This document shows, piece after piece, positions 1-64,000 of a DNA stretch of 64,000 nt. The DNA lies in assembly GCF_022227845.1 (NCBI RefSeq), contig NZ_JAJNQN010000001.1, forward strand, positions 248,001 to 312,000, given 5' to 3'. This DNA is from Ectothiorhodospira lacustris (GTDB lineage: Bacteria; Pseudomonadota; Gammaproteobacteria; Ectothiorhodospirales; Ectothiorhodospiraceae). How positions within the stretch are numbered: position 1 is the first letter of the stretch; each line of letters opens with the position of its first letter. The notes under the pieces were generated by a model, which had not been told where the DNA came from, did no database searches, and saw only the letters and a list, made by a program, of their open reading frames with translations. A program made the translations under genes and the position numbers.

Positions 1-567
1 TCCACCGGGGATCTCCTGCGCGCTGCCGTTTCCGCCGGAACGCCCCTGGGCCGGCAAGCCAAGGCCGCCATGGATGCCGGCCAGCTCGTGACGGATGATA
101 TCGTCCTGGGCATGATCCGCGAACGCCTGGCCATGCCCGACACTCAGCAGGGCTACATCCTGGACGGGTTCCCCCGCAACCTGGCCCAGGCCGGGGCGCT
201 GGACGACCTGCTCAAGGAACTGGGCAAGCCGCTGGATGTGGCGCTGCTCATCGACGTGGACTTCGACAATCTGATGCAGCGCCTCACCGGCCGCCAGACC
301 TGCGGCTCCTGCGGCGCCGTCTTCAACCGTCACACCAACCCTTCCCGGAAGGAAAACGTGTGCGATGTCTGCGGCGGTGAACTCACCCACCGCGCGGACG
401 ACAACGAAGAAACCATCGGCAAGCGTCTCAAGGTCTACGAAGAGCAGACCCGCCCCCTGGTGCAGTATTACAGCGAACGCAGCCTGCTGCAGACAGTGAA
501 GGGTGAAGGTGAGATCGAGTCCATCTACAAGGCGGTCTCCGAGGTGCTGGAGTCCTGCCGCAAGTAA
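1..567 (+). CDS. adk: adenylate kinase, 5'-truncated
   Basis: Cytosolic enzyme interconverting ATP + AMP and 2 ADP. The reading frame is open from the first base of the window, so the N-terminus with the P-loop is missing; 188 residues are visible of a usual ~215. Visible family signatures are STGDLLRAA at the left edge, the GYILDGFPRN segment, and a LID domain with a zinc-type Cys-x2-Cys-x16-Cys-x2-Cys set (C101, C104, C121, C124 of the visible part). This is the zinc-binding long form rather than the E. coli LID, which lacks these cysteines. The ATG at 70 is internal and not the start. lptD follows on the same strand after about 145 bp. Confidence 0.95.
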   Translation, partial: STGDLLRAAVSAGTPLGRQAKAAMDAGQLVTDDIVLGMIRERLAMPDTQQGYILDGFPRNLAQAGALDDLLKELGKPLDVALLIDVDFDNLMQRLTGRQTCGSCGAVFNRHTNPSRKENVCDVCGGELTHRADDNEETIGKRLKVYEEQTRPLVQYYSERSLLQTVKGEGEIESIYKAVSEVLESCRK

Positions 568-712
568 GGACGTGCTCCGCCCCGAGACACACTCCGGGTG
601 TCTCGGGGTCATCTCACCCCGATGTCTCCCCGGTCCCCATGCATTCCAGCGCAATTCATCTAGGCACCACGCCACCCGGCCTCTTCCCGGTGGTTCAGGC
701 GCACCAGCGCGC

Positions 713-2896
713 ATGAACCCTCGCAAGCTTCTCTCCTGCTGCCTGCTCATGACCTGCTGCGTCACCACGGTCCAGGCGAATGACTGGTCCCTGTGCCGCT
801 ACCAGCCGGAATCCCTGGAGTACCCGTTCCCCCGGGACGATCAGACCCGCTTCTTCGCCGACAGCGCCTTCATTGACCGGGACGGGATCTCCCGCCTGGA
901 GGGCAACGTCGCGCTCTATGACCAGGGCCGCATGCTGCGGGCGGATCGCATCACCTACGAGGAAAGTCGATCCTTCCTGGAAACCGAAGGCAATGTGCGT
1001 TTTCAGACCGATACGGGACTCTTCTTCGAAAGCCCGGGCGGTTTTCTGCATCTGGACACGGAGACCGGCCGTTTCGAGCATGCCCGCTACCGCTTTGACC
1101 CCCGTCATGCCCGGGGTGAAGCGAAGGCTCTGGAACCCCGCGGTCACAACACGCTGTATCTTCAGGAGGCCACTTACACCACCTGCGACCCCGGCCGGGA
1201 CCACTGGCTGCTCAGTGCGCGCCATGTACAGCTGAATCAGGACAGTGGCCAAGGCACGGCCAGGGGCGTCCTCCTGCGCTTTCAGGGGGTGCCCCTGTTC
1301 TATACGCCGTGGATCACCTTTCCCATCGATGATCGCCGCAAGTCCGGCCTGCTGCCACCCAGCTTCGGGACCTCGGACAACACCGGCGCGGATCTGCTGA
1401 TCCCGTTCTATCTGAACCTGGCACCCCACCGGGATGCCACCCTGGGCCTGCGCCTGATGGACAGCCGGGGCGCCATGCTGATGTCCGAGTTCCGCTACCT
1501 GAACCCCAGCAACCGAGGCCGGATCCAGCTGGATTACCTGCCCAACGACACGAGCTATGGCGAAGACCGCACCCTGGTGGCCTGGGACCACCACTGGCGC
1601 ATCAGTCCCCGGCTGCACTTTCACACAACGGGCAGCGACGTCTCGGACGACCGCTACTTCCGCGACCTGGGTGACTCCCTGGACGATACCAGCATCACCC
1701 ATCTGGAACGGCGGGCGGACCTTGTCTACGCCGGCCAGGGCTGGACGCTGCTGGGGCGGGTGCAGGATTTCCAGATCGTGGACGAGACCCTCTCCAGCAC
1801 CAGCCGTCCCTACAAACGGCTGCCCCAGCTGCTCTACCAGGGCCGCTGGCCCTGGCAGGCGGGTGGATTCGACTATCGCCTGCGCGCCGAATGGGTCGCC
1901 TTCGAGCGGGATGACAGCGTCACCGCCCGGCGCACGGATCTGATGCCGGAGATCAGCCGCCCCATGCACGGGGCCGCCTGGTTCGTAACCCCGAGCCTGA
2001 AATACCGCGTCACCCATTATGACCTGGACGACCAGCCCGCCGATGTCGACAGCAACCTGACCCGAGCGCTGCCCATCGCCAGCCTGGATGCCGGACTATT
2101 CCTGGAACGCCCGCTGGAAAGCGGGAACATCCAGACCCTGGAGCCGCGGTTGTACTATCTCTACACCCCCCGCCGGGATCAGGATGACATCCCTCTGTTC
2201 GATACCGCCCAGTTCGATTTCAGCTTTGATCAGCTGTTTCGGGATCATCGCTTCAGCGGCCCGGACCGGGTCGCCGATGCCGATCAGCTCACTACGGGCC
2301 TCACCACCCGCATCATCGACGGCCGCTCCGGCGAGGAACGTCTGCGGGTCAGCCTGGGGCAGATCCACTACTTTGATGATCGCCGGGTGACGCTGCGCGA
2401 GGAAGGCCGCGCCGAAACCGCCGACAGTTCCTCCATGGTCGCCGAAATGGCGGCGCGCCTGGGGGATCGCTGGCGCACCCGCGCCGGCGCCCAATGGGAC
2501 CCGCGACGGGAACAAATGGAGCGTTCTTCCGCTCTTCTGCAATACCGGGTGGATGGACGGCGCGTGATCAACCTGAGTCACCGTTACCGGGAAGACCTCC
2601 TGGAACAGGCCGATCTCTCGTTTGCCTGGCCCCTGTCCCGTCACTGGGACGTGGTGGGGCGCTGGGCCTACAGCCTGGAGGATAACCGGGACCTGGAAGT
2701 CCTGGCAGGCCTGGAATATAAGAGCTGCTGCTGGGCCTTCCGCCTCGTCTCCCGCCGTTACCTCAACGACGGCGCCCGGGATGAGTACAATGACGGCATT
2801 TATTTTCAACTTATCCTCAAAGGGCTCGGCAGTCTGGGCACCGGCCTGGGTGACCTGCTGAGCGAGGGCGTGCTGGGTTATGAAACTGATTACTAA
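713..2896 (+). CDS. lptD: LPS-assembly outer-membrane protein LptD
   Basis: Outer-membrane beta-barrel that, with LptE, inserts LPS into the outer leaflet. The frame is open from 503, but the ATG at 713 is preferred because it gives a normal signal peptide (MNPRKLLSCCLLMTCCVTTVQA) and avoids overlap with adk. The mature N-terminus has an LptA/OstA-like jellyroll (about residues 45-150, with LEGNV and ETEGNVRF), followed by the LptD barrel. Cysteines match the family's disulfide pattern: C28, C158 and the vicinal pair C672-C673. The length of 727 residues is slightly short for the family. The 3' end overlaps surA by 17 nt, suggesting translational coupling with the periplasmic chaperone that helps fold LptD. 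Confidence 0.95.
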   Translation: MNPRKLLSCCLLMTCCVTTVQANDWSLCRYQPESLEYPFPRDDQTRFFADSAFIDRDGISRLEGNVALYDQGRMLRADRITYEESRSFLETEGNVRFQTDTGLFFESPGGFLHLDTETGRFEHARYRFDPRHARGEAKALEPRGHNTLYLQEATYTTCDPGRDHWLLSARHVQLNQDSGQGTARGVLLRFQGVPLFYTPWITFPIDDRRKSGLLPPSFGTSDNTGADLLIPFYLNLAPHRDATLGLRLMDSRGAMLMSEFRYLNPSNRGRIQLDYLPNDTSYGEDRTLVAWDHHWRISPRLHFHTTGSDVSDDRYFRDLGDSLDDTSITHLERRADLVYAGQGWTLLGRVQDFQIVDETLSSTSRPYKRLPQLLYQGRWPWQAGGFDYRLRAEWVAFERDDSVTARRTDLMPEISRPMHGAAWFVTPSLKYRVTHYDLDDQPADVDSNLTRALPIASLDAGLFLERPLESGNIQTLEPRLYYLYTPRRDQDDIPLFDTAQFDFSFDQLFRDHRFSGPDRVADADQLTTGLTTRIIDGRSGEERLRVSLGQIHYFDDRRVTLREEGRAETADSSSMVAEMAARLGDRWRTRAGAQWDPRREQMERSSALLQYRVDGRRVINLSHRYREDLLEQADLSFAWPLSRHWDVVGRWAYSLEDNRDLEVLAGLEYKSCCWAFRLVSRRYLNDGARDEYNDGIYFQLILKGLGSLGTGLGDLLSEGVLGYETDY

Positions 2897-4229
2897 ACTG
2901 CTGATACTCGTGGCGCTGACCTGGTCCTTGGGCATCGGCGCCCAGACACCCTCACCGGAAGACGGGCGACTGATGGACCGGATCATCGCCGTGGTGGAAG
3001 AAGACGTCATCATGCAGAGCGAACTGCAACAGCGCATGGATGAGATCGGGCAGCAACTGGCGGCCCGTGACGGGCAGGCCCCGCCGCGTGATGCGCTGGT
3101 GCGCCCGGTGCTGGACCGCCTGATCCTGGAGCGCCTGCAATTGCAGGAAGCGCGCCGCATCGGCATCCGCATCGACGACATCACCCTCAATAACGCAATG
3201 GAGAACATCGCCCGGGAAAACCGCATGACCCTGACCGAGTTCCGTGACCGGCTGGTGGCCGACGGCATGGATTTTCCGGCCTTCCGGGAACAGATCCGCA
3301 ATGAACTGGCCATCTCGCAGCTACGCCGCCGGCAGGTGGACAGCCGCATCCAGGTCAGCGAACAGGAGATCGACGACCTGATTGCCAGCGAAAGCGGTGC
3401 CATCGACAGGGACGTGGAATACCGCCTGCTGCATCTGCTGATTTCCCTCCCCGAAGGGGCAACCCCCGACAGGATCCAGGCGGCCCGGGAACAGGCCCGG
3501 AAGATCCGCGAGGAAGCTGCCGCCGGGGCCGACTTCACCGCCCTGGCCCTGCGGGAATCCGCCGGCCGGCACGCCCTGGACGGCGGTGACCTGGGCTGGC
3601 GCAGCGCCGCCCAGGTCCCCACCCTGTTCGCCCGGCACGTGGTGCTGATGCGGGAAGGCGAAGTCAGCGAGGTCATCCGCTCTCCCTCCGGATTCCACAT
3701 CATCAAACTGGCGGAGCGGCGGGGCGGCACCCGTACCCAGGTCCGCCAGACCCAGGTGCGCCATATCCTCATCACGCCCACCGAAGTGCTGAGCAACGAT
3801 GAGGCCTTCGAGCGCCTCTCCAGCCTGCGCAGCCGCATCGAAGACGGCGCCGACTTCGCTGAACTGGCCCGTGCCCATTCCGACGATCGGGGCAGCGCCC
3901 TGCGGGGCGGCGAACTGGGCTGGACCGACCCGGGTGACCTGGTACCCCAGTTCGAGGACGTCATGAACCGGCTGCCGCCGGGACGCATCAGTGAACCCTT
4001 CCGCTCCCCATTCGGCTGGCACATCCTGGAGGTGCTGGAACGACGGGATCACGACAGCTCCCGGGAGCTGATGCGTGCCCAGGCTCGGGAGATCATCCGG
4101 GACCGCAAGCGGGACGACGAACTGGAACTGTGGCTGCGCCGACTGCGGGACGAGTCCTTTGTGGAACTGCGCCTGGACGCTCGTAACCCGGGGGATCCGA
4201 CGGCCCTGATCAGCCCGCGGGGACGATAA
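2880..4229 (+). CDS. surA: periplasmic chaperone / peptidyl-prolyl isomerase SurA
   Basis: Periplasmic chaperone for outer-membrane proteins with parvulin-type prolyl isomerase domains. The 449 residues comprise a signal peptide ([22 protein letters not shown]), a SurA N-terminal helical domain (about 28-155, beginning [17 protein letters not shown]) and two tandem parvulin domains (about 178-280 and 291-390). Each parvulin domain shows the GGDLGW or GGELGW turn and a terminal GFHIIKL or GWHILEV strand. The start lies inside the end of lptD, and the stop shares one base with the pdxA start, so lptD-surA-pdxA form a tight operon as in other gammaproteobacteria. Confidence 0.96.
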
Positions 4230-5227
4230 TGACTCGTCCCATACCCCGTATCGCCATCACCCCGGGGGAGCCGGCGGGCATCGGACCGGATCTGGTGGCC
4301 ATGCTGGCCCAGCAACCCTGTCCGGCCCAGCGGATCGTGATCGCGGATCCCCTGGTGCTGCAGGATCGGGCCGCGGATCTGGGACTGCCTCTGACCCTCA
4401 CGCCCTTTGACCCGGACAGCCCACCCCACACCGATCGCGCGGGTTGCCTGAGCATCGTCGGTGATTGCCAGGTGGCCCACCCCGTCAGGGCCGGTCATCT
4501 CGATCCGGCCAACGGGGACTATGTGCTGCAGACCCTGCGTCGGGCGGCCGACGGCTGCCTGGCCGGCACCTTCGATGCCCTGGTCACGGGCCCTGTACAC
4601 AAGGGCGTCATCAATACCGCCGGCATCCCCTTCACCGGCCACACGGAATTCCTGGCGGAACGCTGCCGAGCCCCCATGCCGGTGATGCTGCTGGCCGCCG
4701 GTGAGTTGCGGGTCGCCCTGGTCACCACCCATCTGCCCCTGTCCAGGGTGGCCGCCGCCATCACGCCGGCACGGCTCCTGAGCGTGCTGCGAGTACTGCA
4801 CCAGGACCTGCGCGAGCAGTTCGGGTTGGCCCGACCCCGCATCCTGGTCTGCGGCCTCAACCCCCATGCGGGCGAAGGGGGCCACCTGGGAGACGAGGAG
4901 ATCCGGATCATCACCCCGGTGCTGGAACAGCTGCGCACCGAGGGCATGGATCTGCGCGGCCCCCTGCCCGCCGACACCCTGTTCACCGACCGCTATCTGC
5001 GCGAGGCGGACGCGGTGCTGGCCATGTATCATGACCAGGGACTGCCGGTACTCAAGCACGCGGGCTTTGGCCGGGCCGTGAACATCACCCTGGGGCTGCC
5101 CATCATCCGCACCTCGGTAGACCATGGCACCGCCCTGGAACTGGCCGGTACCGGCCGGGCCGAAGTCGGCAGCTTCCTTGAGGCCCTGTCCCTGGCCATC
5201 CACCTATCCTTGCAAAGAGCATCCTGA
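4229..5227 (+). CDS. pdxA: 4-hydroxythreonine-4-phosphate dehydrogenase
   Basis: NAD-dependent step of deoxyxylulose-5-phosphate-dependent pyridoxal phosphate synthesis. The 332 residues show the family hallmarks: [13 protein letters not shown] at the N-terminus, [20 protein letters not shown] near residue 127, [11 protein letters not shown] near 209 with a metal-ligand histidine, [11 protein letters not shown] near 266, and [11 protein letters not shown] near the C-terminus. The start codon overlaps the surA stop by one base. It supplies cofactor chemistry used elsewhere in the window (glycine decarboxylase, IlvA and glycogen phosphorylase are all PLP enzymes), but that link is only general. 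Confidence 0.96.
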
Positions 5228-5250
5228 CCATCCGTCCCGAGGAATCACCC

Positions 5251-5580
5251 ATGTCCCGAGCCATGCGCATCGGCACCCTGTCCCTACTCAGCCTGGCCCT
5301 GATGCTGGGCGGCTGTACCTTCGTCAAGCTCACTCCCGGCGGTGAACGGGTCCGTATCCTGGATGCCCAGGATGTGACCCAGTGCGAGCGGGTCGGCAAC
5401 ACCTCCGCCACGGTGGCCGAGCAGGTGGGCATCTTCAAGCGTCCCCCGGAAAAGCTGGCCCAGGAAGTGGACCATGCCGCCCGCAATGCCGCCGCCGAGA
5501 TGGGCGGTGATACCCTGGTCCCCCGCGGTCCCCTGCGGGAAGGGCGACGGGGCTATGACGTCTATCGCTGCATCCGCTGA
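5251..5580 (+). CDS. DUF4156-type outer-membrane lipoprotein
   Basis: Small lipoprotein of 109 residues with an N-terminal hydrophobic segment ending in a lipobox (LMLGGC, lipid-anchored Cys near residue 22). The remaining ~85 residues have a DUF4156-like pattern: VRILDAQDVTQCERVG, then a C-terminal YDVYRC pairing a second conserved cysteine. The function of the family is unknown. It sits between pdxA (23 bp gap) and rsmA (26 bp gap) on the same strand, a position that is not part of the E. coli arrangement, so it looks like a local addition to the surA-pdxA-rsmA operon. Confidence 0.8.
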   Translation: MSRAMRIGTLSLLSLALMLGGCTFVKLTPGGERVRILDAQDVTQCERVGNTSATVAEQVGIFKRPPEKLAQEVDHAARNAAAEMGGDTLVPRGPLREGRRGYDVYRCIR

Positions 5581-5606
5581 CAGACCCTCCGGAGACCCCG
5601 CGCCCA

Positions 5607-6398
5607 GTGGAACACGCCCCCAGAAAACGTTTCGGCCAGCATTTCCTGCATGACCCCGGTGTCATCCGGCGCATCGTCGGGGCCATCGATCCCTGTCCGG
5701 GGCAGACCTTGCTGGAGATCGGTCCCGGCACGGGCGCCATCACCCGACCCGTGCTGGAACGCTGTCGGCAACTGCATGTGGTGGAACTGGACCGGGATCT
5801 GATTCCCCGTCTGCAAACGGAGTATGCCGATGCCGGTGAGCTCATCGTGCACGCCGCCGATGCCCTGAAGTTCGATGTCGGCGCAGTGCCGGTGCCCACC
5901 GGCCGCAAGCTGCGGGTGATCGGCAACCTGCCCTACAACATCTCCACGCCCCTGATCTTTCACCTGCTGAAGTGGGCCGACGGCATCCAGGACATGCACT
6001 TCCTGCTGCAAAAGGAGGTGGTGGATCGGCTGACTGCCCGTCCCGGCACGGCCGAATACGGGCGGCTGGGGATCATGGTGCAGTATCGCTGCCGGACCGA
6101 ATCCCTGTTCCATGTCGGCCCGGGGGCCTTCCGCCCCCCGCCGCGGGTGGATTCCGCCGTGGTCAGGCTGATGCCCTGGGATACCCTGCCCTACCCGGCC
6201 CGGGACGAAGCCCTGTTTGCCGCCCTGGTCCACCAGGGCTTCACCCGCCGGCGCAAGACCCTGCGCAACGCCCTGCAGGGCCTGGCGGATCCCACCGCCA
6301 TGACGGCGGTGGACATCGACCCCGCCCGACGCCCGGAAACCCTGTCAGTGGAAGAGTTCGTCCGTCTGGCCAATCAGGTGGCCGAGACCCATACTTAA
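5607..6398 (+). CDS. rsmA: 16S rRNA (adenine1518/1519-N6)-dimethyltransferase
   Basis: KsgA/RsmA dimethylates two adjacent adenines in helix 45 of 16S rRNA using SAM. The start is a GTG with a GGAG ribosome-binding site about 13 bases upstream, giving the canonical N-terminus RKRFGQHFLHD. The SAM motif LLEIGPGTGAIT lies near residue 35 and the catalytic NLPYNIST motif near 110. The C-terminal helical domain contains FTRRRKTLRNAL. At 263 residues it has the usual length. In E. coli apaG follows immediately; here tal and glk intervene. Confidence 0.96.
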   Translation: MEHAPRKRFGQHFLHDPGVIRRIVGAIDPCPGQTLLEIGPGTGAITRPVLERCRQLHVVELDRDLIPRLQTEYADAGELIVHAADALKFDVGAVPVPTGRKLRVIGNLPYNISTPLIFHLLKWADGIQDMHFLLQKEVVDRLTARPGTAEYGRLGIMVQYRCRTESLFHVGPGAFRPPPRVDSAVVRLMPWDTLPYPARDEALFAALVHQGFTRRRKTLRNALQGLADPTAMTAVDIDPARRPETLSVEEFVRLANQVAETHT

Positions 6399-6417
6399 GC
6401 CGGTCCCCATGTGGGGT

Positions 6418-6423
6418 TACAAT
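6418..6423 (+). promoter_or_regulatory. candidate sigma-70 -10 box for tal
   Basis: TACAAT lies 29 bases before the tal start codon, with a weak -35 (TTAAGC, 6395-6400) at 17 bp spacing that overlaps the end of rsmA. It would allow tal-glk to be transcribed separately from the pdxA-rsmA operon. Confidence 0.4.
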
Positions 6424-6452
6424 GTATTTTTTCCGCCATCGGCGAGGACACA

Positions 6453-7577
6453 ATGGCAGAACACAATCCGCTGCTTCGCTTGAGAGAATTGGGCCAGAGC
6501 GTCTGGTACGACTATATCCGCAGTGACCTCATGGCCTCCGGGGAACTGGATCGCCTGATCCGGGAGGACGGCCTGGGCGGCCTGACCTCCAACCCCGCCA
6601 TTTTCGATAAGGCCATCACCGGCAGCGACCTCTATGACACCGCAATCCGGGAATGTCTGGCGCAGTCTCCGGACCTGACCACCAAAGGCCTGTTCTACCA
6701 GCTTGCCATCCGCGACCTGCAGGCCGCCGCCGATGCCTTTGCCGAGACCTACCGGCGCACCGTGGGGCGTGACGGCTTCGTCAGCCTGGAAGTCTCTCCG
6801 GAGCTGGCCTTCGACGCCGAGAGCACCGTGCGCGAAGCCCTGGAGCTGCATGCCCGGCTGGATCGTCCCAATCTCATGATCAAGGTACCCGGCACCTTGC
6901 CCGGCCTGGCCGCCATCGAGCAGCTCACTGCTGCCGGCGTCAATGTCAACGTCACCCTGCTGTTCTCCGTCACCCGCTATCAGGCGGTGCTGGAGTCCTT
7001 CCTCAAGGGCCTGGAGACTCGCCTGGAGCGGGGCGAACCCGTGGCCTCCATTGCCTCGGTGGCCAGCTTCTTCGTCAGCCGGGTGGATACCGCCCTGGAC
7101 ACGCTCCTGGAAGAGCGTATCCGCGAGGGCCGCCCGGTGGAACACATGCAGGGCCTGCTGGCCATTGCCAATGCCAGGCTGGCCTATGCCCATTTCCAGC
7201 AGGTCTGCGGCAGCGAACGCTGGCAGCGTCTGGTTCGGGCCGGGGCCCAGCCCCAGCGGCTGCTGTGGGCCAGCACCGGCACCAAGAACCCGGATTACAG
7301 CGATGTGCTCTACGTGGACTCGCTGATCGGCCCGGAAACGGTGAACACCCTGCCGCCGGCTACCTATGACGCCTTCCGGGATCACGGCACCCCGGCCCAG
7401 ACCCTGAGCGAAGGACAGGAACAGGCCCGTGCCCTGATCCAGGGTCTGCCCGATCTGGGTATCGACCTGGAGAGCGTCACCGACCGTCTGGAGGCCGAGG
7501 GCGTTCAGGCTTTTGCCGACGCCTTCGCCCACCTGATCCAGGGCCTGGAAGACAAGCGCCGCCGCCTGGCGGCCTGA
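6453..7577 (+). CDS. tal: transaldolase (long, mycobacterial-type subfamily)
   Basis: Transfers dihydroxyacetone units between sedoheptulose-7-phosphate and glyceraldehyde-3-phosphate in the non-oxidative pentose phosphate pathway. ATG 6453 is preferred over the upstream ATG at 6411 because a GGCGAGGA ribosome-binding site lies just before it, giving 374 residues. Signatures are [14 protein letters not shown] near residue 36, the Schiff-base lysine in LMIKVPGT, and a [12 protein letters not shown] segment. The length fits the ~370-residue Tal subfamily (often called tal_mycobact), not E. coli TalB. glk follows after 26 bp, so the two sugar-phosphate genes probably form one unit inserted between rsmA and apaG. 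Confidence 0.9.
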
Positions 7578-7603
7578 GGGAGCCGTAGCCTAAGGAGACG
7601 ATC

Positions 7604-8611
7604 GTGGACGTTCTGGCGGGAGATATCGGAGGCACCAAGACCCTGCTCATGCTGGCCAAAGTGGAAGACGGCCGGCTGATCCCCGGAGAGATTCGGCGCT
7701 ACACCAGTGCCGACTACCCCGGACTGGCGCCCATGGTCCGGACCTTCCTGGCGGATCAGGGTACCGGCGTACCGATCAGCGCCGCCTTCGCCCTGGCCGG
7801 CCCGGTCGCCCGCCGGGATGACGGCCAGCAGGCCCGCCTCACCAACCTGCCCTGGCAACTGGACTCCCGGCAATTGGCCCGGGACCTGGGCCTGCCCCGG
7901 GTCACCCTGGTCAACGACTTCGAGGGCATCGCCCACAGCCTGGACGACCTGCCCGCCGACAGCCTGCATGGACTGCAGCAAGCGGACAGGGATCCGGACG
8001 GAGTGCGCCTGGTGGTGGGGGCGGGAACCGGCCTTGGGGTGTGCATCGTCTGTCCCGGCCGGTCCGGGCGGCTCATACCCACCGAGGCGGGTCACGGCGA
8101 GCTGGCACCCGCCGATGCCCGCCAGTCCCGCCTGTGGGCCGCCGTCACACGGCAGGAAGGGCGCTGCAGCCGGGAGCACCTGCTCAGTGGCCGAGGGATT
8201 AACCGCATTGCCCGTTTCCTCATCAGCGAAGGCCCTCAAAGGCCGGGCAAGGTCCTGGCCGAGGCCATGACGCAACCGGACCCGGCCCCCGAACTCACCC
8301 GGCTCGCCCTGGCGGGCAGCGATCCCCTGGCCGTGGAGACCCTGTCCCTGTTCTGCAGCCTCTATGGGGGGCAGACGGGTGATCTGGCCCTGGGCTGTCT
8401 GCCCTTCGGCGGGGTCTATATTGCCGGCGGTATCGCGCCGCGCATCCTGCCTCTGCTGGATGCCGGGGGCTTCATGACGGCCTTTTGCCACAAACCGCCC
8501 ATGACCCACCTGCTGGAGCGGATGTCGGTTCAGGTCATCACCGATCCCCGGTCGGGACTACTGGGTGCCGCCCGCCTGGCCGCCCTGCAGATCACCCAAG
8601 ACCGCGGCTAA
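7604..8611 (+). CDS. glk: glucokinase (Glk family)
   Basis: ATP-dependent phosphorylation of glucose. It has 335 residues starting at GTG 7604 with an AAGGAGA site upstream. The phosphate-binding loop AGDIGGTKT is at residues 5-13, LAGPV precedes the sugar-binding TNLPWQLD, the catalytic aspartate is in LVNDFEGIAHS, and the GAGTGLGV motif is near residue 140. These are features of the bacterial hexokinase-type Glk family rather than ROK kinases, since the ROK zinc-binding CxCGxxGC motif is absent. It pairs with tal upstream; apaG begins 89 bp downstream. Confidence 0.9.
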   Translation: MDVLAGDIGGTKTLLMLAKVEDGRLIPGEIRRYTSADYPGLAPMVRTFLADQGTGVPISAAFALAGPVARRDDGQQARLTNLPWQLDSRQLARDLGLPRVTLVNDFEGIAHSLDDLPADSLHGLQQADRDPDGVRLVVGAGTGLGVCIVCPGRSGRLIPTEAGHGELAPADARQSRLWAAVTRQEGRCSREHLLSGRGINRIARFLISEGPQRPGKVLAEAMTQPDPAPELTRLALAGSDPLAVETLSLFCSLYGGQTGDLALGCLPFGGVYIAGGIAPRILPLLDAGGFMTAFCHKPPMTHLLERMSVQVITDPRSGLLGAARLAALQITQDRG

Positions 8612-8700
8612 GACCCGCTCCGGGCTACAACTTCCCACGGGAATCCGGCAAGATACCGTTTCTTGCCAGGCGCCCCTTCCAGGCCACCGGAGACAACCCC

Positions 8701-9084
<384 letters not shown>

Positions 9085-9122
9085 ATAAATCCGACCTGGG
9101 TCAAGCCTGCAAACCCCTACTT

Positions 9123-9151
9123 TAGACAGGGGCTTGGTCACTGATTACAAT
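9123..9151 (+). promoter_or_regulatory. sigma-70 promoter for the methyltransferase-apaH pair
   Basis: TAGACA (9123-9128) and TACAAT (9146-9151) are separated by exactly 17 bp, five of six matches to each consensus hexamer. It lies in the 122-bp gap between apaG and the methyltransferase gene, about 55 bp before the start codon, so the last two genes can be expressed independently of the upstream operon. Confidence 0.6.
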
Positions 9152-9206
9152 CGTGAGCACTGGAAAATAACCCTGTAAGACTCATCCACAACCACGGGCT
9201 AACCTC

Positions 9207-9806
9207 ATGCGCATCCCTTACACCCTCTGGGCACCCATCTACGATCGACTGATTGAAAAACCTTCAACAGGCATCAGACAGCACAGCCTGGAGCGTTTGG
9301 GCGACGTGGAAGGTCGATCCATCCTGCTGGTGGGCGTGGGCACCGGGTTGGATTTTCCCTTCCTGCCCCAGGGCGCCCATTACACCGGCGTGGACCTGAC
9401 CCCGGCCATGCTCAAGAAGGCGACCGAACGCGCCCAGTCCCTGAACCTGGGCATCGAGCTGCATGAGGGCAACGCCATGGCCCTGCCCTACGAGGATGCC
9501 CAGTTCGACGTGGTGGTCATGCACAATATCCTGGCGGTCGTCCCCAATGCCGGCAAGGCGCTGACCGAAGCCACCCGCGTGCTCAAGCCCGGTGGCCGGA
9601 TCCTGATCCTGGACAAGTTCCTCAAGCCCGGTGAAAGCGCTCCCTTCCGCCGCCTGCTGGGCCTGGTGTCCCAGTTCCTGGCCACCCGCACCGACGTGGT
9701 GTTCGAGAACCTGATGAAAAAGCGCACCGACCTGACCCTGCTGGAAGACAGTCCGGCGATGCTGCGCGGCTGGTTCCGTCACATCCTGCTGGAAAAGAAG
9801 GCCTGA
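9207..9806 (+). CDS. class I SAM-dependent methyltransferase
   Basis: The 199 residues carry a Rossmann methyltransferase core: motif I ILLVGVGTGLDFPF near residue 45, acidic motif II YTGVDLTPAML, DVVVMHNILAVVP as motif IV, and a LKPGGRILILDKFLKPG motif. The N-terminal YTLWAPIYDRL and the overall layout recall Rhodobacter-type phosphatidylethanolamine N-methyltransferases (PmtA), but small-molecule or quinone methyltransferases share this fold and the substrate cannot be read from sequence. It lies between apaG and apaH, with 9 bp to apaH. A phospholipid role would suit the lipid genes that follow, but that is speculation. Confidence 0.7.
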   Translation: MRIPYTLWAPIYDRLIEKPSTGIRQHSLERLGDVEGRSILLVGVGTGLDFPFLPQGAHYTGVDLTPAMLKKATERAQSLNLGIELHEGNAMALPYEDAQFDVVVMHNILAVVPNAGKALTEATRVLKPGGRILILDKFLKPGESAPFRRLLGLVSQFLATRTDVVFENLMKKRTDLTLLEDSPAMLRGWFRHILLEKKA

Positions 9807-9815
9807 CCCCGCTGC

Positions 9816-10655
9816 ATGGCACTGTATGCCGTCGGCGACCTGCAAGGCTGTCTTGACCCGCTGAAACGGCTCCTGGACCGGGTGCGATTCGACCCGGCCC
9901 GGGATCGGCTGTGGCTGGTGGGGGATCTGGTCAACCGGGGGCCGGATTCCCTGGGCTGCCTGCGGTTCGTACGGGATCTGGGGAAAGCGGCGGAGACGGT
10001 GCTGGGCAACCACGACCTGCACCTGCTGGCCATCCACGCCGGACTGCACAAACCCCGGCGCCGGGACACCGTCCAGCCCATCCTCGACAGCCCCGATCGA
10101 GAAGAACTCATAAACTGGCTGCGGCGGCGGCCGATCCTGCACCATGACGCTGCGGCCGGCTGGACCATGGTCCATGCCGGACTGCCCCCCCAGTGGGACC
10201 TGGCCACGGCCCTGGCTTGCGCCGACGAACTGCACCAGGTGCTGCAAGGCCCCGACTACCGTACCCTGTTACAGCGGATGTACGGTGACCAGCCCGCCCG
10301 CTGGGACCCGGCCCTGTCCGGCTGGTCCCGCCTGCGTTTCATCACCAACTGTTTCACCCGCCTGCGCTACTGCACCCGGGACGGCGCGCTGGATATGGAT
10401 CACAAGGGCGCCCCGGGCACCCAACCAGCCGGTCTGCTGCCCTGGTTCCAGGTACCGGGCCGGGCCAGTACCGACCTGAGGCTGGTGGTGGGCCACTGGT
10501 CCACCATCGGCTGTCGTTACGAACAACAGGTCCTCACCTTGGACACCGGCTGCGTCTGGGGCGGCCAAATGACCCTGGCCCGTCTGGATACCCTCACGCC
10601 GGAGATTGTCCAGCAGGACTGCCGGACCCATCGGACGCACTCGCCGATCACCTGA
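9816..10655 (+). CDS. apaH: bis(5'-nucleosyl)-tetraphosphatase, symmetrical
   Basis: Hydrolyses Ap4A to two ADP. It is a calcineurin-type metallophosphoesterase of 279 residues with all metal-ligand blocks in order: YAVGDLQGC at residue 4, WLVGDLVNRGPDS near 35, VLGNHDLHLL near 63, MVHAGLPPQW near 117 and VVGHWSTIG near 228. It starts 9 bp after the methyltransferase and ends only 11 bp from the end of the convergent PAP2 gene, leaving no room for a separate terminator. Confidence 0.95.
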   Translation: MALYAVGDLQGCLDPLKRLLDRVRFDPARDRLWLVGDLVNRGPDSLGCLRFVRDLGKAAETVLGNHDLHLLAIHAGLHKPRRRDTVQPILDSPDREELINWLRRRPILHHDAAAGWTMVHAGLPPQWDLATALACADELHQVLQGPDYRTLLQRMYGDQPARWDPALSGWSRLRFITNCFTRLRYCTRDGALDMDHKGAPGTQPAGLLPWFQVPGRASTDLRLVVGHWSTIGCRYEQQVLTLDTGCVWGGQMTLARLDTLTPEIVQQDCRTHRTHSPIT

Positions 10656-10666
10656 CCCATCGCGGG

Positions 10667-11206
10667 CTACAGGGGCACCACACCCCCCATCCACCACAGA
10701 CTGCCCAGGGCCACGGCAGCGCCGATGGCGGCACCGGCCAGCACATCGGTGGGATAATGCAACCCCAGCACCAGACGGGACAGGGCCACCATCAGGGTGA
10801 AGGGCAGCACCAGCCAGGCCCAGACCGGTAACCAGGCCAGCAGTACCACGGTGAAGGCCACCGCATGCAGGGTATGGCCGGAAGGAAAGCTGAACCGGTC
10901 CAGCGGCGCCACGTTCAGGCTGATGTCGCGGCTGTGCCGGAAGGGCCGATCCCGCCCTGTGGTTGCCTTCAGGATCTTGTAGATAGGCAGGCACAAAAGC
11001 CCCACCAGGGCCATGTGCAGGCTCACATGGAGGGCCTGCATGCCGTGGATCAGGGGCAGGCAGAGCATCAGGGTGTACCAGAAGACCCCGTCCCCCAGCC
11101 GGCTGACCACCGCAAATACCCGGTTGATGAGCCGCCGATGCCCCATGCGGTTGAAGACCAGGCAGACCGGAATCTCCGCGTCCGTCACTCGCTGAATCAG
11201 TCCCAT
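10667..11206 (-). CDS. PAP2-family membrane lipid phosphatase
   Basis: About 179 residues from ATG 11206 with several hydrophobic segments. The three phosphatase signatures are present: KATTGRDRP, FPSGHTLHA, and SRLVLGLHYPTDVLAG with its catalytic histidine. Family members dephosphorylate phosphatidic acid, phosphatidylglycerophosphate or undecaprenyl diphosphate at the membrane; which applies here is not visible. The start codon lies inside the end of the glycosyltransferase gene (10-nt overlap), so it is the last gene of the olsB-olsA-glycosyltransferase unit. In that setting it may generate diacylglycerol as acceptor for the glycosyltransferase (inference). Confidence 0.88.
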   Translation of the reverse strand: MGLIQRVTDAEIPVCLVFNRMGHRRLINRVFAVVSRLGDGVFWYTLMLCLPLIHGMQALHVSLHMALVGLLCLPIYKILKATTGRDRPFRHSRDISLNVAPLDRFSFPSGHTLHAVAFTVVLLAWLPVWAWLVLPFTLMVALSRLVLGLHYPTDVLAGAAIGAAVALGSLWWMGGVVPL

Positions 11207-12429
11207 GTTGACCTCTCTTGAGCACACTCGAAAAACAGCGCTTCCAGCCGATCATGGATGCAGCGCCAGTCCACCGACTCGGCCACGACTCGGGCCTGTT
11301 CGCCCAGGCCCCGGATCCGTGCGGGATCGGTGATCAGTTCCCGCGCCAGACCGACGAACCGGTCCCGGTCATTGAGGGGCGGCAGCAGTCCGCTCTCACC
11401 GTGGCGCAGATGCTCCCGCGGCGCTGCATAATCAAAAGCCACCACCGCCAGCCCCGAGGCCATGGCCTCCAGGACCACGTTGCCGAAGGTGTCAGAGGTG
11501 GAGGGAAACAAAAAGATGTCACCACTGGCATAGTGACGGGCCAGATCTTCCCCGGTCCGGGTGCCCACCAGGATCAGGTCCGGGTGCAGGCGCCGCAGTT
11601 CCGCGGCCTCGGGGCCGTCCCCCACCAGGATGAAGCGGGCCCGGGGCTGGTGGGACTGCATGGCCCGGAAGGCCTCCACCGCCAGGGACAGATTCTTCTC
11701 CGCCGCCAGACGCCCCACATGGATCACCGCGGGATCGGCGTCTTCCAGCCCCCAGTCCCGACGCAGCGCAGGGTCCCGCCGGGTGGGATTGAAAAGTGCC
11801 GTATCCACCCCCCGGGCCAGTACTTTGCAATTCCGGTATCCCTGCGCCGTCAACTGGGTGCGCAAGGACTCGGTCGGCACCAGGGTGCAGCGGGTCCGGT
11901 TATGGAAGCGGCGGAGAAAATGACCGATGGCAGGCTCCAGAAACCCCACCCCGTAGTACCGGCTGTAGCTGTGAAAATTGGTATGAAAACCGCTGATCAC
12001 CGGGATCTTGAGGTGCCTGGCGGCGGCCACTGCGGACCCCCCCAGGGGGCCTTCCGTGGCCACATAGATCACGTCGGGCGGATGCTCGTGCCAGACATCC
12101 AGGATCGCACCCCGGGCCGGTAGTCCAAAATGCAATCCCTTGTAGCCCGGGACGGGAAGACCGGCCGTCGCCTGTTCCCGCAACGGTCCCTGTTCACCAC
12201 CGACATCCCCGCGGTACTGGCGGGGACGAATGAGATGGACCTGATGCCCTCGCGCCAGCATGCCCTGCACCATGTGATGCAGGGTGTGGGCAACGCCGTT
12301 GATCTCCGGAGGATAGGTTTCGGTCACCACGGCGATATGCAGCCGGGGCGCCTCATCGCCATCGGCATGGGACCCCTGGGTGAAAATCCGGTCCCAGTTC
12401 AGGGATGAGGCGCGCCCGGCGGCGTTCAT
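11197..12429 (-). CDS. GT4 glycosyltransferase, probable glycolipid synthase
   Basis: A 410-residue GT-B glycosyltransferase. The N-terminal half has VVTETYPPEINGVAHTL and HTNFHSYSRYYG, the acceptor-side pattern seen in lipid glycosyltransferases of the MgtA/SqdX type. The C-terminal group 1 domain has VGRLAAEKNLSLAVEAF, LVGDGPEAAELRR and the nucleotide-sugar motif FPSTSDTFGNVVLEAMASG. It overlaps olsA by 4 nt and the PAP2 gene by 10 nt. Together with ornithine-lipid genes and a lipid phosphatase it most plausibly glycosylates diacylglycerol to make a phosphorus-free membrane lipid, analogous to Agt of rhizobia. Donor sugar and acceptor are not determinable from the sequence. Confidence 0.8.
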   Translation of the reverse strand: MNAAGRASSLNWDRIFTQGSHADGDEAPRLHIAVVTETYPPEINGVAHTLHHMVQGMLARGHQVHLIRPRQYRGDVGGEQGPLREQATAGLPVPGYKGLHFGLPARGAILDVWHEHPPDVIYVATEGPLGGSAVAAARHLKIPVISGFHTNFHSYSRYYGVGFLEPAIGHFLRRFHNRTRCTLVPTESLRTQLTAQGYRNCKVLARGVDTALFNPTRRDPALRRDWGLEDADPAVIHVGRLAAEKNLSLAVEAFRAMQSHQPRARFILVGDGPEAAELRRLHPDLILVGTRTGEDLARHYASGDIFLFPSTSDTFGNVVLEAMASGLAVVAFDYAAPREHLRHGESGLLPPLNDRDRFVGLARELITDPARIRGLGEQARVVAESVDWRCIHDRLEALFFECAQERSTWD

Positions 12430-13196
12430 GAGGGAGAGTCTCCTTCGAGAGGGGGCGGGAGGCCGTCATGGAACGCCTCCCTGACGGCCGCTTCGGCCGC
12501 CCGGGACAACCCGCGACGATCCGTACCATCGACAGGGATCGGCGGCATGAAACTGAGCGCCACGTCCACCCGCGGCATGGCCAGCAGGCGCAGGGCATGG
12601 GTGAGGAAATGCTGGTTGTCCACGAAGGCCGCCGCATGATCCGCCGGGGGCAGGTAGCGGATGGACACCGGCTGTACCGGGCAGCCCGCGCTCTGGGCGG
12701 CCTGGAACAAGCGGGGATGAAAACGTCGTACCTCCTTGCCCGGGGTGGTCGTCCCTTCGGGAAACACGTGCACCGAGTGGCCGCGGCCCAGATGTTCGGC
12801 CATCTGATCGGAGACATGGGAGGCGGCACCCGAGACCCCGCGATGGATGAACAGGGTGCCGTTGCGGCCGGACAGCCAGCCGATCAAGGGCCAGCGCCGC
12901 ACCTCGGACTTGGACAGGAAGCCCACCGGGGCATAGGCCCCCAGGACCGGGATATCCAGCCATGAAACATGGTTGGAGACGGACAGGACAGGTCCGGTGG
13001 ACGGCTGACCACTCACCTGAATACGGACACCAAAAAGACGGCAGAAAACCCGGTACCACCACTGGATGGCACGCCGGAACCGCTGATCGGGCATCCCGGC
13101 CTCGTTGGGCCGCCCCAGCAGCAGGGTCAGGATCACGGCGATGAACAGATGGAGGATCAACGGGATCAACCTATAAATGCATCTGATGGCTTTCAT
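12426..13196 (-). CDS. olsA: lyso-ornithine-lipid O-acyltransferase (PlsC-like)
   Basis: Acyl-CoA/ACP-dependent O-acyltransferase of 256 residues with an N-terminal membrane anchor (LIPLILHLFIAVILTLLLG). The acyltransferase block I NHVSWLD fits HX4D, and the substrate block FPEGTTTPGKEVRRFHPRLF is present. ATG 13196 is chosen although the frame extends to 13319, because the extension lies wholly inside olsB. Its position immediately after an OlsB-type gene, overlapping by 26 nt, identifies it as OlsA, the second step of ornithine-lipid synthesis, rather than a phosphatidic-acid-forming PlsC. A general 1-acyl-glycerol-phosphate acyltransferase is the alternative. Confidence 0.82.
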   Translation of the reverse strand: MKAIRCIYRLIPLILHLFIAVILTLLLGRPNEAGMPDQRFRRAIQWWYRVFCRLFGVRIQVSGQPSTGPVLSVSNHVSWLDIPVLGAYAPVGFLSKSEVRRWPLIGWLSGRNGTLFIHRGVSGAASHVSDQMAEHLGRGHSVHVFPEGTTTPGKEVRRFHPRLFQAAQSAGCPVQPVSIRYLPPADHAAAFVDNQHFLTHALRLLAMPRVDVALSFMPPIPVDGTDRRGLSRAAEAAVREAFHDGLPPPLEGDSPS

Positions 13197-14004
13197 GACA
13201 ATCCGCGGATAAGGGTGTCCGCAGAAAATGCCGCCGGTAGCGCGCGGGCACAAGCCCTTCGTCCAGAAAAATGAACACGTCCGCCACGTTGAAGTCCGGA
13301 TCCCAGCAGGGCTCGGCACCGATACGCGCGCCCAGACGCAGATAGGCCTTGAGCAGGGGCGGCATGATCACGGCGCCCTCGCATCCCGCCACCTGCCGAG
13401 GTAACGGCAAGCGGGACCGAACCAGCAAGGTTTCCGGGTCCGGGTGACGGCCCTTGAGCCTTTCCATGATGGCGTGGGCCTGATGCCCGCCATCATGGAG
13501 TCCGATACTGGCGCAACCGATCAGATACCGGATGCGATGGGTGGCCATGAACCGCCCCAGTCCGGACCAGAGCACGGCGATGGCCGTACCACTGCGATAG
13601 TCGGGATGAACGCAGGTGCGGCCGATTTCCATGATCCGCCCGGGCAGACGATCCAGGCCGTCCAGTTCGAACTCGTTCTGAGAATAAAAGCCGCCGGCGA
13701 GGCGGGCCTCGGTGTCCTTGAGGATGCGGGTATAGGCCACCACGGCCCCGGTGTGGCCGTCACGGACCAGCAGGTGATGGCAGTAGCGGTCGTAGCGATC
13801 ATGGTCCAGCCCCAGCAGGGCCGCCGCCGCGGGCAGGGTGGCCCCCATTTCCCGGGCAAAGATCTGATAACGCAGACGCTGGGATGCCAGCACGTCATCA
13901 TCACAGGTGGCCAGGGACACACTCAAGCCGGGGCGCGGGACATTCCAGTCATCGGCTGCGGGCGTGTCGGCGGTCTGCATGGCCTTGTCATTATCCATCG
14001 TCAT
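13171..14004 (-). CDS. olsB: L-ornithine N-acyltransferase (OlsB)
   Basis: First step of ornithine-lipid synthesis: transfer of a 3-hydroxyacyl group from ACP to ornithine. The 277 residues have the hemolysin/OlsB GNAT layout: SQRLRYQIFAREMGA near residue 41, YDRYCHHLLVRD, VVAYTRIL, and the acetyl-CoA-like motif IMEIGRTCVHPDYRSGTAIAVLW near 125. The C-terminal DPDFNVADVFIFLDE is characteristic. ATG 14004 has no clear ribosome-binding site, and the predicted Pho-box promoter would place the transcript start almost on it, so internal starts at 13998 or 13980 are possible. It heads the olsB-olsA-glycosyltransferase-PAP2 unit. Confidence 0.88.
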   Translation of the reverse strand: MTMDNDKAMQTADTPAADDWNVPRPGLSVSLATCDDDVLASQRLRYQIFAREMGATLPAAAALLGLDHDRYDRYCHHLLVRDGHTGAVVAYTRILKDTEARLAGGFYSQNEFELDGLDRLPGRIMEIGRTCVHPDYRSGTAIAVLWSGLGRFMATHRIRYLIGCASIGLHDGGHQAHAIMERLKGRHPDPETLLVRSRLPLPRQVAGCEGAVIMPPLLKAYLRLGARIGAEPCWDPDFNVADVFIFLDEGLVPARYRRHFLRTPLSADCHESHQMHL

Positions 14005-14010
14005 GGGGCC

Positions 14011-14066
14011 ATGCTAGGGAGCGCGCCTTTCAGGGATGTGAAGACGTCGTGACGATTACGTGACCC
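14011..14066 (-). promoter_or_regulatory. candidate PhoB-type promoter of the ols operon
   Basis: Read on the minus strand, 7-mers GGGTCAC (14060-14066), TCGTCAC (14049-14055), TCTTCAC (14038-14044) and a degenerate CTGAAAG (14027-14033) recur every 11 bp. A 10-bp gap then leads to TAGCAT (14011-14016). Direct 7-mers with 4-bp spacers and a -10 box 10 bp beyond the last one is the geometry of E. coli Pho boxes. It lies just upstream of olsB; ornithine-lipid genes are PhoB-controlled in other proteobacteria. Confidence 0.5.
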
Positions 14067-14098
14067 AGGGCAGCGGCGTGATGCACGCGGACAACGGC

Positions 14099-14104
14099 TA
14101 TAAT
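14099..14104 (+). promoter_or_regulatory. -10 box (TATAAT) of rlmI
   Basis: A perfect TATAAT lies 23 bp before the rlmI start, with no good -35 at 17 bp. It implies a leader of roughly 16 nt. It is divergent from the predicted ols promoter within the same 122-bp intergenic region. Confidence 0.5.
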
Positions 14105-14126
14105 GGGCGTTTTGCCGGAGCCTCCC

Positions 14127-15329
14127 ATGGAAACCCTCGACTACGTCCCCCTGCGCCTCAAGAAAAACGAAGAACGGCGCCTGCTGGCCGGCCACGCCTG
14201 GATCTTCAGCAATGAGGTGGACGTGGAGGCCACGCCCATCCGCCCCCTGGAACCGGGACAGCCGGTGACGATCCAGGACAGCCGGGGCCGCACCCTGGGG
14301 ACGGGCTACGCCAATCCCAATTCCCTCATCTGCGCCCGACTGGTGACCCGGGACGCGGATCACCCCTTCGGCCCTTCCCTGCTGGTCCACCGGCTCAAGG
14401 TGGCCCTGTCCCTGCGGGAGCGGCTGTTCGATGAACCCTTCTACCGACTGGTCCATGGCGAGAGCGACGGCCTGCCGGGCCTGGTGGTGGACCGCTACGG
14501 CGACGTGCTGGTGGCCCAGATCACCACCGCCGGCATGGAGCGCCTGCAGGATGCCCTGCTGAATGCCTTCGAGAAGGTCCTGCGCCCCAGCGCCGTGCTC
14601 TGGCGCAACGACAGTCCGGTGCGCAGTCTGGAAGGCCTGGGCCTCTATGTGCAGCCGGCCACCGGCCCCATCCCTGAGACCGTGGAGATCACCGAAAACG
14701 GCACTCGTTTCCGGGTCCCCCTGCTGGCGGGCCAGAAGACCGGGTGGTTCTATGACCAGCGGGACAACCGGGCCTGGCTACGGCGCCTCGCCACCGGGGC
14801 TCGGGTACTGGACCTGTTCAGCTATGCAGGAGGCTGGGGGATCCAGGCGGCCGTCCATGGGGCGGAACACGTCACCTGCGTAGACGCCTCCGCCGATGCC
14901 CTGGCCCAGGTGGAAGCCAATGCCCGCCTGAATCAGGTGGAAGAACGGGTGCAGACCCTGGCGGGGGATGCCTTCGAGGTGCTGCGTCAGCTGCGGGAGG
15001 AACGGGCACGGTTTGATCTGATCATTGTCGATCCGCCGGCCTTCATCAAGCGCCGCAAGGATCTGAAAGAAGGCACCACCGCCTACCGGCGCATCAATCA
15101 GATGGCCCTGCAGGTTCTGGCCCGGGACGGCTTTCTCATCGCCTGTTCCTGTTCCCAGCACATGGCGGCGGAGTCGCTGGAAAAGCAGGTCTACGCCGCC
15201 GCTCGCCACGTGGACCGGCAGATGCAGATCCTGGCCCGCGGCGGCCAGGCCGGCGACCATCCCATCCACCCGGCCATGCCGGAGACGGCCTACCTCAAGG
15301 CGATTCTCTGTCGCTGCACCGGGCAGTAG
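14127..15329 (+). CDS. rlmI: 23S rRNA (cytosine-C5)-methyltransferase, RlmI type
   Basis: SAM-dependent m5C methyltransferase acting on 23S rRNA (C1962 in E. coli). From ATG 14127 (GGAG upstream) it has 400 residues. The N-terminal PUA domain shows LAGHAWIFSNEV near residue 22. A central EEHD-like region has RLVHGESDGLPGLVVDRYGD, and the Rossmann domain has RVLDLFSYAGGWGIQA near 230, IIVDPPAF near 300, and the catalytic-type CSCSQH near 340. The frame extends eight codons upstream to 14103, but that would start inside the -10 box. lgt follows 19 bp after the stop. Confidence 0.88.
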   Translation: METLDYVPLRLKKNEERRLLAGHAWIFSNEVDVEATPIRPLEPGQPVTIQDSRGRTLGTGYANPNSLICARLVTRDADHPFGPSLLVHRLKVALSLRERLFDEPFYRLVHGESDGLPGLVVDRYGDVLVAQITTAGMERLQDALLNAFEKVLRPSAVLWRNDSPVRSLEGLGLYVQPATGPIPETVEITENGTRFRVPLLAGQKTGWFYDQRDNRAWLRRLATGARVLDLFSYAGGWGIQAAVHGAEHVTCVDASADALAQVEANARLNQVEERVQTLAGDAFEVLRQLREERARFDLIIVDPPAFIKRRKDLKEGTTAYRRINQMALQVLARDGFLIACSCSQHMAAESLEKQVYAAARHVDRQMQILARGGQAGDHPIHPAMPETAYLKAILCRCTGQ

Positions 15330-15348
15330 CGTAGGTTAGAATCAGGGG

Positions 15349-16146
15349 ATGACTCCCACACATCCTTTCATTGATCCCGTCGCCCTGAGCCTGGGGCCCC
15401 TGCAGATCCACTGGTACGGCCTCATGTACCTGCTGGGCTTTGCCGCCTTCTGGGCCCTGGGCTGGCTGCGGGCCGGCCGCCCCTGGAGCCCCCTGAACCG
15501 GGAGCAGGTCTCCGACCTGCTCTTCTACGGCGTTATCGGTGTCATCGTGGGGGGGCGGCTGGGCTATGTCCTGTTCTACAACCTGGACGCCCTGGCCGGC
15601 GATCCGTTGATGCTGATCCGGCTCTGGGAAGGCGGCATGAGCTTCCACGGCGGCCTGATCGGGGTGCTGGTCACCTGCTGGCTCTATGCCCGCAAGCTGG
15701 GCTGCCGCTTTTTGCAGCTCACCGACTTCGTCGCGCCCCTCATCCCTATCGGCCTGGGGGCCGGACGCATCGGCAACTGGATCAACGGCGAACTCTGGGG
15801 CAAGCCCACGGAGATGCCCTGGGGCATGATCTTCCCGGCCGCGGACATGCTGCCCCGTCACCCCACCCAGCTCTACCAGGCGGCCCTGGAGGGCCTGGCC
15901 CTGTTCCTGATCCTGTGGTTCTTCTCCCGGCGCTGGCGCCCGGTGGGGGCGGTCTCCGGCCTGTTCCTGGCGGGTTACGGGGTGTTCCGTTTCCTGGTGG
16001 AATTCTGGCGCCTGCCCGATGCCCATATCGGCTATCTTGCCTTCGGCTGGCTCACCCTGGGCCAGCTCCTCACCCTGCCCATGATTCTGGCCGGTGTCCT
16101 CATGCTGGCCTGGGCCCGGCGGCAGGAGAAAGCACGCCATGCATAG
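15349..16146 (+). CDS. lgt: prolipoprotein diacylglyceryl transferase
   Basis: Inner-membrane enzyme that transfers diacylglyceryl from phosphatidylglycerol to the lipobox cysteine of prolipoproteins. The 265 residues include about seven hydrophobic segments. Signature residues are [11 protein letters not shown], the [11 protein letters not shown] motif, and the Lgt signature [15 protein letters not shown] near residue 138, followed by [14 protein letters not shown]. It overlaps thyA by 8 nt, forming lgt-thyA-folA, a common gammaproteobacterial arrangement. Confidence 0.95.
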
Positions 16147-16972
16147 TTATCTTCAGCTCCTGCAACACCTGCTGGAACAGGGCACGGAGAAATCCGACCG
16201 CACCGGCACCGGCACCCGTTCCGTGTTCGGCCACCAGATGCGCTTCGATCTGGCCCGGGGCTTCCCCCTGGTGACCACCAAGAAGCTGCATCTGAAGTCC
16301 ATCATTCATGAACTGCTCTGGTTCCTCAAAGGGCACACTGCCACCGCCTATCTGCAGGCCAACGGGGTACGTATCTGGGATGAGTGGGCTACGGAAGACG
16401 GCGATCTGGGACCGGTCTACGGCCGGCAGTGGCGGTCCTGGCCCCTGCCCGACGGCGGCCATGTGGACCAGATCAGCCGGCTGGTGGAACAGATCCGGAC
16501 CCGCCCCGACTCCCGGCGCCTGATCGTGAGCGCCTGGAACGTGGCCGACCTGCCGGATGAAGGGGTCTCCCCCCAGGACAATGTCCGTGCCGGGCGCATG
16601 GCCCTGGCCCCCTGCCATTGTCTGTTCCAGTTCTATGTGGCCGACGGCAGGCTCTCCTGCCAGCTCTATCAGCGCAGCGCCGACATCTTCCTGGGAGTGC
16701 CGTTCAACATCGCCTCTTACGCCCTGCTCACCCTCATGGTGGCCCAGGTCACGGACCTGGAGCCGGGAGAGTTCATCCATACCTTCGGCGACGTGCACCT
16801 GTACCTGAACCACCTGGAACAGGCCCGGGAGCAGCTTGCCCGCGAACCCCACCCCCTGCCCCGGATGGTGCTGAACCCGGCAGTGAAATCCCTGTTCGAC
16901 TTCCGTTACGAGGACTTCACCCTGCTGGATTACCAGGCCCATCCCCACATCAAGGCCCCGGTGTCCATATGA
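16139..16972 (+). CDS. thyA: thymidylate synthase
   Basis: Converts dUMP to dTMP using methylene-tetrahydrofolate. The ATG at 16139 sits in the end of lgt and gives 277 residues; the ORF reaches further upstream but only within lgt. The family core is complete: [27 protein letters not shown]-type segment, [23 protein letters not shown], the catalytic cysteine in [12 protein letters not shown], and [18 protein letters not shown]. About 15 extra residues ([15 protein letters not shown]) precede the catalytic loop compared with the 264-residue E. coli enzyme. The stop overlaps the folA start (ATGA). Confidence 0.96.
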
Positions 16973-17469
16973 CCGACTCCCAACCACTGCTCACCGCCGT
17001 GGTCGCCATGGACCGCAACCGGCTCATCGGCGCCGACAATCGCCTGCCCTGGCACCTGCCGGCGGATCTTGCCCACTTCAAGCGTCTGACCATGGGCGGG
17101 TGCATGCTCATGGGACGCAAGACCTTCGAATCCATCGGTCGGGCGCTGCCGGGGCGGCACAGCCTGGTGATGACCCGGGATACGGACTTCGAGGCCCCCG
17201 GCTGCACGGTGGTCCATGACCTGGAACAGGCCCTGGCGGCCGCCGGGCCGGTGGAGGAGATCTTCGTCATCGGCGGGGCGGACCTGTTCCGGCATCTACT
17301 GCCGCTGTGTCGACGGATGCATCTGACGGTGATCGAACATGAATTCGAAGGCGACACCTTCCTGGCCCAGCTCAATGAGACTTGGCAGGAGGTGGCCCGG
17401 GAAGCCCATGATGCCGACGACAAAAACCCCTATCCCTACACCTTCCTGACCCTGGAGCGCCGCCCCTAG
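16969..17469 (+). CDS. folA: dihydrofolate reductase
   Basis: NADPH-dependent reduction of dihydrofolate, regenerating the folate oxidised by ThyA. The 166 residues from ATG 16969 overlap the thyA stop by 4 nt. Visible motifs are [20 protein letters not shown] with the active-site region, [21 protein letters not shown] with the NADPH-binding [16 protein letters not shown], and the C-terminal [10 protein letters not shown] strand. The gene ends 4 bp before the end of the convergent znuB. Confidence 0.95.
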
Positions 17470-17473
17470 CCGG

Positions 17474-18286
17474 CTACGACGGAGTACGGAGCCGACGCAG
17501 CAGGGCAATCCCCGGCAGACTGAAGATCACGGCAAACAGCAGCGCCGCCGCCACCACGATGGACGGCCCGGCGGGGGTATCCCAGGTCAGAGAACCCCAC
17601 AGTCCGCCGGCCACGGCCAGACAACCGATCAGGGCGGCGAACAGGGCCATCTGCTCCGGTGTGGACGACAGCCGCCGCGCCGCCGCCGCGGGGATGATCA
17701 TCAGCGAAGTGATCAGCAGGATGCCCACCACCTTCATGGCCACGGCAATGACCAGGGCCATGAGCAGCATGAAGCCCATGCTCACCAGAGTCACCCTCAC
17801 CCCTTCCACCCGGGCCAGATCCTCATGCACGGTCATCGCCAGCAGGGGGCGCCACAAGGCCGCCAGCATCCCCAGGGCCAGTGCACCACCGATGAAGATC
17901 CCTATCAGGTCCTCATGGGACACGGCCAGGATATCGCCGAACAGGTAGGCCATCAGATCGATCCGGACCCCTTCCAGAAAGGCCACCGCCACCAGCCCCA
18001 GGGACAGGCTGCTGTGGGCCAGGATCCCCAGCACGGTGTCCGTGGCCAGCCGCCGCTGTCGCTGCAACAGCATGAGCACCAACGCCAGGGCTACACAGAG
18101 GATGATCACGGTCAAATTCACGTTCAGACCGATGAGAAAACCCAGCGCCACCCCCAGCAGGGCGGAATGGGCAAGGGTATCGCCGAAGTAGGCCATCCGG
18201 CGCCAGACCACGAAGGAGCCCAGCGGCCCCGCCACCACGGCTACGGCCATGCCGCCGATCAGGGCCCGGACAATGAAATCATCCAT
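17474..18286 (-). CDS. znuB: zinc ABC transporter permease ZnuB
   Basis: Inner-membrane permease of the high-affinity zinc importer. From ATG 18286 it has 270 residues with about eight hydrophobic segments. Typical sequence is VAGPLGSFVVWRRMAYFGDTLAHSALLGVALG at the N-terminus and MALVIAVAMKVVGILLITSLMIIPAAAARR later. The frame extends 11 codons further to 18319, inside znuC; the internal ATG gives the standard N-terminus and an 8-nt overlap with znuC. It ends 4 bp from convergent folA. Confidence 0.93.
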   Translation of the reverse strand: MDDFIVRALIGGMAVAVVAGPLGSFVVWRRMAYFGDTLAHSALLGVALGFLIGLNVNLTVIILCVALALVLMLLQRQRRLATDTVLGILAHSSLSLGLVAVAFLEGVRIDLMAYLFGDILAVSHEDLIGIFIGGALALGMLAALWRPLLAMTVHEDLARVEGVRVTLVSMGFMLLMALVIAVAMKVVGILLITSLMIIPAAAARRLSSTPEQMALFAALIGCLAVAGGLWGSLTWDTPAGPSIVVAAALLFAVIFSLPGIALLRRLRTPS

Positions 18287-19121
18287 GGTGTTCGTGCTCC
18301 CCGGGCCCGTGGCAATCACACCCGGGCGGCCCGTCGAATTCCACTACGTCGCCATGCAGATCATGACGATGGTCATGGTGATGGGTGTACAGGGCCATTC
18401 CCGCCGGCATGGTCTTGCCGAACAGTTTGAGATAGGCGGGATCGCGGCTCACCACGTCCGGTTTGCCGGTACAGCACACATGCTGATTCAGACAGATCAC
18501 CGAATCGGCGGCAGCCATGACCAGATGCAGTTCATGGGACACCATCAGCACCCCGCACCCATAACGGTCCCGCAGGCGGGCGATGAGCTGGAACACCTCC
18601 CCCTGCCCGGCCACATCGACCCCCTGGGCGGGCTCATCCAGCACCAGAAGGTGAGGTTCCCGCAGCAACGCGCGGGCCAGCAGGATGCGCTGCATCTCCC
18701 CGCCGGAAACCGACTGAACGGGCTGCTCCAGCAGATGGTCACAGCCCACTTCCCGCAACACCCGGGCCAGGCTGTCCCTGTCGAAACGTCCTCCCAGCCC
18801 CAGAAACCGGCGTACCGTGATGGGCAGGATCTCATCCACCTGGATACGCTGGGGCATGTACCCGATACGCAGTCCGGGGCGACGCAGGACCCGGCCGCTG
18901 GAGGGTGACACCAGCCCCAGCAACACCTTGAGCAGGGAGGTCTTGCCGGCACCATTGGGACCGATGAGGGTGACGATCCGGCCCGGTTGAACCATCATGT
19001 CCACGCCGTCCAGAATCCGCCGTCCACCCGCCGTCAGTGCCACCTGTCGGGCGGCCAGCAAGGCGCCATCGACAGGGCGGAGATCATCACGGGATCTGCT
19101 CAAACTGGAAAGACGGAACAT
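18279..19121 (-). CDS. znuC: zinc ABC transporter ATPase ZnuC
   Basis: Cytoplasmic ATPase powering zinc import. The 280 residues show Walker A LIGPNGAGKTSLLK near residue 53, signature SVSGGEMQRILLARAL, Walker B HLLVLDEPAQGVD and a switch histidine in VLMVSHELHLV. The C-terminus is unusually histidine-rich (THHHDHRHDLHGD, then HGPGEHEHHG at the very end), plausibly a zinc-binding tail. Transcribed away from znuA, it shares the Zur-like operator at 19161-19178 with that gene. Confidence 0.94.
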   Translation of the reverse strand: MFRLSSLSRSRDDLRPVDGALLAARQVALTAGGRRILDGVDMMVQPGRIVTLIGPNGAGKTSLLKVLLGLVSPSSGRVLRRPGLRIGYMPQRIQVDEILPITVRRFLGLGGRFDRDSLARVLREVGCDHLLEQPVQSVSGGEMQRILLARALLREPHLLVLDEPAQGVDVAGQGEVFQLIARLRDRYGCGVLMVSHELHLVMAAADSVICLNQHVCCTGKPDVVSRDPAYLKLFGKTMPAGMALYTHHHDHRHDLHGDVVEFDGPPGCDCHGPGEHEHHG

Positions 19122-19160
19122 GGCAACCGGATCCGGCGCAGAGAAAATATCAAAAGGATT

Positions 19161-19178
19161 GTTATAGTATTACATAAC
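19161..19178. promoter_or_regulatory. Zur-like operator between znuC and znuA
   Basis: The 18-bp sequence GTTATAGTATTACATAAC is an AT-rich imperfect dyad. Its half-sites GTTATAGTA and GTTATGTAA (the latter on the opposite strand) match the GTTATA..TATAAC core known for gammaproteobacterial Zur boxes. It is central in the 83-bp divergent spacer, overlapping possible -10 hexamers in both directions, which is where a zinc-dependent repressor would block both promoters. Confidence 0.7.
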
Positions 19179-19204
19179 CACATCAGCCGAGGAGTCCATT
19201 CATC

Positions 19205-20179
19205 ATGCGCAACCGCCGATTGCTTGCGGGCCTTGCGGCCCTGGTCCTGCTACTGCCCCTGTCGCTGCAGGCAACCCCTCGGGTCGTGGTCAGCATACCC
19301 CCGATCCACAATCTGGTCAGCGGGGTCATGGAGGGCGTGGCCGAGCCGGTGCTGCTGGTACCCGGCGGGGCCTCGCCCCATGACTACGCCCTGCGTCCTT
19401 CGGACATGCGGCACCTGCAGGCGGCCCAGGTAGTGATCTGGGTGGGCCGGGACCTGGAGGGTTTTCTGGAGCGGCCGTTGGCCAGACTGCCGGAATCCGT
19501 GACGAAAGTCACCCTGCTCAAGGACGCCGACCTGGTGCGTCATGCGCTGCGTGAGGGAGGGATCTGGGAACGGCACGCCCATGACCACGGGCACAGCCAC
19601 AGCCACAGCCACAGCCACAGCCACAGCCATGATCACGGCCATCGCCATGACCACCATCATGACCTGGACAGCCATGTCTGGCTCTCCCCCGAGAACGCGA
19701 CCCGCATCGTGCGCCACGTGGCCGGGGTGCTGGCGGACGAGGATCCCGACCACGCCGTCCGCTATGAAGAAAATCGGGACCGCATCCTGGCCCGCCTTGG
19801 GGCACTGGATGCGGAACTTCAAGCCCGTCTGACGCCCGTTCGGGGGCATCCCTTCATCGTCTTTCACGATGCCTATCAATATTTCGAAAGACACTACGGC
19901 CTGACCCCGGCGGGCTCGGTGACGGTGGATCCGTCTCGCCCTGCGGGTGCCCGCCGGGTCCAGGAGATCCGTCAGCGGATTCAGGAGACCGATGCCATCT
20001 GCGTGTTCAGCGAACCCCAATTCCGGCCCGCCATCGTGGAGACCCTGATCGACGGCACCGGGGCACGCACCGGCGTGCTGGACCCGCTGGGGGCGGAACT
20101 GCCGGCGGGCGTGGAAAGCTATTACCGCCTGCTGGAGAACCTGGGGCAGAGCCTGGTGAGCTGTCTGACTGAAAGGTAG
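19205..20179 (+). CDS. znuA: zinc ABC transporter substrate-binding protein ZnuA
   Basis: Periplasmic zinc-capture protein of 324 residues. A signal peptide (ending LPLSLQA) is followed by VSIPPIHNLVSGVMEG. The GGASPHDYALRPSDMRHLQ motif supplies a conserved zinc-ligand histidine, with further ligands in VFHDAYQYFERHYGL and the C-terminal domain. Between the domains lies a charged loop built on repeated His-Ser pairs with additional HDHGH segments (about residues 120-155), typical of zinc-specific cluster A-1 proteins. Divergent from znuC; predicted Zur control. Confidence 0.95.
   Translation: MRNRRLLAGLAALVLLLPLSLQATPRVVVSIPPIHNLVSGVMEGVAEPVLLVPGGASPHDYALRPSDMRHLQAAQVVIWVGRDLEGFLERPLARLPESVTKVTLLKDADLVRHALREGGIWERHAHDHGHSHSHSHSHSHSHDHGHRHDHHHDLDSHVWLSPENATRIVRHVAGVLADEDPDHAVRYEENRDRILARLGALDAELQARLTPVRGHPFIVFHDAYQYFERHYGLTPAGSVTVDPSRPAGARRVQEIRQRIQETDAICVFSEPQFRPAIVETLIDGTGARTGVLDPLGAELPAGVESYYRLLENLGQSLVSCLTER
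19592..19627 (+). repeat. hexanucleotide repeat (CACAGC)x6 in znuA
   Basis: Six perfect tandem copies of CACAGC encode the His-Ser run in the metal-binding loop of ZnuA. Unit length is a multiple of three, so copy-number change would alter histidine number without a frameshift. Confidence 0.9.
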
Positions 20180-20192
20180 GGACACGACCTGC

Positions 20193-20221
20193 GCGCCCCT
20201 GCCGGGAACATGCAGGGGTGC
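20193..20221. terminator. hairpin downstream of znuA, terminator-like
   Basis: GCGCCCCTGC pairs with GCAGGGGTGC (ten pairs, one G-U) around a 9-nt loop, in the 62 bp between the convergent ends of znuA and the metallophosphoesterase. No T-run follows on either strand, so intrinsic termination is uncertain. Confidence 0.35.
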
Positions 20222-20241
20222 GGTTCAACCTGGCCTGATCA

Positions 20242-21069
20242 TCAAGAGGTGGAGACACCGATCCGGGCCGCCAGCGGCAGATCCGCTGCAGCAGCCGTGA
20301 CCGGCACCGGTTGGATGACCTCGGTCCGGGTGTGATCCGACCAGTGCAGCAGGTGCAGATTGCCCTGAAAATCCTCGGTCAGGGCGGTGCAGTGCTCCAC
20401 CCAGTCACCGTCGTTGCAGTAAAGCACCCCTTGGATGGACTCGATACCGGCCTTGTGAATATGGCCGCAGATATAGCCGTCGTAGTCACGGCGCACGGCC
20501 TCCCGGGCCGCGGCCTCCTCGAAGCGGCGCATGTAGCGCCGAGCCTTGGTCACCCGCCCCTTCACATGGGCGGACAGGGACCAGTAGGGGTGGCCCATAT
20601 AACCCCGCCAGCGGTTGTAATGCCGGTTCAGCCGCAGCAGCGCCTGATAGGCCCCATCCCCCAAGGCCTTGACCAATCGATTGTGCTTGACCAGGGCATC
20701 GAACTCATCACCGTGGCTGACGAGGAAGCGGCGACCGTCGGCGGTCAGATGCTCTGCGTCCAGACGCACCTTGACGCCCTGGAATTCCGTTCCGGCAAAG
20801 ACACGCAGGGCACCATCGTGGTTACCAGGGATATAGATCACCCGGGTGCCCGACTGTGCCTTGTCCAGGATCACCTGGATCACGGCACTGTGCTCGGCGC
20901 TCCAGTACACACGACGGCGCATGCTCCACAGATCGAAGATATCACCGACCAGGTAAAGATGATCGCATTGGGAGGATTCCAGAAAATCCAGCAGGTATTC
21001 GGCACGGCATTCCCGGGTACCCAGATGAACATCGGAAATGAAGATGCTGCGGCATTCGATGGTGGCCAT
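20242..21069 (-). CDS. plcP: metallophosphoesterase, PlcP-like (UDP-diacylglucosamine hydrolase-like)
   Basis: Calcineurin-type phosphoesterase of 275 residues. Metal-ligand blocks are FISDVHLGTRE near residue 9, YLVGDIFDLW near 39, YIPGNHDGALR near 76, VSHGDEFDA near 115 and YICGHIHKAGI near 197. The FDLW and HGDEFDA segments resemble LpxH but the length and C-terminal half fit the LpxH-like group containing PlcP, the phospholipase C that cleaves membrane phospholipids to diacylglycerol under phosphate starvation in rhizobia, marine bacteria and Pseudomonas. There is no signal peptide. A Pho-box-like array lies just upstream, favouring PlcP over lipid A synthesis. The symbol is provisional. 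Confidence 0.68.
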   Translation of the reverse strand: MATIECRSIFISDVHLGTRECRAEYLLDFLESSQCDHLYLVGDIFDLWSMRRRVYWSAEHSAVIQVILDKAQSGTRVIYIPGNHDGALRVFAGTEFQGVKVRLDAEHLTADGRRFLVSHGDEFDALVKHNRLVKALGDGAYQALLRLNRHYNRWRGYMGHPYWSLSAHVKGRVTKARRYMRRFEEAAAREAVRRDYDGYICGHIHKAGIESIQGVLYCNDGDWVEHCTALTEDFQGNLHLLHWSDHTRTEVIQPVPVTAAAADLPLAARIGVSTS

Positions 21070-21090
21070 GGCGGTGCTGTCCCCGGTTCG

Positions 21091-21146
21091 GAATAGGGGA
21101 CAGGGTGAACCAGCCGGATGACGGGGAGATCACGGCACCGTGAAGG
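21091..21146 (-). promoter_or_regulatory. candidate PhoB-type promoter of the plcP-like gene
   Basis: On the minus strand, CCTTCAC (21140-21146), CCGTGAT (21129-21135), CCGTCAT (21118-21124) and a degenerate CTGGTTC (21107-21113) recur every 11 bp. A 10-bp gap leads to a weak -10, CTATTC (21091-21096). This is the same geometry as at the ols operon. Individual units are degenerate, so the call depends on periodicity and on the gene's proposed role. Confidence 0.42.
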
Positions 21147-21241
21147 AAACGTGGCAATACCTGAACGGCAGGCGTTACCAGGCAAAGCCTGGTAACAGGA
21201 AGGTAAGGGAAATCGGCTATCCGCAACTATCGACCAGTCGC

Positions 21242-21757
21242 TCAGGGCTGAACCATCTCCAGATCCATCCGGATTTCATCCAGCCCCTGGCGGGCGCACA
21301 TCTCGTCCGTCTCACCGGAAGGGGCGCCGCTCACACCGATGCCGCCGATGATCCGGCCCGCTGCATGGATCGGCAATCCGCCGGCGGAAAAGACCACGCC
21401 ATCCACCTTGCCCACCTGAAAGGGTTTGGTGAAGCGGTCTTCCATCTCGGACAGAGGGCCATTGAAGGACATGGCGGTATAGGCCTTCTGGCGGCTGATC
21501 GCCAGGGTCAGGTCCACCGCCAGGGTATCCCGCAGGACCACCTGGGTATTGCCGCCCCGGTCCACCACCGTGACCGCCACGTTGACGCCGGCCTCGCGGC
21601 AAGCCTCCAGGGTGGCCCAGGCCAGGCGGGAGGCCGTATCCAGGGTCATGACCTTGATGTTCATGGTCACCGGGGCTTCGTCGGCCTGGATGGGGACGGC
21701 GGCCAGGCAGAGGGTCAGGGCACCGGCAGCCAGGGTGGCGGGCAGTTTCATCGGCAT
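21242..21757 (-). CDS. secreted GlcG/HbpS-like heme-binding family protein
   Basis: A 171-residue protein with an N-terminal signal peptide (MKLPATLAAGALTLCLAAVPIQA) and one GlcG/HbpS domain. Domain hallmarks are MTLDTASRLAWATLEACREAG, VTVVDRGGNTQVVLRDTLA, RQKAYTAMSF, and a C-terminal GGLPIHAAGRIIGGIGVSGAPSG. Members are periplasmic or extracellular heme- or cobalamin-related proteins, or encoded near glycolate oxidase genes; the biochemical role is mostly unknown. ATG 21757 or 21751 may start translation. It is flanked by plcP and dgkA on the same strand, with gaps above 120 bp on each side. Confidence 0.75.
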   Translation of the reverse strand: MPMKLPATLAAGALTLCLAAVPIQADEAPVTMNIKVMTLDTASRLAWATLEACREAGVNVAVTVVDRGGNTQVVLRDTLAVDLTLAISRQKAYTAMSFNGPLSEMEDRFTKPFQVGKVDGVVFSAGGLPIHAAGRIIGGIGVSGAPSGETDEMCARQGLDEIRMDLEMVQP

Positions 21758-21881
21758 CGGCTTTCACTCCAGGGTGGTGGTACGGACCGATGGGGCCGAT
21801 CGGATGCCGGCCCCTTGTTGTGATGTCCTTGAGTGTAGCCCTGAACAGACGAAAATGCCGCAGCAGAACCGTCCAGGGGAG

Positions 21882-22241
21882 TTACATCAGCACCAGCGCC
21901 CACACCGCCACGGCATGGAGGATGGACAGCAGCACCGCCGCCGAGCCCATGTCCTTGGCCCGGGCCGAGAGGTCATGGAATTCCTGGCCGATGCGATCAA
22001 TGGCCGCCTCGATCCCGGAGTTCAGCAACTCCACGATGAGGATCAGGAACAGGCTGCCGATCAGCAGGGCCCGTTCCACCCCGTCCGACCCCAGCCACAA
22101 GGCCAGGGGCACCAGGACAATCATCGCCAACAGTTCCTGGCGGAAGGCGGCCTCATGACGGAAGGTGCTTCTCAACCCCTGCCAGGAATACCCCGCCGCC
22201 TTGATGATCCGGGTCAGACCCCGGTTACCACTGTAGGCCAT
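21882..22241 (-). CDS. dgkA: diacylglycerol kinase
   Basis: Small inner-membrane kinase that phosphorylates diacylglycerol to phosphatidic acid, recycling diacylglycerol produced by membrane reactions. The 119 residues have the DgkA pattern: an amphipathic N-terminus with GLRSTFRHEAAFRQE, then three hydrophobic helices, and the catalytic ELLNSGIEAAIDRIG segment near residue 70. It starts on the last base of gcvPB and is therefore the distal gene of the gcv transcript. With the nearby plcP-like and glycosyltransferase genes it could modulate a diacylglycerol pool (inference). Confidence 0.93.
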   Translation of the reverse strand: MAYSGNRGLTRIIKAAGYSWQGLRSTFRHEAAFRQELLAMIVLVPLALWLGSDGVERALLIGSLFLILIVELLNSGIEAAIDRIGQEFHDLSARAKDMGSAAVLLSILHAVAVWALVLM

Positions 22242-23701
22242 CAGTCGGTCTCGACCTCAGGAAACCAAGCCACATCCAATGCCTTGGCGGCGCGCACCTC
22301 ATCGAAGCGCCGGTTAGGCTGGGTGTAGGGGGCACCCTTCACCTTCTCGGGCTCGGCTGCCGCCTCTTCCAGGATCTTCGCCATGGCCTCCACGAAGGTG
22401 TCCAGGGTCTCCTTGCTTTCGGTCTCGGTAGGCTCGATCAGCAGGCATTCGGGCACCAACAGGGGGAAATAGGTGGTAGGCGCATGGAAGCCGTAGTCCA
22501 GCAGACGCTTGGCCACATCCATGGCGGTCACACCCTGCGCCTTGGCCTGACGGCGCAGGGTGACGATGAACTCGTGGGTGGCGCGGCGCTGCGGGAAGGC
22601 CAGGTCATAGCCCAGTGCCCGCAGGCGGGCCATCACGTAGTTGGCGTTCAGGGTGGAGTAGTCCGCCACCTTGGGCATGCCTTCCCGACCCAGCAGACGC
22701 ATGTAGACGTAGGCCCGCAGCAGTACCCCGGCATTGCCGGCAAAGGCGGACAGGCGGCCGATGCTCTGGGGCAGGTCCCGCTCCGTGAGCCAGCGATAGC
22801 GATCCCCATCCCGGCCCACCACCGGGATGGGGAGGAAGGGCTTGAGCCGCTCGCTCACGCCCACGGCACCGGCCCCGGGACCACCGCCCCCATGGGGGGT
22901 GGAGAAGGTCTTGTGCAGGTTCATGTGGATGACGTCGAAGCCCATGTCGCCGGGGCGCACCTTGCCCAGAATGGCGTTCAGGTTGGCGCCGTCGTAGTAC
23001 AACAGGCCGCCGGCGTCATGGACCACCTTGGCGATCTCGTGGATGCGGCGCTCGAACACCCCCAGGGTGGACGGATTGGTGAGCATGATCCCCGCGGTGG
23101 CGGGTCCCACGGCGGCCTTGAGGGCCTCCATGTCCACGTCACCGGAATCGTCGGTGGGGATCTCGCGCACGGCATAACCGCACATGGTGGCGGTGGCCGG
23201 GTTGGTGCCGTGGGCGGCATCGGGCACCAGGATCTCGGTACGGCCTTCGTCTCCCCGGGCCTTGTGATAGGCATGGATCATGGCCACCCCGGCGAACTCG
23301 CCCTGGGCCCCGGCCATGGGGGTGAGGGACACGGCCCGCATGCCGGTGACATCCTTGAGCATCTCCTGCAGTTCGAACATGCAGGACAAAAAGCCCTGGC
23401 TCACCGACTCAGGCGCATAGGGATGGCGGCGCAGGAAGCCGGGCAGCATGGCCAGGCTGTTACAGACTCTGGGGTTGTACTTCATGGTGCACGAACCCAG
23501 GGGATAGAAATGGGTGTCGATGGAGAAGTTTTTCTGGGACAGGCGGGTGTAGTGACGCACCACGTCCAGTTCGGACACCTCCGGCAACGGCGCCGAGCGA
23601 CGACGCCGAAAACGCTCGGGCAGCGCGGCGACATCCGCACGGCCGGCCGGGGCCTGGCTGGGGGTCCGGCGACCGGGACGGGAACGTTCAAAAATCAGCA
23701 T
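22241..23701 (-). CDS. gcvPB: glycine dehydrogenase (decarboxylating) subunit 2
   Basis: C-terminal half of the split P-protein of the glycine cleavage system, which carries the PLP cofactor. The 486 residues from ATG 23701 show [18 protein letters not shown] near residue 52, [25 protein letters not shown], the PLP-lysine segment [20 protein letters not shown] near 260, and [18 protein letters not shown]. The long upstream extension of the frame runs into the repeat region and is not coding. It is separated from its partner gcvPA by tpx and two repeat arrays, although all share one strand. Confidence 0.95.
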
Positions 23702-23832
23702 TGCCTGGCTCCTGAAAAAATTCGGTATTGGTTCAAAATCCCTCGCCGCGGGAAAAAACTGCCGCCGGACCCGTCTAAAGGGTGCACACCGACAGCCCCT
23801 CCCCCGAGGGAAGTTCTGAAAAAGCCTATTGC

Positions 23833-24193
23833 CGTAGCGGGAGTCCAGGGGTTTCATCCCACAACTGGATTCCCGCTTGCGCGGGAATGACGGGGGCGGA
23901 TGCGAGTCACCGCCGCGAAGGTCGCCTTAGCCGTCACCCCCGCGAAAGCCCCCTTGGCCGTCACTCCCGCGAAAGCGGGAGTCCAGGGTTCTCCGTTTGT
24001 CCGTGGATTCCCGCCTGCGCGGGAATGACGGGTGAGGATGCGAGCCCCCCCCGAAAGCCCACCCCCTAGTCGTCACTCCCACAAAGCCCCTTTAGCCGTC
24101 ACTCCCGCAAAGCCCCTTTAGCCGTCACTCCCGCGAAAGCGGGAGTCCAGGGTTCTCCGTTTGCCACTGGATTTCCGCCTGCGCGGGAATGAC
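23833..24193. repeat. array of palindromic REP-like elements, downstream of tpx
   Basis: Two complete ~71-bp elements (23959-24030, 24123-24193) and one with a truncated left arm (23833-23893). Each has a left arm CGTCACTCCCGCGAAAGCGG... ending TCCAG and a right arm starting CTGGATTCCCGC and ending GGGAATGACG; the arms are mutually complementary and each contains its own small hairpin. Between them lie degenerate half-units of about 25 bp (CCGTCACTCCCGCAAAGCCC type). The 507-bp gap 23702-24208 between tpx and gcvPB is mostly this material; I see no gene in it. Short reading frames here merely translate the repeat. Confidence 0.85.
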
Positions 24194-24208
24194 CGGCTCA
24201 GGACAAAA

Positions 24209-24709
24209 TCAGCCCAGCGCCGCGTAGGCCGCGTCGTAATCCGGCTCCTGGGCGATCTCGGGCACCAGCTCGGTATAGACCACATGGTCGTGGGCATCCA
24301 GCACCAGCACGGCGCGGGCGGTGATGCCCGCCAGAGGGCCGTCCACGATCAGTACGCCGTAGTCCTTGGCGAAGTTGCGGGACCGCATCATGGACAGGGT
24401 CTTCACCTTGTCCACATTCTCGGCGCCACAGAAACGGCCCTGGGCAAAGGGCAGGTCCGCAGAGACCACCAGTACCACCACGTCATCCCGATCGCCCACC
24501 CAATCGTTGAATTTCTTGGTGGACAGGGCGCAAAGCCCGGTATCCAGGCTGGGAGTGATATAGAGGATCTTCTTCCTGCCGCTGAAGTCGCTCAGATTGA
24601 CGTCGTTGAGCTCCTTGTCCACCAGGGTGAACGCGGGGGCGGCACTGCCCACCTTGGGCAGATCGCCGCAGGTGTTGATGGGGTTGCCTTGCAAGGTAAT
24701 CCGGGTCAT
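24209..24709 (-). CDS. tpx: thiol peroxidase
   Basis: Atypical 2-Cys peroxiredoxin reducing lipid and hydrogen peroxides with thioredoxin. The 166 residues include PKVGSAAPAFTLVDKEL, the peroxidatic cysteine in ITPSLDTGLCALSTKKFN near residue 61, and the resolving cysteine in FAQGRFCGAENV near 95, giving the usual ~34-residue spacing. Family consensus has DTPVC; here it is DTGLC, so the residues before the peroxidatic cysteine are unusual. It lies between the two halves of glycine dehydrogenase, bracketed by near-identical repeat arrays, and looks like an insertion. Confidence 0.92.
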   Translation of the reverse strand: MTRITLQGNPINTCGDLPKVGSAAPAFTLVDKELNDVNLSDFSGRKKILYITPSLDTGLCALSTKKFNDWVGDRDDVVVLVVSADLPFAQGRFCGAENVDKVKTLSMMRSRNFAKDYGVLIVDGPLAGITARAVLVLDAHDHVVYTELVPEIAQEPDYDAAYAALG

Positions 24710-24804
24710 CGCTTTGACTCCTCGTGCTGGTTGGTCAGAGAGCTGAAGAACAAAGGGAAATACTGATCAGGCCCCCTCATTGTGCCACTCCTGTCTACTA
24801 CTAC

Positions 24805-25062
24805 GTCACTCCCGCAAAGCCCCCCTTAGTCGTCACTTCCGCGAAAGCCCCTTTGGCCGTCACTCCCGCGAAAGCGGGAGTCCAGGGTTCTCCGTTTGTC
24901 ACTGGATTCCCGCCTACGCGGGAATGACGGGTGTGGATGCGCACCCCCGAAAGCCCCCCTTAGTCGTCACTTCCGCGAAACCCCCTTTGGCCGTCACTCC
25001 CGCGAAAGCGGGAGTCCAGGGTTCTCCGTTTGTCACTGGATTCCCGCCTGCGCGGGAATGAC
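24805..25062. repeat. array of palindromic REP-like elements, upstream of tpx
   Basis: Two complete elements of the same family (24858-24929, 24992-25062), each preceded by degenerate half-units (near 24805, 24833 and 24965) with the CCGTCACTTCCGCGAAA pattern. Orientation and loop sequence (GGGTTCTCCGTTTGTCACTGG) match the array on the other side of tpx. The 460-bp gap 24710-25169 between gcvPA and tpx contains this array plus about 100 bp near 25063-25169 with a short GCCCAACCAG direct repeat (twice within 25089-25118). I see no gene in it. Confidence 0.85.
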
Positions 25063-25169
25063 TGATTCAGAACATCCAGGGTGTAGCTGCCCAACCAGGC
25101 ACCGCAGTTGCCCAACCAGAGTGTAGCTGTCCCACATGGACATATCGTTAAAGCCGGGCCGATGCCGAA

Positions 25170-26537
25170 TCAGTCCGCCAAGTCCGCCCGCGCCTGTTCC
25201 AGTACGGCCACGTAGCGATCCAGGTCCGCCGCGGTCTTGGTCTCCGTGACGCAGACCAGGATGGCGTCGGACAGGTCGGGGTGGTCAGGCCCCAGGGCAT
25301 GACCACCGAGTACCCCTGCCGCCGCCATGCGCTCCAGCAGGGCTTCGCCATCCACGCCCACCCGCAACACGAACTCGTGGAAGCGCTCGTCGGAGAACAG
25401 GACCTCGAAGCCCCGCTCCTTGAGCCGCGCCACCAGTGACCCACAGCCCTCGACGCAGGCTCCGGCCACCCGTTCCAGACCTTCCGGCCCCAGCAGGGCC
25501 ATGTGGATAGTGGCGGCGGTCACCACCAGCCCCTGATTGGTGCAGATGTTGGAGGTGGCCTTGGAACGGCGGATATGCTGTTCCCGAGCCTGCAGGGTGA
25601 GCACGAAACCGGGACGACCGTCCGCATCCACGGTGCGGCCGACGATGCGCCCAGGCATCTGGCGCACATGTTCCTTGCGACAGCACAAAAAGCCGAAGTA
25701 CGGGCCACCGGAAGACAGGGGGGCCCCCAGGGGCTGGCCATCCCCCACCACCATGTCCACACCCTGCCGCCCCCACTGCCCCGGCGGGGTGAGCAGGGCC
25801 AGGCTGACGGGATTGACCACACCGATGGCCTGGGCGCCGTTGGCATGGGCCCAGTCGGTCAGGGCGTCCACCTCCTCCAGCACACCGAAGAAGTTGGGCT
25901 GAGGGATCACCAGGGCGGTGATATCCTCACCGGCAAAGGTCTCAAGGACGGCCGGATCGACCCGACCGGTGGCCGGATCGAACGGGACATCCACGATCTC
26001 GATCCCCTGGCTGGCCACGATGCCGCGGGTCACGCTGCGGTAGGCCGGATGCACCGTCAGAGGCATGAGCACCCGGTGGCTCTTCGAACGCCGGTTGGCG
26101 CGCACGGCCATGAGCACCGCCTCGGACAGGGCGGAGGCACCGTCATACAGGGAGGCGTTGGAAATGGGCAGCCCCGTCAGACCGGCCATCATGGACTGAT
26201 ATTCGTAGATCACCTGCAGGGTGCCCTGACTGGCCTCGGCCTGGTAGGGGGTGTAGGCACTGTAGAACTCGCCCCGGGTGGCAATCTGCCAGACCGCCGC
26301 CGGGATGTGGTGTTCATAGGCACCGGCACCGATGAAGTTCAGGCCCATGACGTCCTGGGCGGCCCGTTCCTCCATGAGCCGGGTGATCTCCATCTCGCCG
26401 ATGGCCCGCGGGATGGCGTTGAGTCCGTCCACCCGCAGGGCGGCGGGGATCTCGTCGAACAGTGTCTCGATGCTGTCGGCACCGATGGCCGCCAGCATCT
26501 CGCGCACGTCGGTGTCGGTGTGGGGAATGAAGGGCAT
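25170..26537 (-). CDS. gcvPA: glycine dehydrogenase (decarboxylating) subunit 1
   Basis: N-terminal half of the split P-protein. From ATG 26537 it has 455 residues, starting [20 protein letters not shown] as is usual for the family. Further hallmarks are [19 protein letters not shown] near residue 66, [31 protein letters not shown] and SNICTNQGL. The frame remains open to 26882, but that stretch overlaps gcvH in another frame and is spurious. It lies 46 bp after gcvH. Confidence 0.95.
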
Positions 26538-26583
26538 GGTGATTCCGCTGCTTGTCTGGGTGGGGGGATCAGGGAGACCTGGA

Positions 26584-26976
26584 TCAGCTTTCCGCTTCCA
26601 GATGGGCAGCGTAGGCATCGGCATCCATGAGGGCCTCCACGGCAGCGGCGTCGGTGGGCTTGATACGGAAGATCCAGCCCTCGCCATAGGCATCGCCGTT
26701 GACCAGTTCGGGGCTGTCGGCAAGTTGTTCATTGACGGCCACCACATCGCCGGCGACGGGGGCGTAGACATCGGAAGCGGCCTTGACGGATTCCACCACG
26801 GCGCAGGCACCACCGGCATCCAGATGGGCACCCACTTCCGGGGTTTCCACGAACACCAGGTCACCCAGCAGTTCCTGGGCATGGTCGGAGATGCCGATGG
26901 TGAGGGTGCCGTCGGCCTCCTTGCGGACCCACTCGTGGGACGCGGCGTATCTGAGTTCTGCGGGGACGTTGCTCAT
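26584..26976 (-). CDS. gcvH: glycine cleavage system H protein
   Basis: Lipoyl carrier that shuttles the aminomethyl group between the P, T and L proteins. The 130 residues begin [20 protein letters not shown], have the [22 protein letters not shown] segment, and carry the lipoylated lysine in [16 protein letters not shown] near residue 64. The position between gcvT (66 bp upstream) and gcvPA matches the gcvT-H-PA order. Confidence 0.96.
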
Positions 26977-27042
26977 GGGGACTCCTGATGAAGGGTTCGG
27001 GGTATCGGGAAAATGGGTTCGGGTTCGACGGAACGTCGGTGT

Positions 27043-28146
27043 TTAGAGATCGACCAGGGCCTTGCCATGGCGTACGAACGGCGGCTTGACCACCTTCGCC
27101 GGGACCTGCTTGCCGCGGATCTCCACCGTCACCCGCTCACCGGCAGCCGCCGGGATTCGGGCCAGGGCGATGGACACGCCCAGGGTGGGGGAAAAGCTGC
27201 CGCTGGTGGTCTCGCCCTGCCCCGCCTCGCCGGCGGTGATGCTCATGTGACCGCGCAGGACACCCCGCCCCTCCAGCACCAGCCCCACCAGGCACTGCTG
27301 CACGCCGTCGGACTGCTGTCGTTCCAGGGCCTGACGGCCGATGAAATCCCGGTCGGCGGGCGCCCAGGCCACGGTCCAGCCCAGGCCGGACTCCAGGGGG
27401 CTGATCTGCTCGTCCATGTCGGTGCCGTAGAGGTTCATGCCGGCTTCCAGACGCAGGGTATCCCGGGCGCCCAGACCGATGGGACGCACGCCGGCCGCAG
27501 CCAGGGCCTGCCAGAAGCCTGGGGTGGCGGTGACGGGCAGGATGACCTCGAAGCCGTCCTCGCCGGTGTAGCCGGTCCGGGCCACGAACCAGTCACCGTC
27601 TTCCGTCGCAGTAAAGGGGGTCAGAGCCCGGGCAGACTCCCGCAGGGACTCGGGCAGCAGGGGCAGGCACAGATCGCGGGCCGCGGGACCCTGAACGGCG
27701 ATCATGTCCAGATCGTCCCGTTCACGGATCTCCACCGGGGCCGTGCCGGTCAGCCTTGAGGCCACATCGCGCATCCAGGCCAGGTCCTTGTCCCGGGTGG
27801 CGGCATTGACCACGACCCGGTAGCCGTCGGCGCGACGATAGGTGATGAGGTCGTCCAGCACGCCCCCTTCCTGGTTGAGCATGCAGCTGTAGAGGGCGCG
27901 CCCGGGGGCCTTGAGCTTGTCCACGTCATTGGCCAGCAGGTGACGCAGGTAGTCGCGGGCACCGGGGCCGTCCACGTCGACCACGGTCATGTGGGAGACG
28001 TCGAACATGCCGGCCTGGCGACGCACGGCGTGGTGCTCGTCGATCTGGGAACCGTAGTGAACGGGCATGGACCAGCCGGCAAAATCCACCATGCGGGCAC
28101 CGGCGGCCTCGTGGGTGGCATGCAATGTGGTGCGGCGTAATGTCAT
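27043..28146 (-). CDS. gcvT: glycine cleavage system T protein (aminomethyltransferase)
   Basis: Transfers the methylene group from aminomethyl-lipoyl-GcvH to tetrahydrofolate and releases ammonia. From ATG 28146 it has 367 residues, starting MTLRRTTLHATHEAAGARM. Motifs are FAGWSMPVHYGS near residue 21, MFDVSHMTVVDVDG near 45, the folate-site RTGYTGEDGFEVILP near 187 and GARDTLRLEAGMNLYG near 226. The frame stays open to 28467, but that part is the riboswitch leader. First gene of the gcv operon. Confidence 0.95.
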   Translation of the reverse strand: MTLRRTTLHATHEAAGARMVDFAGWSMPVHYGSQIDEHHAVRRQAGMFDVSHMTVVDVDGPGARDYLRHLLANDVDKLKAPGRALYSCMLNQEGGVLDDLITYRRADGYRVVVNAATRDKDLAWMRDVASRLTGTAPVEIRERDDLDMIAVQGPAARDLCLPLLPESLRESARALTPFTATEDGDWFVARTGYTGEDGFEVILPVTATPGFWQALAAAGVRPIGLGARDTLRLEAGMNLYGTDMDEQISPLESGLGWTVAWAPADRDFIGRQALERQQSDGVQQCLVGLVLEGRGVLRGHMSITAGEAGQGETTSGSFSPTLGVSIALARIPAAAGERVTVEIRGKQVPAKVVKPPFVRHGKALVDL

Positions 28147-28205
28147 GTTCGACTCCGGTTTCAATGAAAAAGGGGCAGCCGATAACCTTCCCGCAGGTAT
28201 CGGCC

Positions 28206-28373
28206 GCCCCTCTGTCCTGAAACCTGAGAGATTAAACCCGTGGTGGGTTATCCCCTTCGGTGGGTCTGTCGGACCACTCTCCAGAGTCGATATCGGGCAG
28301 CGCGGTCCTTTTGCCTGAGCGTTTCCGGGCGGAAGTTGCGCCTTCGGCGCCTCCGGTGAGGGAGGTCTCTCCC
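28206..28373 (-). ncRNA. tandem glycine riboswitch (gcvT leader)
   Basis: Read on the minus strand, two aptamers occur in series. The first starts GGGAGAGACCTCCCTC, contains GGCGCCGAAGGCGCAA, and ends AACGCTCAGGCAAAAGGACC. The second starts near CTCTGGAGAGTGG, contains CACCGAAGGGGATAA, and ends TCTCTCAGGTTTCAGGACAG followed by AGGGG. CGCCGAAGG..GCAA and CTCAGGCAAAAGGAC are the conserved glycine-aptamer cores. It ends about 60 nt before the gcvT start, so it can sense glycine and switch on glycine cleavage. No clear T-run follows, so the output may be translational. Confidence 0.92.
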
Positions 28374-28383
28374 ACGCTGCCGA

Positions 28384-28422
28384 GGCTGCCCCAGGGGCAG
28401 CCCTATCAAGGGGTGAACTATA
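28384..28422 (-). promoter_or_regulatory. gcv promoter -10 box and adjacent palindrome
   Basis: TATAGT on the minus strand (28417-28422) lies about 45 nt upstream of the first aptamer, with a weak -35 (TTCCGG) 17 bp before it. Between it and the riboswitch is a perfect 19-bp palindrome, GGCTGCCCC-A-GGGGCAGCC (28384-28402), which could be an operator or simply a structured 5' end. Confidence 0.4.
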
Positions 28423-28466
28423 CCCCAGGCGTGCCGGAACCGGAACTGCCTTTTCTGTTCCTATCA

Positions 28467-28501
28467 CCTCACCCCCTCTCCCCGCCGGGGATGAGGGGCG
28501 G
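28467..28501 (-). terminator. GC-rich hairpin after the methyltransferase gene
   Basis: Minus-strand CCCCTCATCCCC and GGGGAGAGGGG can pair around a GGC loop directly after the stop codon. There is no T-run. The sequence resembles the CCTCACCCC(AACC)CCTCTCCC hairpins at 38291 and 60500, so it may belong to a dispersed repeat family rather than being a dedicated terminator. Confidence 0.3.
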
Positions 28502-29107
28502 TCAGACCTCCGGCCGCCGGATCAGGGCGCGGGTCACCGCCGCCCGCCCCCGGTGCCCCGGCCCCTCGTCTAGTTCGACGGCCAGTTCCGCCAACTCCAT
28601 GAACTCGCCACCGACAAAATCCTCCCTCAGCATCACACCGTTGTAGAGCATGCCCGGATCCCGGGGACCGCCGCTGTGATAGTCCATCTGCTCCGGGTGA
28701 AACGCCTCCACCAGCAACAGGCCACCGGGTTTGAGGGCCTCCAGCATGGCCCGGTGCACCTGACGCCGCTGGGTGGGCGGCAGGTGCAGGTAGATGGAAA
28801 TGATGTGGTCGTAATGATCCTTGGGCCATTGCCAGCCCACCAGATCCGCCCAGACCGTCTCCAGGATCACCCCCTGGTGCTGCGCCAGGGCCTGGGCCTT
28901 GGCCAGGGCCTGCTGGGAAAAATCCACCGCCGTCACCGACAGCCCCCGGGTGGCCAGCCAGACCCCGTTACGCCCTTCCCCATCCCCCACCGCCAGCACG
29001 TTCTGGCCCGGCTTGTACAGGGGGTGGTGGGCCAGCAGATAGGCATTGGGCGCGGTGCCATAGACATACTCCGTTCCCGAATAGCGGTTATCCCAGAATT
29101 CTCTCAT
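28502..29107 (-). CDS. class I SAM-dependent methyltransferase (TehB/thiopurine-like)
   Basis: The 201 residues from ATG 29107 begin MREFWDNRYSGTEYVYGTAP, a pattern typical of the TehB-like and tellurite/thiopurine methyltransferase group. The core has NVLAVGDGEGRNGVWLATRG near residue 46, VTAVDFSQQAL, YDHIISIYLHLP, and ALKPGGLLLVEAF. Substrate unknown. The frame extends upstream to 29209, but the internal ATG gives the standard N-terminus. It lies 62 bp downstream of ubiI on the same strand and may share its transcript. Confidence 0.75.
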   Translation of the reverse strand: MREFWDNRYSGTEYVYGTAPNAYLLAHHPLYKPGQNVLAVGDGEGRNGVWLATRGLSVTAVDFSQQALAKAQALAQHQGVILETVWADLVGWQWPKDHYDHIISIYLHLPPTQRRQVHRAMLEALKPGGLLLVEAFHPEQMDYHSGGPRDPGMLYNGVMLREDFVGGEFMELAELAVELDEGPGHRGRAAVTRALIRRPEV

Positions 29108-29168
29108 GGCAGCACGCCCCTGAAGTTGAAACGGAAAGACGGATGCTCGTGCATCGGACCCACGTAGT

Positions 29169-30377
29169 CTAACCCGGCCGACAAGGCGGGCGGGGTGAAT
29201 CCAGCCCAAGGGCGCGTCTAGCCAGGGTCTTCTTGATCGGTCCGGCGCGATCCGCCAGCGTCAGCCCCAGATTCCGCCCCAGGGCCAGCGGCGGCAGCGC
29301 GCTGCCGAAGCCGTAGCGGAACAGCTCCATGGCCCGCATCATGACGACATTATCTCCCCGCCGGGCACGCTCGTAACGACGTAGCAAGCGGAGTTCACCC
29401 GGATCCCCCGTTCCCCCGTGCAGCAGCACCTCGACCAGGGTCCGGGCATCCTGGAATCCCAGGTTCACCCCCTGCCCGGCCAGGGGATGAATGGTGTGGG
29501 CCGCATCCCCCACCAGTGCCAGCCGAGGACGCACATAGTGACGGGCCTGGGAGCCTCGCAGCGGAAAAGCCGCCCGCTGACCGCTCTCCAGCACCGCTCC
29601 CAGACGATGGTCCAGACCCTCCGCCAGGGCCTCGCGGAAGGCGGCGTCATCCAGGTCTCGCAACTGCTCGGCCCGCTCGTCATCGGCCGACCAGACGACG
29701 GAGCAGCGGCCATCCGCCAGGGGCAGGAAGGCCAGCGGTCCGGTGGGCAGGAAACGCTGCCGGGCGGTCTCCCGATGGGGCAAGGCGGTACGCACCGTAG
29801 CCACCAGGGCCTGCTGGTCATAGCGCCGGCTGTCCAGACCGATCCTGGCCATCTCGCGGATGCGGGATCGGGCACCATCGGCCCCCACCACCAGCGATGC
29901 CGTGATCCGGACCCCGCTCTCCAGCGTCACCCGGGCCTCACGGGCACTGATGTCCAGATGGGTCACGGCATCCGGACAGAACCGGGTCACCCCGGGTTCG
30001 GCCTCGAGGGCATCCCAGAGTGCGCGCTGGACCACCCGGTTCTCGATGATATGTCCCAGATCCGGCTCCCCCAGTTCCCGGGCCTCGAAACGGATATGTC
30101 CGTTGCCGCCCGCATCCCAGACCTCCATGGCCTGATAGGGGCTGACCCGCATGGCCCGCATCCCCTCCCAGACCCCCAGTGCCTGGAACAGGCGCTGGGA
30201 GGCACGATTGATGGCGGACACCCGCAGGTCATGCTCGCCGTCCGGCGCCGCGAAAACGGCCGGAGGGTGCAACTCCACCAGGGCCACGGCAAGACCGCCG
30301 CGGGCCAGGCTCAGGGCCAGGGCAGCCCCCACCATGCCGCCGCCGGCGATGAGGACGTCACAGGAGGTTGCCGACAT
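29169..30377 (-). CDS. ubiI: FAD-dependent 2-octaprenylphenol hydroxylase (UbiI/VisC)
   Basis: Flavin monooxygenase of ubiquinone synthesis (C5 hydroxylation). The 402 residues from ATG 30377 show the FAD-binding VLIAGGGMVGAALALSLARG at the N-terminus, a DG-type ASLVVGADGARSRIREMA, and GDAAHTIHPLAGQGVNLGFQDA near residue 290. RVSAINRASQRLF and SPYQAMEVWDAGGNGHI match the VisC/UbiI subgroup better than UbiH or UbiF. It follows ubiH by 30 bp, as in E. coli. Confidence 0.88.
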   Translation of the reverse strand: MSATSCDVLIAGGGMVGAALALSLARGGLAVALVELHPPAVFAAPDGEHDLRVSAINRASQRLFQALGVWEGMRAMRVSPYQAMEVWDAGGNGHIRFEARELGEPDLGHIIENRVVQRALWDALEAEPGVTRFCPDAVTHLDISAREARVTLESGVRITASLVVGADGARSRIREMARIGLDSRRYDQQALVATVRTALPHRETARQRFLPTGPLAFLPLADGRCSVVWSADDERAEQLRDLDDAAFREALAEGLDHRLGAVLESGQRAAFPLRGSQARHYVRPRLALVGDAAHTIHPLAGQGVNLGFQDARTLVEVLLHGGTGDPGELRLLRRYERARRGDNVVMMRAMELFRYGFGSALPPLALGRNLGLTLADRAGPIKKTLARRALGLDSPRPPCRPG

Positions 30378-30407
30378 GGAGGCTCCTTGTTCATGGGTTC
30401 CGAGCAT

Positions 30408-31598
30408 CTACAATCCCATCCCCGCCCGCGCCACCCCATGACGCAACGGACCGCACAGATTCAGGGCCGCCAGGGCCGCCCCCCGAAGGTGCCCCAGCCC
30501 CGGGGTGGTAAAAAGCCGGGCCAGGGCGTCGGTCACTCCCGTCACCCGGTCCAGGTCCGGCCGACGCCGGTCGGCATAGCACTGCAGCAGTCCCGCATCA
30601 CCGGGATCCGAGGCCTCCCGCCCGGCCCGGCACAGCAGATCCGCCAGGGTATCCACATCCCGCAGCGCCAGGTTGAAGCCCTGGCCGGCCACCGGATGAA
30701 TGGTGTGGGAGGCATTGCCCACCAACACCAGCCGGGCATCCGTATCCCGGACGGCACGCACCCGGGTCAGGGGATAGGCGACCCGCGCCCCCACCCGACG
30801 CAGGCGTCCGAGGCGATGACCGAAACGGTCCTGAAGGACCTGCAGAAAATGACCGTCGTCCCAGGCCAACGTCTCGTCGAGCCGATGCGCCGGACGGACC
30901 CAGACCAGGGCACAGCGGGGACTGCCGTCCTCGGCGGGACTCAGGGGCAGCAGGGCCACCGGTCCTTCGTCGGTGAAACGCTCAAAAGCCTTTCCCTGAT
31001 GGTCCAGTTCGGTGGAAAGATTGGCGATGATGCCCGCCTGACCATAGTCACTTTCATGGATGTCGATGCCGGCCAGATTGCGGACCACGGAGCGGGTGCC
31101 GTCCGCCCCCACCAGCAGACGGGTTCGTATCGGCGTGGCAACCTGGTCCAGACTCACCTGTACCGCCAGATGATCATCATGGCTGGTGTACCCGGTCACC
31201 CGTGCCGGCGTCATCAGAGTGACCGGCGCCGCGGCCAGGGCCGTCTGCAGGACCTGCCCCAGCACCCGGTTGACGATCACATACCCCAGCGCCTCCACAC
31301 CCTCTTCCCGATGGTCCAGGCGCACGCTGCCGAAATACCCCATCTGGGAGACATGAATATGACCGATCGGCGCGGCATGGGGCGCCAGTTCCGCCCACAG
31401 CCCCAGGCGCTCCAGGATGCACCGGGAACTCCAGGACAGGGCCGTGGCCCGCTCGTCATAACTGGGCTGTCCGGGGACACCGGGCGGCTGCGCCTCGATG
31501 ATGCCCACCCGGTAACCGCTGTCCGCCAGGCCCAGCCCCAGGGTGGCGCCCACCATGCCGCCGCCGGCGATCAGGATATCGAAGTCGCTGTTCTGCAC
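30408..31598 (-). CDS. ubiH: 2-octaprenyl-6-methoxyphenol hydroxylase (UbiH)
   Basis: FAD monooxygenase of ubiquinone synthesis (C1 hydroxylation). The 396 residues have ILIAGGGMVGATLGLGLADSG, the UbiH-like SYDERATALSWSSRCILERLG near residue 45, HVSQMGYFGSVRL, LLVGADGTRSVVR and GNASHTIHPVAGQGFNLALRD near 290. It is paralogous to ubiI downstream. Order ygfB-pepP-ubiH-ubiI is conserved in gammaproteobacteria. The gap from pepP is 37 bp. Confidence 0.88.
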   Translation of the reverse strand: MQNSDFDILIAGGGMVGATLGLGLADSGYRVGIIEAQPPGVPGQPSYDERATALSWSSRCILERLGLWAELAPHAAPIGHIHVSQMGYFGSVRLDHREEGVEALGYVIVNRVLGQVLQTALAAAPVTLMTPARVTGYTSHDDHLAVQVSLDQVATPIRTRLLVGADGTRSVVRNLAGIDIHESDYGQAGIIANLSTELDHQGKAFERFTDEGPVALLPLSPAEDGSPRCALVWVRPAHRLDETLAWDDGHFLQVLQDRFGHRLGRLRRVGARVAYPLTRVRAVRDTDARLVLVGNASHTIHPVAGQGFNLALRDVDTLADLLCRAGREASDPGDAGLLQCYADRRRPDLDRVTGVTDALARLFTTPGLGHLRGAALAALNLCGPLRHGVARAGMGL

Positions 31599-31635
31599 CG
31601 TGTCCTCTGCATGCCGATCCCGGCTTCGGATTGTT

Positions 31636-32964
31636 TCAGTTGCCGGACCCCACCAGGGCCTGGACCTCGTCGACGCCCTTGGGGCAGTCCTCGGTGAGGA
31701 CCTGATGCCCGGTACGGGTCACCGCCACGTCATCCTCGATACGGACACCGATGTTCCGGAACGGCTTGGGCACACCCTTCTCCGCGGCCGGCAGGTACAG
31801 GCCCGGCTCGATGGTCATCACCATGCCCGGCTCCAGCAGGCGCCAGGCCTCGCCCACCTTGTAGTCCCCCACGTCATGCACGTCCAGCCCCAGCCAGTGA
31901 CCGGTGCGGTGCATGTAGAAGCGGCGATAGGCCCCGTCCTTGATCAGTCGGGAAGGCCGCCCCTTGAGCAGCCCCAGATGCACCAGCCCCTTGGTGAGCA
32001 CCTTGACCGCCGCTGCATGGGGATCATCCCAGTGATTGCCGGGGACCACCTGGGCGATGGCCGCCGCCTGGGCCTCCAGCACCACTTCATAGACCTGACG
32101 CTGAGGTTCGGTAAAGCGCCCGTTCACCGGAAAGGTGCGGGTGATGTCCGCCGCATAGCCCTGGTATTCACAGCCGGCATCGATCAGGACCAGATCGCCG
32201 TCCCTGAGCCGCTCGTTGTTCTCGGTGTAGTGGAGGATACAGCCGTTGGCGCCGCCGCCCACGATGGAGGCGTAGGCAGGCTCGGTCCCCGCCCGGCGGA
32301 ACTCGTACAGCAGTTCCGCTTCCAGCTGATACTCCCACAGCCCCGGCCGGCAAGCGGCCATGGCGCGCTGGTGGGCACGACCGGTGACCTCGGCGGCGGC
32401 CTTCATGGCCTTGAGTTCGGTGGCCGACTTGAACAGACGCATGTCATGGAGCAGGTATTCCAGGGCCACGAACTCATGGGGCGGATGGACGCCGCTGCGG
32501 GCCCGCTCACGAATGCCGTTGACCCAGTCGATCAACTTGCGGTCGAATTCCGGATGGCGACCCAGGCTGGTATAGACCCGTTCCCGATTCTCCAGCAGGC
32601 CGGGCAGGATCTCGGCGATATCGCCGATGGGAAAGGAATCGTCGGCACCGAAGCGTTCCACCGCCCCCTCCTGACCGGCCCGACGGCCATGCCAGGTCTC
32701 CTTTTCCTGGTCCCGTTCCCGGCAGAACAGGATGTATTCTCCCTGGGGCCGGCCGGGCACCAGTACCGCCACCGCCTCCGGCTCGGTAAACCCGGTGAGA
32801 TAGAGAAAATCGCTGTCCTGACGGTAAGGGTATTCCACGTCATGGTTGCGCACCCGCACCGGCGCGGCGGAGATGACGGCGATGCTGCCCTCCCCCATGG
32901 CACGCATGAGCTGGCGGCGGCGGCGGGCGAATTCTTTCATGGCGGTAGCTTGGTTCCGGGTCAT
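31636..32964 (-). CDS. pepP: Xaa-Pro aminopeptidase
   Basis: Manganese-dependent peptidase removing N-terminal residues before proline. The 442 residues include an N-terminal creatinase-like domain (RQDSDFLYLTGFTEPEAVAV near residue 50) and a pita-bread catalytic domain. Metal-ligand segments are LVLIDAGCEYQGYAADITRT near 270, HRTGHWLGLDVHD near 355, TIEPGLYLP near 390, and a C-terminal RIEDDVAVT. ATG 32964 or 32940 could be the start. It lies 9 bp after the ygfB-like gene, in the conserved ygfB-pepP-ubiH-ubiI operon. Confidence 0.94.
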   Translation of the reverse strand: MTRNQATAMKEFARRRRQLMRAMGEGSIAVISAAPVRVRNHDVEYPYRQDSDFLYLTGFTEPEAVAVLVPGRPQGEYILFCRERDQEKETWHGRRAGQEGAVERFGADDSFPIGDIAEILPGLLENRERVYTSLGRHPEFDRKLIDWVNGIRERARSGVHPPHEFVALEYLLHDMRLFKSATELKAMKAAAEVTGRAHQRAMAACRPGLWEYQLEAELLYEFRRAGTEPAYASIVGGGANGCILHYTENNERLRDGDLVLIDAGCEYQGYAADITRTFPVNGRFTEPQRQVYEVVLEAQAAAIAQVVPGNHWDDPHAAAVKVLTKGLVHLGLLKGRPSRLIKDGAYRRFYMHRTGHWLGLDVHDVGDYKVGEAWRLLEPGMVMTIEPGLYLPAAEKGVPKPFRNIGVRIEDDVAVTRTGHQVLTEDCPKGVDEVQALVGSGN

Positions 32965-32973
32965 CGACGGGGG

Positions 32974-33522
32974 TCACTGCAGGCGAGAGGGTCCCTTGAG
33001 GGGCTGCAGTTCCTCACTCACCAGCAGCACCCCCACCCGCACGTATTCCATGATCTCCACATAGGCGGTCTCGCTGGCTTCGTCGTCATCTACCTCGAAG
33101 CCGGCACCGGCAATATCGGAAAAGTCCTTGAGGATTTCCGCCGAATCGGCGGGCAGCCTGGCCGGGTCGGTCACGCCGGCCACCGCCAGGCCGTAGAGAA
33201 ACCCCTGGCACCAGTGTCCCAGGGCATCCACGCGGGTGGTCAGGGCATCGTCCTCATCCGGCAGCAGCATCTGGAAACTGAGCAGGGAATCGGCCAGCTG
33301 GGTGCGGGTTTCGGCAAACACCTCGTCCAGCAGGCGCCGGGCCTCGCCTTCCGGCGGCGGCGTCTCGCCGGCCTTGGGGAAGATCTCCTGCAACCAGCGC
33401 ATCTCGCCGGACCCCAGATTGGCGCTGAGCATGCCGCAGAGCGTGCCATGCACCTCGGCGGCATCGGCCGCGGCACCCGCCCCCCGCAGGGCATCCTCTA
33501 AGGCTTGATAATCGGGCATCAT
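32974..33522 (-). CDS. ygfB: YgfB/UPF0149 family protein
   Basis: The 182 residues from ATG 33522 (or 33519) carry the UPF0149 pattern: AAEVHGTLCGMLSANLGS near residue 22, an acidic central region, HWCQGFLYGLAVAG near 110 and YVEIMEYVRVGVLLV near the C-terminus. Molecular role is unclear; the Pseudomonas homologue has been reported to affect AmpDh3 expression. The frame extends into the intergenic region to 33678, but no ribosome-binding site supports that. It is divergent from the zapA cluster, as in E. coli. Confidence 0.88.
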   Translation of the reverse strand: MMPDYQALEDALRGAGAAADAAEVHGTLCGMLSANLGSGEMRWLQEIFPKAGETPPPEGEARRLLDEVFAETRTQLADSLLSFQMLLPDEDDALTTRVDALGHWCQGFLYGLAVAGVTDPARLPADSAEILKDFSDIAGAGFEVDDDEASETAYVEIMEYVRVGVLLVSEELQPLKGPSRLQ

Positions 33523-33667
33523 GGGCAGGGCTCTCCAGTTGTAATGGCCGAACATCCGGGGCCGGGGACTGATACATGGACGCAGTCTAGCAAGCCGGGG
33601 TGGCGCAGCACCATGCCGCCACCGATCCTTGTTGACGGCCCTGAAGCGGAGTCCTAGTATTGAGCCC

Positions 33668-33901
33668 ATGACATACACCGCTCACAATGCCTCGGCGGAT
33701 TCCGCCCTGAAAGACCTGGAATCCCGGGTTGAGGCATTGCTGCGGGTCTGCGAACTACTGCGGGACGAGAACCTCAGGCTGCGTCGGCAGAATGAACTGC
33801 TGCTGGCGGAACGGGCCCAGCTCTCGGAACGGGGTGAACAGGCGCGCATGAAGGTGGAGTCGATGATCAACCGATTGAAGTCCATGGAGCAGGCGGTATG
33901 A
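33668..33901 (+). CDS. small coiled-coil protein upstream of ZapA (TIGR02449-type)
   Basis: The 77-residue protein is almost entirely predicted coiled coil (heptad-like stretch LKDLESRVEALLRVCELLRD followed by ENLRLRRQNELLLAERAQL). It matches in size and position the ZapB-like TIGR02449 proteins encoded just before zapA in many gammaproteobacteria. It is likely a cell-division accessory factor, though not experimentally defined. The stop overlaps the zapA start by 4 nt, so the two are translationally coupled. Confidence 0.78.
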   Translation: MTYTAHNASADSALKDLESRVEALLRVCELLRDENLRLRRQNELLLAERAQLSERGEQARMKVESMINRLKSMEQAV

Positions 33902-34203
33902 CGGAACCCCGCTCTGAACCGGTCACGGTTCAGATCCTGGGCAAGGAGTACCGGGTGGCCTGCCCTGAAGATGAGCGCAATGCACTGATTGCCTCGGCCA
34001 GCCTGCTGGATCGCCGGATGAAGGAAATCCGCGACGGCGGCAAGGTCGTGGGTGGCGACCGGATCGCCGTGATGGCGGCCCTGAACATCACCCATGAGCT
34101 GCTGGCCCTGAAGCGGCAGAACGCCGGCCTGGATCAGCGCATGCGCGCCCTGCAGGACCGGGTGGATGCCGCCCTGCAGCACGAACGACAGACGGATTCA
34201 TGA
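33898..34203 (+). CDS. zapA: cell division protein ZapA
   Basis: FtsZ-ring associated protein that crosslinks FtsZ filaments. The 101 residues have the ZapA globular head (VTVQILGKEYRVACPEDER, then LDRRMKEIRDGGKVVGGDRI) and a C-terminal coiled coil (LLALKRQNAGLDQRMRALQD). The ATGA overlap with the upstream coiled-coil gene and the 6S RNA gene 45 bp downstream reproduce E. coli synteny. Confidence 0.92.
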   Translation: MTEPRSEPVTVQILGKEYRVACPEDERNALIASASLLDRRMKEIRDGGKVVGGDRIAVMAALNITHELLALKRQNAGLDQRMRALQDRVDAALQHERQTDS

Positions 34204-34247
34204 TGTACGGTCCCGGCAGCGGGGCCATGAAAAAGGTTTTACGGTTT

Positions 34248-34438
34248 GGGCACCTCTGAGGTGTGCGTGAGCGGCTGGGTATTATCCTTGAGCCTAATCA
34301 ACTACCCCGGGAGCCATTCTGTGATGTCTTGTTGTGCATGTCCGCCCCGTAGCGGAAAGCCTGTAGAGATCGCGTCGGCCCCCACTTGAACCATTGGTTC
34401 AAGGTCGAAAGCTCGCCACGGCACTCTCGGAGTGTGCC
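34248..34438 (+). ncRNA. ssrS: 6S RNA
   Basis: This ~190-nt region between zapA and fau holds the expected RNA. The 5' segment GCACCTCTGAGGTGTGCG can pair with the 3' segment GGCACTCTCGGAGTGTGC, forming the closing stem. The hairpin CTTGAACCATTGGTTCAAGG near 34387 is nearly identical to the diagnostic E. coli 6S hairpin, and a G-rich central bulge region lies between. Position in zapA-ssrS-fau is the conserved gammaproteobacterial one. It regulates sigma-70 RNA polymerase in stationary phase. Ends are approximate. Confidence 0.88.
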
Positions 34439-34450
34439 CTCTTCACTTCC

Positions 34451-35047
34451 ATGACACGCGCCGACCTACGCAGACAGCTTCGCGCCCGGCGTCTGGCGCT
34501 CTCCCCGGCCGCACGGGCCATGAACGCCCGCGCCATGGCCAGGCATCTGATCCACCACCCCCTGTTCAGCGCCGCCCGGCGCATCGGCGTCTACCTGCCC
34601 GACCGGGGCGAGGCCGATCCCGGTCCGCTGGTCCTTGCCGCCCGCGCCGCCGGCAAGGATCTCTATCTGCCGGTACTGGCGCCGCTGCACCCCCGGCTGC
34701 TCTGGTTCGTGGCCTGGGAGGCCCATACCCCCCTGATCCCCAATCGGTTCGGCATTCCCGAGCCGCCCATTCGCCGCCGACACCGTCTCCCGGCCCTTCA
34801 TCTGGATCTGGTCATCACCCCCCTGGTGGGCTTTGATCGCCGGGGAAACCGGCTGGGCATGGGAGGCGGTTTCTATGACACCACCTTTCGTCACCTCAAC
34901 CGCCACCGGCACTGGCGCCGCCCCCACCTGGTGGGGATGGCCTACGCTTTCCAGGAAGTGGCGGCACTGCCCCATGAACCCTGGGACGTGCCCCTGCATG
35001 CGGTGGTGACCGAGCAGGGCCTGATCACCCTGCCGGACCCACCCTGA
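34451..35047 (+). CDS. fau: 5-formyltetrahydrofolate cyclo-ligase
   Basis: Converts 5-formyl-THF to 5,10-methenyl-THF with ATP. The 198 residues begin MTRADLRRQLRARRLALSPA. The family motifs are ARRIGVYLPDRGEADPG near residue 39, LDLVITPLVGFDRRGNRLGMGGGFYDTTF near 120 and the C-terminal DVPLHAVVTE. The open frame continues back to 34394, inside the 6S RNA, so ATG 34451 is preferred. Folate recycling links it loosely to gcvT and thyA-folA elsewhere in the window. Confidence 0.92.
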   Translation: MTRADLRRQLRARRLALSPAARAMNARAMARHLIHHPLFSAARRIGVYLPDRGEADPGPLVLAARAAGKDLYLPVLAPLHPRLLWFVAWEAHTPLIPNRFGIPEPPIRRRHRLPALHLDLVITPLVGFDRRGNRLGMGGGFYDTTFRHLNRHRHWRRPHLVGMAYAFQEVAALPHEPWDVPLHAVVTEQGLITLPDPP

Positions 35048-35068
35048 AATGAAAGACAAGGATTACCC

Positions 35069-35524
35069 ATGTCCTACTGGCTGATGAAATCCGAACCCGA
35101 TGTCTTCGGCATCGACGACCTGGAACGGGTGCGGGTGGAACCCTGGGAAGGGGTACGCAACTACCAGGCCCGCAACATGATGCGGGACGAGATGCAGGAA
35201 GGCGACCTGGCCTTTTTCTATCATTCCAACTGCAAGGTCCCCGGCATCGTCGGCATCCTGCGGATCGTGCGGGGCGGCTATCCGGACGCCAGCGCCTGGG
35301 ACCCGGAGCACACCTACCATGACCCCCGCAGCACCCCGGACGATCCCCGTTGGTACCGGGTGGACGTGGGCTTTGAACGCAGATTCGGGGCAGTCATTCC
35401 CCTGGCGGACCTGAAGGCCGCCCCCGCCCTGAGCGACATGCCCCTGGTCAGGCGGGGCAACCGGCTTTCCATCATGCCGGTAACCGAAGCGCAATGGGAA
35501 TTCATTCTGTCCATGGCGGACTAA
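35069..35524 (+). CDS. EVE domain-containing protein
   Basis: Single-domain protein of 151 residues beginning MSYWLMKSEPDVFGIDDLER, the classical EVE start. VRNYQARNMMRDEMQEGDLAFFYHSNCK forms the predicted ligand pocket, and PGIVGILRIV and RWYRVDVGF complete the PUA-like barrel. EVE domains bind modified bases in nucleic acids (thymocyte nuclear protein 1 is a relative). It lies 21 bp after fau, an arrangement common in gammaproteobacteria. Cellular role unknown. Confidence 0.9.
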   Translation: MSYWLMKSEPDVFGIDDLERVRVEPWEGVRNYQARNMMRDEMQEGDLAFFYHSNCKVPGIVGILRIVRGGYPDASAWDPEHTYHDPRSTPDDPRWYRVDVGFERRFGAVIPLADLKAAPALSDMPLVRRGNRLSIMPVTEAQWEFILSMAD

Positions 35525-35613
35525 CATCCTGTTCTTTTCATAACCCGCTTTCCCTCATCCCCGGCCCTTCTTTTCCCCGGGAAACGAAAGATCGACATGA
35601 CTTCAGGAGGCCG

Positions 35614-35949
35614 ATGCCCATGACCCTGAACGAACTCATCACCTACCTGGACGCCCATGCGGGATTCGATCTGCTGGACGGCATCCCCGAAGACACCCTG
35701 GAACGGGCGCGACGCGGCATCCACAAACACGCCATCGCCGGGGAGATCATCGCCGCCCTGGGCACCCTGGACGCGGCGGGTACGGGACAGGGGGAGGTGG
35801 AACGCAGCGCCACCGTGAAGGTACTCAGCCCCCTGCGCCTGAAATACATGGCCGACGACGCCCCGGTGGCGGGATTTCGCATGGTGGAGAAGATCATCAC
35901 CACCATCGACGAGGCATTCAACGAAGAAGCCCTGGGCAAGCGCGGGTAA
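35614..35949 (+). CDS. small protein of unknown function
   Basis: From ATG 35614, placed six bases after a strong CAGGAGG site, it has 111 residues; ATG 35620 is the alternative. I do not recognise the family. It is acidic, without signal peptide or membrane segment. The N-terminal part (NELITYLDAHAGFDLLDGI) looks helical, and the C-terminal VLSPLRLKYMADDAPVAGFR and MVEKIITTIDEAF are its most distinctive stretches. It lies between the EVE gene (90 bp, containing a CCCCGG-type inverted repeat) and the convergent ilvA. Codon usage looks like its neighbours. Confidence 0.65.
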   Translation: MPMTLNELITYLDAHAGFDLLDGIPEDTLERARRGIHKHAIAGEIIAALGTLDAAGTGQGEVERSATVKVLSPLRLKYMADDAPVAGFRMVEKIITTIDEAFNEEALGKRG

Positions 35950-35964
35950 GACCCGCCTTGCAGA

Positions 35965-37482
35965 TCAGCCCAGGAACAGCCGGTACACCGGGTTATCGGT
36001 CTCCTCCCAGTGGACATAGCCCAGTTCCTTGAGGAACCCCTCAAGCCGGACCCTGTCCTTGCCCGGCACCTGCATGCCCACCAGCACCCGGCCATAGGCC
36101 GCGCCATGGTTGCGGTAATGGAACAGACTGATGTTCCAGTCCTGCCCCATGTGGGCGAGGAAATTCATCAGCGCCCCGGGGCGCTCGGGGAACTCGAAGC
36201 GGTAGACGATCTCGTCCCCCGCCCGAGCCGAGTGCCCGCCCACCATATGGCGCAGATGGACCTTGGCCACCTCGTTGTCGCTGAGATCCTCGATGGGGTA
36301 GCCCTTGTCCCGCAAATCCTGCAGCAGGGTCCTGCGTTCCGCCTCGCCGCCGCTGAGCTGGACCCCGACGAAGATATGGGCCTGCTCGGTGTCGGCATAG
36401 CGGTAATTGAATTCGGTGATCCCGCGCTTGCCGATGGCCTTGCAGAAGGCCCGGAAACTGCCCGGCCGCTCCGGGATGGTGGCCGCGAATAAGGCTTCCC
36501 GCTGCTCCCCCAGTTCCGCCCGTTCGGTCACGTGACGCAGGCGGTCGAAATTGATGTTGGCGCCGCTGAGCACCCCGGCCACACTGGCACCCTTGAGCCC
36601 TTCTCGCTCCACATACTTCTTGATGCCGGCAATCGCCAGGGCACCGGCCGGCTCGGCCATCACTCGGGTATCATCGAAGATATCCTTGATGGCGGCGCAG
36701 ATCTCGTCGGTGGAGACCAGCAGGATCTCGTCCACATATTCCCGGGCCAGCCGGTAGGTCTCCTCGCCCGCCTGGCGCACGGCCACCCCGTCGGCGAAGA
36801 TGCCCACCTGATCCAGCACCACCCGGCGCTGCTTTTCCAGGGCCTGCTGCATGCAGGCGGCATCCTGGGGCTCGACCCCGATCACCCGGATATCGGGCCG
36901 CAGGGCCTTGATATAGGTCGCCATGCCGGCGATCAGGCCGCCGCCGCCCACGCTGACGAACACCGCCTCCAGGGGGTCGGGGTGCTGGCGCAGCAACTCC
37001 ATGGCGATGGTGCCCTGCCCGGCGATCACATCAGGATCATCGAAGGGATGGACGAAGGTATAGCCATGCCGGTCGATCAGTTCCAGGGCATGGGCATAGG
37101 CGTCGTCGTAGGAATCCCCATGGAGGATGGCCTTGGCCCCCAGGGCACGGACCGAGTCCACCTTGATGGAGGGGGTGGTGACGGGCATGACGATCACCGC
37201 CTTGATCCCCAGGGTCTTGGCCGACAGGGCCACCCCCTGGGCATGGTTACCGGCTGAGGCGGCGATGACCCCCTTGCGGCGGGCTTCCTCGGACAGTTGA
37301 ACGATCTTGTTGTGGGCGCCGCGCAGCTTGAAGGAGAAGACCGGTTGCAGGTCCTCGCGCTTGAGCAGGATGCGGTTGCCCAGACGCCGGGAGAGCGTGG
37401 GCATCAGGTCCAGGGGGGTTTCCCGCGCCACGTCGTAGACCCGGGCGGTGAGTATCTTCTGTAGATAGGGATAGGCTGACAT
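35965..37482 (-). CDS. ilvA: threonine ammonia-lyase, biosynthetic
   Basis: PLP enzyme forming 2-oxobutyrate from threonine, first committed step to isoleucine. The 505 residues from ATG 37482 begin MSAYPYLQKILTARVYDVA. The PLP lysine is in QPVFSFKLRGAHNK near residue 57, with ASAGNHAQGVALSA near 85 and SVGGGGLIAGMATYIK near 185. Two C-terminal ACT-like regulatory domains (ALFAATIPERPGSFRAFCKA near 330 and IVYRFEFPERPGALMNFLAH near 425) indicate the allosteric, isoleucine-inhibited form. It is transcribed opposite to rpiA. Confidence 0.95.
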   Translation of the reverse strand: MSAYPYLQKILTARVYDVARETPLDLMPTLSRRLGNRILLKREDLQPVFSFKLRGAHNKIVQLSEEARRKGVIAASAGNHAQGVALSAKTLGIKAVIVMPVTTPSIKVDSVRALGAKAILHGDSYDDAYAHALELIDRHGYTFVHPFDDPDVIAGQGTIAMELLRQHPDPLEAVFVSVGGGGLIAGMATYIKALRPDIRVIGVEPQDAACMQQALEKQRRVVLDQVGIFADGVAVRQAGEETYRLAREYVDEILLVSTDEICAAIKDIFDDTRVMAEPAGALAIAGIKKYVEREGLKGASVAGVLSGANINFDRLRHVTERAELGEQREALFAATIPERPGSFRAFCKAIGKRGITEFNYRYADTEQAHIFVGVQLSGGEAERRTLLQDLRDKGYPIEDLSDNEVAKVHLRHMVGGHSARAGDEIVYRFEFPERPGALMNFLAHMGQDWNISLFHYRNHGAAYGRVLVGMQVPGKDRVRLEGFLKELGYVHWEETDNPVYRLFLG

Positions 37483-37606
37483 GGCCTGAAGATACAGGGG
37501 CGGGTCCATCCCCGGCAAGATGCGTGCCTCTGTAGAAACCCGCTCAGGCGTGCGACGCCCCCGCTCTCATGTAGAATCCCCCCGACAACCTAAGGAGGCA
37601 TTTCCC

Positions 37607-38266
37607 GTGAGCGATCAAGACCAGATGAAGAAGGCCGCCGCCGAAGCGGCCCTGGAATACGTGGAAGACGGCATGGTCGTCGGCATCGGCACCGGCTCCA
37701 CCGCCAACCATTTCATCGACCTGCTGGCGAAGATGAAGGGCCGCATCGACGGTGCCGTGGCCTCCTCCGAGGCCACCGCCGAACGGTTGCGCGGTCACGG
37801 CATCCCGGTGATGGATCTGAACGCCGCCGGCCCCCTTCCCCTCTATGTGGACGGCGCCGATGAGGCCACCCGGCACCTGCACCTGATCAAGGGCGGCGGC
37901 GGCGCCCTCACCCGGGAAAAGATCGTGGCGGCCGCCAGCGAGCGCTTCGTCTGCATCGCCGACGACTCCAAGCTGGTGAACGTGCTGGGCGCCTTCCCCC
38001 TGCCGGTGGAAGTCATCCCCATGGCCCGCAGCCATGTGGGCCGGAGCATGCTCAAGCTGGGCGGACAGCCGGAACTGCGCCAGGGCTTCACCACCGACAA
38101 CGGCAACCTGATCCTGGACGTATTCAACCTGGACATGACCGATCCGGTAGCCCTGGAGACGGAGATCAACCAGATCGCCGGCGTGGTCACCGTGGGCATC
38201 TTTGCCCGGCGACCAGCGGATGTGCTGATCCTGGGGGGCAAGGATGGGGTGAAGACCCTGACCTGA
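37607..38266 (+). CDS. rpiA: ribose-5-phosphate isomerase A
   Basis: Interconverts ribose-5-phosphate and ribulose-5-phosphate. GTG 37607 is chosen because TAAGGAGG lies 8 bp upstream and it gives exactly 219 residues, the E. coli length. Motifs are [18 protein letters not shown] near residue 24, [48 protein letters not shown] near 77, and the C-terminal [22 protein letters not shown] -10-like hexamer (37572-37577) precedes it. A strong intrinsic terminator follows. Confidence 0.95.
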
Positions 38267-38302
38267 GGGGGTTTTCCGTTTTCCGTTTTCCCCTCACCCC
38301 AA

Positions 38303-38334
38303 CCCCTCTCCCGCAAGGGGAGAGGGGCTTTTTT
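38303..38334 (+). terminator. intrinsic terminator of rpiA
   Basis: CCCCTCTCCC (38303-38312), loop GCAA, GGGGAGAGGG (38317-38326), then G-C and TTTTTT (38329-38334). It lies in the 69 bp between rpiA and the convergent dehydrogenase gene. The preceding CCCTCACCCCAACC is shared with hairpins at 28467 and 60500. Confidence 0.88.
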
Positions 38335-38335
38335 A

Positions 38336-41300
38336 TCAGAGCAGCACTTTCTCGATGCCGCCGCTGCGGGCCTGCTCGATGAAGCGGGCCTGCCACTGGT
38401 CTCCCAGCAGGGCATTGGCCATCTCCACCACGATGTAGTCCACCTCCGTCCCGGTATCTTCCCGGTAGCGGGACAACCCCTGCTGACAGGCCGGGCAGGA
38501 AGTCAGCAACTTCACATTACCGCCGACCGCCACCGGCGCCCCGGTCAGCGACGTGATGCCCTTGTGGATCTCCTCCTGCTTGCGGAACCGCACCTGGGTG
38601 GCCACGTCCGGGCGACTCACCGCAAAGGTCCCCGCCTCACCGCAGCAGCGGTCCGACAGGGTCACCGGCCGGCCCAGCAGATCCCCCGCCACCTGCAACG
38701 GCGCATGGGTCTTCATGGGGGAATGGCAGGGATCGTGATACAGGTACGCCACCCCCGGCGCGGGCTCCAGCTTCACCCCCTTCTCCATCAGATACTCATG
38801 GATATCCAGCAACCGGCAACCGGGGAAGATGCGCTCGAACTCGTATTTCAGCAACTGATCCATGCAAGTACCGCAGGACACCACCACCGTCTTGATATCC
38901 AGATAGTTCAGGGTATTGGCCACCCGATGGAACAGCACCCGGTTCTCGGTGGTGATCGCCCTGCCCTTGGCCTCCTCGCCGGCGGACTCCTGGGGGTAGC
39001 CGCAGCACAGATACCCCGGCGGCAGCACCGTCTGGGCACCGGTGCGATACAGCATGGCCAGGGTGGCCAGACCCACCTGGCTGAACAGACGCTCCGAGCC
39101 GCAGCCGGGGAAATAGAACACCGCCTCCCCCTGCTCCGGCGCCACCGCCGGGTCCCGCACGATGGCCACGTGACTGGGGTCTTCCAGTCCCAGCATGGCC
39201 CGGGTGGTGCGCGAGGGCAGACCCGCCGGCAGGGGCTTTCTCATCATGTGGATGACCCGGGCGGGGATGGGCGCCGGCCCCGTGGTGGCCGCAGGCCGAC
39301 CGTCGTTCAGCAGACCCAGACGCTGGAACACCCGGTGCCCCAGGCGCTGACCGGCAAAGCCCCACTGGGCCAGGGCGGTGCGCATCAGCTTGATGGTGGC
39401 CGGGTCCTTGATGTTGAGGAAGGTCATGGACACCCGGGCCGCCAGGCTGGTCCGACGCTGGCCGCGGGCCTTGAGGATGCGCCGCATGCGGGCCGTCACG
39501 TCCCCGAAATCGATGTTCACCGGACAGGGCTTGAGACAGCGATGGCAGATGGTGCAGTGGTCCGCCACATCGTTGAGTTCGTCGAAATGACGCAGGGACA
39601 GGCCGCGACGGGTCTGCTCCTCGTAGAGGAAGGCCTCGATGATCAGGCCCGTGGCCAGGATCTTGTTGCGGGGTGAGTACAGCAGGTTGGCCCGGGGCAC
39701 GTGGGTGGAGCAGACGGGCTTGCACTTGCCGCAGCGCAGGCAGTCGCGAATGTCGTCGTTGAGCGCCCCCAGTTCGCTCTGCTCCAGGATCAGGGCCTCC
39801 TCCTGCACCAGACGCAGGGAGGGGGTATAGGCCCGGGACAGCCCGGAGCCGGCCTGCAGCTTGCCCCGGTTGAAGCGGTCCATGGGGTCCACCCGCCGCT
39901 TGTAGTCGGCAAATGCCTTGAGCTCCGGCTCGCCCAGGTACTGGATCTTGGTCAGGCCGATGCCGTGCTCCCCGGAGATGACGCCGCCCAGCTCACGGGC
40001 CAGGGCCATCACCTGGTCCACGATGCGCTCGGCCTCGTGCATCATGGCGTAGTCGTTGGAGTTGACCGGGATGTTGGTGTGCACGTTGCCGTCACCGGCA
40101 TGCATGTGCAGGGCCACGAACAGGCGGCTGGTGAGCACCCGGTCGTGGATGGCCTGGATGCTCCGGCGCACCGGCTCCAGGTCCCGACCGTCGAAGATCT
40201 CCCACAACCGGGCCTCGATCTCCCGCCGGTAGGAGATCACCAGGCTGCGACGCAGCAGCAGCTGGATCAGCCGGTCGCCGGGGCGGCGGTCCGCCCGGGA
40301 CGGCGCGTCCAGCAGGTCGTCCATGGCCACGGCGTCGCTCTCCAGGTGGTCCAGGATGGCCTGCCAGCGTCCCCGCACCGCCTGCACATGGTCTTCCGCG
40401 GCCCGACGCAGACCCTCGAACCAGCCCCGGGCCTCCTCGCTGCCCAGGGCCAGGGACTCCAGCAGCGCGCGATGATCCTTGCCCAGGCAGGCCAGGATCT
40501 CGTCGGCCATGCGCAGCTTGTTGGTGAGGGACTGGTGGATGTTGATGCGCTCGATCCCCTCGCTGTACTCCGCCAGCCGGTCCAGGGGGATCACCACGTC
40601 CTCGTTGATCTTGAAGGCGTTGGTATGGGCGGCAATGGCGGCGGTCCGGCTACGGTCGGCCCAGAACCGCTGGCGGGCCTCGGGGCTCACGGCGATGAAG
40701 CCGTCGCCGTTGCGGGCATTGGCCAGACGCACCATCTTCGAGGCGGCCAGGCCCACCGCCTCCTCGTCATCACTGGCGATGTCCGCCAGGAGCACCATCT
40801 TGGGCCGCTCCCGTCGCGCCCCCTTCGGGGTATAGCCCACGGCGCGCACATAGCGCTCGTCCAGGTGCTCGAGCCCGGCCAGCTGCACCTTGGGGTCGGC
40901 CTCCAGGGCGTCCTTGATCTCGACGATGGCGGGCACCGCCTCGTGCAGATCGGTGCCGTAGAACTCCAGGCTGATGGTGCGCATGTGGGCCGCCATGCGA
41001 TGGACCACGAACACGGCGGAGGTGATCAGGCCGTCACAGCCCTCTTTCTGGATCCCCGGCAAGTCCTGCAGGCGCTTGTCGGTGACGTCCTTGCCCAGCC
41101 CCACCTTGCGGCAGGCTTGGCCCGGGAAGGCGATGACCCGGGGCTCCCCGTCGGGGGTGACGCCGTCGGCCTGGAACCGGGTGATGCGAAAGCTCACGGT
41201 TTCCTGGTCGTGGATCTTACCCAGGTTGTGGTTGAGGCGTTCCACCTCGATCCAGCGGGCCTCCGGGGTGACCATGCGCCAGGACACCAGGTTGTCCAGG

Positions 41301-42178
41301 GCCGTGCCCCAGAGCACCGCCTTCTTGCCGCCGGCATTCATGGCGATGTTGCCGCCGATGGTGCAGGCATCCTGGGAGGTGGGGTCCACGGCAAACACAT
41401 GGGCGGCACGCCCCGCGGCCTCGGACACCCGGCGGGTCACCACCCCGGCCTCGGCGCGGAGGGTGGCCACGGGGCCATCCACCCCGGGCAGTTCCACGAA
41501 TTCCACCTCGCTCAGGGCCTCGAGCTTTTCCGTGTTGATGACCGCGGCATCGGCGGTCAGGGGCACGGCGCCGCCGTTGTAGCCGGTGCCGCCCCCCCGG
41601 GGAATGACGGTCAGACCCAGCTCGAAGCAGGTCTGGATGACCCCGGCCATCTCCGCCTCGGAATCCGGGGTGATGACCACGAAGGGCAGTTCCACGCGCC
41701 AGTCGGTGGCGTCGGTGACATGGGACACCCGGGCCAGGCCGTCGAAGTGGATGTTGTCCTTGCGGGTGACCTTGCCCAGCAGGCGGCGGGCACGGGCGCG
41801 CAGGGCCTTTTGTTCCGGGAACCAGGCCTCGAAGCGGCGTACCGCCCGGCGGGCCTGTTCCGCCAGGTCCAGGGCCAGCTGATTGCCCTCGGCCCGGGCG
41901 ATGATCTGGTCCACCCGGTGATCCAGGGCGTGGATCAGGGCGGTGAGCCGCTTCTGGTTGCCCAGCAGGTCGTCCTGGATGTAAGGATTGCGGGTGACCA
42001 CCCACATGTCCCCCAGCACCTCGAACAGCATCCGGGCGGAGACGCCGGTACGCCGGCGGGCGCGCAGTTCATTGAGCACGTCCCACATGCCTTCACCGAG
42101 GAAGCGGATGACGATCTCGCGGTCGGAGTAGGAGGTGTAGTTATAGGGGATTTCGCGGATGCGGGTACTTGCGGTCAT
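38336..42178 (-). CDS. large FAD/Fe-S dehydrogenase, GlcD-GlcF-like fusion with DUF3683
   Basis: Single polypeptide of 1280 residues. Order of domains: DUF3683-like N-terminus (about 1-140); FAD-binding domain (about 160-340) with [15 protein letters not shown] near 194 and [20 protein letters not shown] near 265; FAD-linked oxidase C-terminal domain (to about 780) with the metal-ligand-like [15 protein letters not shown]; two 4Fe-4S clusters [11 protein letters not shown] (near 811) and [12 protein letters not shown] (near 880); two CCG domains (FYFPGCGSE near 1027, [17 protein letters not shown]; then [23 protein letters not shown]). It probably oxidises a 2-hydroxy acid such as D-lactate or glycolate and passes electrons to quinone. 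The substrate is unknown. Confidence 0.85.
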
Positions 42179-42284
42179 GGCTGGCGGGGATCACTGCGGG
42201 AGGGTTGCTTATTCTAGCACCCCGACCGGAATGAGGAGAGGGGGCGGGAAAAAGCTCCTTGCTCCTTGGCTCCCCCCCCATCCC

Positions 42285-42311
42285 CGGCCCTTCTCCCCCG
42301 GGGAGAAGGGC
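42285..42311. repeat. perfect GC-rich inverted repeat
   Basis: CCCTTCTCCCC (42288-42298) and GGGGAGAAGGG (42300-42310) are perfectly complementary. It lies between the start of the dehydrogenase gene and the porin terminator, in a 240-bp gap with no gene. A related hairpin occurs at 60436. Confidence 0.6.
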
Positions 42312-42318
42312 GTCAACG

Positions 42319-42353
42319 AAAAAAGGGTGCGGAGGTTTCCCTCCGCACCCTTT
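42319..42353 (-). terminator. strong intrinsic terminator of porin 1
   Basis: On the minus strand, AAAGGGTGCGGAGG pairs perfectly over 14 bp with CCTCCGCACCCTTT around a GAAA loop and runs into a TTTTTT tract. It lies 66 bp after the porin stop codon. Confidence 0.92.
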
Positions 42354-42418
42354 GAACTTCCAGTGCATGCCTTTCGGTCAGGCGACCTTGGGCAATGCCA
42401 TCGGTATGGGACCGATGA

Positions 42419-43474
42419 TTAGAAGTTGTGGGTCACGCCGACGGAGAAGCCGGCCGGGTTGTCGCCGGTGTCAAACGGGGTAACACCTTTGCCCTTGCCA
42501 CTGCCGTTCAGACCGTAAGCAGCACCAGTGCCGACACCACTCTCATTCAGCACCTGGGCAAACACGGCATACACACCAGTACGACGGCTCAGGCTGTAGC
42601 CAGCACCCAGGGCATACATCTGGGCGTCGGTATTGTCGCGATCATCCTCACCGGCGTAGGTGTAGGAACCCATCAGGTAGGCCTGACCCAGCTGGTACTT
42701 GGCGCCCAGATGGAAGGCATCACGATCACCGATATCGTCCACCTTGGAGTCGATGTTTTCGTACATAGCGGCCAGGGTCAGGGCATCAATCTGATAGGTG
42801 CCACCCACCTTCCAGGCACGGGCGTTGTTGTCGTCATCCCAGTTGTTCAGCTGCTCATAAGCCACGGTGACGTACATCGGACCCTGGGTGAAGGTACCTG
42901 CCAGAGAGAAGGCCTTCTGGTCATTGGCGTCGGCATTGCTGGCGCGATCATCAGAAACATCGGTCGTGTAGGAAGCCATGAACCGCAGGCCATCAAGGTC
43001 CGGGCTCAGGTACAGCAGGGTGTTGTCATTCCGGCGATAGAAGGACACATCGTTGCTAGCCATACGGCTGGTAACGTGGTTGACGTCACCCAGGGTATCG
43101 GCAAAGAAGTTCAGCGGCAGGGTGGCCAGCTTGTAGGGGGTGTCGTGCTTGCCGACGCGAACTTCACCGAAACCACCGGCCAGACCCACGTAGGTGTTAC
43201 GGCCAGTCAGGTTGCTGCTACCGAAGGCGGAGCCGCTGTCACCCTGCAACCCTGCCTCAATCTGGAACACGCCGCGCAGGCCGTTGCCCAGGTCTTCGGA
43301 ACCACGCACGCCCAGACGAGAGGAGTTGGAGGCCAGCTGGTGGGTGGTGTCTTCACCGTTGTCCACGATGTCCGTGGACAGGTTCAGGCGGCCGTACAGA
43401 GTGGTGTCGGCCATGGCGGCGGCGGGCAGGCCCATGGCGGCGGCGACTGCGAATACCAGTACTTTCTTTTGCAT
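42419..43474 (-). CDS. outer-membrane porin (Gram-negative general porin type), porin 1
   Basis: Trimeric beta-barrel porin of 351 residues with a signal peptide (MQKKVLVFAVAAAMGLPAAAMA) followed by TTLYGRLNLSTDIVD. SNSSRLGVRGSEDLGNGLRG, FQIEAGLQ, GRNTYVGLAGGFGEVRVGKHDTPYK and the terminal SVGVTHNF with C-terminal phenylalanine are typical of the Porin_4 group (Omp32-like). AGAGGAA lies upstream of ATG 43474. It has a predicted sigma-54 promoter, upstream activator site and strong terminator, and lies directly downstream of a sigma-54 activator gene. The solute is unknown. Confidence 0.9.
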   Translation of the reverse strand: MQKKVLVFAVAAAMGLPAAAMADTTLYGRLNLSTDIVDNGEDTTHQLASNSSRLGVRGSEDLGNGLRGVFQIEAGLQGDSGSAFGSSNLTGRNTYVGLAGGFGEVRVGKHDTPYKLATLPLNFFADTLGDVNHVTSRMASNDVSFYRRNDNTLLYLSPDLDGLRFMASYTTDVSDDRASNADANDQKAFSLAGTFTQGPMYVTVAYEQLNNWDDDNNARAWKVGGTYQIDALTLAAMYENIDSKVDDIGDRDAFHLGAKYQLGQAYLMGSYTYAGEDDRDNTDAQMYALGAGYSLSRRTGVYAVFAQVLNESGVGTGAAYGLNGSGKGKGVTPFDTGDNPAGFSVGVTHNF

Positions 43475-43537
43475 GTTTACGTTCCTCTGCAGAGCTTTGT
43501 TGTAAGAGAGTCTGACCGTGTCAGCCGATATGCATTA

Positions 43538-43553
43538 TGCAGAAGGCATGCCA
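43538..43553 (-). promoter_or_regulatory. sigma-54 (-24/-12) promoter of porin 1
   Basis: Minus-strand TGGCATGCCTTCTGCA aligns with the consensus TGGCACG-N4-TTGCA, with two mismatches in the conserved positions and exactly 10 nt between the invariant GG and GC. The transcript would start near 43527, giving a leader of about 53 nt. Confidence 0.68.
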
Positions 43554-43558
43554 AACAC

Positions 43559-43571
43559 TAACCTGCTGATT
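43559..43571. promoter_or_regulatory. IHF-like site between promoter and enhancer
   Basis: TAACCTGCTGATT matches the IHF core YAANNNNTTGATW with one mismatch and is followed by an A-tract (43582-43588). Its place between the sigma-54 promoter and the palindromic upstream site is where IHF bends DNA in this promoter class. Confidence 0.4.
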
Positions 43572-43597
43572 TCGATAGTGTAAAAAAACAACACATC

Positions 43598-43638
43598 ATG
43601 ACACGCAACATGTCATCGTCATGACGGTGACATGACGT
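43598..43638. promoter_or_regulatory. upstream activator palindrome of porin 1
   Basis: A 24-bp near-perfect dyad spans 43610-43633: the left half begins ATGTCAT, the centre is GTCATGAC, and the right half ends GTGACAT, with one non-complementary pair. Further TGACA/TGTCA units flank it at 43599 and 43632. Its centre is about 95 bp upstream of the predicted start, a usual distance for sigma-54 enhancers. The units also repeat at 11 bp, like a Pho box. Confidence 0.55.
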
Positions 43639-43714
43639 AAAAGAAATTTGTTGTTTTTTTGGAACACTCCGAACGGATGGCTCCGGCCGCAGATGCCGTC
43701 CGGGCGCTGGGCAC

Positions 43715-45049
43715 CTAGACCCGGATCTGGAATTTCTCCAGGTAGCGGTAGAGGGTGCGCTCACTGACGCCCAGGTGACGTGCCGCCTCGGCGCGGTGGC
43801 CGCCCGTGGCCGCCAGCGCCGCACGCACGCCAGCCTCAGAACAGACGCCACGGGAACCGCGGCGTAACGAGGGCATCCGCCCCTCCTCACCGACCTGGGA
43901 CTGGAAGGCAATGTGTTCGGGCAGCAGCGGCCCGGTGCCGGCCAGGATCGCCGCCCGGGTCATGATGTTCTTCAGCTCGCGCACGTTGCCCGGATAACGA
44001 TAGGACACCAGCAGATCGGCCACCGGCACGGACAGGGGCAGATGCAGCGACCCACCATCCGACTGCCGCAGGAAGTGCTCCGCCAGGGCAATGACGTCTT
44101 CCCGCCGCTCCCGCAAGGGGGGGATGAAGACCGGGAAGGCGGACAGGCGGTAATAGAGGTCTTCCCGGAACCCGCCCTGGGCCACCATGGCCGTCAGGTC
44201 CCGGTGGGTGGCGGCCACCACCCGGGCATCCACCGGGATGTAATCGGTGCCGCCCACCCGGCGGATGCGGGAGGTTTCCAGCACGCGCAACAGCTTGCTC
44301 TGCATGGCCAAGGGCAACTCCCCCACCTCGTCGATGAACAGCGTCCCCCCCTGGGCCGCCTCGAACAGACCGATCTTGCGCCGGTCCGCGCCGGTGAAGG
44401 CGCCCTTTTCATAGCCGAACAGCTCCGCCTCGATGATCTGCTCCCCCAAGGTGGAGCAGTCCACCACCACCAGCGGCCCCTGGGCGCGGCCGGAGCAGTG
44501 GTGCAGGTAATCCGCCACCCGCTCCTTGCCGACGCCGCTCTCCCCCAGCAGCAGCACGGTGGCGCTGGTGGGGGCCACCCGCTCCACCATCCGCATCAGC
44601 TCCAGCATGGGTACGGAATGCCCGACCAGCCGGGTACCGTCCGGTGATGCCGGGGCCGCCGCCTCGGGGCGCAGCAGCAGGCCGAAAAAGCCCCCTTGAT
44701 CGCCCTGCGTCCGGGAAATCCGGACACTCAGACGCCGACGCCCCCGCCCCCCCGGGATCTGCACTGAAAGCGGTTGCGATGCCGGCCCGGCGGCGACCAG
44801 GGGGCAACACCCCTCCCCGTCACAGGGACCCGGCACGCCCTGAAAGAACTCATGACAGCCCATCCCCCGCAGATCCTCGCGGGATAGGGACAGACAGCGC
44901 AGGGCCGCCGCATTGGCGGCCAGCAGGCGATGGTCGCCGTCGAAGATCACGAAGGCATCGGGGATCAGCTCGACCATCTGATCGAGGCTGGGCGCGGCAG
45001 CGGGGTTGGGGTGATTATTCAGGGTCAGCATGTGAGGGGCTTGTTCCAT
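43715..45049 (-). CDS. sigma-54-dependent transcriptional activator with PAS domain
   Basis: The 444 residues from ATG 45049 (45031 also possible) comprise an N-terminal PAS domain (about 20-130), a AAA+ domain and a C-terminal Fis-type helix-turn-helix. The AAA+ part has Walker [13 protein letters not shown], the sigma-54 contact [16 protein letters not shown], Walker [14 protein letters not shown] and [21 protein letters not shown]. The DNA-binding helix is [20 protein letters not shown]. The PAS domain carries a cysteine cluster ([20 protein letters not shown]) that could sense redox or metals. The frame upstream of 45049 translates a repeat. Its likely target is the adjacent porin. Confidence 0.88.
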
Positions 45050-45130
45050 CGGATGCCGGGGCACTGGGCAGTCTACCATCCACACCCCTTCACCATCATC
45101 GGCAACATCCGGCGCCCCCCCCCTGAGACC

Positions 45131-45272
45131 CGTCATTCCCGCGAAAGCGGGAATCCAGCGACGGGCTGCGGATCCCACACAGCGCCCGGCACCTGGGACC
45201 CGTCATTCCCGCGAAGGCGGGAATCCAGTCACGGGCTGAAAACCCTGGGCTCCCGCTTGCGCGGGAGTGACG
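45131..45272. repeat. palindromic REP-like elements upstream of the activator gene
   Basis: A lone left arm (45131-45158) and a complete element (45201-45272) of the CGTCATTCCCGCGAAAGCGG / GCGGGAGTGACGG family also found beside tpx and after glgP. The 412-bp gap 45050-45461 between the activator and porin 2 contains these repeats and, further right, a Pho-box-like promoter. I see no gene in it. Confidence 0.85.
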
Positions 45273-45340
45273 GGGTGATGCCTTCGCGAGGGTGACAGCG
45301 CAATGCCTTCGCGGCCGAGGGCCGCCCCTGCCTCCATGGC

Positions 45341-45385
45341 TGTTCATCACAAGTTCATAGGGCTTTAACGCACCCTTAATAACCA
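45341..45385 (+). promoter_or_regulatory. candidate PhoB-type promoter of porin 2
   Basis: TGTTCAT (45341-45347), AGTTCAT (45352-45358) and CTTTAAC (45363-45369) recur every 11 bp. The last unit is the same 7-mer as in the E. coli phoE Pho box. TTAATA (45376-45381) or TAACCA (45380-45385, exactly 10 bp beyond) would be the -10. It implies phosphate-starvation induction of porin 2. Confidence 0.5.
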
Positions 45386-45461
45386 AAAGACATAGTCGCC
45401 CCGGGTTTTGAGGCACAGGACGCTGTCTCTTTTTTACAACAACACTTGGGGAGTCTATTTC

Positions 45462-46484
45462 ATGCAGCACAAAAAACTTCTGGTGGCGATGGTCGCCGCC
45501 GGCCTGTCCATGCCCGCCCTGGCCGCGGCTGATATCACCATCTACGGCCGCGCCCACCTGTCCGTGGACCTCCTGGATGACGGCGCCGATTACAGCGAAG
45601 TGAACATCTCCAGCAACTCCAGCCGCCTGGGCTTCAAGGGTGAAAGACAGTTCACCCCGGAACTGACCGCCATTTTCCAGATTGAGCAGGAAATCCAGTT
45701 CGACAGCAGCGAGTCCGGCGAAACCTTTACCACCCGCGACACCTTTGCCGGCCTCAAGGGCGACTGGGGGATGCTGCGCATCGGCCGCTTCGACACCTCT
45801 TTCAAGCGCGCCCGAGGCCCTGCCAATTTCTTCGGTGATCAGGTGGGGGACCTGCGCAATATCGCCCGCACCACGGATCACGGCCGCTTCGATGAGCGGT
45901 TCCGCAACACCCTGCATTACCGCACCCCCACCCTGAACGGCTTTGTCTGGGATCTGGATTTTTCCACGGATCACCGCAATCAGACCACCGCCGAAGGGGG
46001 TGACAACCGGGCCTATAGCACCTCATTGAATTACAAAAACGGCCCCTTCACCGGCGCGGTCGCCTTTGAGCGCCAGAACATCGAAAACAGCCCCAACCCC
46101 GAAGCCTGGAGACTGGCGGCGGCTTATCAGATCACCCCGGAATTCACGCTCGCCGGCTTCTACCAGAAATCGGAATCGGCCGCTGAAAACGAAGGCACGG
46201 TGGTCGGCGTGGCCGGTCAGTACAGGCTGAGCCCCACCATGTATCTGAATGCCCACTACTTCGCCCTGGATTCGGATCTTACGGATAAGGATGCCAATCT
46301 CTTTGCCCTGGGCCTTGAATATCGCGTCGATCGCGCCCTGCGGTTCTATGGCAACTTTGCCATGATGGACAATGATGATGCGTCCGCACTGAACCCCTGG
46401 AGCCAGGCCCGTACCTCCGGTCCGAGCGGTGTCGCCGGCGAGACCGCTACCGCCTTCTCCCTGGGCATGCGATACGACTTCTAA
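45462..46484 (+). CDS. outer-membrane porin (Gram-negative general porin type), porin 2
   Basis: Second porin of the same group, 340 residues. The signal peptide (MQHKKLLVAMVAAGLSMPALA) is followed by ADITIYGRAHLSVDLLDDGA and SNSSRLGFKGERQFTPEL. FQIEQEIQFDSSESGE, TFAGLKGDWGMLRIGRFDT and the terminal SLGMRYDF follow, again ending in phenylalanine. ATG 45462 follows GGGGAG. It is related to porin 1 on the other side of the sigma-54 activator but has a different control region. A strong terminator follows. Confidence 0.9.
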   Translation: MQHKKLLVAMVAAGLSMPALAAADITIYGRAHLSVDLLDDGADYSEVNISSNSSRLGFKGERQFTPELTAIFQIEQEIQFDSSESGETFTTRDTFAGLKGDWGMLRIGRFDTSFKRARGPANFFGDQVGDLRNIARTTDHGRFDERFRNTLHYRTPTLNGFVWDLDFSTDHRNQTTAEGGDNRAYSTSLNYKNGPFTGAVAFERQNIENSPNPEAWRLAAAYQITPEFTLAGFYQKSESAAENEGTVVGVAGQYRLSPTMYLNAHYFALDSDLTDKDANLFALGLEYRVDRALRFYGNFAMMDNDDASALNPWSQARTSGPSGVAGETATAFSLGMRYDF

Positions 46485-46545
46485 GGGATGATGCCTTTTC
46501 GGGCAGGGATGCCCGCCTCTGCACCAGCATGCATGTGACACGCTT

Positions 46546-46571
46546 GCCCGGATTCCGTCCGGGCTTTTTTT
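46546..46571 (+). terminator. intrinsic terminator of porin 2
   Basis: GCCCGGA (46546-46552), loop TTCCG, TCCGGGC (46558-46564), then seven T (46565-46571), 62 bp after the porin stop codon. Confidence 0.92.
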
Positions 46572-46603
46572 GTGGTTCGAACCCTGGCGGCTTCCTGAAT
46601 CAC

Positions 46604-46644
46604 ATCCACGAAAAAGGCCCCGCATGGGGGCCTTTTTCGTGGAT
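46604..46644 (-). terminator. bidirectional palindromic terminator beside tRNA-Gln
   Basis: Perfect 18-bp arms (ATCCACGAAAAAGGCCCC and GGGGCCTTTTTCGTGGAT) around a 5-nt loop. The A- and T-tracts give intrinsic-terminator geometry on both strands. It starts one base after the tRNA 3' end on the minus strand. Confidence 0.85.
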
Positions 46645-46645
46645 A

Positions 46646-46719
46646 TGGCTGGGGGACCAGGATTCGAACCTGGGTTGACGGAGTCAGAGTCCGTAGTCCT
46701 ACCGCTAGACGATCCCCCA
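46646..46719 (-). tRNA. tRNA-Gln (anticodon CTG)
   Basis: A 74-nt cloverleaf with encoded CCA. Acceptor TGGGGGA pairs with TCCCCCA, discriminator G, then CCA. The anticodon stem ACGGA/TCCGT closes the loop CTCTGAC, placing CTG at positions 34-36 and so reading CAG. The T-arm contains GGTTCGAATCC. Upstream of it (46720-46856) there is no gene before rpsI. The 372-bp gap between porin 2 and rpsI is thus filled by two terminators and this tRNA. Confidence 0.95.
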
Positions 46720-46856
46720 ATAAAACCGAGGCGTAAATCTACAGCATGTCGGGGCGATGAATCAAGCCCCGAAGCAAAAACCGAAAAATCTCCACCACCG
46801 GGGCCATCCTGACGGACAGCCCCGAGGTGACTGCAAGCCTGCCCCGTCGCCGGGGA

Positions 46857-47249
46857 TCAGCGCTTGCTGAACTGAGTCGCGCGACGTGCCTTGCGCAGAC
46901 CGACCTTCTTACGCTCGACCTGACGGGCGTCGCGGGTCATGAAACCGTGGGTACGCATGGCGCCACGCAGCTTCTCGTCGTATTCCACCAGAGCGCGGGC
47001 AATACCCAGACGGATGGCACCGGCCTGACCGTTGGCACCGCCGCCCTTCACCGTGGCCACGATGTCGAAACGATCCAGGCTTTCGGCCACCGCCAGTGGC
47101 TGACGGACCACCATGCGGGAGGTTTCACGCCCGAAGTAGATGTCCAGGGGCTTGTTGTTGACGGTGATCTCGCCCTTGCCGGGGCGCAGAAAAACCCGCG
47201 CAGAAGCCTCTTTGCGGCGTCCGGTTCCGTAGTTCTGGGTTGTTGCCAT
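46857..47249 (-). CDS. rpsI: 30S ribosomal protein S9
   Basis: Small-subunit ribosomal protein of 130 residues. It begins [20 protein letters not shown] and ends with the basic tail [16 protein letters not shown], whose terminal lysine-arginine reaches the P-site t[22 protein letters not shown] near residue 70 is the conserved core. It lies 59 bp after rplM in the universal rplM-rpsI operon. Confidence 0.97.
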
Positions 47250-47308
47250 CTCTTGACCTGCTCTATGTGCTGCCCGGCCACACGATGGCGGCCGGATCAG
47301 GGTGTTGT

Positions 47309-47737
47309 TCAGATTTCCAGCGGCTGGGGCTGCTGGGCGGCGTGGCTGTGCTCGGCTCCGGCGTATACCTTGAGCTTCTTGAACATGGCCCGGCCCAGGG
47401 GGTTCTTGGGCAGCATGCCCTTCACCGCGATCTCGATCAGGCGCTCAGGGGCACGCTCACGGATCTGCTGCGCGCTGGCGGACTTCATATGACCGACATA
47501 ACCGGTGTGCCGGTAGTACATCTTGTCGGTTTCCTTGTTGCCGCTGAGGCGCACCTTGGAGGCATTCACGATCACGATGTAGTCACCGGTATCCACGTGC
47601 GGGGTATACACGGGCTTGTGCTTGCCGCGCAGGCGGCGAGCCACTTCGCTGGCGAGCCGGCCGAGGGTCTTGCCGGAGGCATCAACCACGTACCAGTCGC
47701 GGGTGACTTCAGCGGGCTTGGCGCTAAAGGTCTTCAT
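47309..47737 (-). CDS. rplM: 50S ribosomal protein L13
   Basis: Large-subunit protein of 142 residues, the same as E. coli. It begins [20 protein letters not shown], with [20 protein letters not shown] near residue 24, [18 protein letters not shown] near 49, YYRHTGYVG near 75 and [19 protein letters not shown] near 108. The frame extends to 47779, but ATG 47737 gives the canonical N-terminus. First gene of rplM-rpsI. Confidence 0.97.
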
Positions 47738-47821
47738 TCCTGAACTCCAGGGTGCACATGAATCACGGAAAGCGCGCAATGATAACGGGGAAGTGCGCGG
47801 GTGACAAGGGGGGATTCCGCT

Positions 47822-48463
47822 TCAAATCCACCAGGCCGTCCCCGTCATCACCTTGGCGGTCACCGGCATCACCAGCTTGCGCAGGGGCCAGGGCAGGACT
47901 TCCCCGCCCAGGGACATGGCCAGTTCGCCATGATGGGCCTCGTCGATCTTCATCTGTTCCAGTACCGCCCGGGTCGGCGCGTCCTCGGGGACGACCCGAG
48001 CCAGGTGCTCGTCCAGATGACGGATCACCTGCTGTTCCGTCTCGTGCACGAAGCCCAGGCTCCACCGGTCACCCGCCGCCCCGGCCAGAGCGCCGATGGC
48101 GAAGGCGCCGCCATACCAGAGGGGATTGAGGAAGCTCTTGTGGGTGCCCAAGGCCGTCAGGCGGCGCTCGCACCAGAGCAGATGATCGTTTTCTTCCCGG
48201 GCGGAGCGCGCCATGCGCTCGCGCACCTCGCCGCTGCGGGCGGTGAGGGCCTGGCCCTGGTAGAGCCCCTGGGCGGCCACCTCCCCCGCATGATTGATGC
48301 GCATGAGCCGGCCGGAGAGGACGCGGGCGTTGTCATCCAGCTCCGGCTCCATCACCGACCGGGCCGGGTCCGGGCGCTCGGTGGCACGGGGACGGCCGAA
48401 CAGGGTACAAAAGCCTTCGTCAATAGCGGACAGCAGGCGGTCGGTGGGGCTCAGTTGGCGCAT
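47822..48463 (-). CDS. coq7: ubiquinone biosynthesis di-iron hydroxylase Coq7
   Basis: Membrane-associated di-iron monooxygenase hydroxylating C6 of demethoxyubiquinone, used instead of UbiF in many proteobacteria. The 213 residues include iron-ligand motifs in RINHAGEVAAQGLYQGQ near residue 54, SAREENDHLLWCERRL near 87, VHETEQQVIRHLDEHL near 138 and KIDEAHHGELAM near 171. With ubiH and ubiI in the same window, three aerobic ring hydroxylases are represented. It stands alone between rplM and the glcF-like gene, with a 144-bp upstream gap. Confidence 0.92.
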   Translation of the reverse strand: MRQLSPTDRLLSAIDEGFCTLFGRPRATERPDPARSVMEPELDDNARVLSGRLMRINHAGEVAAQGLYQGQALTARSGEVRERMARSAREENDHLLWCERRLTALGTHKSFLNPLWYGGAFAIGALAGAAGDRWSLGFVHETEQQVIRHLDEHLARVVPEDAPTRAVLEQMKIDEAHHGELAMSLGGEVLPWPLRKLVMPVTAKVMTGTAWWI

Positions 48464-48607
48464 GGCATGCCGGTACGGGCAGTGGGTATGGATATTGAAG
48501 ATACTGGAAGTCCGGCGACAGGCAAACCCTGAATACAGAAGGGTTTTTCAGTGCGGGCAAAGGTAAAGACAATGCTGGGACAACCCGCGGCCGCGAAGGG
48601 GCCGGTG

Positions 48608-49813
48608 CTACGACGCAGGCGGTGATGCACAGCGACTGTCGATGAGTTGGGCGAGACTCATGACCGGCACCGCCGACTTGCGGCGCCGGATACCGGCGGC
48701 CAGATGCAGACCGCACCCCACATTGGCGGTCACGAGCACATCCGGCGCCAGGTCCGCAAGGGCATCCAGCTTGGGGGCCAGCAGACGATCGGCCATCTGC
48801 GGATGGGTCAGCATGTGGCTGCCGGAACCGCCGCAGCAGAAGGCGTTGTCCGGCAAAGGAATCAGCTCCACACCGGGCAGGCGCCGCAACAAGACTTCCA
48901 TCAACCCATGCTCACCCAATACATGCCGCAGGGTGCAGGGGGTATGGAAGACCACCCTCAGGGGGGTGTCGATCAGGTGAAGCGGCGCCAGATCCACGTC
49001 CGCCAGCAACCGGCACAGGCCCGTCACGCGGTCACCGAATCCCCCGGCAGCCTGCAAATGGACGCGACAGCCACTGTTCAGACACAGGACGGGATGCGAA
49101 ACCCCGGCAAAGGCGGTCTGATTGCGCCCGGCAAGCCCCGCCGCGGCCCGGGTGCGACCGGCATGGTGATCCAGCGCCCCGCAGCACACCTGCCCTGCAG
49201 GCGCACTGACCTGGTAACCCAGGCACCCCAGTATCCGGGCAGCCGCCTCCAGCGAAGGCCCGTCAAAGGTCTCTGCGGTACAGCCGGCAAACAGAGACAC
49301 CGCACCGCGACCGCCGACCGCGGGGGCATCCGCCGGGGGGAACCGTGGCGGGGCGGCCACATCCGGCAGATAGGCCGCGGCACGGGCCGGCCCCGGCCGG
49401 TCACCCCTGCCCATCATACCCGCCAGTTTCCCCAGCCCCAGGTGCCCGGCCACCCGCAGACCACCGGATGCCGCGCGCCGGGCCCCGGCATGGCGCAGCA
49501 GATACCCCCTGACCAGACCGCCGCCTCGCGCCGGCGGGATCAGGGTGGCCCGCGTCGCATCCATCAGACTGCCGAAGGGCACCCCGGAGGGACAGACCGC
49601 CTCACAGGCACGACAGCCCACACATCCGTCCAGGTGTCGACGCACAGCGGCATCATCCGTCAGGGCGCCACTCATCAGGCCCTGCATGAGGGTGATGCGG
49701 CCGCGGGGCGAGTCCCCTTCATTCCGGGTGACCCGGTAAGTGGGGCAATGGGGCAGGCACAGACCGCACTTCACGCAGCGATCGGTATCCCGCAAGGTTT
49801 CAGAGTGACTCAT
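48608..49813 (-). CDS. glcF: glycolate oxidase iron-sulfur subunit (GlcF-like)
   Basis: The 401 residues have two 4Fe-4S motifs (RCVKCGLCLPHCPTYR near residue 13 and CVGCRACEAVCPSGVP near 64) and two CCG domains (SLFAGCTAETFDGPSLEAA and QVCCGALDHHAG; then FHTPCTLRHVLG and NAFCCGGSGSHMLTHP). This matches GlcF of glycolate dehydrogenase or the LutA-like heterodisulfide group. ATG 49813 gives the usual start; upstream frame is discounted. No glcD or glcE partner is adjacent. A GlcD-like module does exist in the fusion protein at 38336-42178. Confidence 0.8.
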   Translation of the reverse strand: MSHSETLRDTDRCVKCGLCLPHCPTYRVTRNEGDSPRGRITLMQGLMSGALTDDAAVRRHLDGCVGCRACEAVCPSGVPFGSLMDATRATLIPPARGGGLVRGYLLRHAGARRAASGGLRVAGHLGLGKLAGMMGRGDRPGPARAAAYLPDVAAPPRFPPADAPAVGGRGAVSLFAGCTAETFDGPSLEAAARILGCLGYQVSAPAGQVCCGALDHHAGRTRAAAGLAGRNQTAFAGVSHPVLCLNSGCRVHLQAAGGFGDRVTGLCRLLADVDLAPLHLIDTPLRVVFHTPCTLRHVLGEHGLMEVLLRRLPGVELIPLPDNAFCCGGSGSHMLTHPQMADRLLAPKLDALADLAPDVLVTANVGCGLHLAAGIRRRKSAVPVMSLAQLIDSRCASPPAS

Positions 49814-49915
49814 GGCTTGACAGGGCTCGGATTTCAGCGGGCCTACGCGGTCCGGCGGCAAAAGCGGGATCTGTTAGAGTATGCGGCCCAATGAACATTC
49901 GAATTTTGCCTGGTA

Positions 49916-50647
49916 ATGCGTTTCAAAGAGCTTTCCCCGTATTGTATCAGCCTGCTCCTGCCACTCATCTCCCTGCCGCTTCAGGCCGGAGACTGGGGTA
50001 ACAGCACAGGCTGGAGCGGGCAGGCGGAACTGGGAGCCATCCTGACCAGCGGCAATACCGACTCCGACAGTCTGAATGCCCGCACGCGCATCCGCCATGA
50101 ACGGGCATTGTGGCGGCATACCCTGCAGCTGGAGGGACATCTGGCCTCGGAAGACGGCACCACCACCAAGGAACGCTACCTGGGGGCCTTCCAGAGCGAT
50201 CACAAGGTCTCGGACCGAGATTATCTGTTCGGCGCCCTCCGGGCGGAACGGGACCGCTTCAGCGGTTACGAATATCAGCGCAGCCTGGCCACCGGCTATG
50301 GCCGCCGGGTGGTGGATTCGCCGCAAACACGCCTGCACCTGGAGGCCGGCGCCGGTCTGCGTCAGGACCAGCCGGCAAACGGCGACCAGGAGGACGAGAT
50401 CATCCTGCGCCTGGTGGGGGCCCTTGACCATCGCATCAGCGACAACACCCGCTTCACCGAAGACCTGCTGATCCAGGCCGGCGAGGAGAATACGGAAATC
50501 GAGTCCGTCGCCGCCCTGCGCATGCGCATCAATGCCAAATTTTCCATGCGCCTGTCCCTGACGGTGAAGCACAATACGGATGTACCGGCAGACCGCAGGA
50601 ACACCGACACCACCACCTCGGTGAATCTGGTCTACGACCTGTGGTGA
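49916..50647 (+). CDS. YdiY-like DUF481 outer-membrane protein
   Basis: The 243 residues start with a signal peptide (ending ISLPLQAG) and then show the DUF481 pattern: WSGQAELGAILTSGNTDSDS near residue 34, a series of alternating polar and hydrophobic strands, and a C-terminal NTDTTTSVNLVYDLW ending in an aromatic residue, as expected of a small outer-membrane barrel. Function of the family (salt- or acid-inducible YdiY in E. coli) is not established. It is divergent from the glcF-like gene. Confidence 0.82.
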   Translation: MRFKELSPYCISLLLPLISLPLQAGDWGNSTGWSGQAELGAILTSGNTDSDSLNARTRIRHERALWRHTLQLEGHLASEDGTTTKERYLGAFQSDHKVSDRDYLFGALRAERDRFSGYEYQRSLATGYGRRVVDSPQTRLHLEAGAGLRQDQPANGDQEDEIILRLVGALDHRISDNTRFTEDLLIQAGEENTEIESVAALRMRINAKFSMRLSLTVKHNTDVPADRRNTDTTTSVNLVYDLW

Positions 50648-50701
50648 GAGCCTGTTCAATCCCTGTTTAACGAAGCCCCTGATCTGGAAGCCGGAATCGA
50701 G

Positions 50702-51007
50702 ATGAGCCACTTCAAGCGACACATCTTTTTTTGCACCAACTGCCGGGAAGACGGCAACTGCTGCGAGCATTTCGAGGCCTCCCGCCTGCGCGATCACGCC
50801 AAGCAGCGGGCCAAGGCCTTGGGCATTCATGGCCGGGGCGGCGTGCGGGTCAACGCCGCCGGCTGTCTGGATCGTTGCAACGAAGGCCCCGTGGCCGTCG
50901 TCTACCCGGAAGGGGTGTGGTACACCTTTGTCGATGAAAAGGATATCGACGAGATCGTGGACGAGCACCTGCAGCATGGCCGGGTGGTGGAACGCTTGAG
51001 GATCTAG
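50702..51007 (+). CDS. thioredoxin-fold [2Fe-2S] ferredoxin
   Basis: The 101-residue protein has the thioredoxin-like ferredoxin pattern: HIFFCTNCREDGNCC near residue 7 and VNAAGCLDRCNEGPVAVVYPEGVWYTFV near 55, with four cluster-ligand cysteines spread over the two segments as in NuoE-like and Shethna-type proteins. Such proteins transfer electrons in undefined reactions. It lies 54 bp after the DUF481 gene on the same strand; the following 314-bp gap leads to purH. Confidence 0.85.
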   Translation: MSHFKRHIFFCTNCREDGNCCEHFEASRLRDHAKQRAKALGIHGRGGVRVNAAGCLDRCNEGPVAVVYPEGVWYTFVDEKDIDEIVDEHLQHGRVVERLRI

Positions 51008-51095
51008 ACCGGATCACCGCCGCCGCGCCGGGAAAACCACCGGTCTTTGCCGGAGCGCCGCCTGTCGGCACATGCAAAAAAAATATCCACCCGCC

Positions 51096-51222
51096 TTGAC
51101 ATGTGCAGTGCAGCATACGATATTAGAACCATATCGTCTCGCGGATCTCTCCGCATTCGGTATACTCCTCCATCCTCCTTTGGTGGTTTTGGCGCGGCCC
51201 CCTCAAGCCGCGCTTTTTTTTG
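51096..51222 (+). promoter_or_regulatory. purH leader: promoter followed by terminator (possible sRNA or attenuator)
   Basis: In the 314 bp between the ferredoxin gene and purH there is a perfect -35 TTGACA (51096-51101), 17-bp spacer and GATATT (51119-51124). About 70 nt later comes an intrinsic terminator (GCGCGGC 51192-51198, GCCGCGC 51207-51213, nine T to 51222). A transcript of about 90 nt would run between them, then purH starts 100 bp further on. A second -10-like TATACT is at 51161. No reading frame of note lies inside. Confidence 0.55.
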
Positions 51223-51321
51223 CCCGCTTCCCTCACCGGATCCACGACCGCCGGTGGCCTTGGCTTCCCGCGGGTGCGTATAATTCCCAGTCTTTTTGTC
51301 ATCACCAGACTGGCCGAGCCC

Positions 51322-52899
<1,578 letters not shown>

Positions 52900-52925
52900 T
52901 TCTTGGGGCTAGCGAGGAGAACACG

Positions 52926-54206
52926 ATGAAAATTCTCATCATCGGCGGCGGTGGCCGCGAACATGCCCTGGCCTGGAAGGCGGCCCGGTCGCCCCGGGTG
53001 GAAACGGTCTTCGTGGCCCCCGGCAACGCGGGCACGGCCCGGGAAGCGGGTTGCCGTAACGTGGATATCGGCGCCGAGGACATCCCCGGCCTGCTGGCCT
53101 TTGCCCGGACGGAAGGCATCGACCTGACCATCGTCGGCCCCGAGGCCCCCTTGGTGGCCGGGGTCGTAGACGCCTTCAGGGCCGAGGACCTGGCCATCTT
53201 CGGCCCGTCGAAGGACGCCGCCCGCCTGGAAGGTTCCAAGGCCTTCTCCAAGGACTTTCTCGCCCGTCACCGGATCCCCACGGCCGCCTACGGCAGCTTC
53301 ACGGATCTGGACGAGGCACTGGCCTACCTGCGCGCCCAGGGTGCCCCCATCGTGGTCAAGGCCGACGGCCTGGCCGCCGGCAAGGGGGTGATCCTGGCCC
53401 GGACCCTGGCGGAAGCGGAAGCCGCGGTTCGCGACATGCTGGCGGGCAACGCCTTCGGCGAGGCCGGTCACCGGGTGGTGATCGAGGAGTTCCTGAGCGG
53501 CGAGGAGGCCAGCTTCATCTGCATGGTGGACGGCGAGCATGTACTGCCCATGGCCACGTCCCAGGACCACAAGGCCCGAGACAACGGCGACCAGGGCCCC
53601 AACACCGGCGGCATGGGCGCCTACTCCCCGGCCCCGGTGGTCACCCCCGAGATCCATGCGCGCATCATGAGCCAGGTGATCCTGCCCACGGTGCGGGGCA
53701 TGGCGGCCGAAGGCACCCCCTACACCGGCTTTCTCTATGCCGGGGTGATGATCGACGCCCAGGGCATCCCCAAGGTGCTGGAATTCAACTGTCGCTTCGG
53801 CGACCCGGAAACCCAGCCCATTCTGATGCGGCTGCGCTCGGATCTGATTGAACTGCTGGAGGCCGCCCTGGCGGGTCGCCTGGACCGGACGGAGGCCGAT
53901 TGGGACCCGCGCGCCGCCCTGGGGGTGGTGCTGGCCGCCGGCGGCTATCCCGCCGATTACCGCAAGGGAGATGAAATTCGGGGTCTGCCGGACACCGATG
54001 CCGAGGACGCCAAGGTCTTCCATGCAGGCACGGCCCTCAGGGACGACCGCGTGGTCACTCAGGGCGGACGGGTGCTGTGTGCCGTGGGACTGGGCGAGCG
54101 GGTCAGTGACGCCCAGGCCCGGGCCTACGCGCTGACGAAGCAGCTGAGCTGGGATGATGTCTACTACCGGACGGATATCGGGTATCGGGCAGTGGCCCGG
54201 GAGTAA
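52926..54206 (+). CDS. purD: phosphoribosylamine-glycine ligase
   Basis: ATP-grasp ligase joining glycine to phosphoribosylamine. The 426 residues begin [18 protein letters not shown] after a GAGGAGA site. Further motifs are [20 protein letters not shown] near residue 73, [14 protein letters not shown] near 142, [25 protein letters not shown] near 210, and [17 protein letters not shown] near 285 with the magnesium-site acidic residues. ATG 52926 is preferred over an in-frame upstream ATG at 52896 inside purH. Confidence 0.96.
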
Positions 54207-54221
54207 TGCCCGGGGAGCCGG

Positions 54222-54263
54222 CTAACCCATCCGCGATTTTATTTTTGATCCCGGATGGGTTAG
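54222..54263. repeat. 12-bp perfect inverted repeat upstream of glgP
   Basis: CTAACCCATCCG (54222-54233) and CGGATGGGTTAG (54252-54263) are perfect complements around an 18-nt T-rich loop. It starts 15 bp after the purD stop and ends 50 bp before glgP. No T-run follows, so it could be a weak purHD terminator, a mRNA stabiliser or an operator. Confidence 0.5.
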
Positions 54264-54313
54264 TAAGTAGTAGGGATACCTCAACCGACCCAAGCCTCAA
54301 GAGCAGGAGCACC

Positions 54314-56785
54314 ATGAAAACCCTGGAAATGGTCCACGAATACGACCCTCGTCCCCTGCCCTGCGACAAGGACTCACTCAAGGAGTCCATTCGTGACGCC
54401 CTGATCCACATCGTCGGCAAGGACCCCCTCACCGCCACCCACCGGGACTGGCTCCATGCCGTCTCCCTGGTCGCCCGGGAGCGCATCATCGAGCGGCGCA
54501 TGTACACCAAGCGCATGTTCGACCAGGAACAGGTCAAGCGGGTCTACTACCTGTCCATGGAATACCTCATCGGCCGCATGCTGGTGAACAGCCTCATGAA
54601 CCTGGGTTTCTACGAGGCCTGTTGCGAAGCCCTGGAAGAGATGGGTGTGAGCCTGCACGAGATCATCGACATGGAATCCGATGCCGCCCTGGGCAATGGC
54701 GGGCTGGGCCGGCTGGCCGCCTGCATCCTCGACTCCATGGCCAGCCAGTGCCTGCCCGGCTACGGCTACGGCATCCGCTATGAATTCGGCATGTTCCACC
54801 AGGGCATCGAGAACGGCGAGCAGGTGGAGCACCCGGACAACTGGCTGCGTTACGGCAACCCTTGGGAGTTTCCCCGGCCGGAGAAGATCTTCCCCGTGCA
54901 TTTCTACGGCTATGTGGTGGAACACCGGGAGCGAGGGCAGCCCCGCTATCACTGGGAGGATGGCGAGGAAGTCATCGCCATGGCCTACGACTACCCGACC
55001 CCCGGCTTCGGCAACAAGAACGCCAATAACCTGAGGCTATGGGCGGCCAAGGCCACCCGGGACTTCGATCTGGACTATTTCAACGAAGGCGATTACATCC
55101 GCGCGGTGCAGGAAAAGATCGAGTCGGAGACCATCTCCATGGTGCTCTACCCCAACGATGCCACCGCCATCGGCCGGGAACTGCGCCTGAAGCAGGAGTA
55201 TTTCTTTGTCTCCGCCTCCATCCAGGACATCCTTCACCGCCACGGCGAACTGGACTACCCCATCGAATCTCTGCCGGACAAGGTGGCCATTCAGCTCAAC
55301 GATACCCACCCGGCCATCGCCATTGCCGAACTCATGCGCTTGCTGCTGGACACCCACAATGTCCCCTGGCAGAGGGCCTGGGAAATCACCCGGGGCGTGT
55401 TTTCCTACACCAACCACACCCTGATGCCCGAGGCCCTGGAAACCTGGCCGGTGACGCTCATGGAGCGGGTCCTGCCCCGCCACATGCAAATCATCTATGA
55501 CATCAACTTCCATTTCCTCAATGAGGTCCGCCACAACTTCCCCGGTGATAACGACATCGTCCGGCGCCTGTCCATCATTGATGAAGACCATGGCCGTCAG
55601 GTGCGCATGGCCCACCTGGCCGTGGCGGGCAGCCACATGGTCAACGGCGTGGCCGCGCTCCATACGGAGTTGCTGAAAAAGAACCTGTTCAACGACTTCT
55701 ATCGTCTGTGGCCGGAGCGTTTCGTCAATATCACCAACGGCATCACACCGCGGCTCTGGCTGAACCAGGCCAACCCGGCGCTGGCCGACCTGATTACCCG
55801 GCATATCGGCGACGAGTGGACCATGGACCTGGAGCAGCTCAAGAAGCTGGAGCCTCTGGTGGATGACTCGGATTTTCGCAACGAATTCCAGCAGGTAAAA
55901 CGTCTTAACAAGGAACGTCTGGCGGCATTGGTGCAAAGAGAGGCCAACATCACCATCAGCCCGGATGCCCTGTTTGATGTCCAGATCAAGCGTATCCACG
56001 AGTACAAGCGGCAGCTACTCAATGTGCTGCACGTGATCACCTTCTACAACCGGATACGGGAAGGACGTGCCGACGATCAGGTGCCGAGGGTCACCCTGTT
56101 TGCCGGCAAGGCGGCACCCTCCTACACCCGGGCCAAGCAGATCATCCGCCTCATCAATGATGTGGCCGATGTGGTGAATCATGACCCCATGAATACCAAG
56201 CAGCAGGTGGTCTTCCTGCCCAATTACGATGTGAGCAGCGCAAGCGTGATCATCCCGGCGGCCGATCTCTCGGAGCAGATTTCCACCGCAGGGACCGAGG
56301 CCTCGGGTACCGGCAACATGAAGCTGGCCCTGAACGGTGCCTTGACCATCGGGACCCTGGACGGGGCCAACATCGAGATCCGGGAGGCGGTGGGAGAAGA
56401 CAATATCTTCATCTTCGGCATGAATGCCGATGAAGTGGAACGACTCAAGCGGGAAGGTTATCGCCCCCGGGATTTCTACGAGTCCAATGAAGAATTGCGC
56501 CGCGCCCTGGACATGATTCACGATGGTTTCTTCTCACCCCAGGAGCCGGGACGCTACCGGGATCTGGTCCATAACCTGCTGACCCAGGACCAGTACATGG
56601 TGCTGGCGGATTACGCGGACTATGTCCGTGCCCATGAAGAGGCGGATGGTCTGTATCAAAATCAGGATGCGTGGATCCGCAAGGCGATGCTGAACACGGC
56701 GCGGATGGGGTATTTCTCCATTGACCGCACGGTGATGCAATACGCTCAGGAGATCTGGGGGGTCTCACCGGAAGGGTGGGTCTGA
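54314..56785 (+). CDS. glgP: glycogen/starch/alpha-glucan phosphorylase
   Basis: Phosphorolytic release of glucose-1-phosphate from alpha-1,4-glucans. The 823 residues from ATG 54314 (AGCAGGAGCACC upstream) contain YYLSMEYLIGRMLVNSLMNL near residue 76, SDAALGNGGLGRLAACILDS near 122, AIQLNDTHPAIAIAELMR near 327, VNGVAALHTELLK near 446 and the PLP site EASGTGNMKLALNGALTIGTLDGANIEI near 661. No other glycogen gene is nearby, so whether it acts on glycogen or maltodextrin (MalP) cannot be told. Glucose-1-phosphate could feed the sugar pathways represented by tal and glk. Confidence 0.94.
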   Translation: MKTLEMVHEYDPRPLPCDKDSLKESIRDALIHIVGKDPLTATHRDWLHAVSLVARERIIERRMYTKRMFDQEQVKRVYYLSMEYLIGRMLVNSLMNLGFYEACCEALEEMGVSLHEIIDMESDAALGNGGLGRLAACILDSMASQCLPGYGYGIRYEFGMFHQGIENGEQVEHPDNWLRYGNPWEFPRPEKIFPVHFYGYVVEHRERGQPRYHWEDGEEVIAMAYDYPTPGFGNKNANNLRLWAAKATRDFDLDYFNEGDYIRAVQEKIESETISMVLYPNDATAIGRELRLKQEYFFVSASIQDILHRHGELDYPIESLPDKVAIQLNDTHPAIAIAELMRLLLDTHNVPWQRAWEITRGVFSYTNHTLMPEALETWPVTLMERVLPRHMQIIYDINFHFLNEVRHNFPGDNDIVRRLSIIDEDHGRQVRMAHLAVAGSHMVNGVAALHTELLKKNLFNDFYRLWPERFVNITNGITPRLWLNQANPALADLITRHIGDEWTMDLEQLKKLEPLVDDSDFRNEFQQVKRLNKERLAALVQREANITISPDALFDVQIKRIHEYKRQLLNVLHVITFYNRIREGRADDQVPRVTLFAGKAAPSYTRAKQIIRLINDVADVVNHDPMNTKQQVVFLPNYDVSSASVIIPAADLSEQISTAGTEASGTGNMKLALNGALTIGTLDGANIEIREAVGEDNIFIFGMNADEVERLKREGYRPRDFYESNEELRRALDMIHDGFFSPQEPGRYRDLVHNLLTQDQYMVLADYADYVRAHEEADGLYQNQDAWIRKAMLNTARMGYFSIDRTVMQYAQEIWGVSPEGWV

Positions 56786-56827
56786 GCGGCCTGACCGGCC
56801 ACCTCACTGCCGCGACTACCCCTGCCA

Positions 56828-56964
56828 CGTCACTCCCGCGAAGGCGGGAGTCCAGGGGGTAAGTCCGTCGCTGGATTCCCGCTTGCGCGGGAATGACGTG
56901 AGGGAACTCCCTTTACCGTCACTCCCGGGCTTTACCGTCACTCCCGCGAAAGCGGGAGTCCAGG
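56828..56964. repeat. palindromic REP-like elements between glgP and rho
   Basis: One complete element (56828-56898) and one left arm (56936-56964) of the same family as at tpx and 45.2 kb, filling the 218-bp gap between the convergent ends of glgP and rho. The left arm repeats CACTCCCGCGAAAGCGGGAG. I see no conventional terminator for either gene, so these hairpins may serve that role. Confidence 0.85.
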
Positions 56965-57003
56965 GAGTAAGTCCACAGGAAGGAAAAGCCGTGAAGCGCA
57001 GCC

Positions 57004-58263
57004 TCAGCTGCGCTTCATCATGTCGAAGAATTCGTTGTTGGTCTTGGTGGACTGCAGACGGCCCAGCAGGAAATCCATCGCCTCCAACTCGTCCATGGGG
57101 TGCAGGAACTTGCGCAGGATCCACAGCTTCTGCAACTCTTCCGGATCGGTGAGCAATTCTTCGCGACGGGTGCCGGAACGGTTGATGTTGATGGCCGGGT
57201 AGACACGCTTCTCGGCAATCCGGCGATCCAGATGGACCTCCATGTTGCCGGTACCCTTGAACTCCTCGTAGATCACTTCATCCATCTTGGAGCCGGTATC
57301 GACCAAAGCGGTGGCCAGGATGGTCAGGCTGCCCCCTTCCTCGATATTGCGAGCGGCGCCGAAGAAACGCTTGGGACGATGCAGGGCATTGGCATCCACC
57401 CCACCGGTGAGCACCTTGCCGGAAGACGGCACCACGGTGTTGTAGGCGCGGGCCAGGCGGGTGATGGAGTCCAGCAATATCACCACATCCATCTTGTGCT
57501 CCACCAGGCGCTTGGCCTTCTCGATGACCATCTCGGCCACCTGCACATGACGACTGGCGGGCTCATCGAAGGTGGAGGACACCACCTCACCCTGCACCAT
57601 GCGCGACATCTCCGTCACTTCCTCGGGACGTTCGTCGATGAGCAGGACGATGAGATAGCACTCGGGATGGTTCGTGGCGATGCTCTGGGCGATGTTCTGC
57701 AACATCAGGGTCTTGCCGGCCTTGGGCGGGGAGACGATCAAGCCGCGCTGCCCCTTGCCGAAGGGGGCGACGATATCAATGACACGGGCGGTGATGTCTT
57801 CGGTGGAGCCGTTGCCCCGCTCCATGCGCATGCGCCGAGAGGCATGCAGGGGGGTCAGATTCTCGAACAGGACCTTGTGCTTGGCGGCTTCCGGCGGTTC
57901 GAAATTGATCTTGTCCACCTTCAGCAGGGCAAAATAGCGCTCGCCCTCCTTGGGCGGGCGGATCTTGCCGGAGATGGTATCGCCGGTGCGCAGGCTGAAG
58001 CGGCGGATCTGGCTGGGGGAGACATAGATGTCATCCGGCCCCGCCAGGTAGGAGCTGTCCGCACCCCGCAAAAATCCGAAACCGTCCTGCAGGATCTCCA
58101 ACACCCCGTCCCCGAAGATGTCTTCGCCGCTCTTGGCGTGGGACTTCAGGATCGCAAAGATGATGTCCTGTTTTCGTGCCCGCGCCATCCCTTCAAGTTC
58201 CATGGACTGCGCGAGTTCTACCAGCTCGGAGGCCGATTTACGCTTGAGTTCAGTGAGGTTCAT
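57004..58263 (-). CDS. rho: transcription termination factor Rho
   Basis: Hexameric RNA-dependent ATPase and helicase. The 419 residues begin [20 protein letters not shown]. The N-terminal RNA-binding cold-shock-like domain has [23 protein letters not shown] near residue 59. The ATPase domain has [19 protein letters not shown] near 174, [20 protein letters not shown] near 227, [17 protein letters not shown] near 263 and [20 protein letters not shown] near 308. The length equals the E. coli protein. It follows trxA on the same strand with a 229-bp leader. Confidence 0.97.
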
Positions 58264-58415
58264 ATAGAGATTCGAGGGAGGGGTTGTCTATGAAAGTTTT
58301 CAGGCGGACAGGGCGGACCCACAAGGAATGGCCTGGGAAACCGGTTTAGGGTTCGGTCGGATCTGAATTCGAGAAGGGATGCCGCCCGAGCGGGCAGCCA
58401 GCAAGGCATGAACGA

Positions 58416-58443
58416 TTTTTATGTCCGTTACGTTAACATGCAA
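58416..58443 (-). promoter_or_regulatory. candidate rho promoter
   Basis: Minus-strand TTGCAT (58438-58443) and TAAAAA (58416-58421) are separated by 16 bp, about 150 nt before rho. The resulting long leader resembles the autoregulated, attenuated rho leader of other bacteria. Between this site and the end of trxA lies an inverted repeat with arms of 14 bp (58451-58464 and 58470-58483, one mismatch) that may end the trxA transcript. Confidence 0.4.
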
Positions 58444-58492
58444 TCCACAGGGCGTCCAGCCCGTTTTGTACGGGTTGGACGCCGAGCATCAC

Positions 58493-58819
58493 TCAGATGT
58501 TCTGGTCGATGAAGGCGGTGAGCTGGGACTTGGACAACGCCCCCACTTTGGTCGCCTCCACGTTGCCGCCTTTGAAGAGCATCAGCGTGGGAATGCCGCG
58601 AATGCCGAACTTGGGGGGCGTGGCCGGATTTTCGTCGATGTTCAGCTTGGCCACCTTGAGCTTGCCGTTATACTCGGCGGCAATCTCGTCAAGGATCGGG
58701 GCGATCATCTTGCAGGGGCCGCACCATTCCGCCCAGTAGTCCACGAGTACCGGCTGCTCGGACTTGAGGACATCGTCCTCAAAGCTCGCGTCCGTGACAT
58801 AGGTGATGTTTTCACTCAC
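58493..58819 (-). CDS. trxA: thioredoxin 1
   Basis: Cytosolic disulfide reductase of 108 residues with the active site [17 protein letters not shown] (cysteines near 33 and 36) and the cis-proline segment [12 protein letters not shown] near 74. GTG 58819 is the start because GGAGGT lies 9 bases upstream and it gives [20 protein letters not shown], the canonical N-terminus. It lies between rho (downstream, same strand) and rhlB (divergent), the order found in enteric bacteria. It is a probable reductant for the Tpx encoded at 24 kb. Confidence 0.96.
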
Positions 58820-58963
58820 TACAGTTGACCTCCGGTTAGAATGTCGGCGTCGACCCAACGGGCACCAGATCCCCGAGGACACGACGCGCCGCTAGATTGA
58901 ATCCCATCGGGATCGGCATTTCAAGTCTACTTCAATGATATCGCGAGGAAAGGCCCCATCTCC

Positions 58964-60391
58964 ATGACGGACCAACATCTTTCCGAGACCAGTTTCTCAA
59001 AACTCGATCTTCCCGAACCGGTACGCCGGGGGCTGGAAGACGCCGGGTTCTCCCATTGCACCCCCATCCAGGCCCTCTCCCTGCCCCATGCCCTCCAGGG
59101 CAAGGACGTCGCCGGCCAGGCCCAGACCGGCACCGGCAAGACCGCGGCCTTTCTGATCACCGTGCTGACCCACCTGCTCCGGCATCCCACCCCGGAAGAC
59201 CGGCGCCCCAATCAGGTCCGGGCCCTGATCCTGGCACCCACCCGGGAACTGGCCATCCAGATTCACAAGGATGCCCTGGTACTGAGCGCCCACACGGGCC
59301 TGACCCTGGGCCTGGCCTACGGCGGCACGGACTACGACAAGCAGCGCAAGCAACTCACCGACGGCGTGGATATTCTCATCGGCACCCCGGGGCGCATCAT
59401 CGACTACTTCAAGCAGAAGGTCTTTGATCTCAGGCGCTCCCAGGTTCTGGTCCTTGACGAGGCCGACCGCATGTTCGATCTGGGCTTCATCAAGGACGTG
59501 CGTTTCCTGCTGCGCCGCATGACCCCGGCCACCGAGCGCCAGTCCATGCTGTTTTCCGCCACTCTTTCCTGGCGGGTGATGGAACTGGCCTACGAGCACA
59601 TGAACAACCCCGTGAAGGTCCAGACCCAGGATGAACAGGTCACGGCCGAACGGGTGCGTCAGGTGGTCTACTACCCCGGCAACGAAGAGAAGATTCCGTT
59701 GCTACTGGGGATCATGAAGCACTCCACCCCTGACCGCTCCATGGTGTTCGTCAACACCAAGCACATGGCGGAAAAGGTGACGGCCTGGCTGCAGGGCAAC
59801 GGCATCCGCACTGCCCTGCTGTCCGGAGACGTCCCCCAGCGCAAGCGGGAACGGCTGCTGGCCCAGTTTGAAACCAGCGAATTCCAGGTCCTGGTGGCCA
59901 CGGATGTGGCGGCCCGCGGGCTGCACATCCCCGATGTGTCCCATGTGTTCAACTTCGATCTGCCCCAGTCCGGCGAGGATTATGTCCACCGGATCGGCCG
60001 CACCGGGCGAGCCGGGGCGGAAGGCGACGCCGTCAGCTTTGCCTGCGAAGACTCGGCCTTCTATCTGCCGGAGATTGAGTCCTACATCGGCTTCAAGATC
60101 CTTTCCGAGGCAGTGGACCCGGAGTTGCTGCTCAAGGATCCGCAACCGCCGGCGAAGATCGAGCGCCAGCACACCGGCCCGGAAGGCCGGGGCAAGGGCG
60201 GCGGCCGCGGCGAGCGCCGGCCCCGTTCCGGCGAAGGCGAAGGCGGCAACCGCCGCAAGCCCAGGCCGAAGACCGAAGGTGCCCCGGCGTCACATCCTGC
60301 GGAAGCGATCGGCCCGATGGCGGAAGCACCCCGTAAGCCCAGGCGCCGCAGACAGCGAAGGCCGGCCGGCGAAGGCACGCCGCAGAGTTGA
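58964..60391 (+). CDS. rhlB: ATP-dependent RNA helicase RhlB
   Basis: DEAD-box helicase, a component of the RNA degradosome in enteric bacteria. The 475 residues have Q motif [16 protein letters not shown], motif [12 protein letters not shown] near residue 53, [30 protein letters not shown] near 165, SATLSW, and the helicase C domain with [20 protein letters not shown] and [13 protein letters not shown] near 344. A C-terminal basic, Gly/Arg/Pro-rich tail (about 400-475) is low complexity, as is usual for RNA binding. It is divergent from trxA. Confidence 0.93.
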
Positions 60392-60435
60392 GTTGAGGGA
60401 GGCTCGTTGCCGAGCCTCATCCCCTCATCCCCGCC

Positions 60436-60540
60436 TCTTCTCCCCCAAGGGGAGAAGGGAGACATCGCCCCTCTGCCTTGAGAGAAAAGGGAGAGATCAA
60501 GCCCCTCGCCCCTTGGGGGAGAGGGATTGGGGTGAGGGGA
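60436..60540. repeat. GC-rich hairpins between rhlB and soeC
   Basis: In the 161-bp gap between convergent rhlB and soeC, CTTCTCCCC and GGGGAGAAG (about 60437-60457) form one hairpin. CCCCTTGGGGG followed by GAGGGATTGGGGTGAGGGG (60509-60540) gives a second, the reverse complement of the CCCTCACCCCAACCCCTCTCCC motif at 38291. No T-run follows either. Confidence 0.5.
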
Positions 60541-60552
60541 CGCAACCCCGCC

Positions 60553-61491
60553 TCAAGTCCTCTGCAGCCCGTGATACAACATCACCCCATGGCGAGCCTC
60601 GGCGAAAAACAGCCAGCGCTCCAGGCCGATCCCGGCCAGTGCCGACATCAGCGCCGGGGCCAGCCACAGGGATGATCCGCCCCCCAGGACCATCCCCATC
60701 AGCAGCAGCGGCAGCACAAACCCGAAACCGAATACCCCCAGTCGCACCCGGCGAATCCGCCCTGCCCCCGGATCAAAACCGAACTCACGGGTCAGAAACG
60801 TCCCCGCCGTGTGCCCCTGGTCCAGCAGGCGGACCCGCGCCTGGGTAAATCCGGTGGCCGTGTTGAGACTGGGGCCGCTCACCTCCCGAATCCACAGGTA
60901 ATACAGCCCTTTCATCACCCCGGCCAACAGCAGCAGTCCCAGCGCCAGCAGCACCAGCCCCTCACTGCGCCCGCCGAAACCGGCATGGACCGCCACCAGG
61001 GCCGTCGCCCCCAGGGCCAGACCCAGCAACAGGTAATTCGCCGGTGTCAGGGCGGTATGCCACTGGCGAATGGTCTTGAGGCTGGCGTAGATCATGCCGG
61101 TGGTGAACACGGTGAGTAGGGCCAGGGACAGGGCAATACCACCGACAAGCACCATCAGAGGGCCTGCTTCCACTCCCACCTGCAGGACCTGCCACAGATA
61201 GATCAGGGCAAAGGGATAAAAGCTCAGGGCACAGACCGCCTCCCGGGACAGCCAGGAGGTGCGCACACGCATCACCGCGCGCCAGGCATTTTTCGGGTTA
61301 TGCAGATGCAGGGTGGACGAGAACAGGCCGAGGGTGATCAGGGCCAGCGCCAGACCCAACTGGGTCACTAATTCGGTCTGCCCCGAGGCAGGATACCGGC
61401 CGCTGAGGTGCAGCAATGTCACCAGGCTGAACAGGCCATACCCGGCCCCGGAGAGGACGGTGAAGATGATCACTGAAAGTGCGGGATGCAT
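60553..61491 (-). CDS. soeC: DmsC-type membrane anchor, putative sulfite dehydrogenase subunit SoeC
   Basis: Quinone-side membrane subunit of a molybdoenzyme. The 312 residues include about eight hydrophobic helices. HPALSVIIFTVLSGAGYGLFSLV at the N-terminus, STLHLHNPKNAWRAVMRVRTSWLSREAV near residue 62, and YASLKTIRQWHTALTPANYLLLG near 135 are DmsC-family (not NrfD-family) features. The DmsC-type anchor together with upstream Fe-S and molybdopterin subunits is the layout of SoeABC, which oxidises sulfite in the cytoplasm of purple sulfur bacteria. DMSO-reductase-like function is the alternative. Confidence 0.78.
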   Translation of the reverse strand: MHPALSVIIFTVLSGAGYGLFSLVTLLHLSGRYPASGQTELVTQLGLALALITLGLFSSTLHLHNPKNAWRAVMRVRTSWLSREAVCALSFYPFALIYLWQVLQVGVEAGPLMVLVGGIALSLALLTVFTTGMIYASLKTIRQWHTALTPANYLLLGLALGATALVAVHAGFGGRSEGLVLLALGLLLLAGVMKGLYYLWIREVSGPSLNTATGFTQARVRLLDQGHTAGTFLTREFGFDPGAGRIRRVRLGVFGFGFVLPLLLMGMVLGGGSSLWLAPALMSALAGIGLERWLFFAEARHGVMLYHGLQRT

Positions 61492-61497
61492 GGGGGT

Positions 61498-62193
61498 TCA
61501 CCTGGCAATGGCCTTGTTGACCCAGTCCTTCACGTTGGACATGAGACTGCCGCGCCGGACATCCGCCGTGGGCACGGTCGGAGCGCTGCGGGGCGGCAGG
61601 TAGGTATTGGTGGGCTCGTAGCCCAACTCCGGCATCAGCTTGCGGCCGCCCCGTTCCCGGGACAGGCGGCTCACGGCGGAGTCCGGATCATCGAAGTCGC
61701 CGAAATGCCGGGCATGGGCCGGACAGGTGATGACACAGGCGGGCTGCCGATCCTCCGGGGCCAGGGCGCCATCATAGATGCGGTCGATGCAGAGGGTGCA
61801 TTTCTTCATCACCCCGTCCTGAGGGTCCAGCTCCCGGGCACCGTAGGGGCAGGCCCAGGCGCAGAGATTGCAACCCATGCACTTGTCCTGATCCACCAGT
61901 ACGATGCCGTCTTCCCGACGCTTGTAGGAGGCCCCGGTGGGGCAGACGGTGACGCAGGCGGCATCGTCGCAGTGCATGCAGGACAGGGGCATATTGACGG
62001 TCTTGGTGTGGGGATAGTCGCCCACTTCGTAGTGACGAACACGGTTGAACCACACGCCGGTGGGAGCGGCACCATAGGGGGACTCATCCGTCAGCGGCCC
62101 CGTGGTGCCGGAAGTGTTCCACTGCTTGCAGGCCACGGCACAGGCATGGCAGCCCACACAGGTATCCAGGTCAATCACCAGGCCGAGTCGCAT
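61498..62193 (-). CDS. soeB: 4Fe-4S electron-transfer subunit, putative SoeB
   Basis: The 231 residues from ATG 62193 carry four 4Fe-4S motifs in order: DTCVGCHACAVACKQWN, LSCMHCDDAACVTVCPTGA, DKCMGCNLCAWACPYGA and a split cluster KKCTLCIDRI with ACVITCPAHA. No twin-arginine signal is present, consistent with a cytoplasmic enzyme. It lies 6 bp upstream of soeC and 36 bp after soeA. Members of this family (DmsB, PhsB, TtrB, SoeB) relay electrons to the membrane anchor. Confidence 0.82.
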   Translation of the reverse strand: MRLGLVIDLDTCVGCHACAVACKQWNTSGTTGPLTDESPYGAAPTGVWFNRVRHYEVGDYPHTKTVNMPLSCMHCDDAACVTVCPTGASYKRREDGIVLVDQDKCMGCNLCAWACPYGARELDPQDGVMKKCTLCIDRIYDGALAPEDRQPACVITCPAHARHFGDFDDPDSAVSRLSRERGGRKLMPELGYEPTNTYLPPRSAPTVPTADVRRGSLMSNVKDWVNKAIAR

Positions 62194-62229
62194 GTATCGG
62201 CTACTCCTGAACAAAATCGCACAACGGAA

Positions 62230-64000
62230 TCACGACCTTCCCTTCCCCCGGGTCAGCACATCCCACAGGCTGCGCCGCAGGTTCACCCGCCGATGGGTCC
62301 GGTATCGCACCTGATCCGGGGAATCGGGCATCCCCGGCAACGGCCTGATCGACTCGAACCGGGGCCAGGCGCCGACTTCTCCCGGCTTGGCCGGGGTGAT
62401 GCTGACTCGCAGGTCATACCAGGCGGCCTGCCCGGTGATCGGGTCCGAGTTGGTCACGTTGTCCAGCCCGTCCCCCCGTTGCGGGAGGAGTTCGGAGATC
62501 AGGTGGTTCAGCAGAAACCCCTTGCGGGATTCATCCGCATCCTGTGACAGCCCCCAGGCCCCGGACTGCTTGCCCAGGGCGTTCCAGGTCCAGACCGTAT
62601 CCGGCGCCACCCCTTCCATCAACTTCACCTGCACCCGGATGCGGCCATGATGGGACGCCACCCACACCCAGGCGTGGTCCGCGATCCCCATGGACTCGGC
62701 CCGGCCCCGGTTCATGTAGAGAAAGTTCTGGGCACAGATCTGGCGCAGCCAGGCATTCTGGGAGTCCCAGGAGTGATACATGAACATGGGGCGCTGGGTG
62801 ATGGCGTGGAAGGGGTAGGCCTCCAGGTCGATCCGCCCCTGCTCCAGCGGGGGATACCAGATGGGCAGCGGGTCGAAATGATTCACCAGACGGGCCTTGT
62901 GCTCCGGGCGCTTCGGCATGGGGCCGTCATACAGCCCCTGCCCTGCCAGCTTGAAACGCTGCTGGGTCTCGGAATAGAGCTCCAGAATGATGGGTTCCAC
63001 GGAGCCCACCCAACCCGCATGGCGGGCCAGCTCCAGATAGTCCCGGTTGCAGAAGCGGTAATACTTCTGGCTGTCTTCCAGGTGATGGACAAAGAAGCAC
63101 TGGTGGTCCACGTACTCCTGCCACTGGTTCGGATTGGGATCGCCCCGTAGGCTGTTCTGCCCCTGGGCGCCCCGCCATCCGGCCAGGAAGCCGATGCCCG
63201 GTTCCCTTTGAAAATTGACGATGAAATCCTGGTAGGACGTGTACCGGCGGATCCCGTCCCGGGTGGTGAAGGCGGGGAAACCCAGCCGACCGCCCAGTTC
63301 CACCAGCACTTCCTGCCAGGGGCGCACGTCCCGATCCGGTTCCAGGATGGGCTGACGGATGGCGTCCGCCGCGGCGTGGGGCTCGGAGATGGGACGATCC
63401 AGCATGGAAATGGTGTCGTGACGTTCCAGATAGGTGGTATCCGGCAGCACCAGATCGGCGAAATTGACGATCTCCGAGTGGAAGGCATCGGAGACCACCA
63501 GGAACGGGATCTTGTATTCCCCGTCCGCCCCCTTCTCCCGCAGCATGTCCATCACCTGGGCGGTGTTCATGGTGGAATTCCAGGACATGTTGGCCATGTA
63601 AAGCATGAGGGTGTCGATGGGATAGGGGTCCCCCTTCACCGCATTGGTGATGACCATGTGCATGAGACCGTGGTTGGCCATGGGGGCGTCCCAGGAGTAG
63701 GCCTTGTCCAGACGCAGGGGGCGCCCCTCCCCGTCGATGACCAGATCCTCGGGGCCGGTGGGAAAACCCAGGGGCGGACTCTTGAGCGGGGTATTGGGCG
63801 CCATGTCACGGGCGGGCTTGATGCCCGGGGGGATGTGCCTGGGATAGGGAGGCTTGGACAGATGCCCACCGGGCACGTCGATGGTCCCCAGCAGGATCTG
63901 CAGCAGATGGATGGCCCGGCAGGTCTGGAAGCCATTGGAATGGGCGGAGATCCCCCGCATGGCGTGCATGGACACGGGACGACCCACGAAGCGATCGTGG
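62230..64000 (-). CDS. soeA: molybdopterin oxidoreductase, putative SoeA, 5'-truncated
   Basis: The reading frame is open through the right edge, so the N-terminus (Fe-S and first molybdopterin motifs) is outside; about 590 residues are visible. They include the catalytic-domain segments RGISAHSNGFQTCRAIHLLQILLG and GHLSKPPYPRHIPPG near the edge, VSDAFHSEIVNFADLVLPDTTYLERHD in the middle, and a molydopterin dinucleotide-binding domain near the C-terminus (FLYMNRGRAESMGIADHAWVWV). It fits the sulfite, polysulfide or thiosulfate reductase branch of the DMSO-reductase superfamily. SoeA is favoured by the DmsC-type partner; PhsA- or PsrA-type enzymes remain possible. Confidence 0.72.
   Translation of the reverse strand, partial: HDRFVGRPVSMHAMRGISAHSNGFQTCRAIHLLQILLGTIDVPGGHLSKPPYPRHIPPGIKPARDMAPNTPLKSPPLGFPTGPEDLVIDGEGRPLRLDKAYSWDAPMANHGLMHMVITNAVKGDPYPIDTLMLYMANMSWNSTMNTAQVMDMLREKGADGEYKIPFLVVSDAFHSEIVNFADLVLPDTTYLERHDTISMLDRPISEPHAAADAIRQPILEPDRDVRPWQEVLVELGGRLGFPAFTTRDGIRRYTSYQDFIVNFQREPGIGFLAGWRGAQGQNSLRGDPNPNQWQEYVDHQCFFVHHLEDSQKYYRFCNRDYLELARHAGWVGSVEPIILELYSETQQRFKLAGQGLYDGPMPKRPEHKARLVNHFDPLPIWYPPLEQGRIDLEAYPFHAITQRPMFMYHSWDSQNAWLRQICAQNFLYMNRGRAESMGIADHAWVWVASHHGRIRVQVKLMEGVAPDTVWTWNALGKQSGAWGLSQDADESRKGFLLNHLISELLPQRGDGLDNVTNSDPITGQAAWYDLRVSITPAKPGEVGAWPRFESIRPLPGMPDSPDQVRYRTHRRVNLRRSLWDVLTRGKGRS

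Follow-up and report, generated by a model that had tools for sequence, protein, structure and literature searches.

In Pseudomonas aeruginosa, PlcP and the glycosyltransferase Agt form a pair with Pho boxes (PMC8528852), and there, as in other cases, plcP is followed by a gene of the GT4 family (PA3219-PA3218; PMC8528852; PMC4796936). In P. putida BIRD-1 (PMC5082522), PlcP, OlsA and OlsB are Pi-responsive and PHO-dependent, and a DagK is also Pi-responsive; in Acinetobacter, a Pho box is present at olsB (PMC11828411). The participation of PlcP, Agt and OlsBA in the phosphate response, with PlcP and OlsBA in the Pho regulon of Pseudomonas, is therefore already known; the grouping of olsBA, a glycosyltransferase (GT) gene and a PAP2 phosphatase gene (olsBA-GT-PAP2) plus plcP is less familiar, and the parts of the literature on both genes that we covered held no account of an olsB-plcP adjacency. 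Here we analyzed a stretch of 64 kb from Ectothiorhodospira lacustris (the window), which carries the genes of such a set (Table 1). The PlcP candidate shares with the PlcPs of P. aeruginosa (PA3219), Sinorhizobium meliloti and Phaeobacter MED193 the LpxH-related class, the Pho-box promoter and the association with a GT4 enzyme, but its activity is predicted only, and no GT gene follows it: its downstream neighbour is the convergent znuA, and the GT gene lies 8 kb away in the olsBA-GT-PAP2 unit. In P. putida BIRD-1 the same enzymes (PlcP, DagK, OlsA and OlsB) are joined in one phosphate response, whereas here dgkA has no Pho array and the ols unit includes a glycosyltransferase and a PAP2 phosphatase. 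We consider it highly probable (about 0.9), judging from sequence, that plcP encodes an intracellular phospholipase C-type enzyme that would be switched by PhoB together with the olsB unit, and whose diacylglycerol would go to glycolipid. Such a plcP gene fits known biology and is not surprising.

Table 1. Positions of the plcP locus, the ols unit and their upstream elements in the 64-kb window
Feature	Position	Strand	Remarks
plcP	20242-21069	minus	predicted PlcP-type metallophosphoesterase, 275 aa, ATG at 21069, stop codon ending at 20242; assigned by profiles, tree, class residues and model
Four-unit Pho-box array of plcP	21118-21157	minus	TTGCCAC, CCTTCAC, CCGTGAT, CCGTCAT; 11-bp period
Fourth unit of the sequence-only reading	21107-21113	minus	CTGGTTC, unit-matrix score -7.0
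Perfect 10-bp hairpin	21174-21196	minus	between HbpS-like gene and plcP
dgkA, prokaryotic diacylglycerol kinase	21882-22241	minus	start overlaps gcvPB stop; no Pho array
Pho-box array and -10 of olsB	14011-14066	minus	GGGTCAC TCGTCAC TCTTCAC CTGAAAG, 10 bp, TAGCAT
olsB, ornithine N-acyltransferase homologue	13171-14004	minus	NCBIfam and Pfam; likely in the same regulon as plcP
olsA, lyso-ornithine lipid O-acyltransferase homologue	12426-13217	minus	NCBIfam and Pfam
GT4 glycosyltransferase	11197-12429	minus	nearest homologue in the genome of the plcP-adjacent Agt type
PAP2-family phosphatase	10667-11227	minus	Pfam; adjoins the GT gene in relatives too

The plcP product has no obvious signal peptide and belongs to the calcineurin-like family (Pfam profiles PF00149, 48.6 bits, and PF12850, 51.8 bits), with the dinuclear metal site of this fold complete (DxH, GD, GNH, H and GHxH). 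The sequence-only reading had described it as an LpxH-like metallophosphoesterase that resembles PlcP, and both halves of that description held. The best solved matches in a fold search with its AlphaFold2 model (pLDDT 86.3) were LpxH structures (Z 18.7 to 6pib), so that the likeness to LpxH is real at the fold level, and the seven metal-ligand positions (D13, H15, D43, N83, H119, H203 and H205) are common to PlcP and LpxH. This shared fold and metal site, together with weak matches to the LpxH profiles, would also be expected if the protein were a second LpxH-type UDP-2,3-diacylglucosamine hydrolase for lipid A synthesis. However, the candidate scored only about 45 bits (44.7-45.2) with the LpxH profile TIGR01854, against a cut-off of 190.35, and 51.1 with PRK05340, against a cut-off of 134. 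A proper lpxH is found elsewhere in the same genome (contig C8, 39855-40538; 292.6 bits with the LpxH model), as the check for a separate gene suggested by the sequence-only reading revealed, and 53 of 58 relatives likewise carry an lpxH over the cut-off, with the plcP-type genes present in addition and far lower on the LpxH model. The phylogeny suggested at the same time placed the target outside the LpxH clade: in a maximum likelihood tree of 96 rows, built by a quick search without bootstrap, 66 PlcP-type proteins, the target included, were split from 30 LpxH proteins, E. coli LpxH (b0524) among them, with 100% SH-aLRT. The characterised PlcPs (PA3219, SMc00171 and MED193_17359) are not among these rows, and the PlcP clade is anchored indirectly by the plcP-agt arrangement, since in 48 of the 80 named plcP loci the gene that directly follows plcP belongs to the GT4 family, as described for PA3219-PA3218. 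The LpxH substrate motif GNRDF is replaced by GNHDG in the target; GNHD was found in 97 of 97 PlcP rows and GNR in 29 of 30 LpxH rows, and the residues specific to the PlcP side were H84 (R in LpxH), R89, D124, K170 and N219. Finally, Pho arrays stand before plcP-type genes and before none of 30 lpxH genes. The LpxH identity was thus rejected, and we regard it as very improbable; by its sequence features the ORF is a PlcP-type metallophosphoesterase and not LpxH.

The promoter region was analyzed with a Pho-unit matrix trained only on the pstS and phoB promoters of the genome and its relatives, no plcP or ols sequence being included, and the scans covered the window and stretches around the genes of interest. 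The pst operon was recognised by the ORF run that follows pstS; the pstS model TIGR00975 scored weakly, presumably because the pstS proteins here are of another subtype. The pstS and phoB promoters carry up to four 7-bp units with an 11-bp period, placed 10 bp before the -10. Upstream of plcP, the array with an 11-bp period that the sequence-only reading had claimed is indeed present, and with 22.1 bits it has the best four-unit score on either strand of the window. When no -10 was required, the ranking was plcP (22.1), olsB (21.3), a porin gene (20.1) and then 12.1 bits; with its -10 included, the olsB array reached a composite score of 26.5 bits, the top of the window. The units before plcP are TTGCCAC (21157-21151), CCTTCAC (21146-21140), CCGTGAT (21135-21129) and CCGTCAT (21124-21118), the last three scoring 6.7, 2.4 and 7.7 bits. 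Of the positions given earlier, 21140, 21129 and 21118 each mark the lowest coordinate of one of these last three units, whose starts on the minus strand are 21146, 21135 and 21124. The fourth, at 21107, was not borne out (Table 1), although it may perhaps be a decayed Pho unit, and TTGCCAC had been missed. The gap of 10 bp to a -10, also claimed for plcP, is found at olsB, at pstS and in the three congeneric loci L013-L015, where 10 bp separate the plcP array from GATAAT; at the plcP of the window no good -10 was seen, the unit closest to the start site is a degenerate one, and the composite model of array plus -10 in the earlier register gave -1.7.

Such degenerate units, with a proximal one that fails, could also have come together by chance in an intergenic region rich in G+C. 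In forty order-3 Markov replicates of the window, the median best score was 11.1 and the 95th percentile 15.8, and one replicate reached at least 20 bits; with other periods (8-10 and 12-15 bp) the best score was at most 13.7 bits, and 6 of 200 permuted-column unit matrices reached 20 bits. Against chance, moreover, the array recurs before plcP in relatives of dissimilar sequence, is specific when compared with control genes, and is kept as a block in the two closest relatives (G003 and G002), in which the sequence further upstream is not. A chance origin was ruled out on the simulation, the period controls and the gene controls, and we give it hardly any weight; by sequence, the plcP array consists of tandem 7-bp units with an 11-bp period like those of the genome's own pst and pho promoters. 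No canonical sigma-70 promoter or intrinsic terminator was found between 20100 and 22300, and no Rfam match was obtained around plcP (E up to 0.5). The perfect hairpin upstream of the array (Table 1) is possibly the end of a transcript upstream of plcP. Between the array and the start of plcP there is an inverted repeat, CTGTCCCC ... GGGGACAG (21077-21103, minus strand); it is mostly kept in the two close relatives and contains the likely ribosome-binding site. As a strong hairpin it was discarded (z -1.65; 17 of 200 shuffles folded equally well).

We then compared the arrays and neighbourhoods across genomes. Arrays of at least 14 bits were found upstream of plcP in 17 of 22 context loci, 35 of 56 relatives and 36 of 79 named loci, and upstream of olsB and of the GT gene in five of seven cases each, the two GT exceptions being genomes in which GT lies inside the olsBA unit. 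No array of this strength was seen upstream of lpxH (0/30), PAP2 (0/9), dgkA (0/10) or the other scanned window genes. This distribution indicates that the Pho array tends to precede whichever gene leads its unit. Elsewhere in the window, a four-unit Pho-box-like array (45341-45380, plus strand; 20.1 bits) precedes the ORF of an outer-membrane porin (45408-46484, plus strand), which is likely, from its sequence, to be a further member of the phosphate regulon; a three-unit Pho-box-like array (43638-43610, minus strand; 22.5 bits) is found before a second porin ORF (42419-43474, minus strand). In three congeners (G006, G007 and G009; loci L212, L210 and L211), a pstS-like gene occurs at a distance of 7-8 kb from plcP, which again connects plcP with phosphate genes. 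As regards the neighbours, GT was directly downstream of plcP in 16 of 56 relatives, in addition to the named loci mentioned above, and olsB was directly upstream of it in 2 of 56 relatives and in 10 of 80 named loci, the latter chiefly from Betaproteobacteria. The order GT-PAP2 ... olsB-plcP was found in G006 and G009, plcP divergent from GT-PAP2 in G005, and olsB-olsA-GT-plcP in Thiocapsa imhoffii; plcP, dgkA, olsB, PAP2 and GT form a single run in G019, and plcP, dgkA, PAP2 and GT lie together in G017. None of 30 lpxH genes had olsB, GT, dgkA, PAP2 or olsA next to it. The proposal that plcP is a partner of the ols operon thus gains from the Pho-type array shared with olsB and from the conserved adjacency to ols and GT genes, and a functional link of plcP to the genes for synthesis of lipids without phosphorus (ols and glycosyltransferase) is supported at the sequence level.

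The place of dgkA, which had been proposed to recycle the diacylglycerol, is less clear-cut. Its position near plcP is conserved, with dgkA directly upstream of plcP in 7 of 56 relatives, but it overlaps gcvPB and lacks a Pho array in all 10 genomes, and it was dropped as a co-regulated gene; what stands of the proposal is weak. Beginning at the gcvPB stop, dgkA may share a transcript with the glycine-cleavage genes and not with plcP. Its occurrence beside plcP in some relatives and the Pi-responsive DagK of P. putida BIRD-1 make a role possible by analogy; the link observed here is only positional.

The next question is where the diacylglycerol would go. The GT of the window belongs to the same GT4 family, and follows the same regulon logic, as the Agt glycosyltransferases of Agrobacterium, Pelagibacter and P. 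aeruginosa (Agt1/Agt2), and within its genome it comes closest to Agt (112.7 bits against a plcP-adjacent Agt-type enzyme), though the next protein reached 100.6 bits. However, it is only 31-37% identical to most plcP-adjacent Agt-type enzymes, against 49-50% to a separate group encoded near ols or plcP genes (Thiocapsa and Tepidicella), so it may make another product. Its best NCBIfam match was the model of GlcNAc-phosphatidylglycerol synthase (141.7 bits, under the cut-off of 480). GT was present in 23 of 23 plcP-positive family genomes and in 10 of 14 plcP-negative ones, and olsB, more loosely tied to plcP, in 18 of 23 and 7 of 14, counts that are not corrected for relatedness. The presence of GT in those 10 plcP-negative members means that PlcP is not its sole possible supplier of diacylglycerol. 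These ten genomes, the GT-PAP2 adjacency that is kept where plcP sits elsewhere, the NCBIfam match and the distance from most Agt-type enzymes would all suit a Pho-regulated PlcP that acts mainly as a phosphate scavenger and feeds other enzymes, while the ols-linked GT uses diacylglycerol derived from PAP2 or another acceptor, such as phosphatidylglycerol or ornithine lipid. We think this unlikely, given that no plcP-positive family genome lacks GT, that GT is the best Agt homologue, and that GT and plcP are adjacent or divergent in several relatives. Still more doubtful is that the ols-linked GT4 and PAP2 form a distinct Pho-controlled branch of lipid remodelling, whose glycolipid would differ from what Agt enzymes are known to make (it might, for instance, derive from phosphatidylglycerol or be a glycosylated form of ornithine lipid) and to which PlcP could, but need not, supply diacylglycerol.

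We favour, then, a PlcP that is switched by PhoB together with the olsB unit and whose diacylglycerol passes to glycolipid. The PlcP class of the protein, the likeness of the array to the genome's own pst and pho promoters and the conserved neighbourhoods are computational results, from which the following sequence of events can be proposed. At low phosphate, PhoB would bind the four-unit array of plcP and the olsB array, so that plcP and the olsBA-GT-PAP2 unit would both be switched on. PlcP, which probably strips the phosphate head groups from membrane lipids under phosphate shortage, would hydrolyse phospholipids, releasing diacylglycerol and a phospho-head group, and phosphate would be saved. 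A glycosyltransferase, most likely the GT4 enzyme of the olsBA-GT-PAP2 unit, would then glycosylate the diacylglycerol, and OlsB and OlsA would make ornithine lipid independently of diacylglycerol. The analysis indicates that clade, motif and promoter allow a clean separation of LpxH-like proteins from PlcP, and it places plcP, olsBA, the glycosyltransferase and the PAP2 phosphatase in one phosphate-starvation regulon, as predicted from sequence, in this gammaproteobacterial family.
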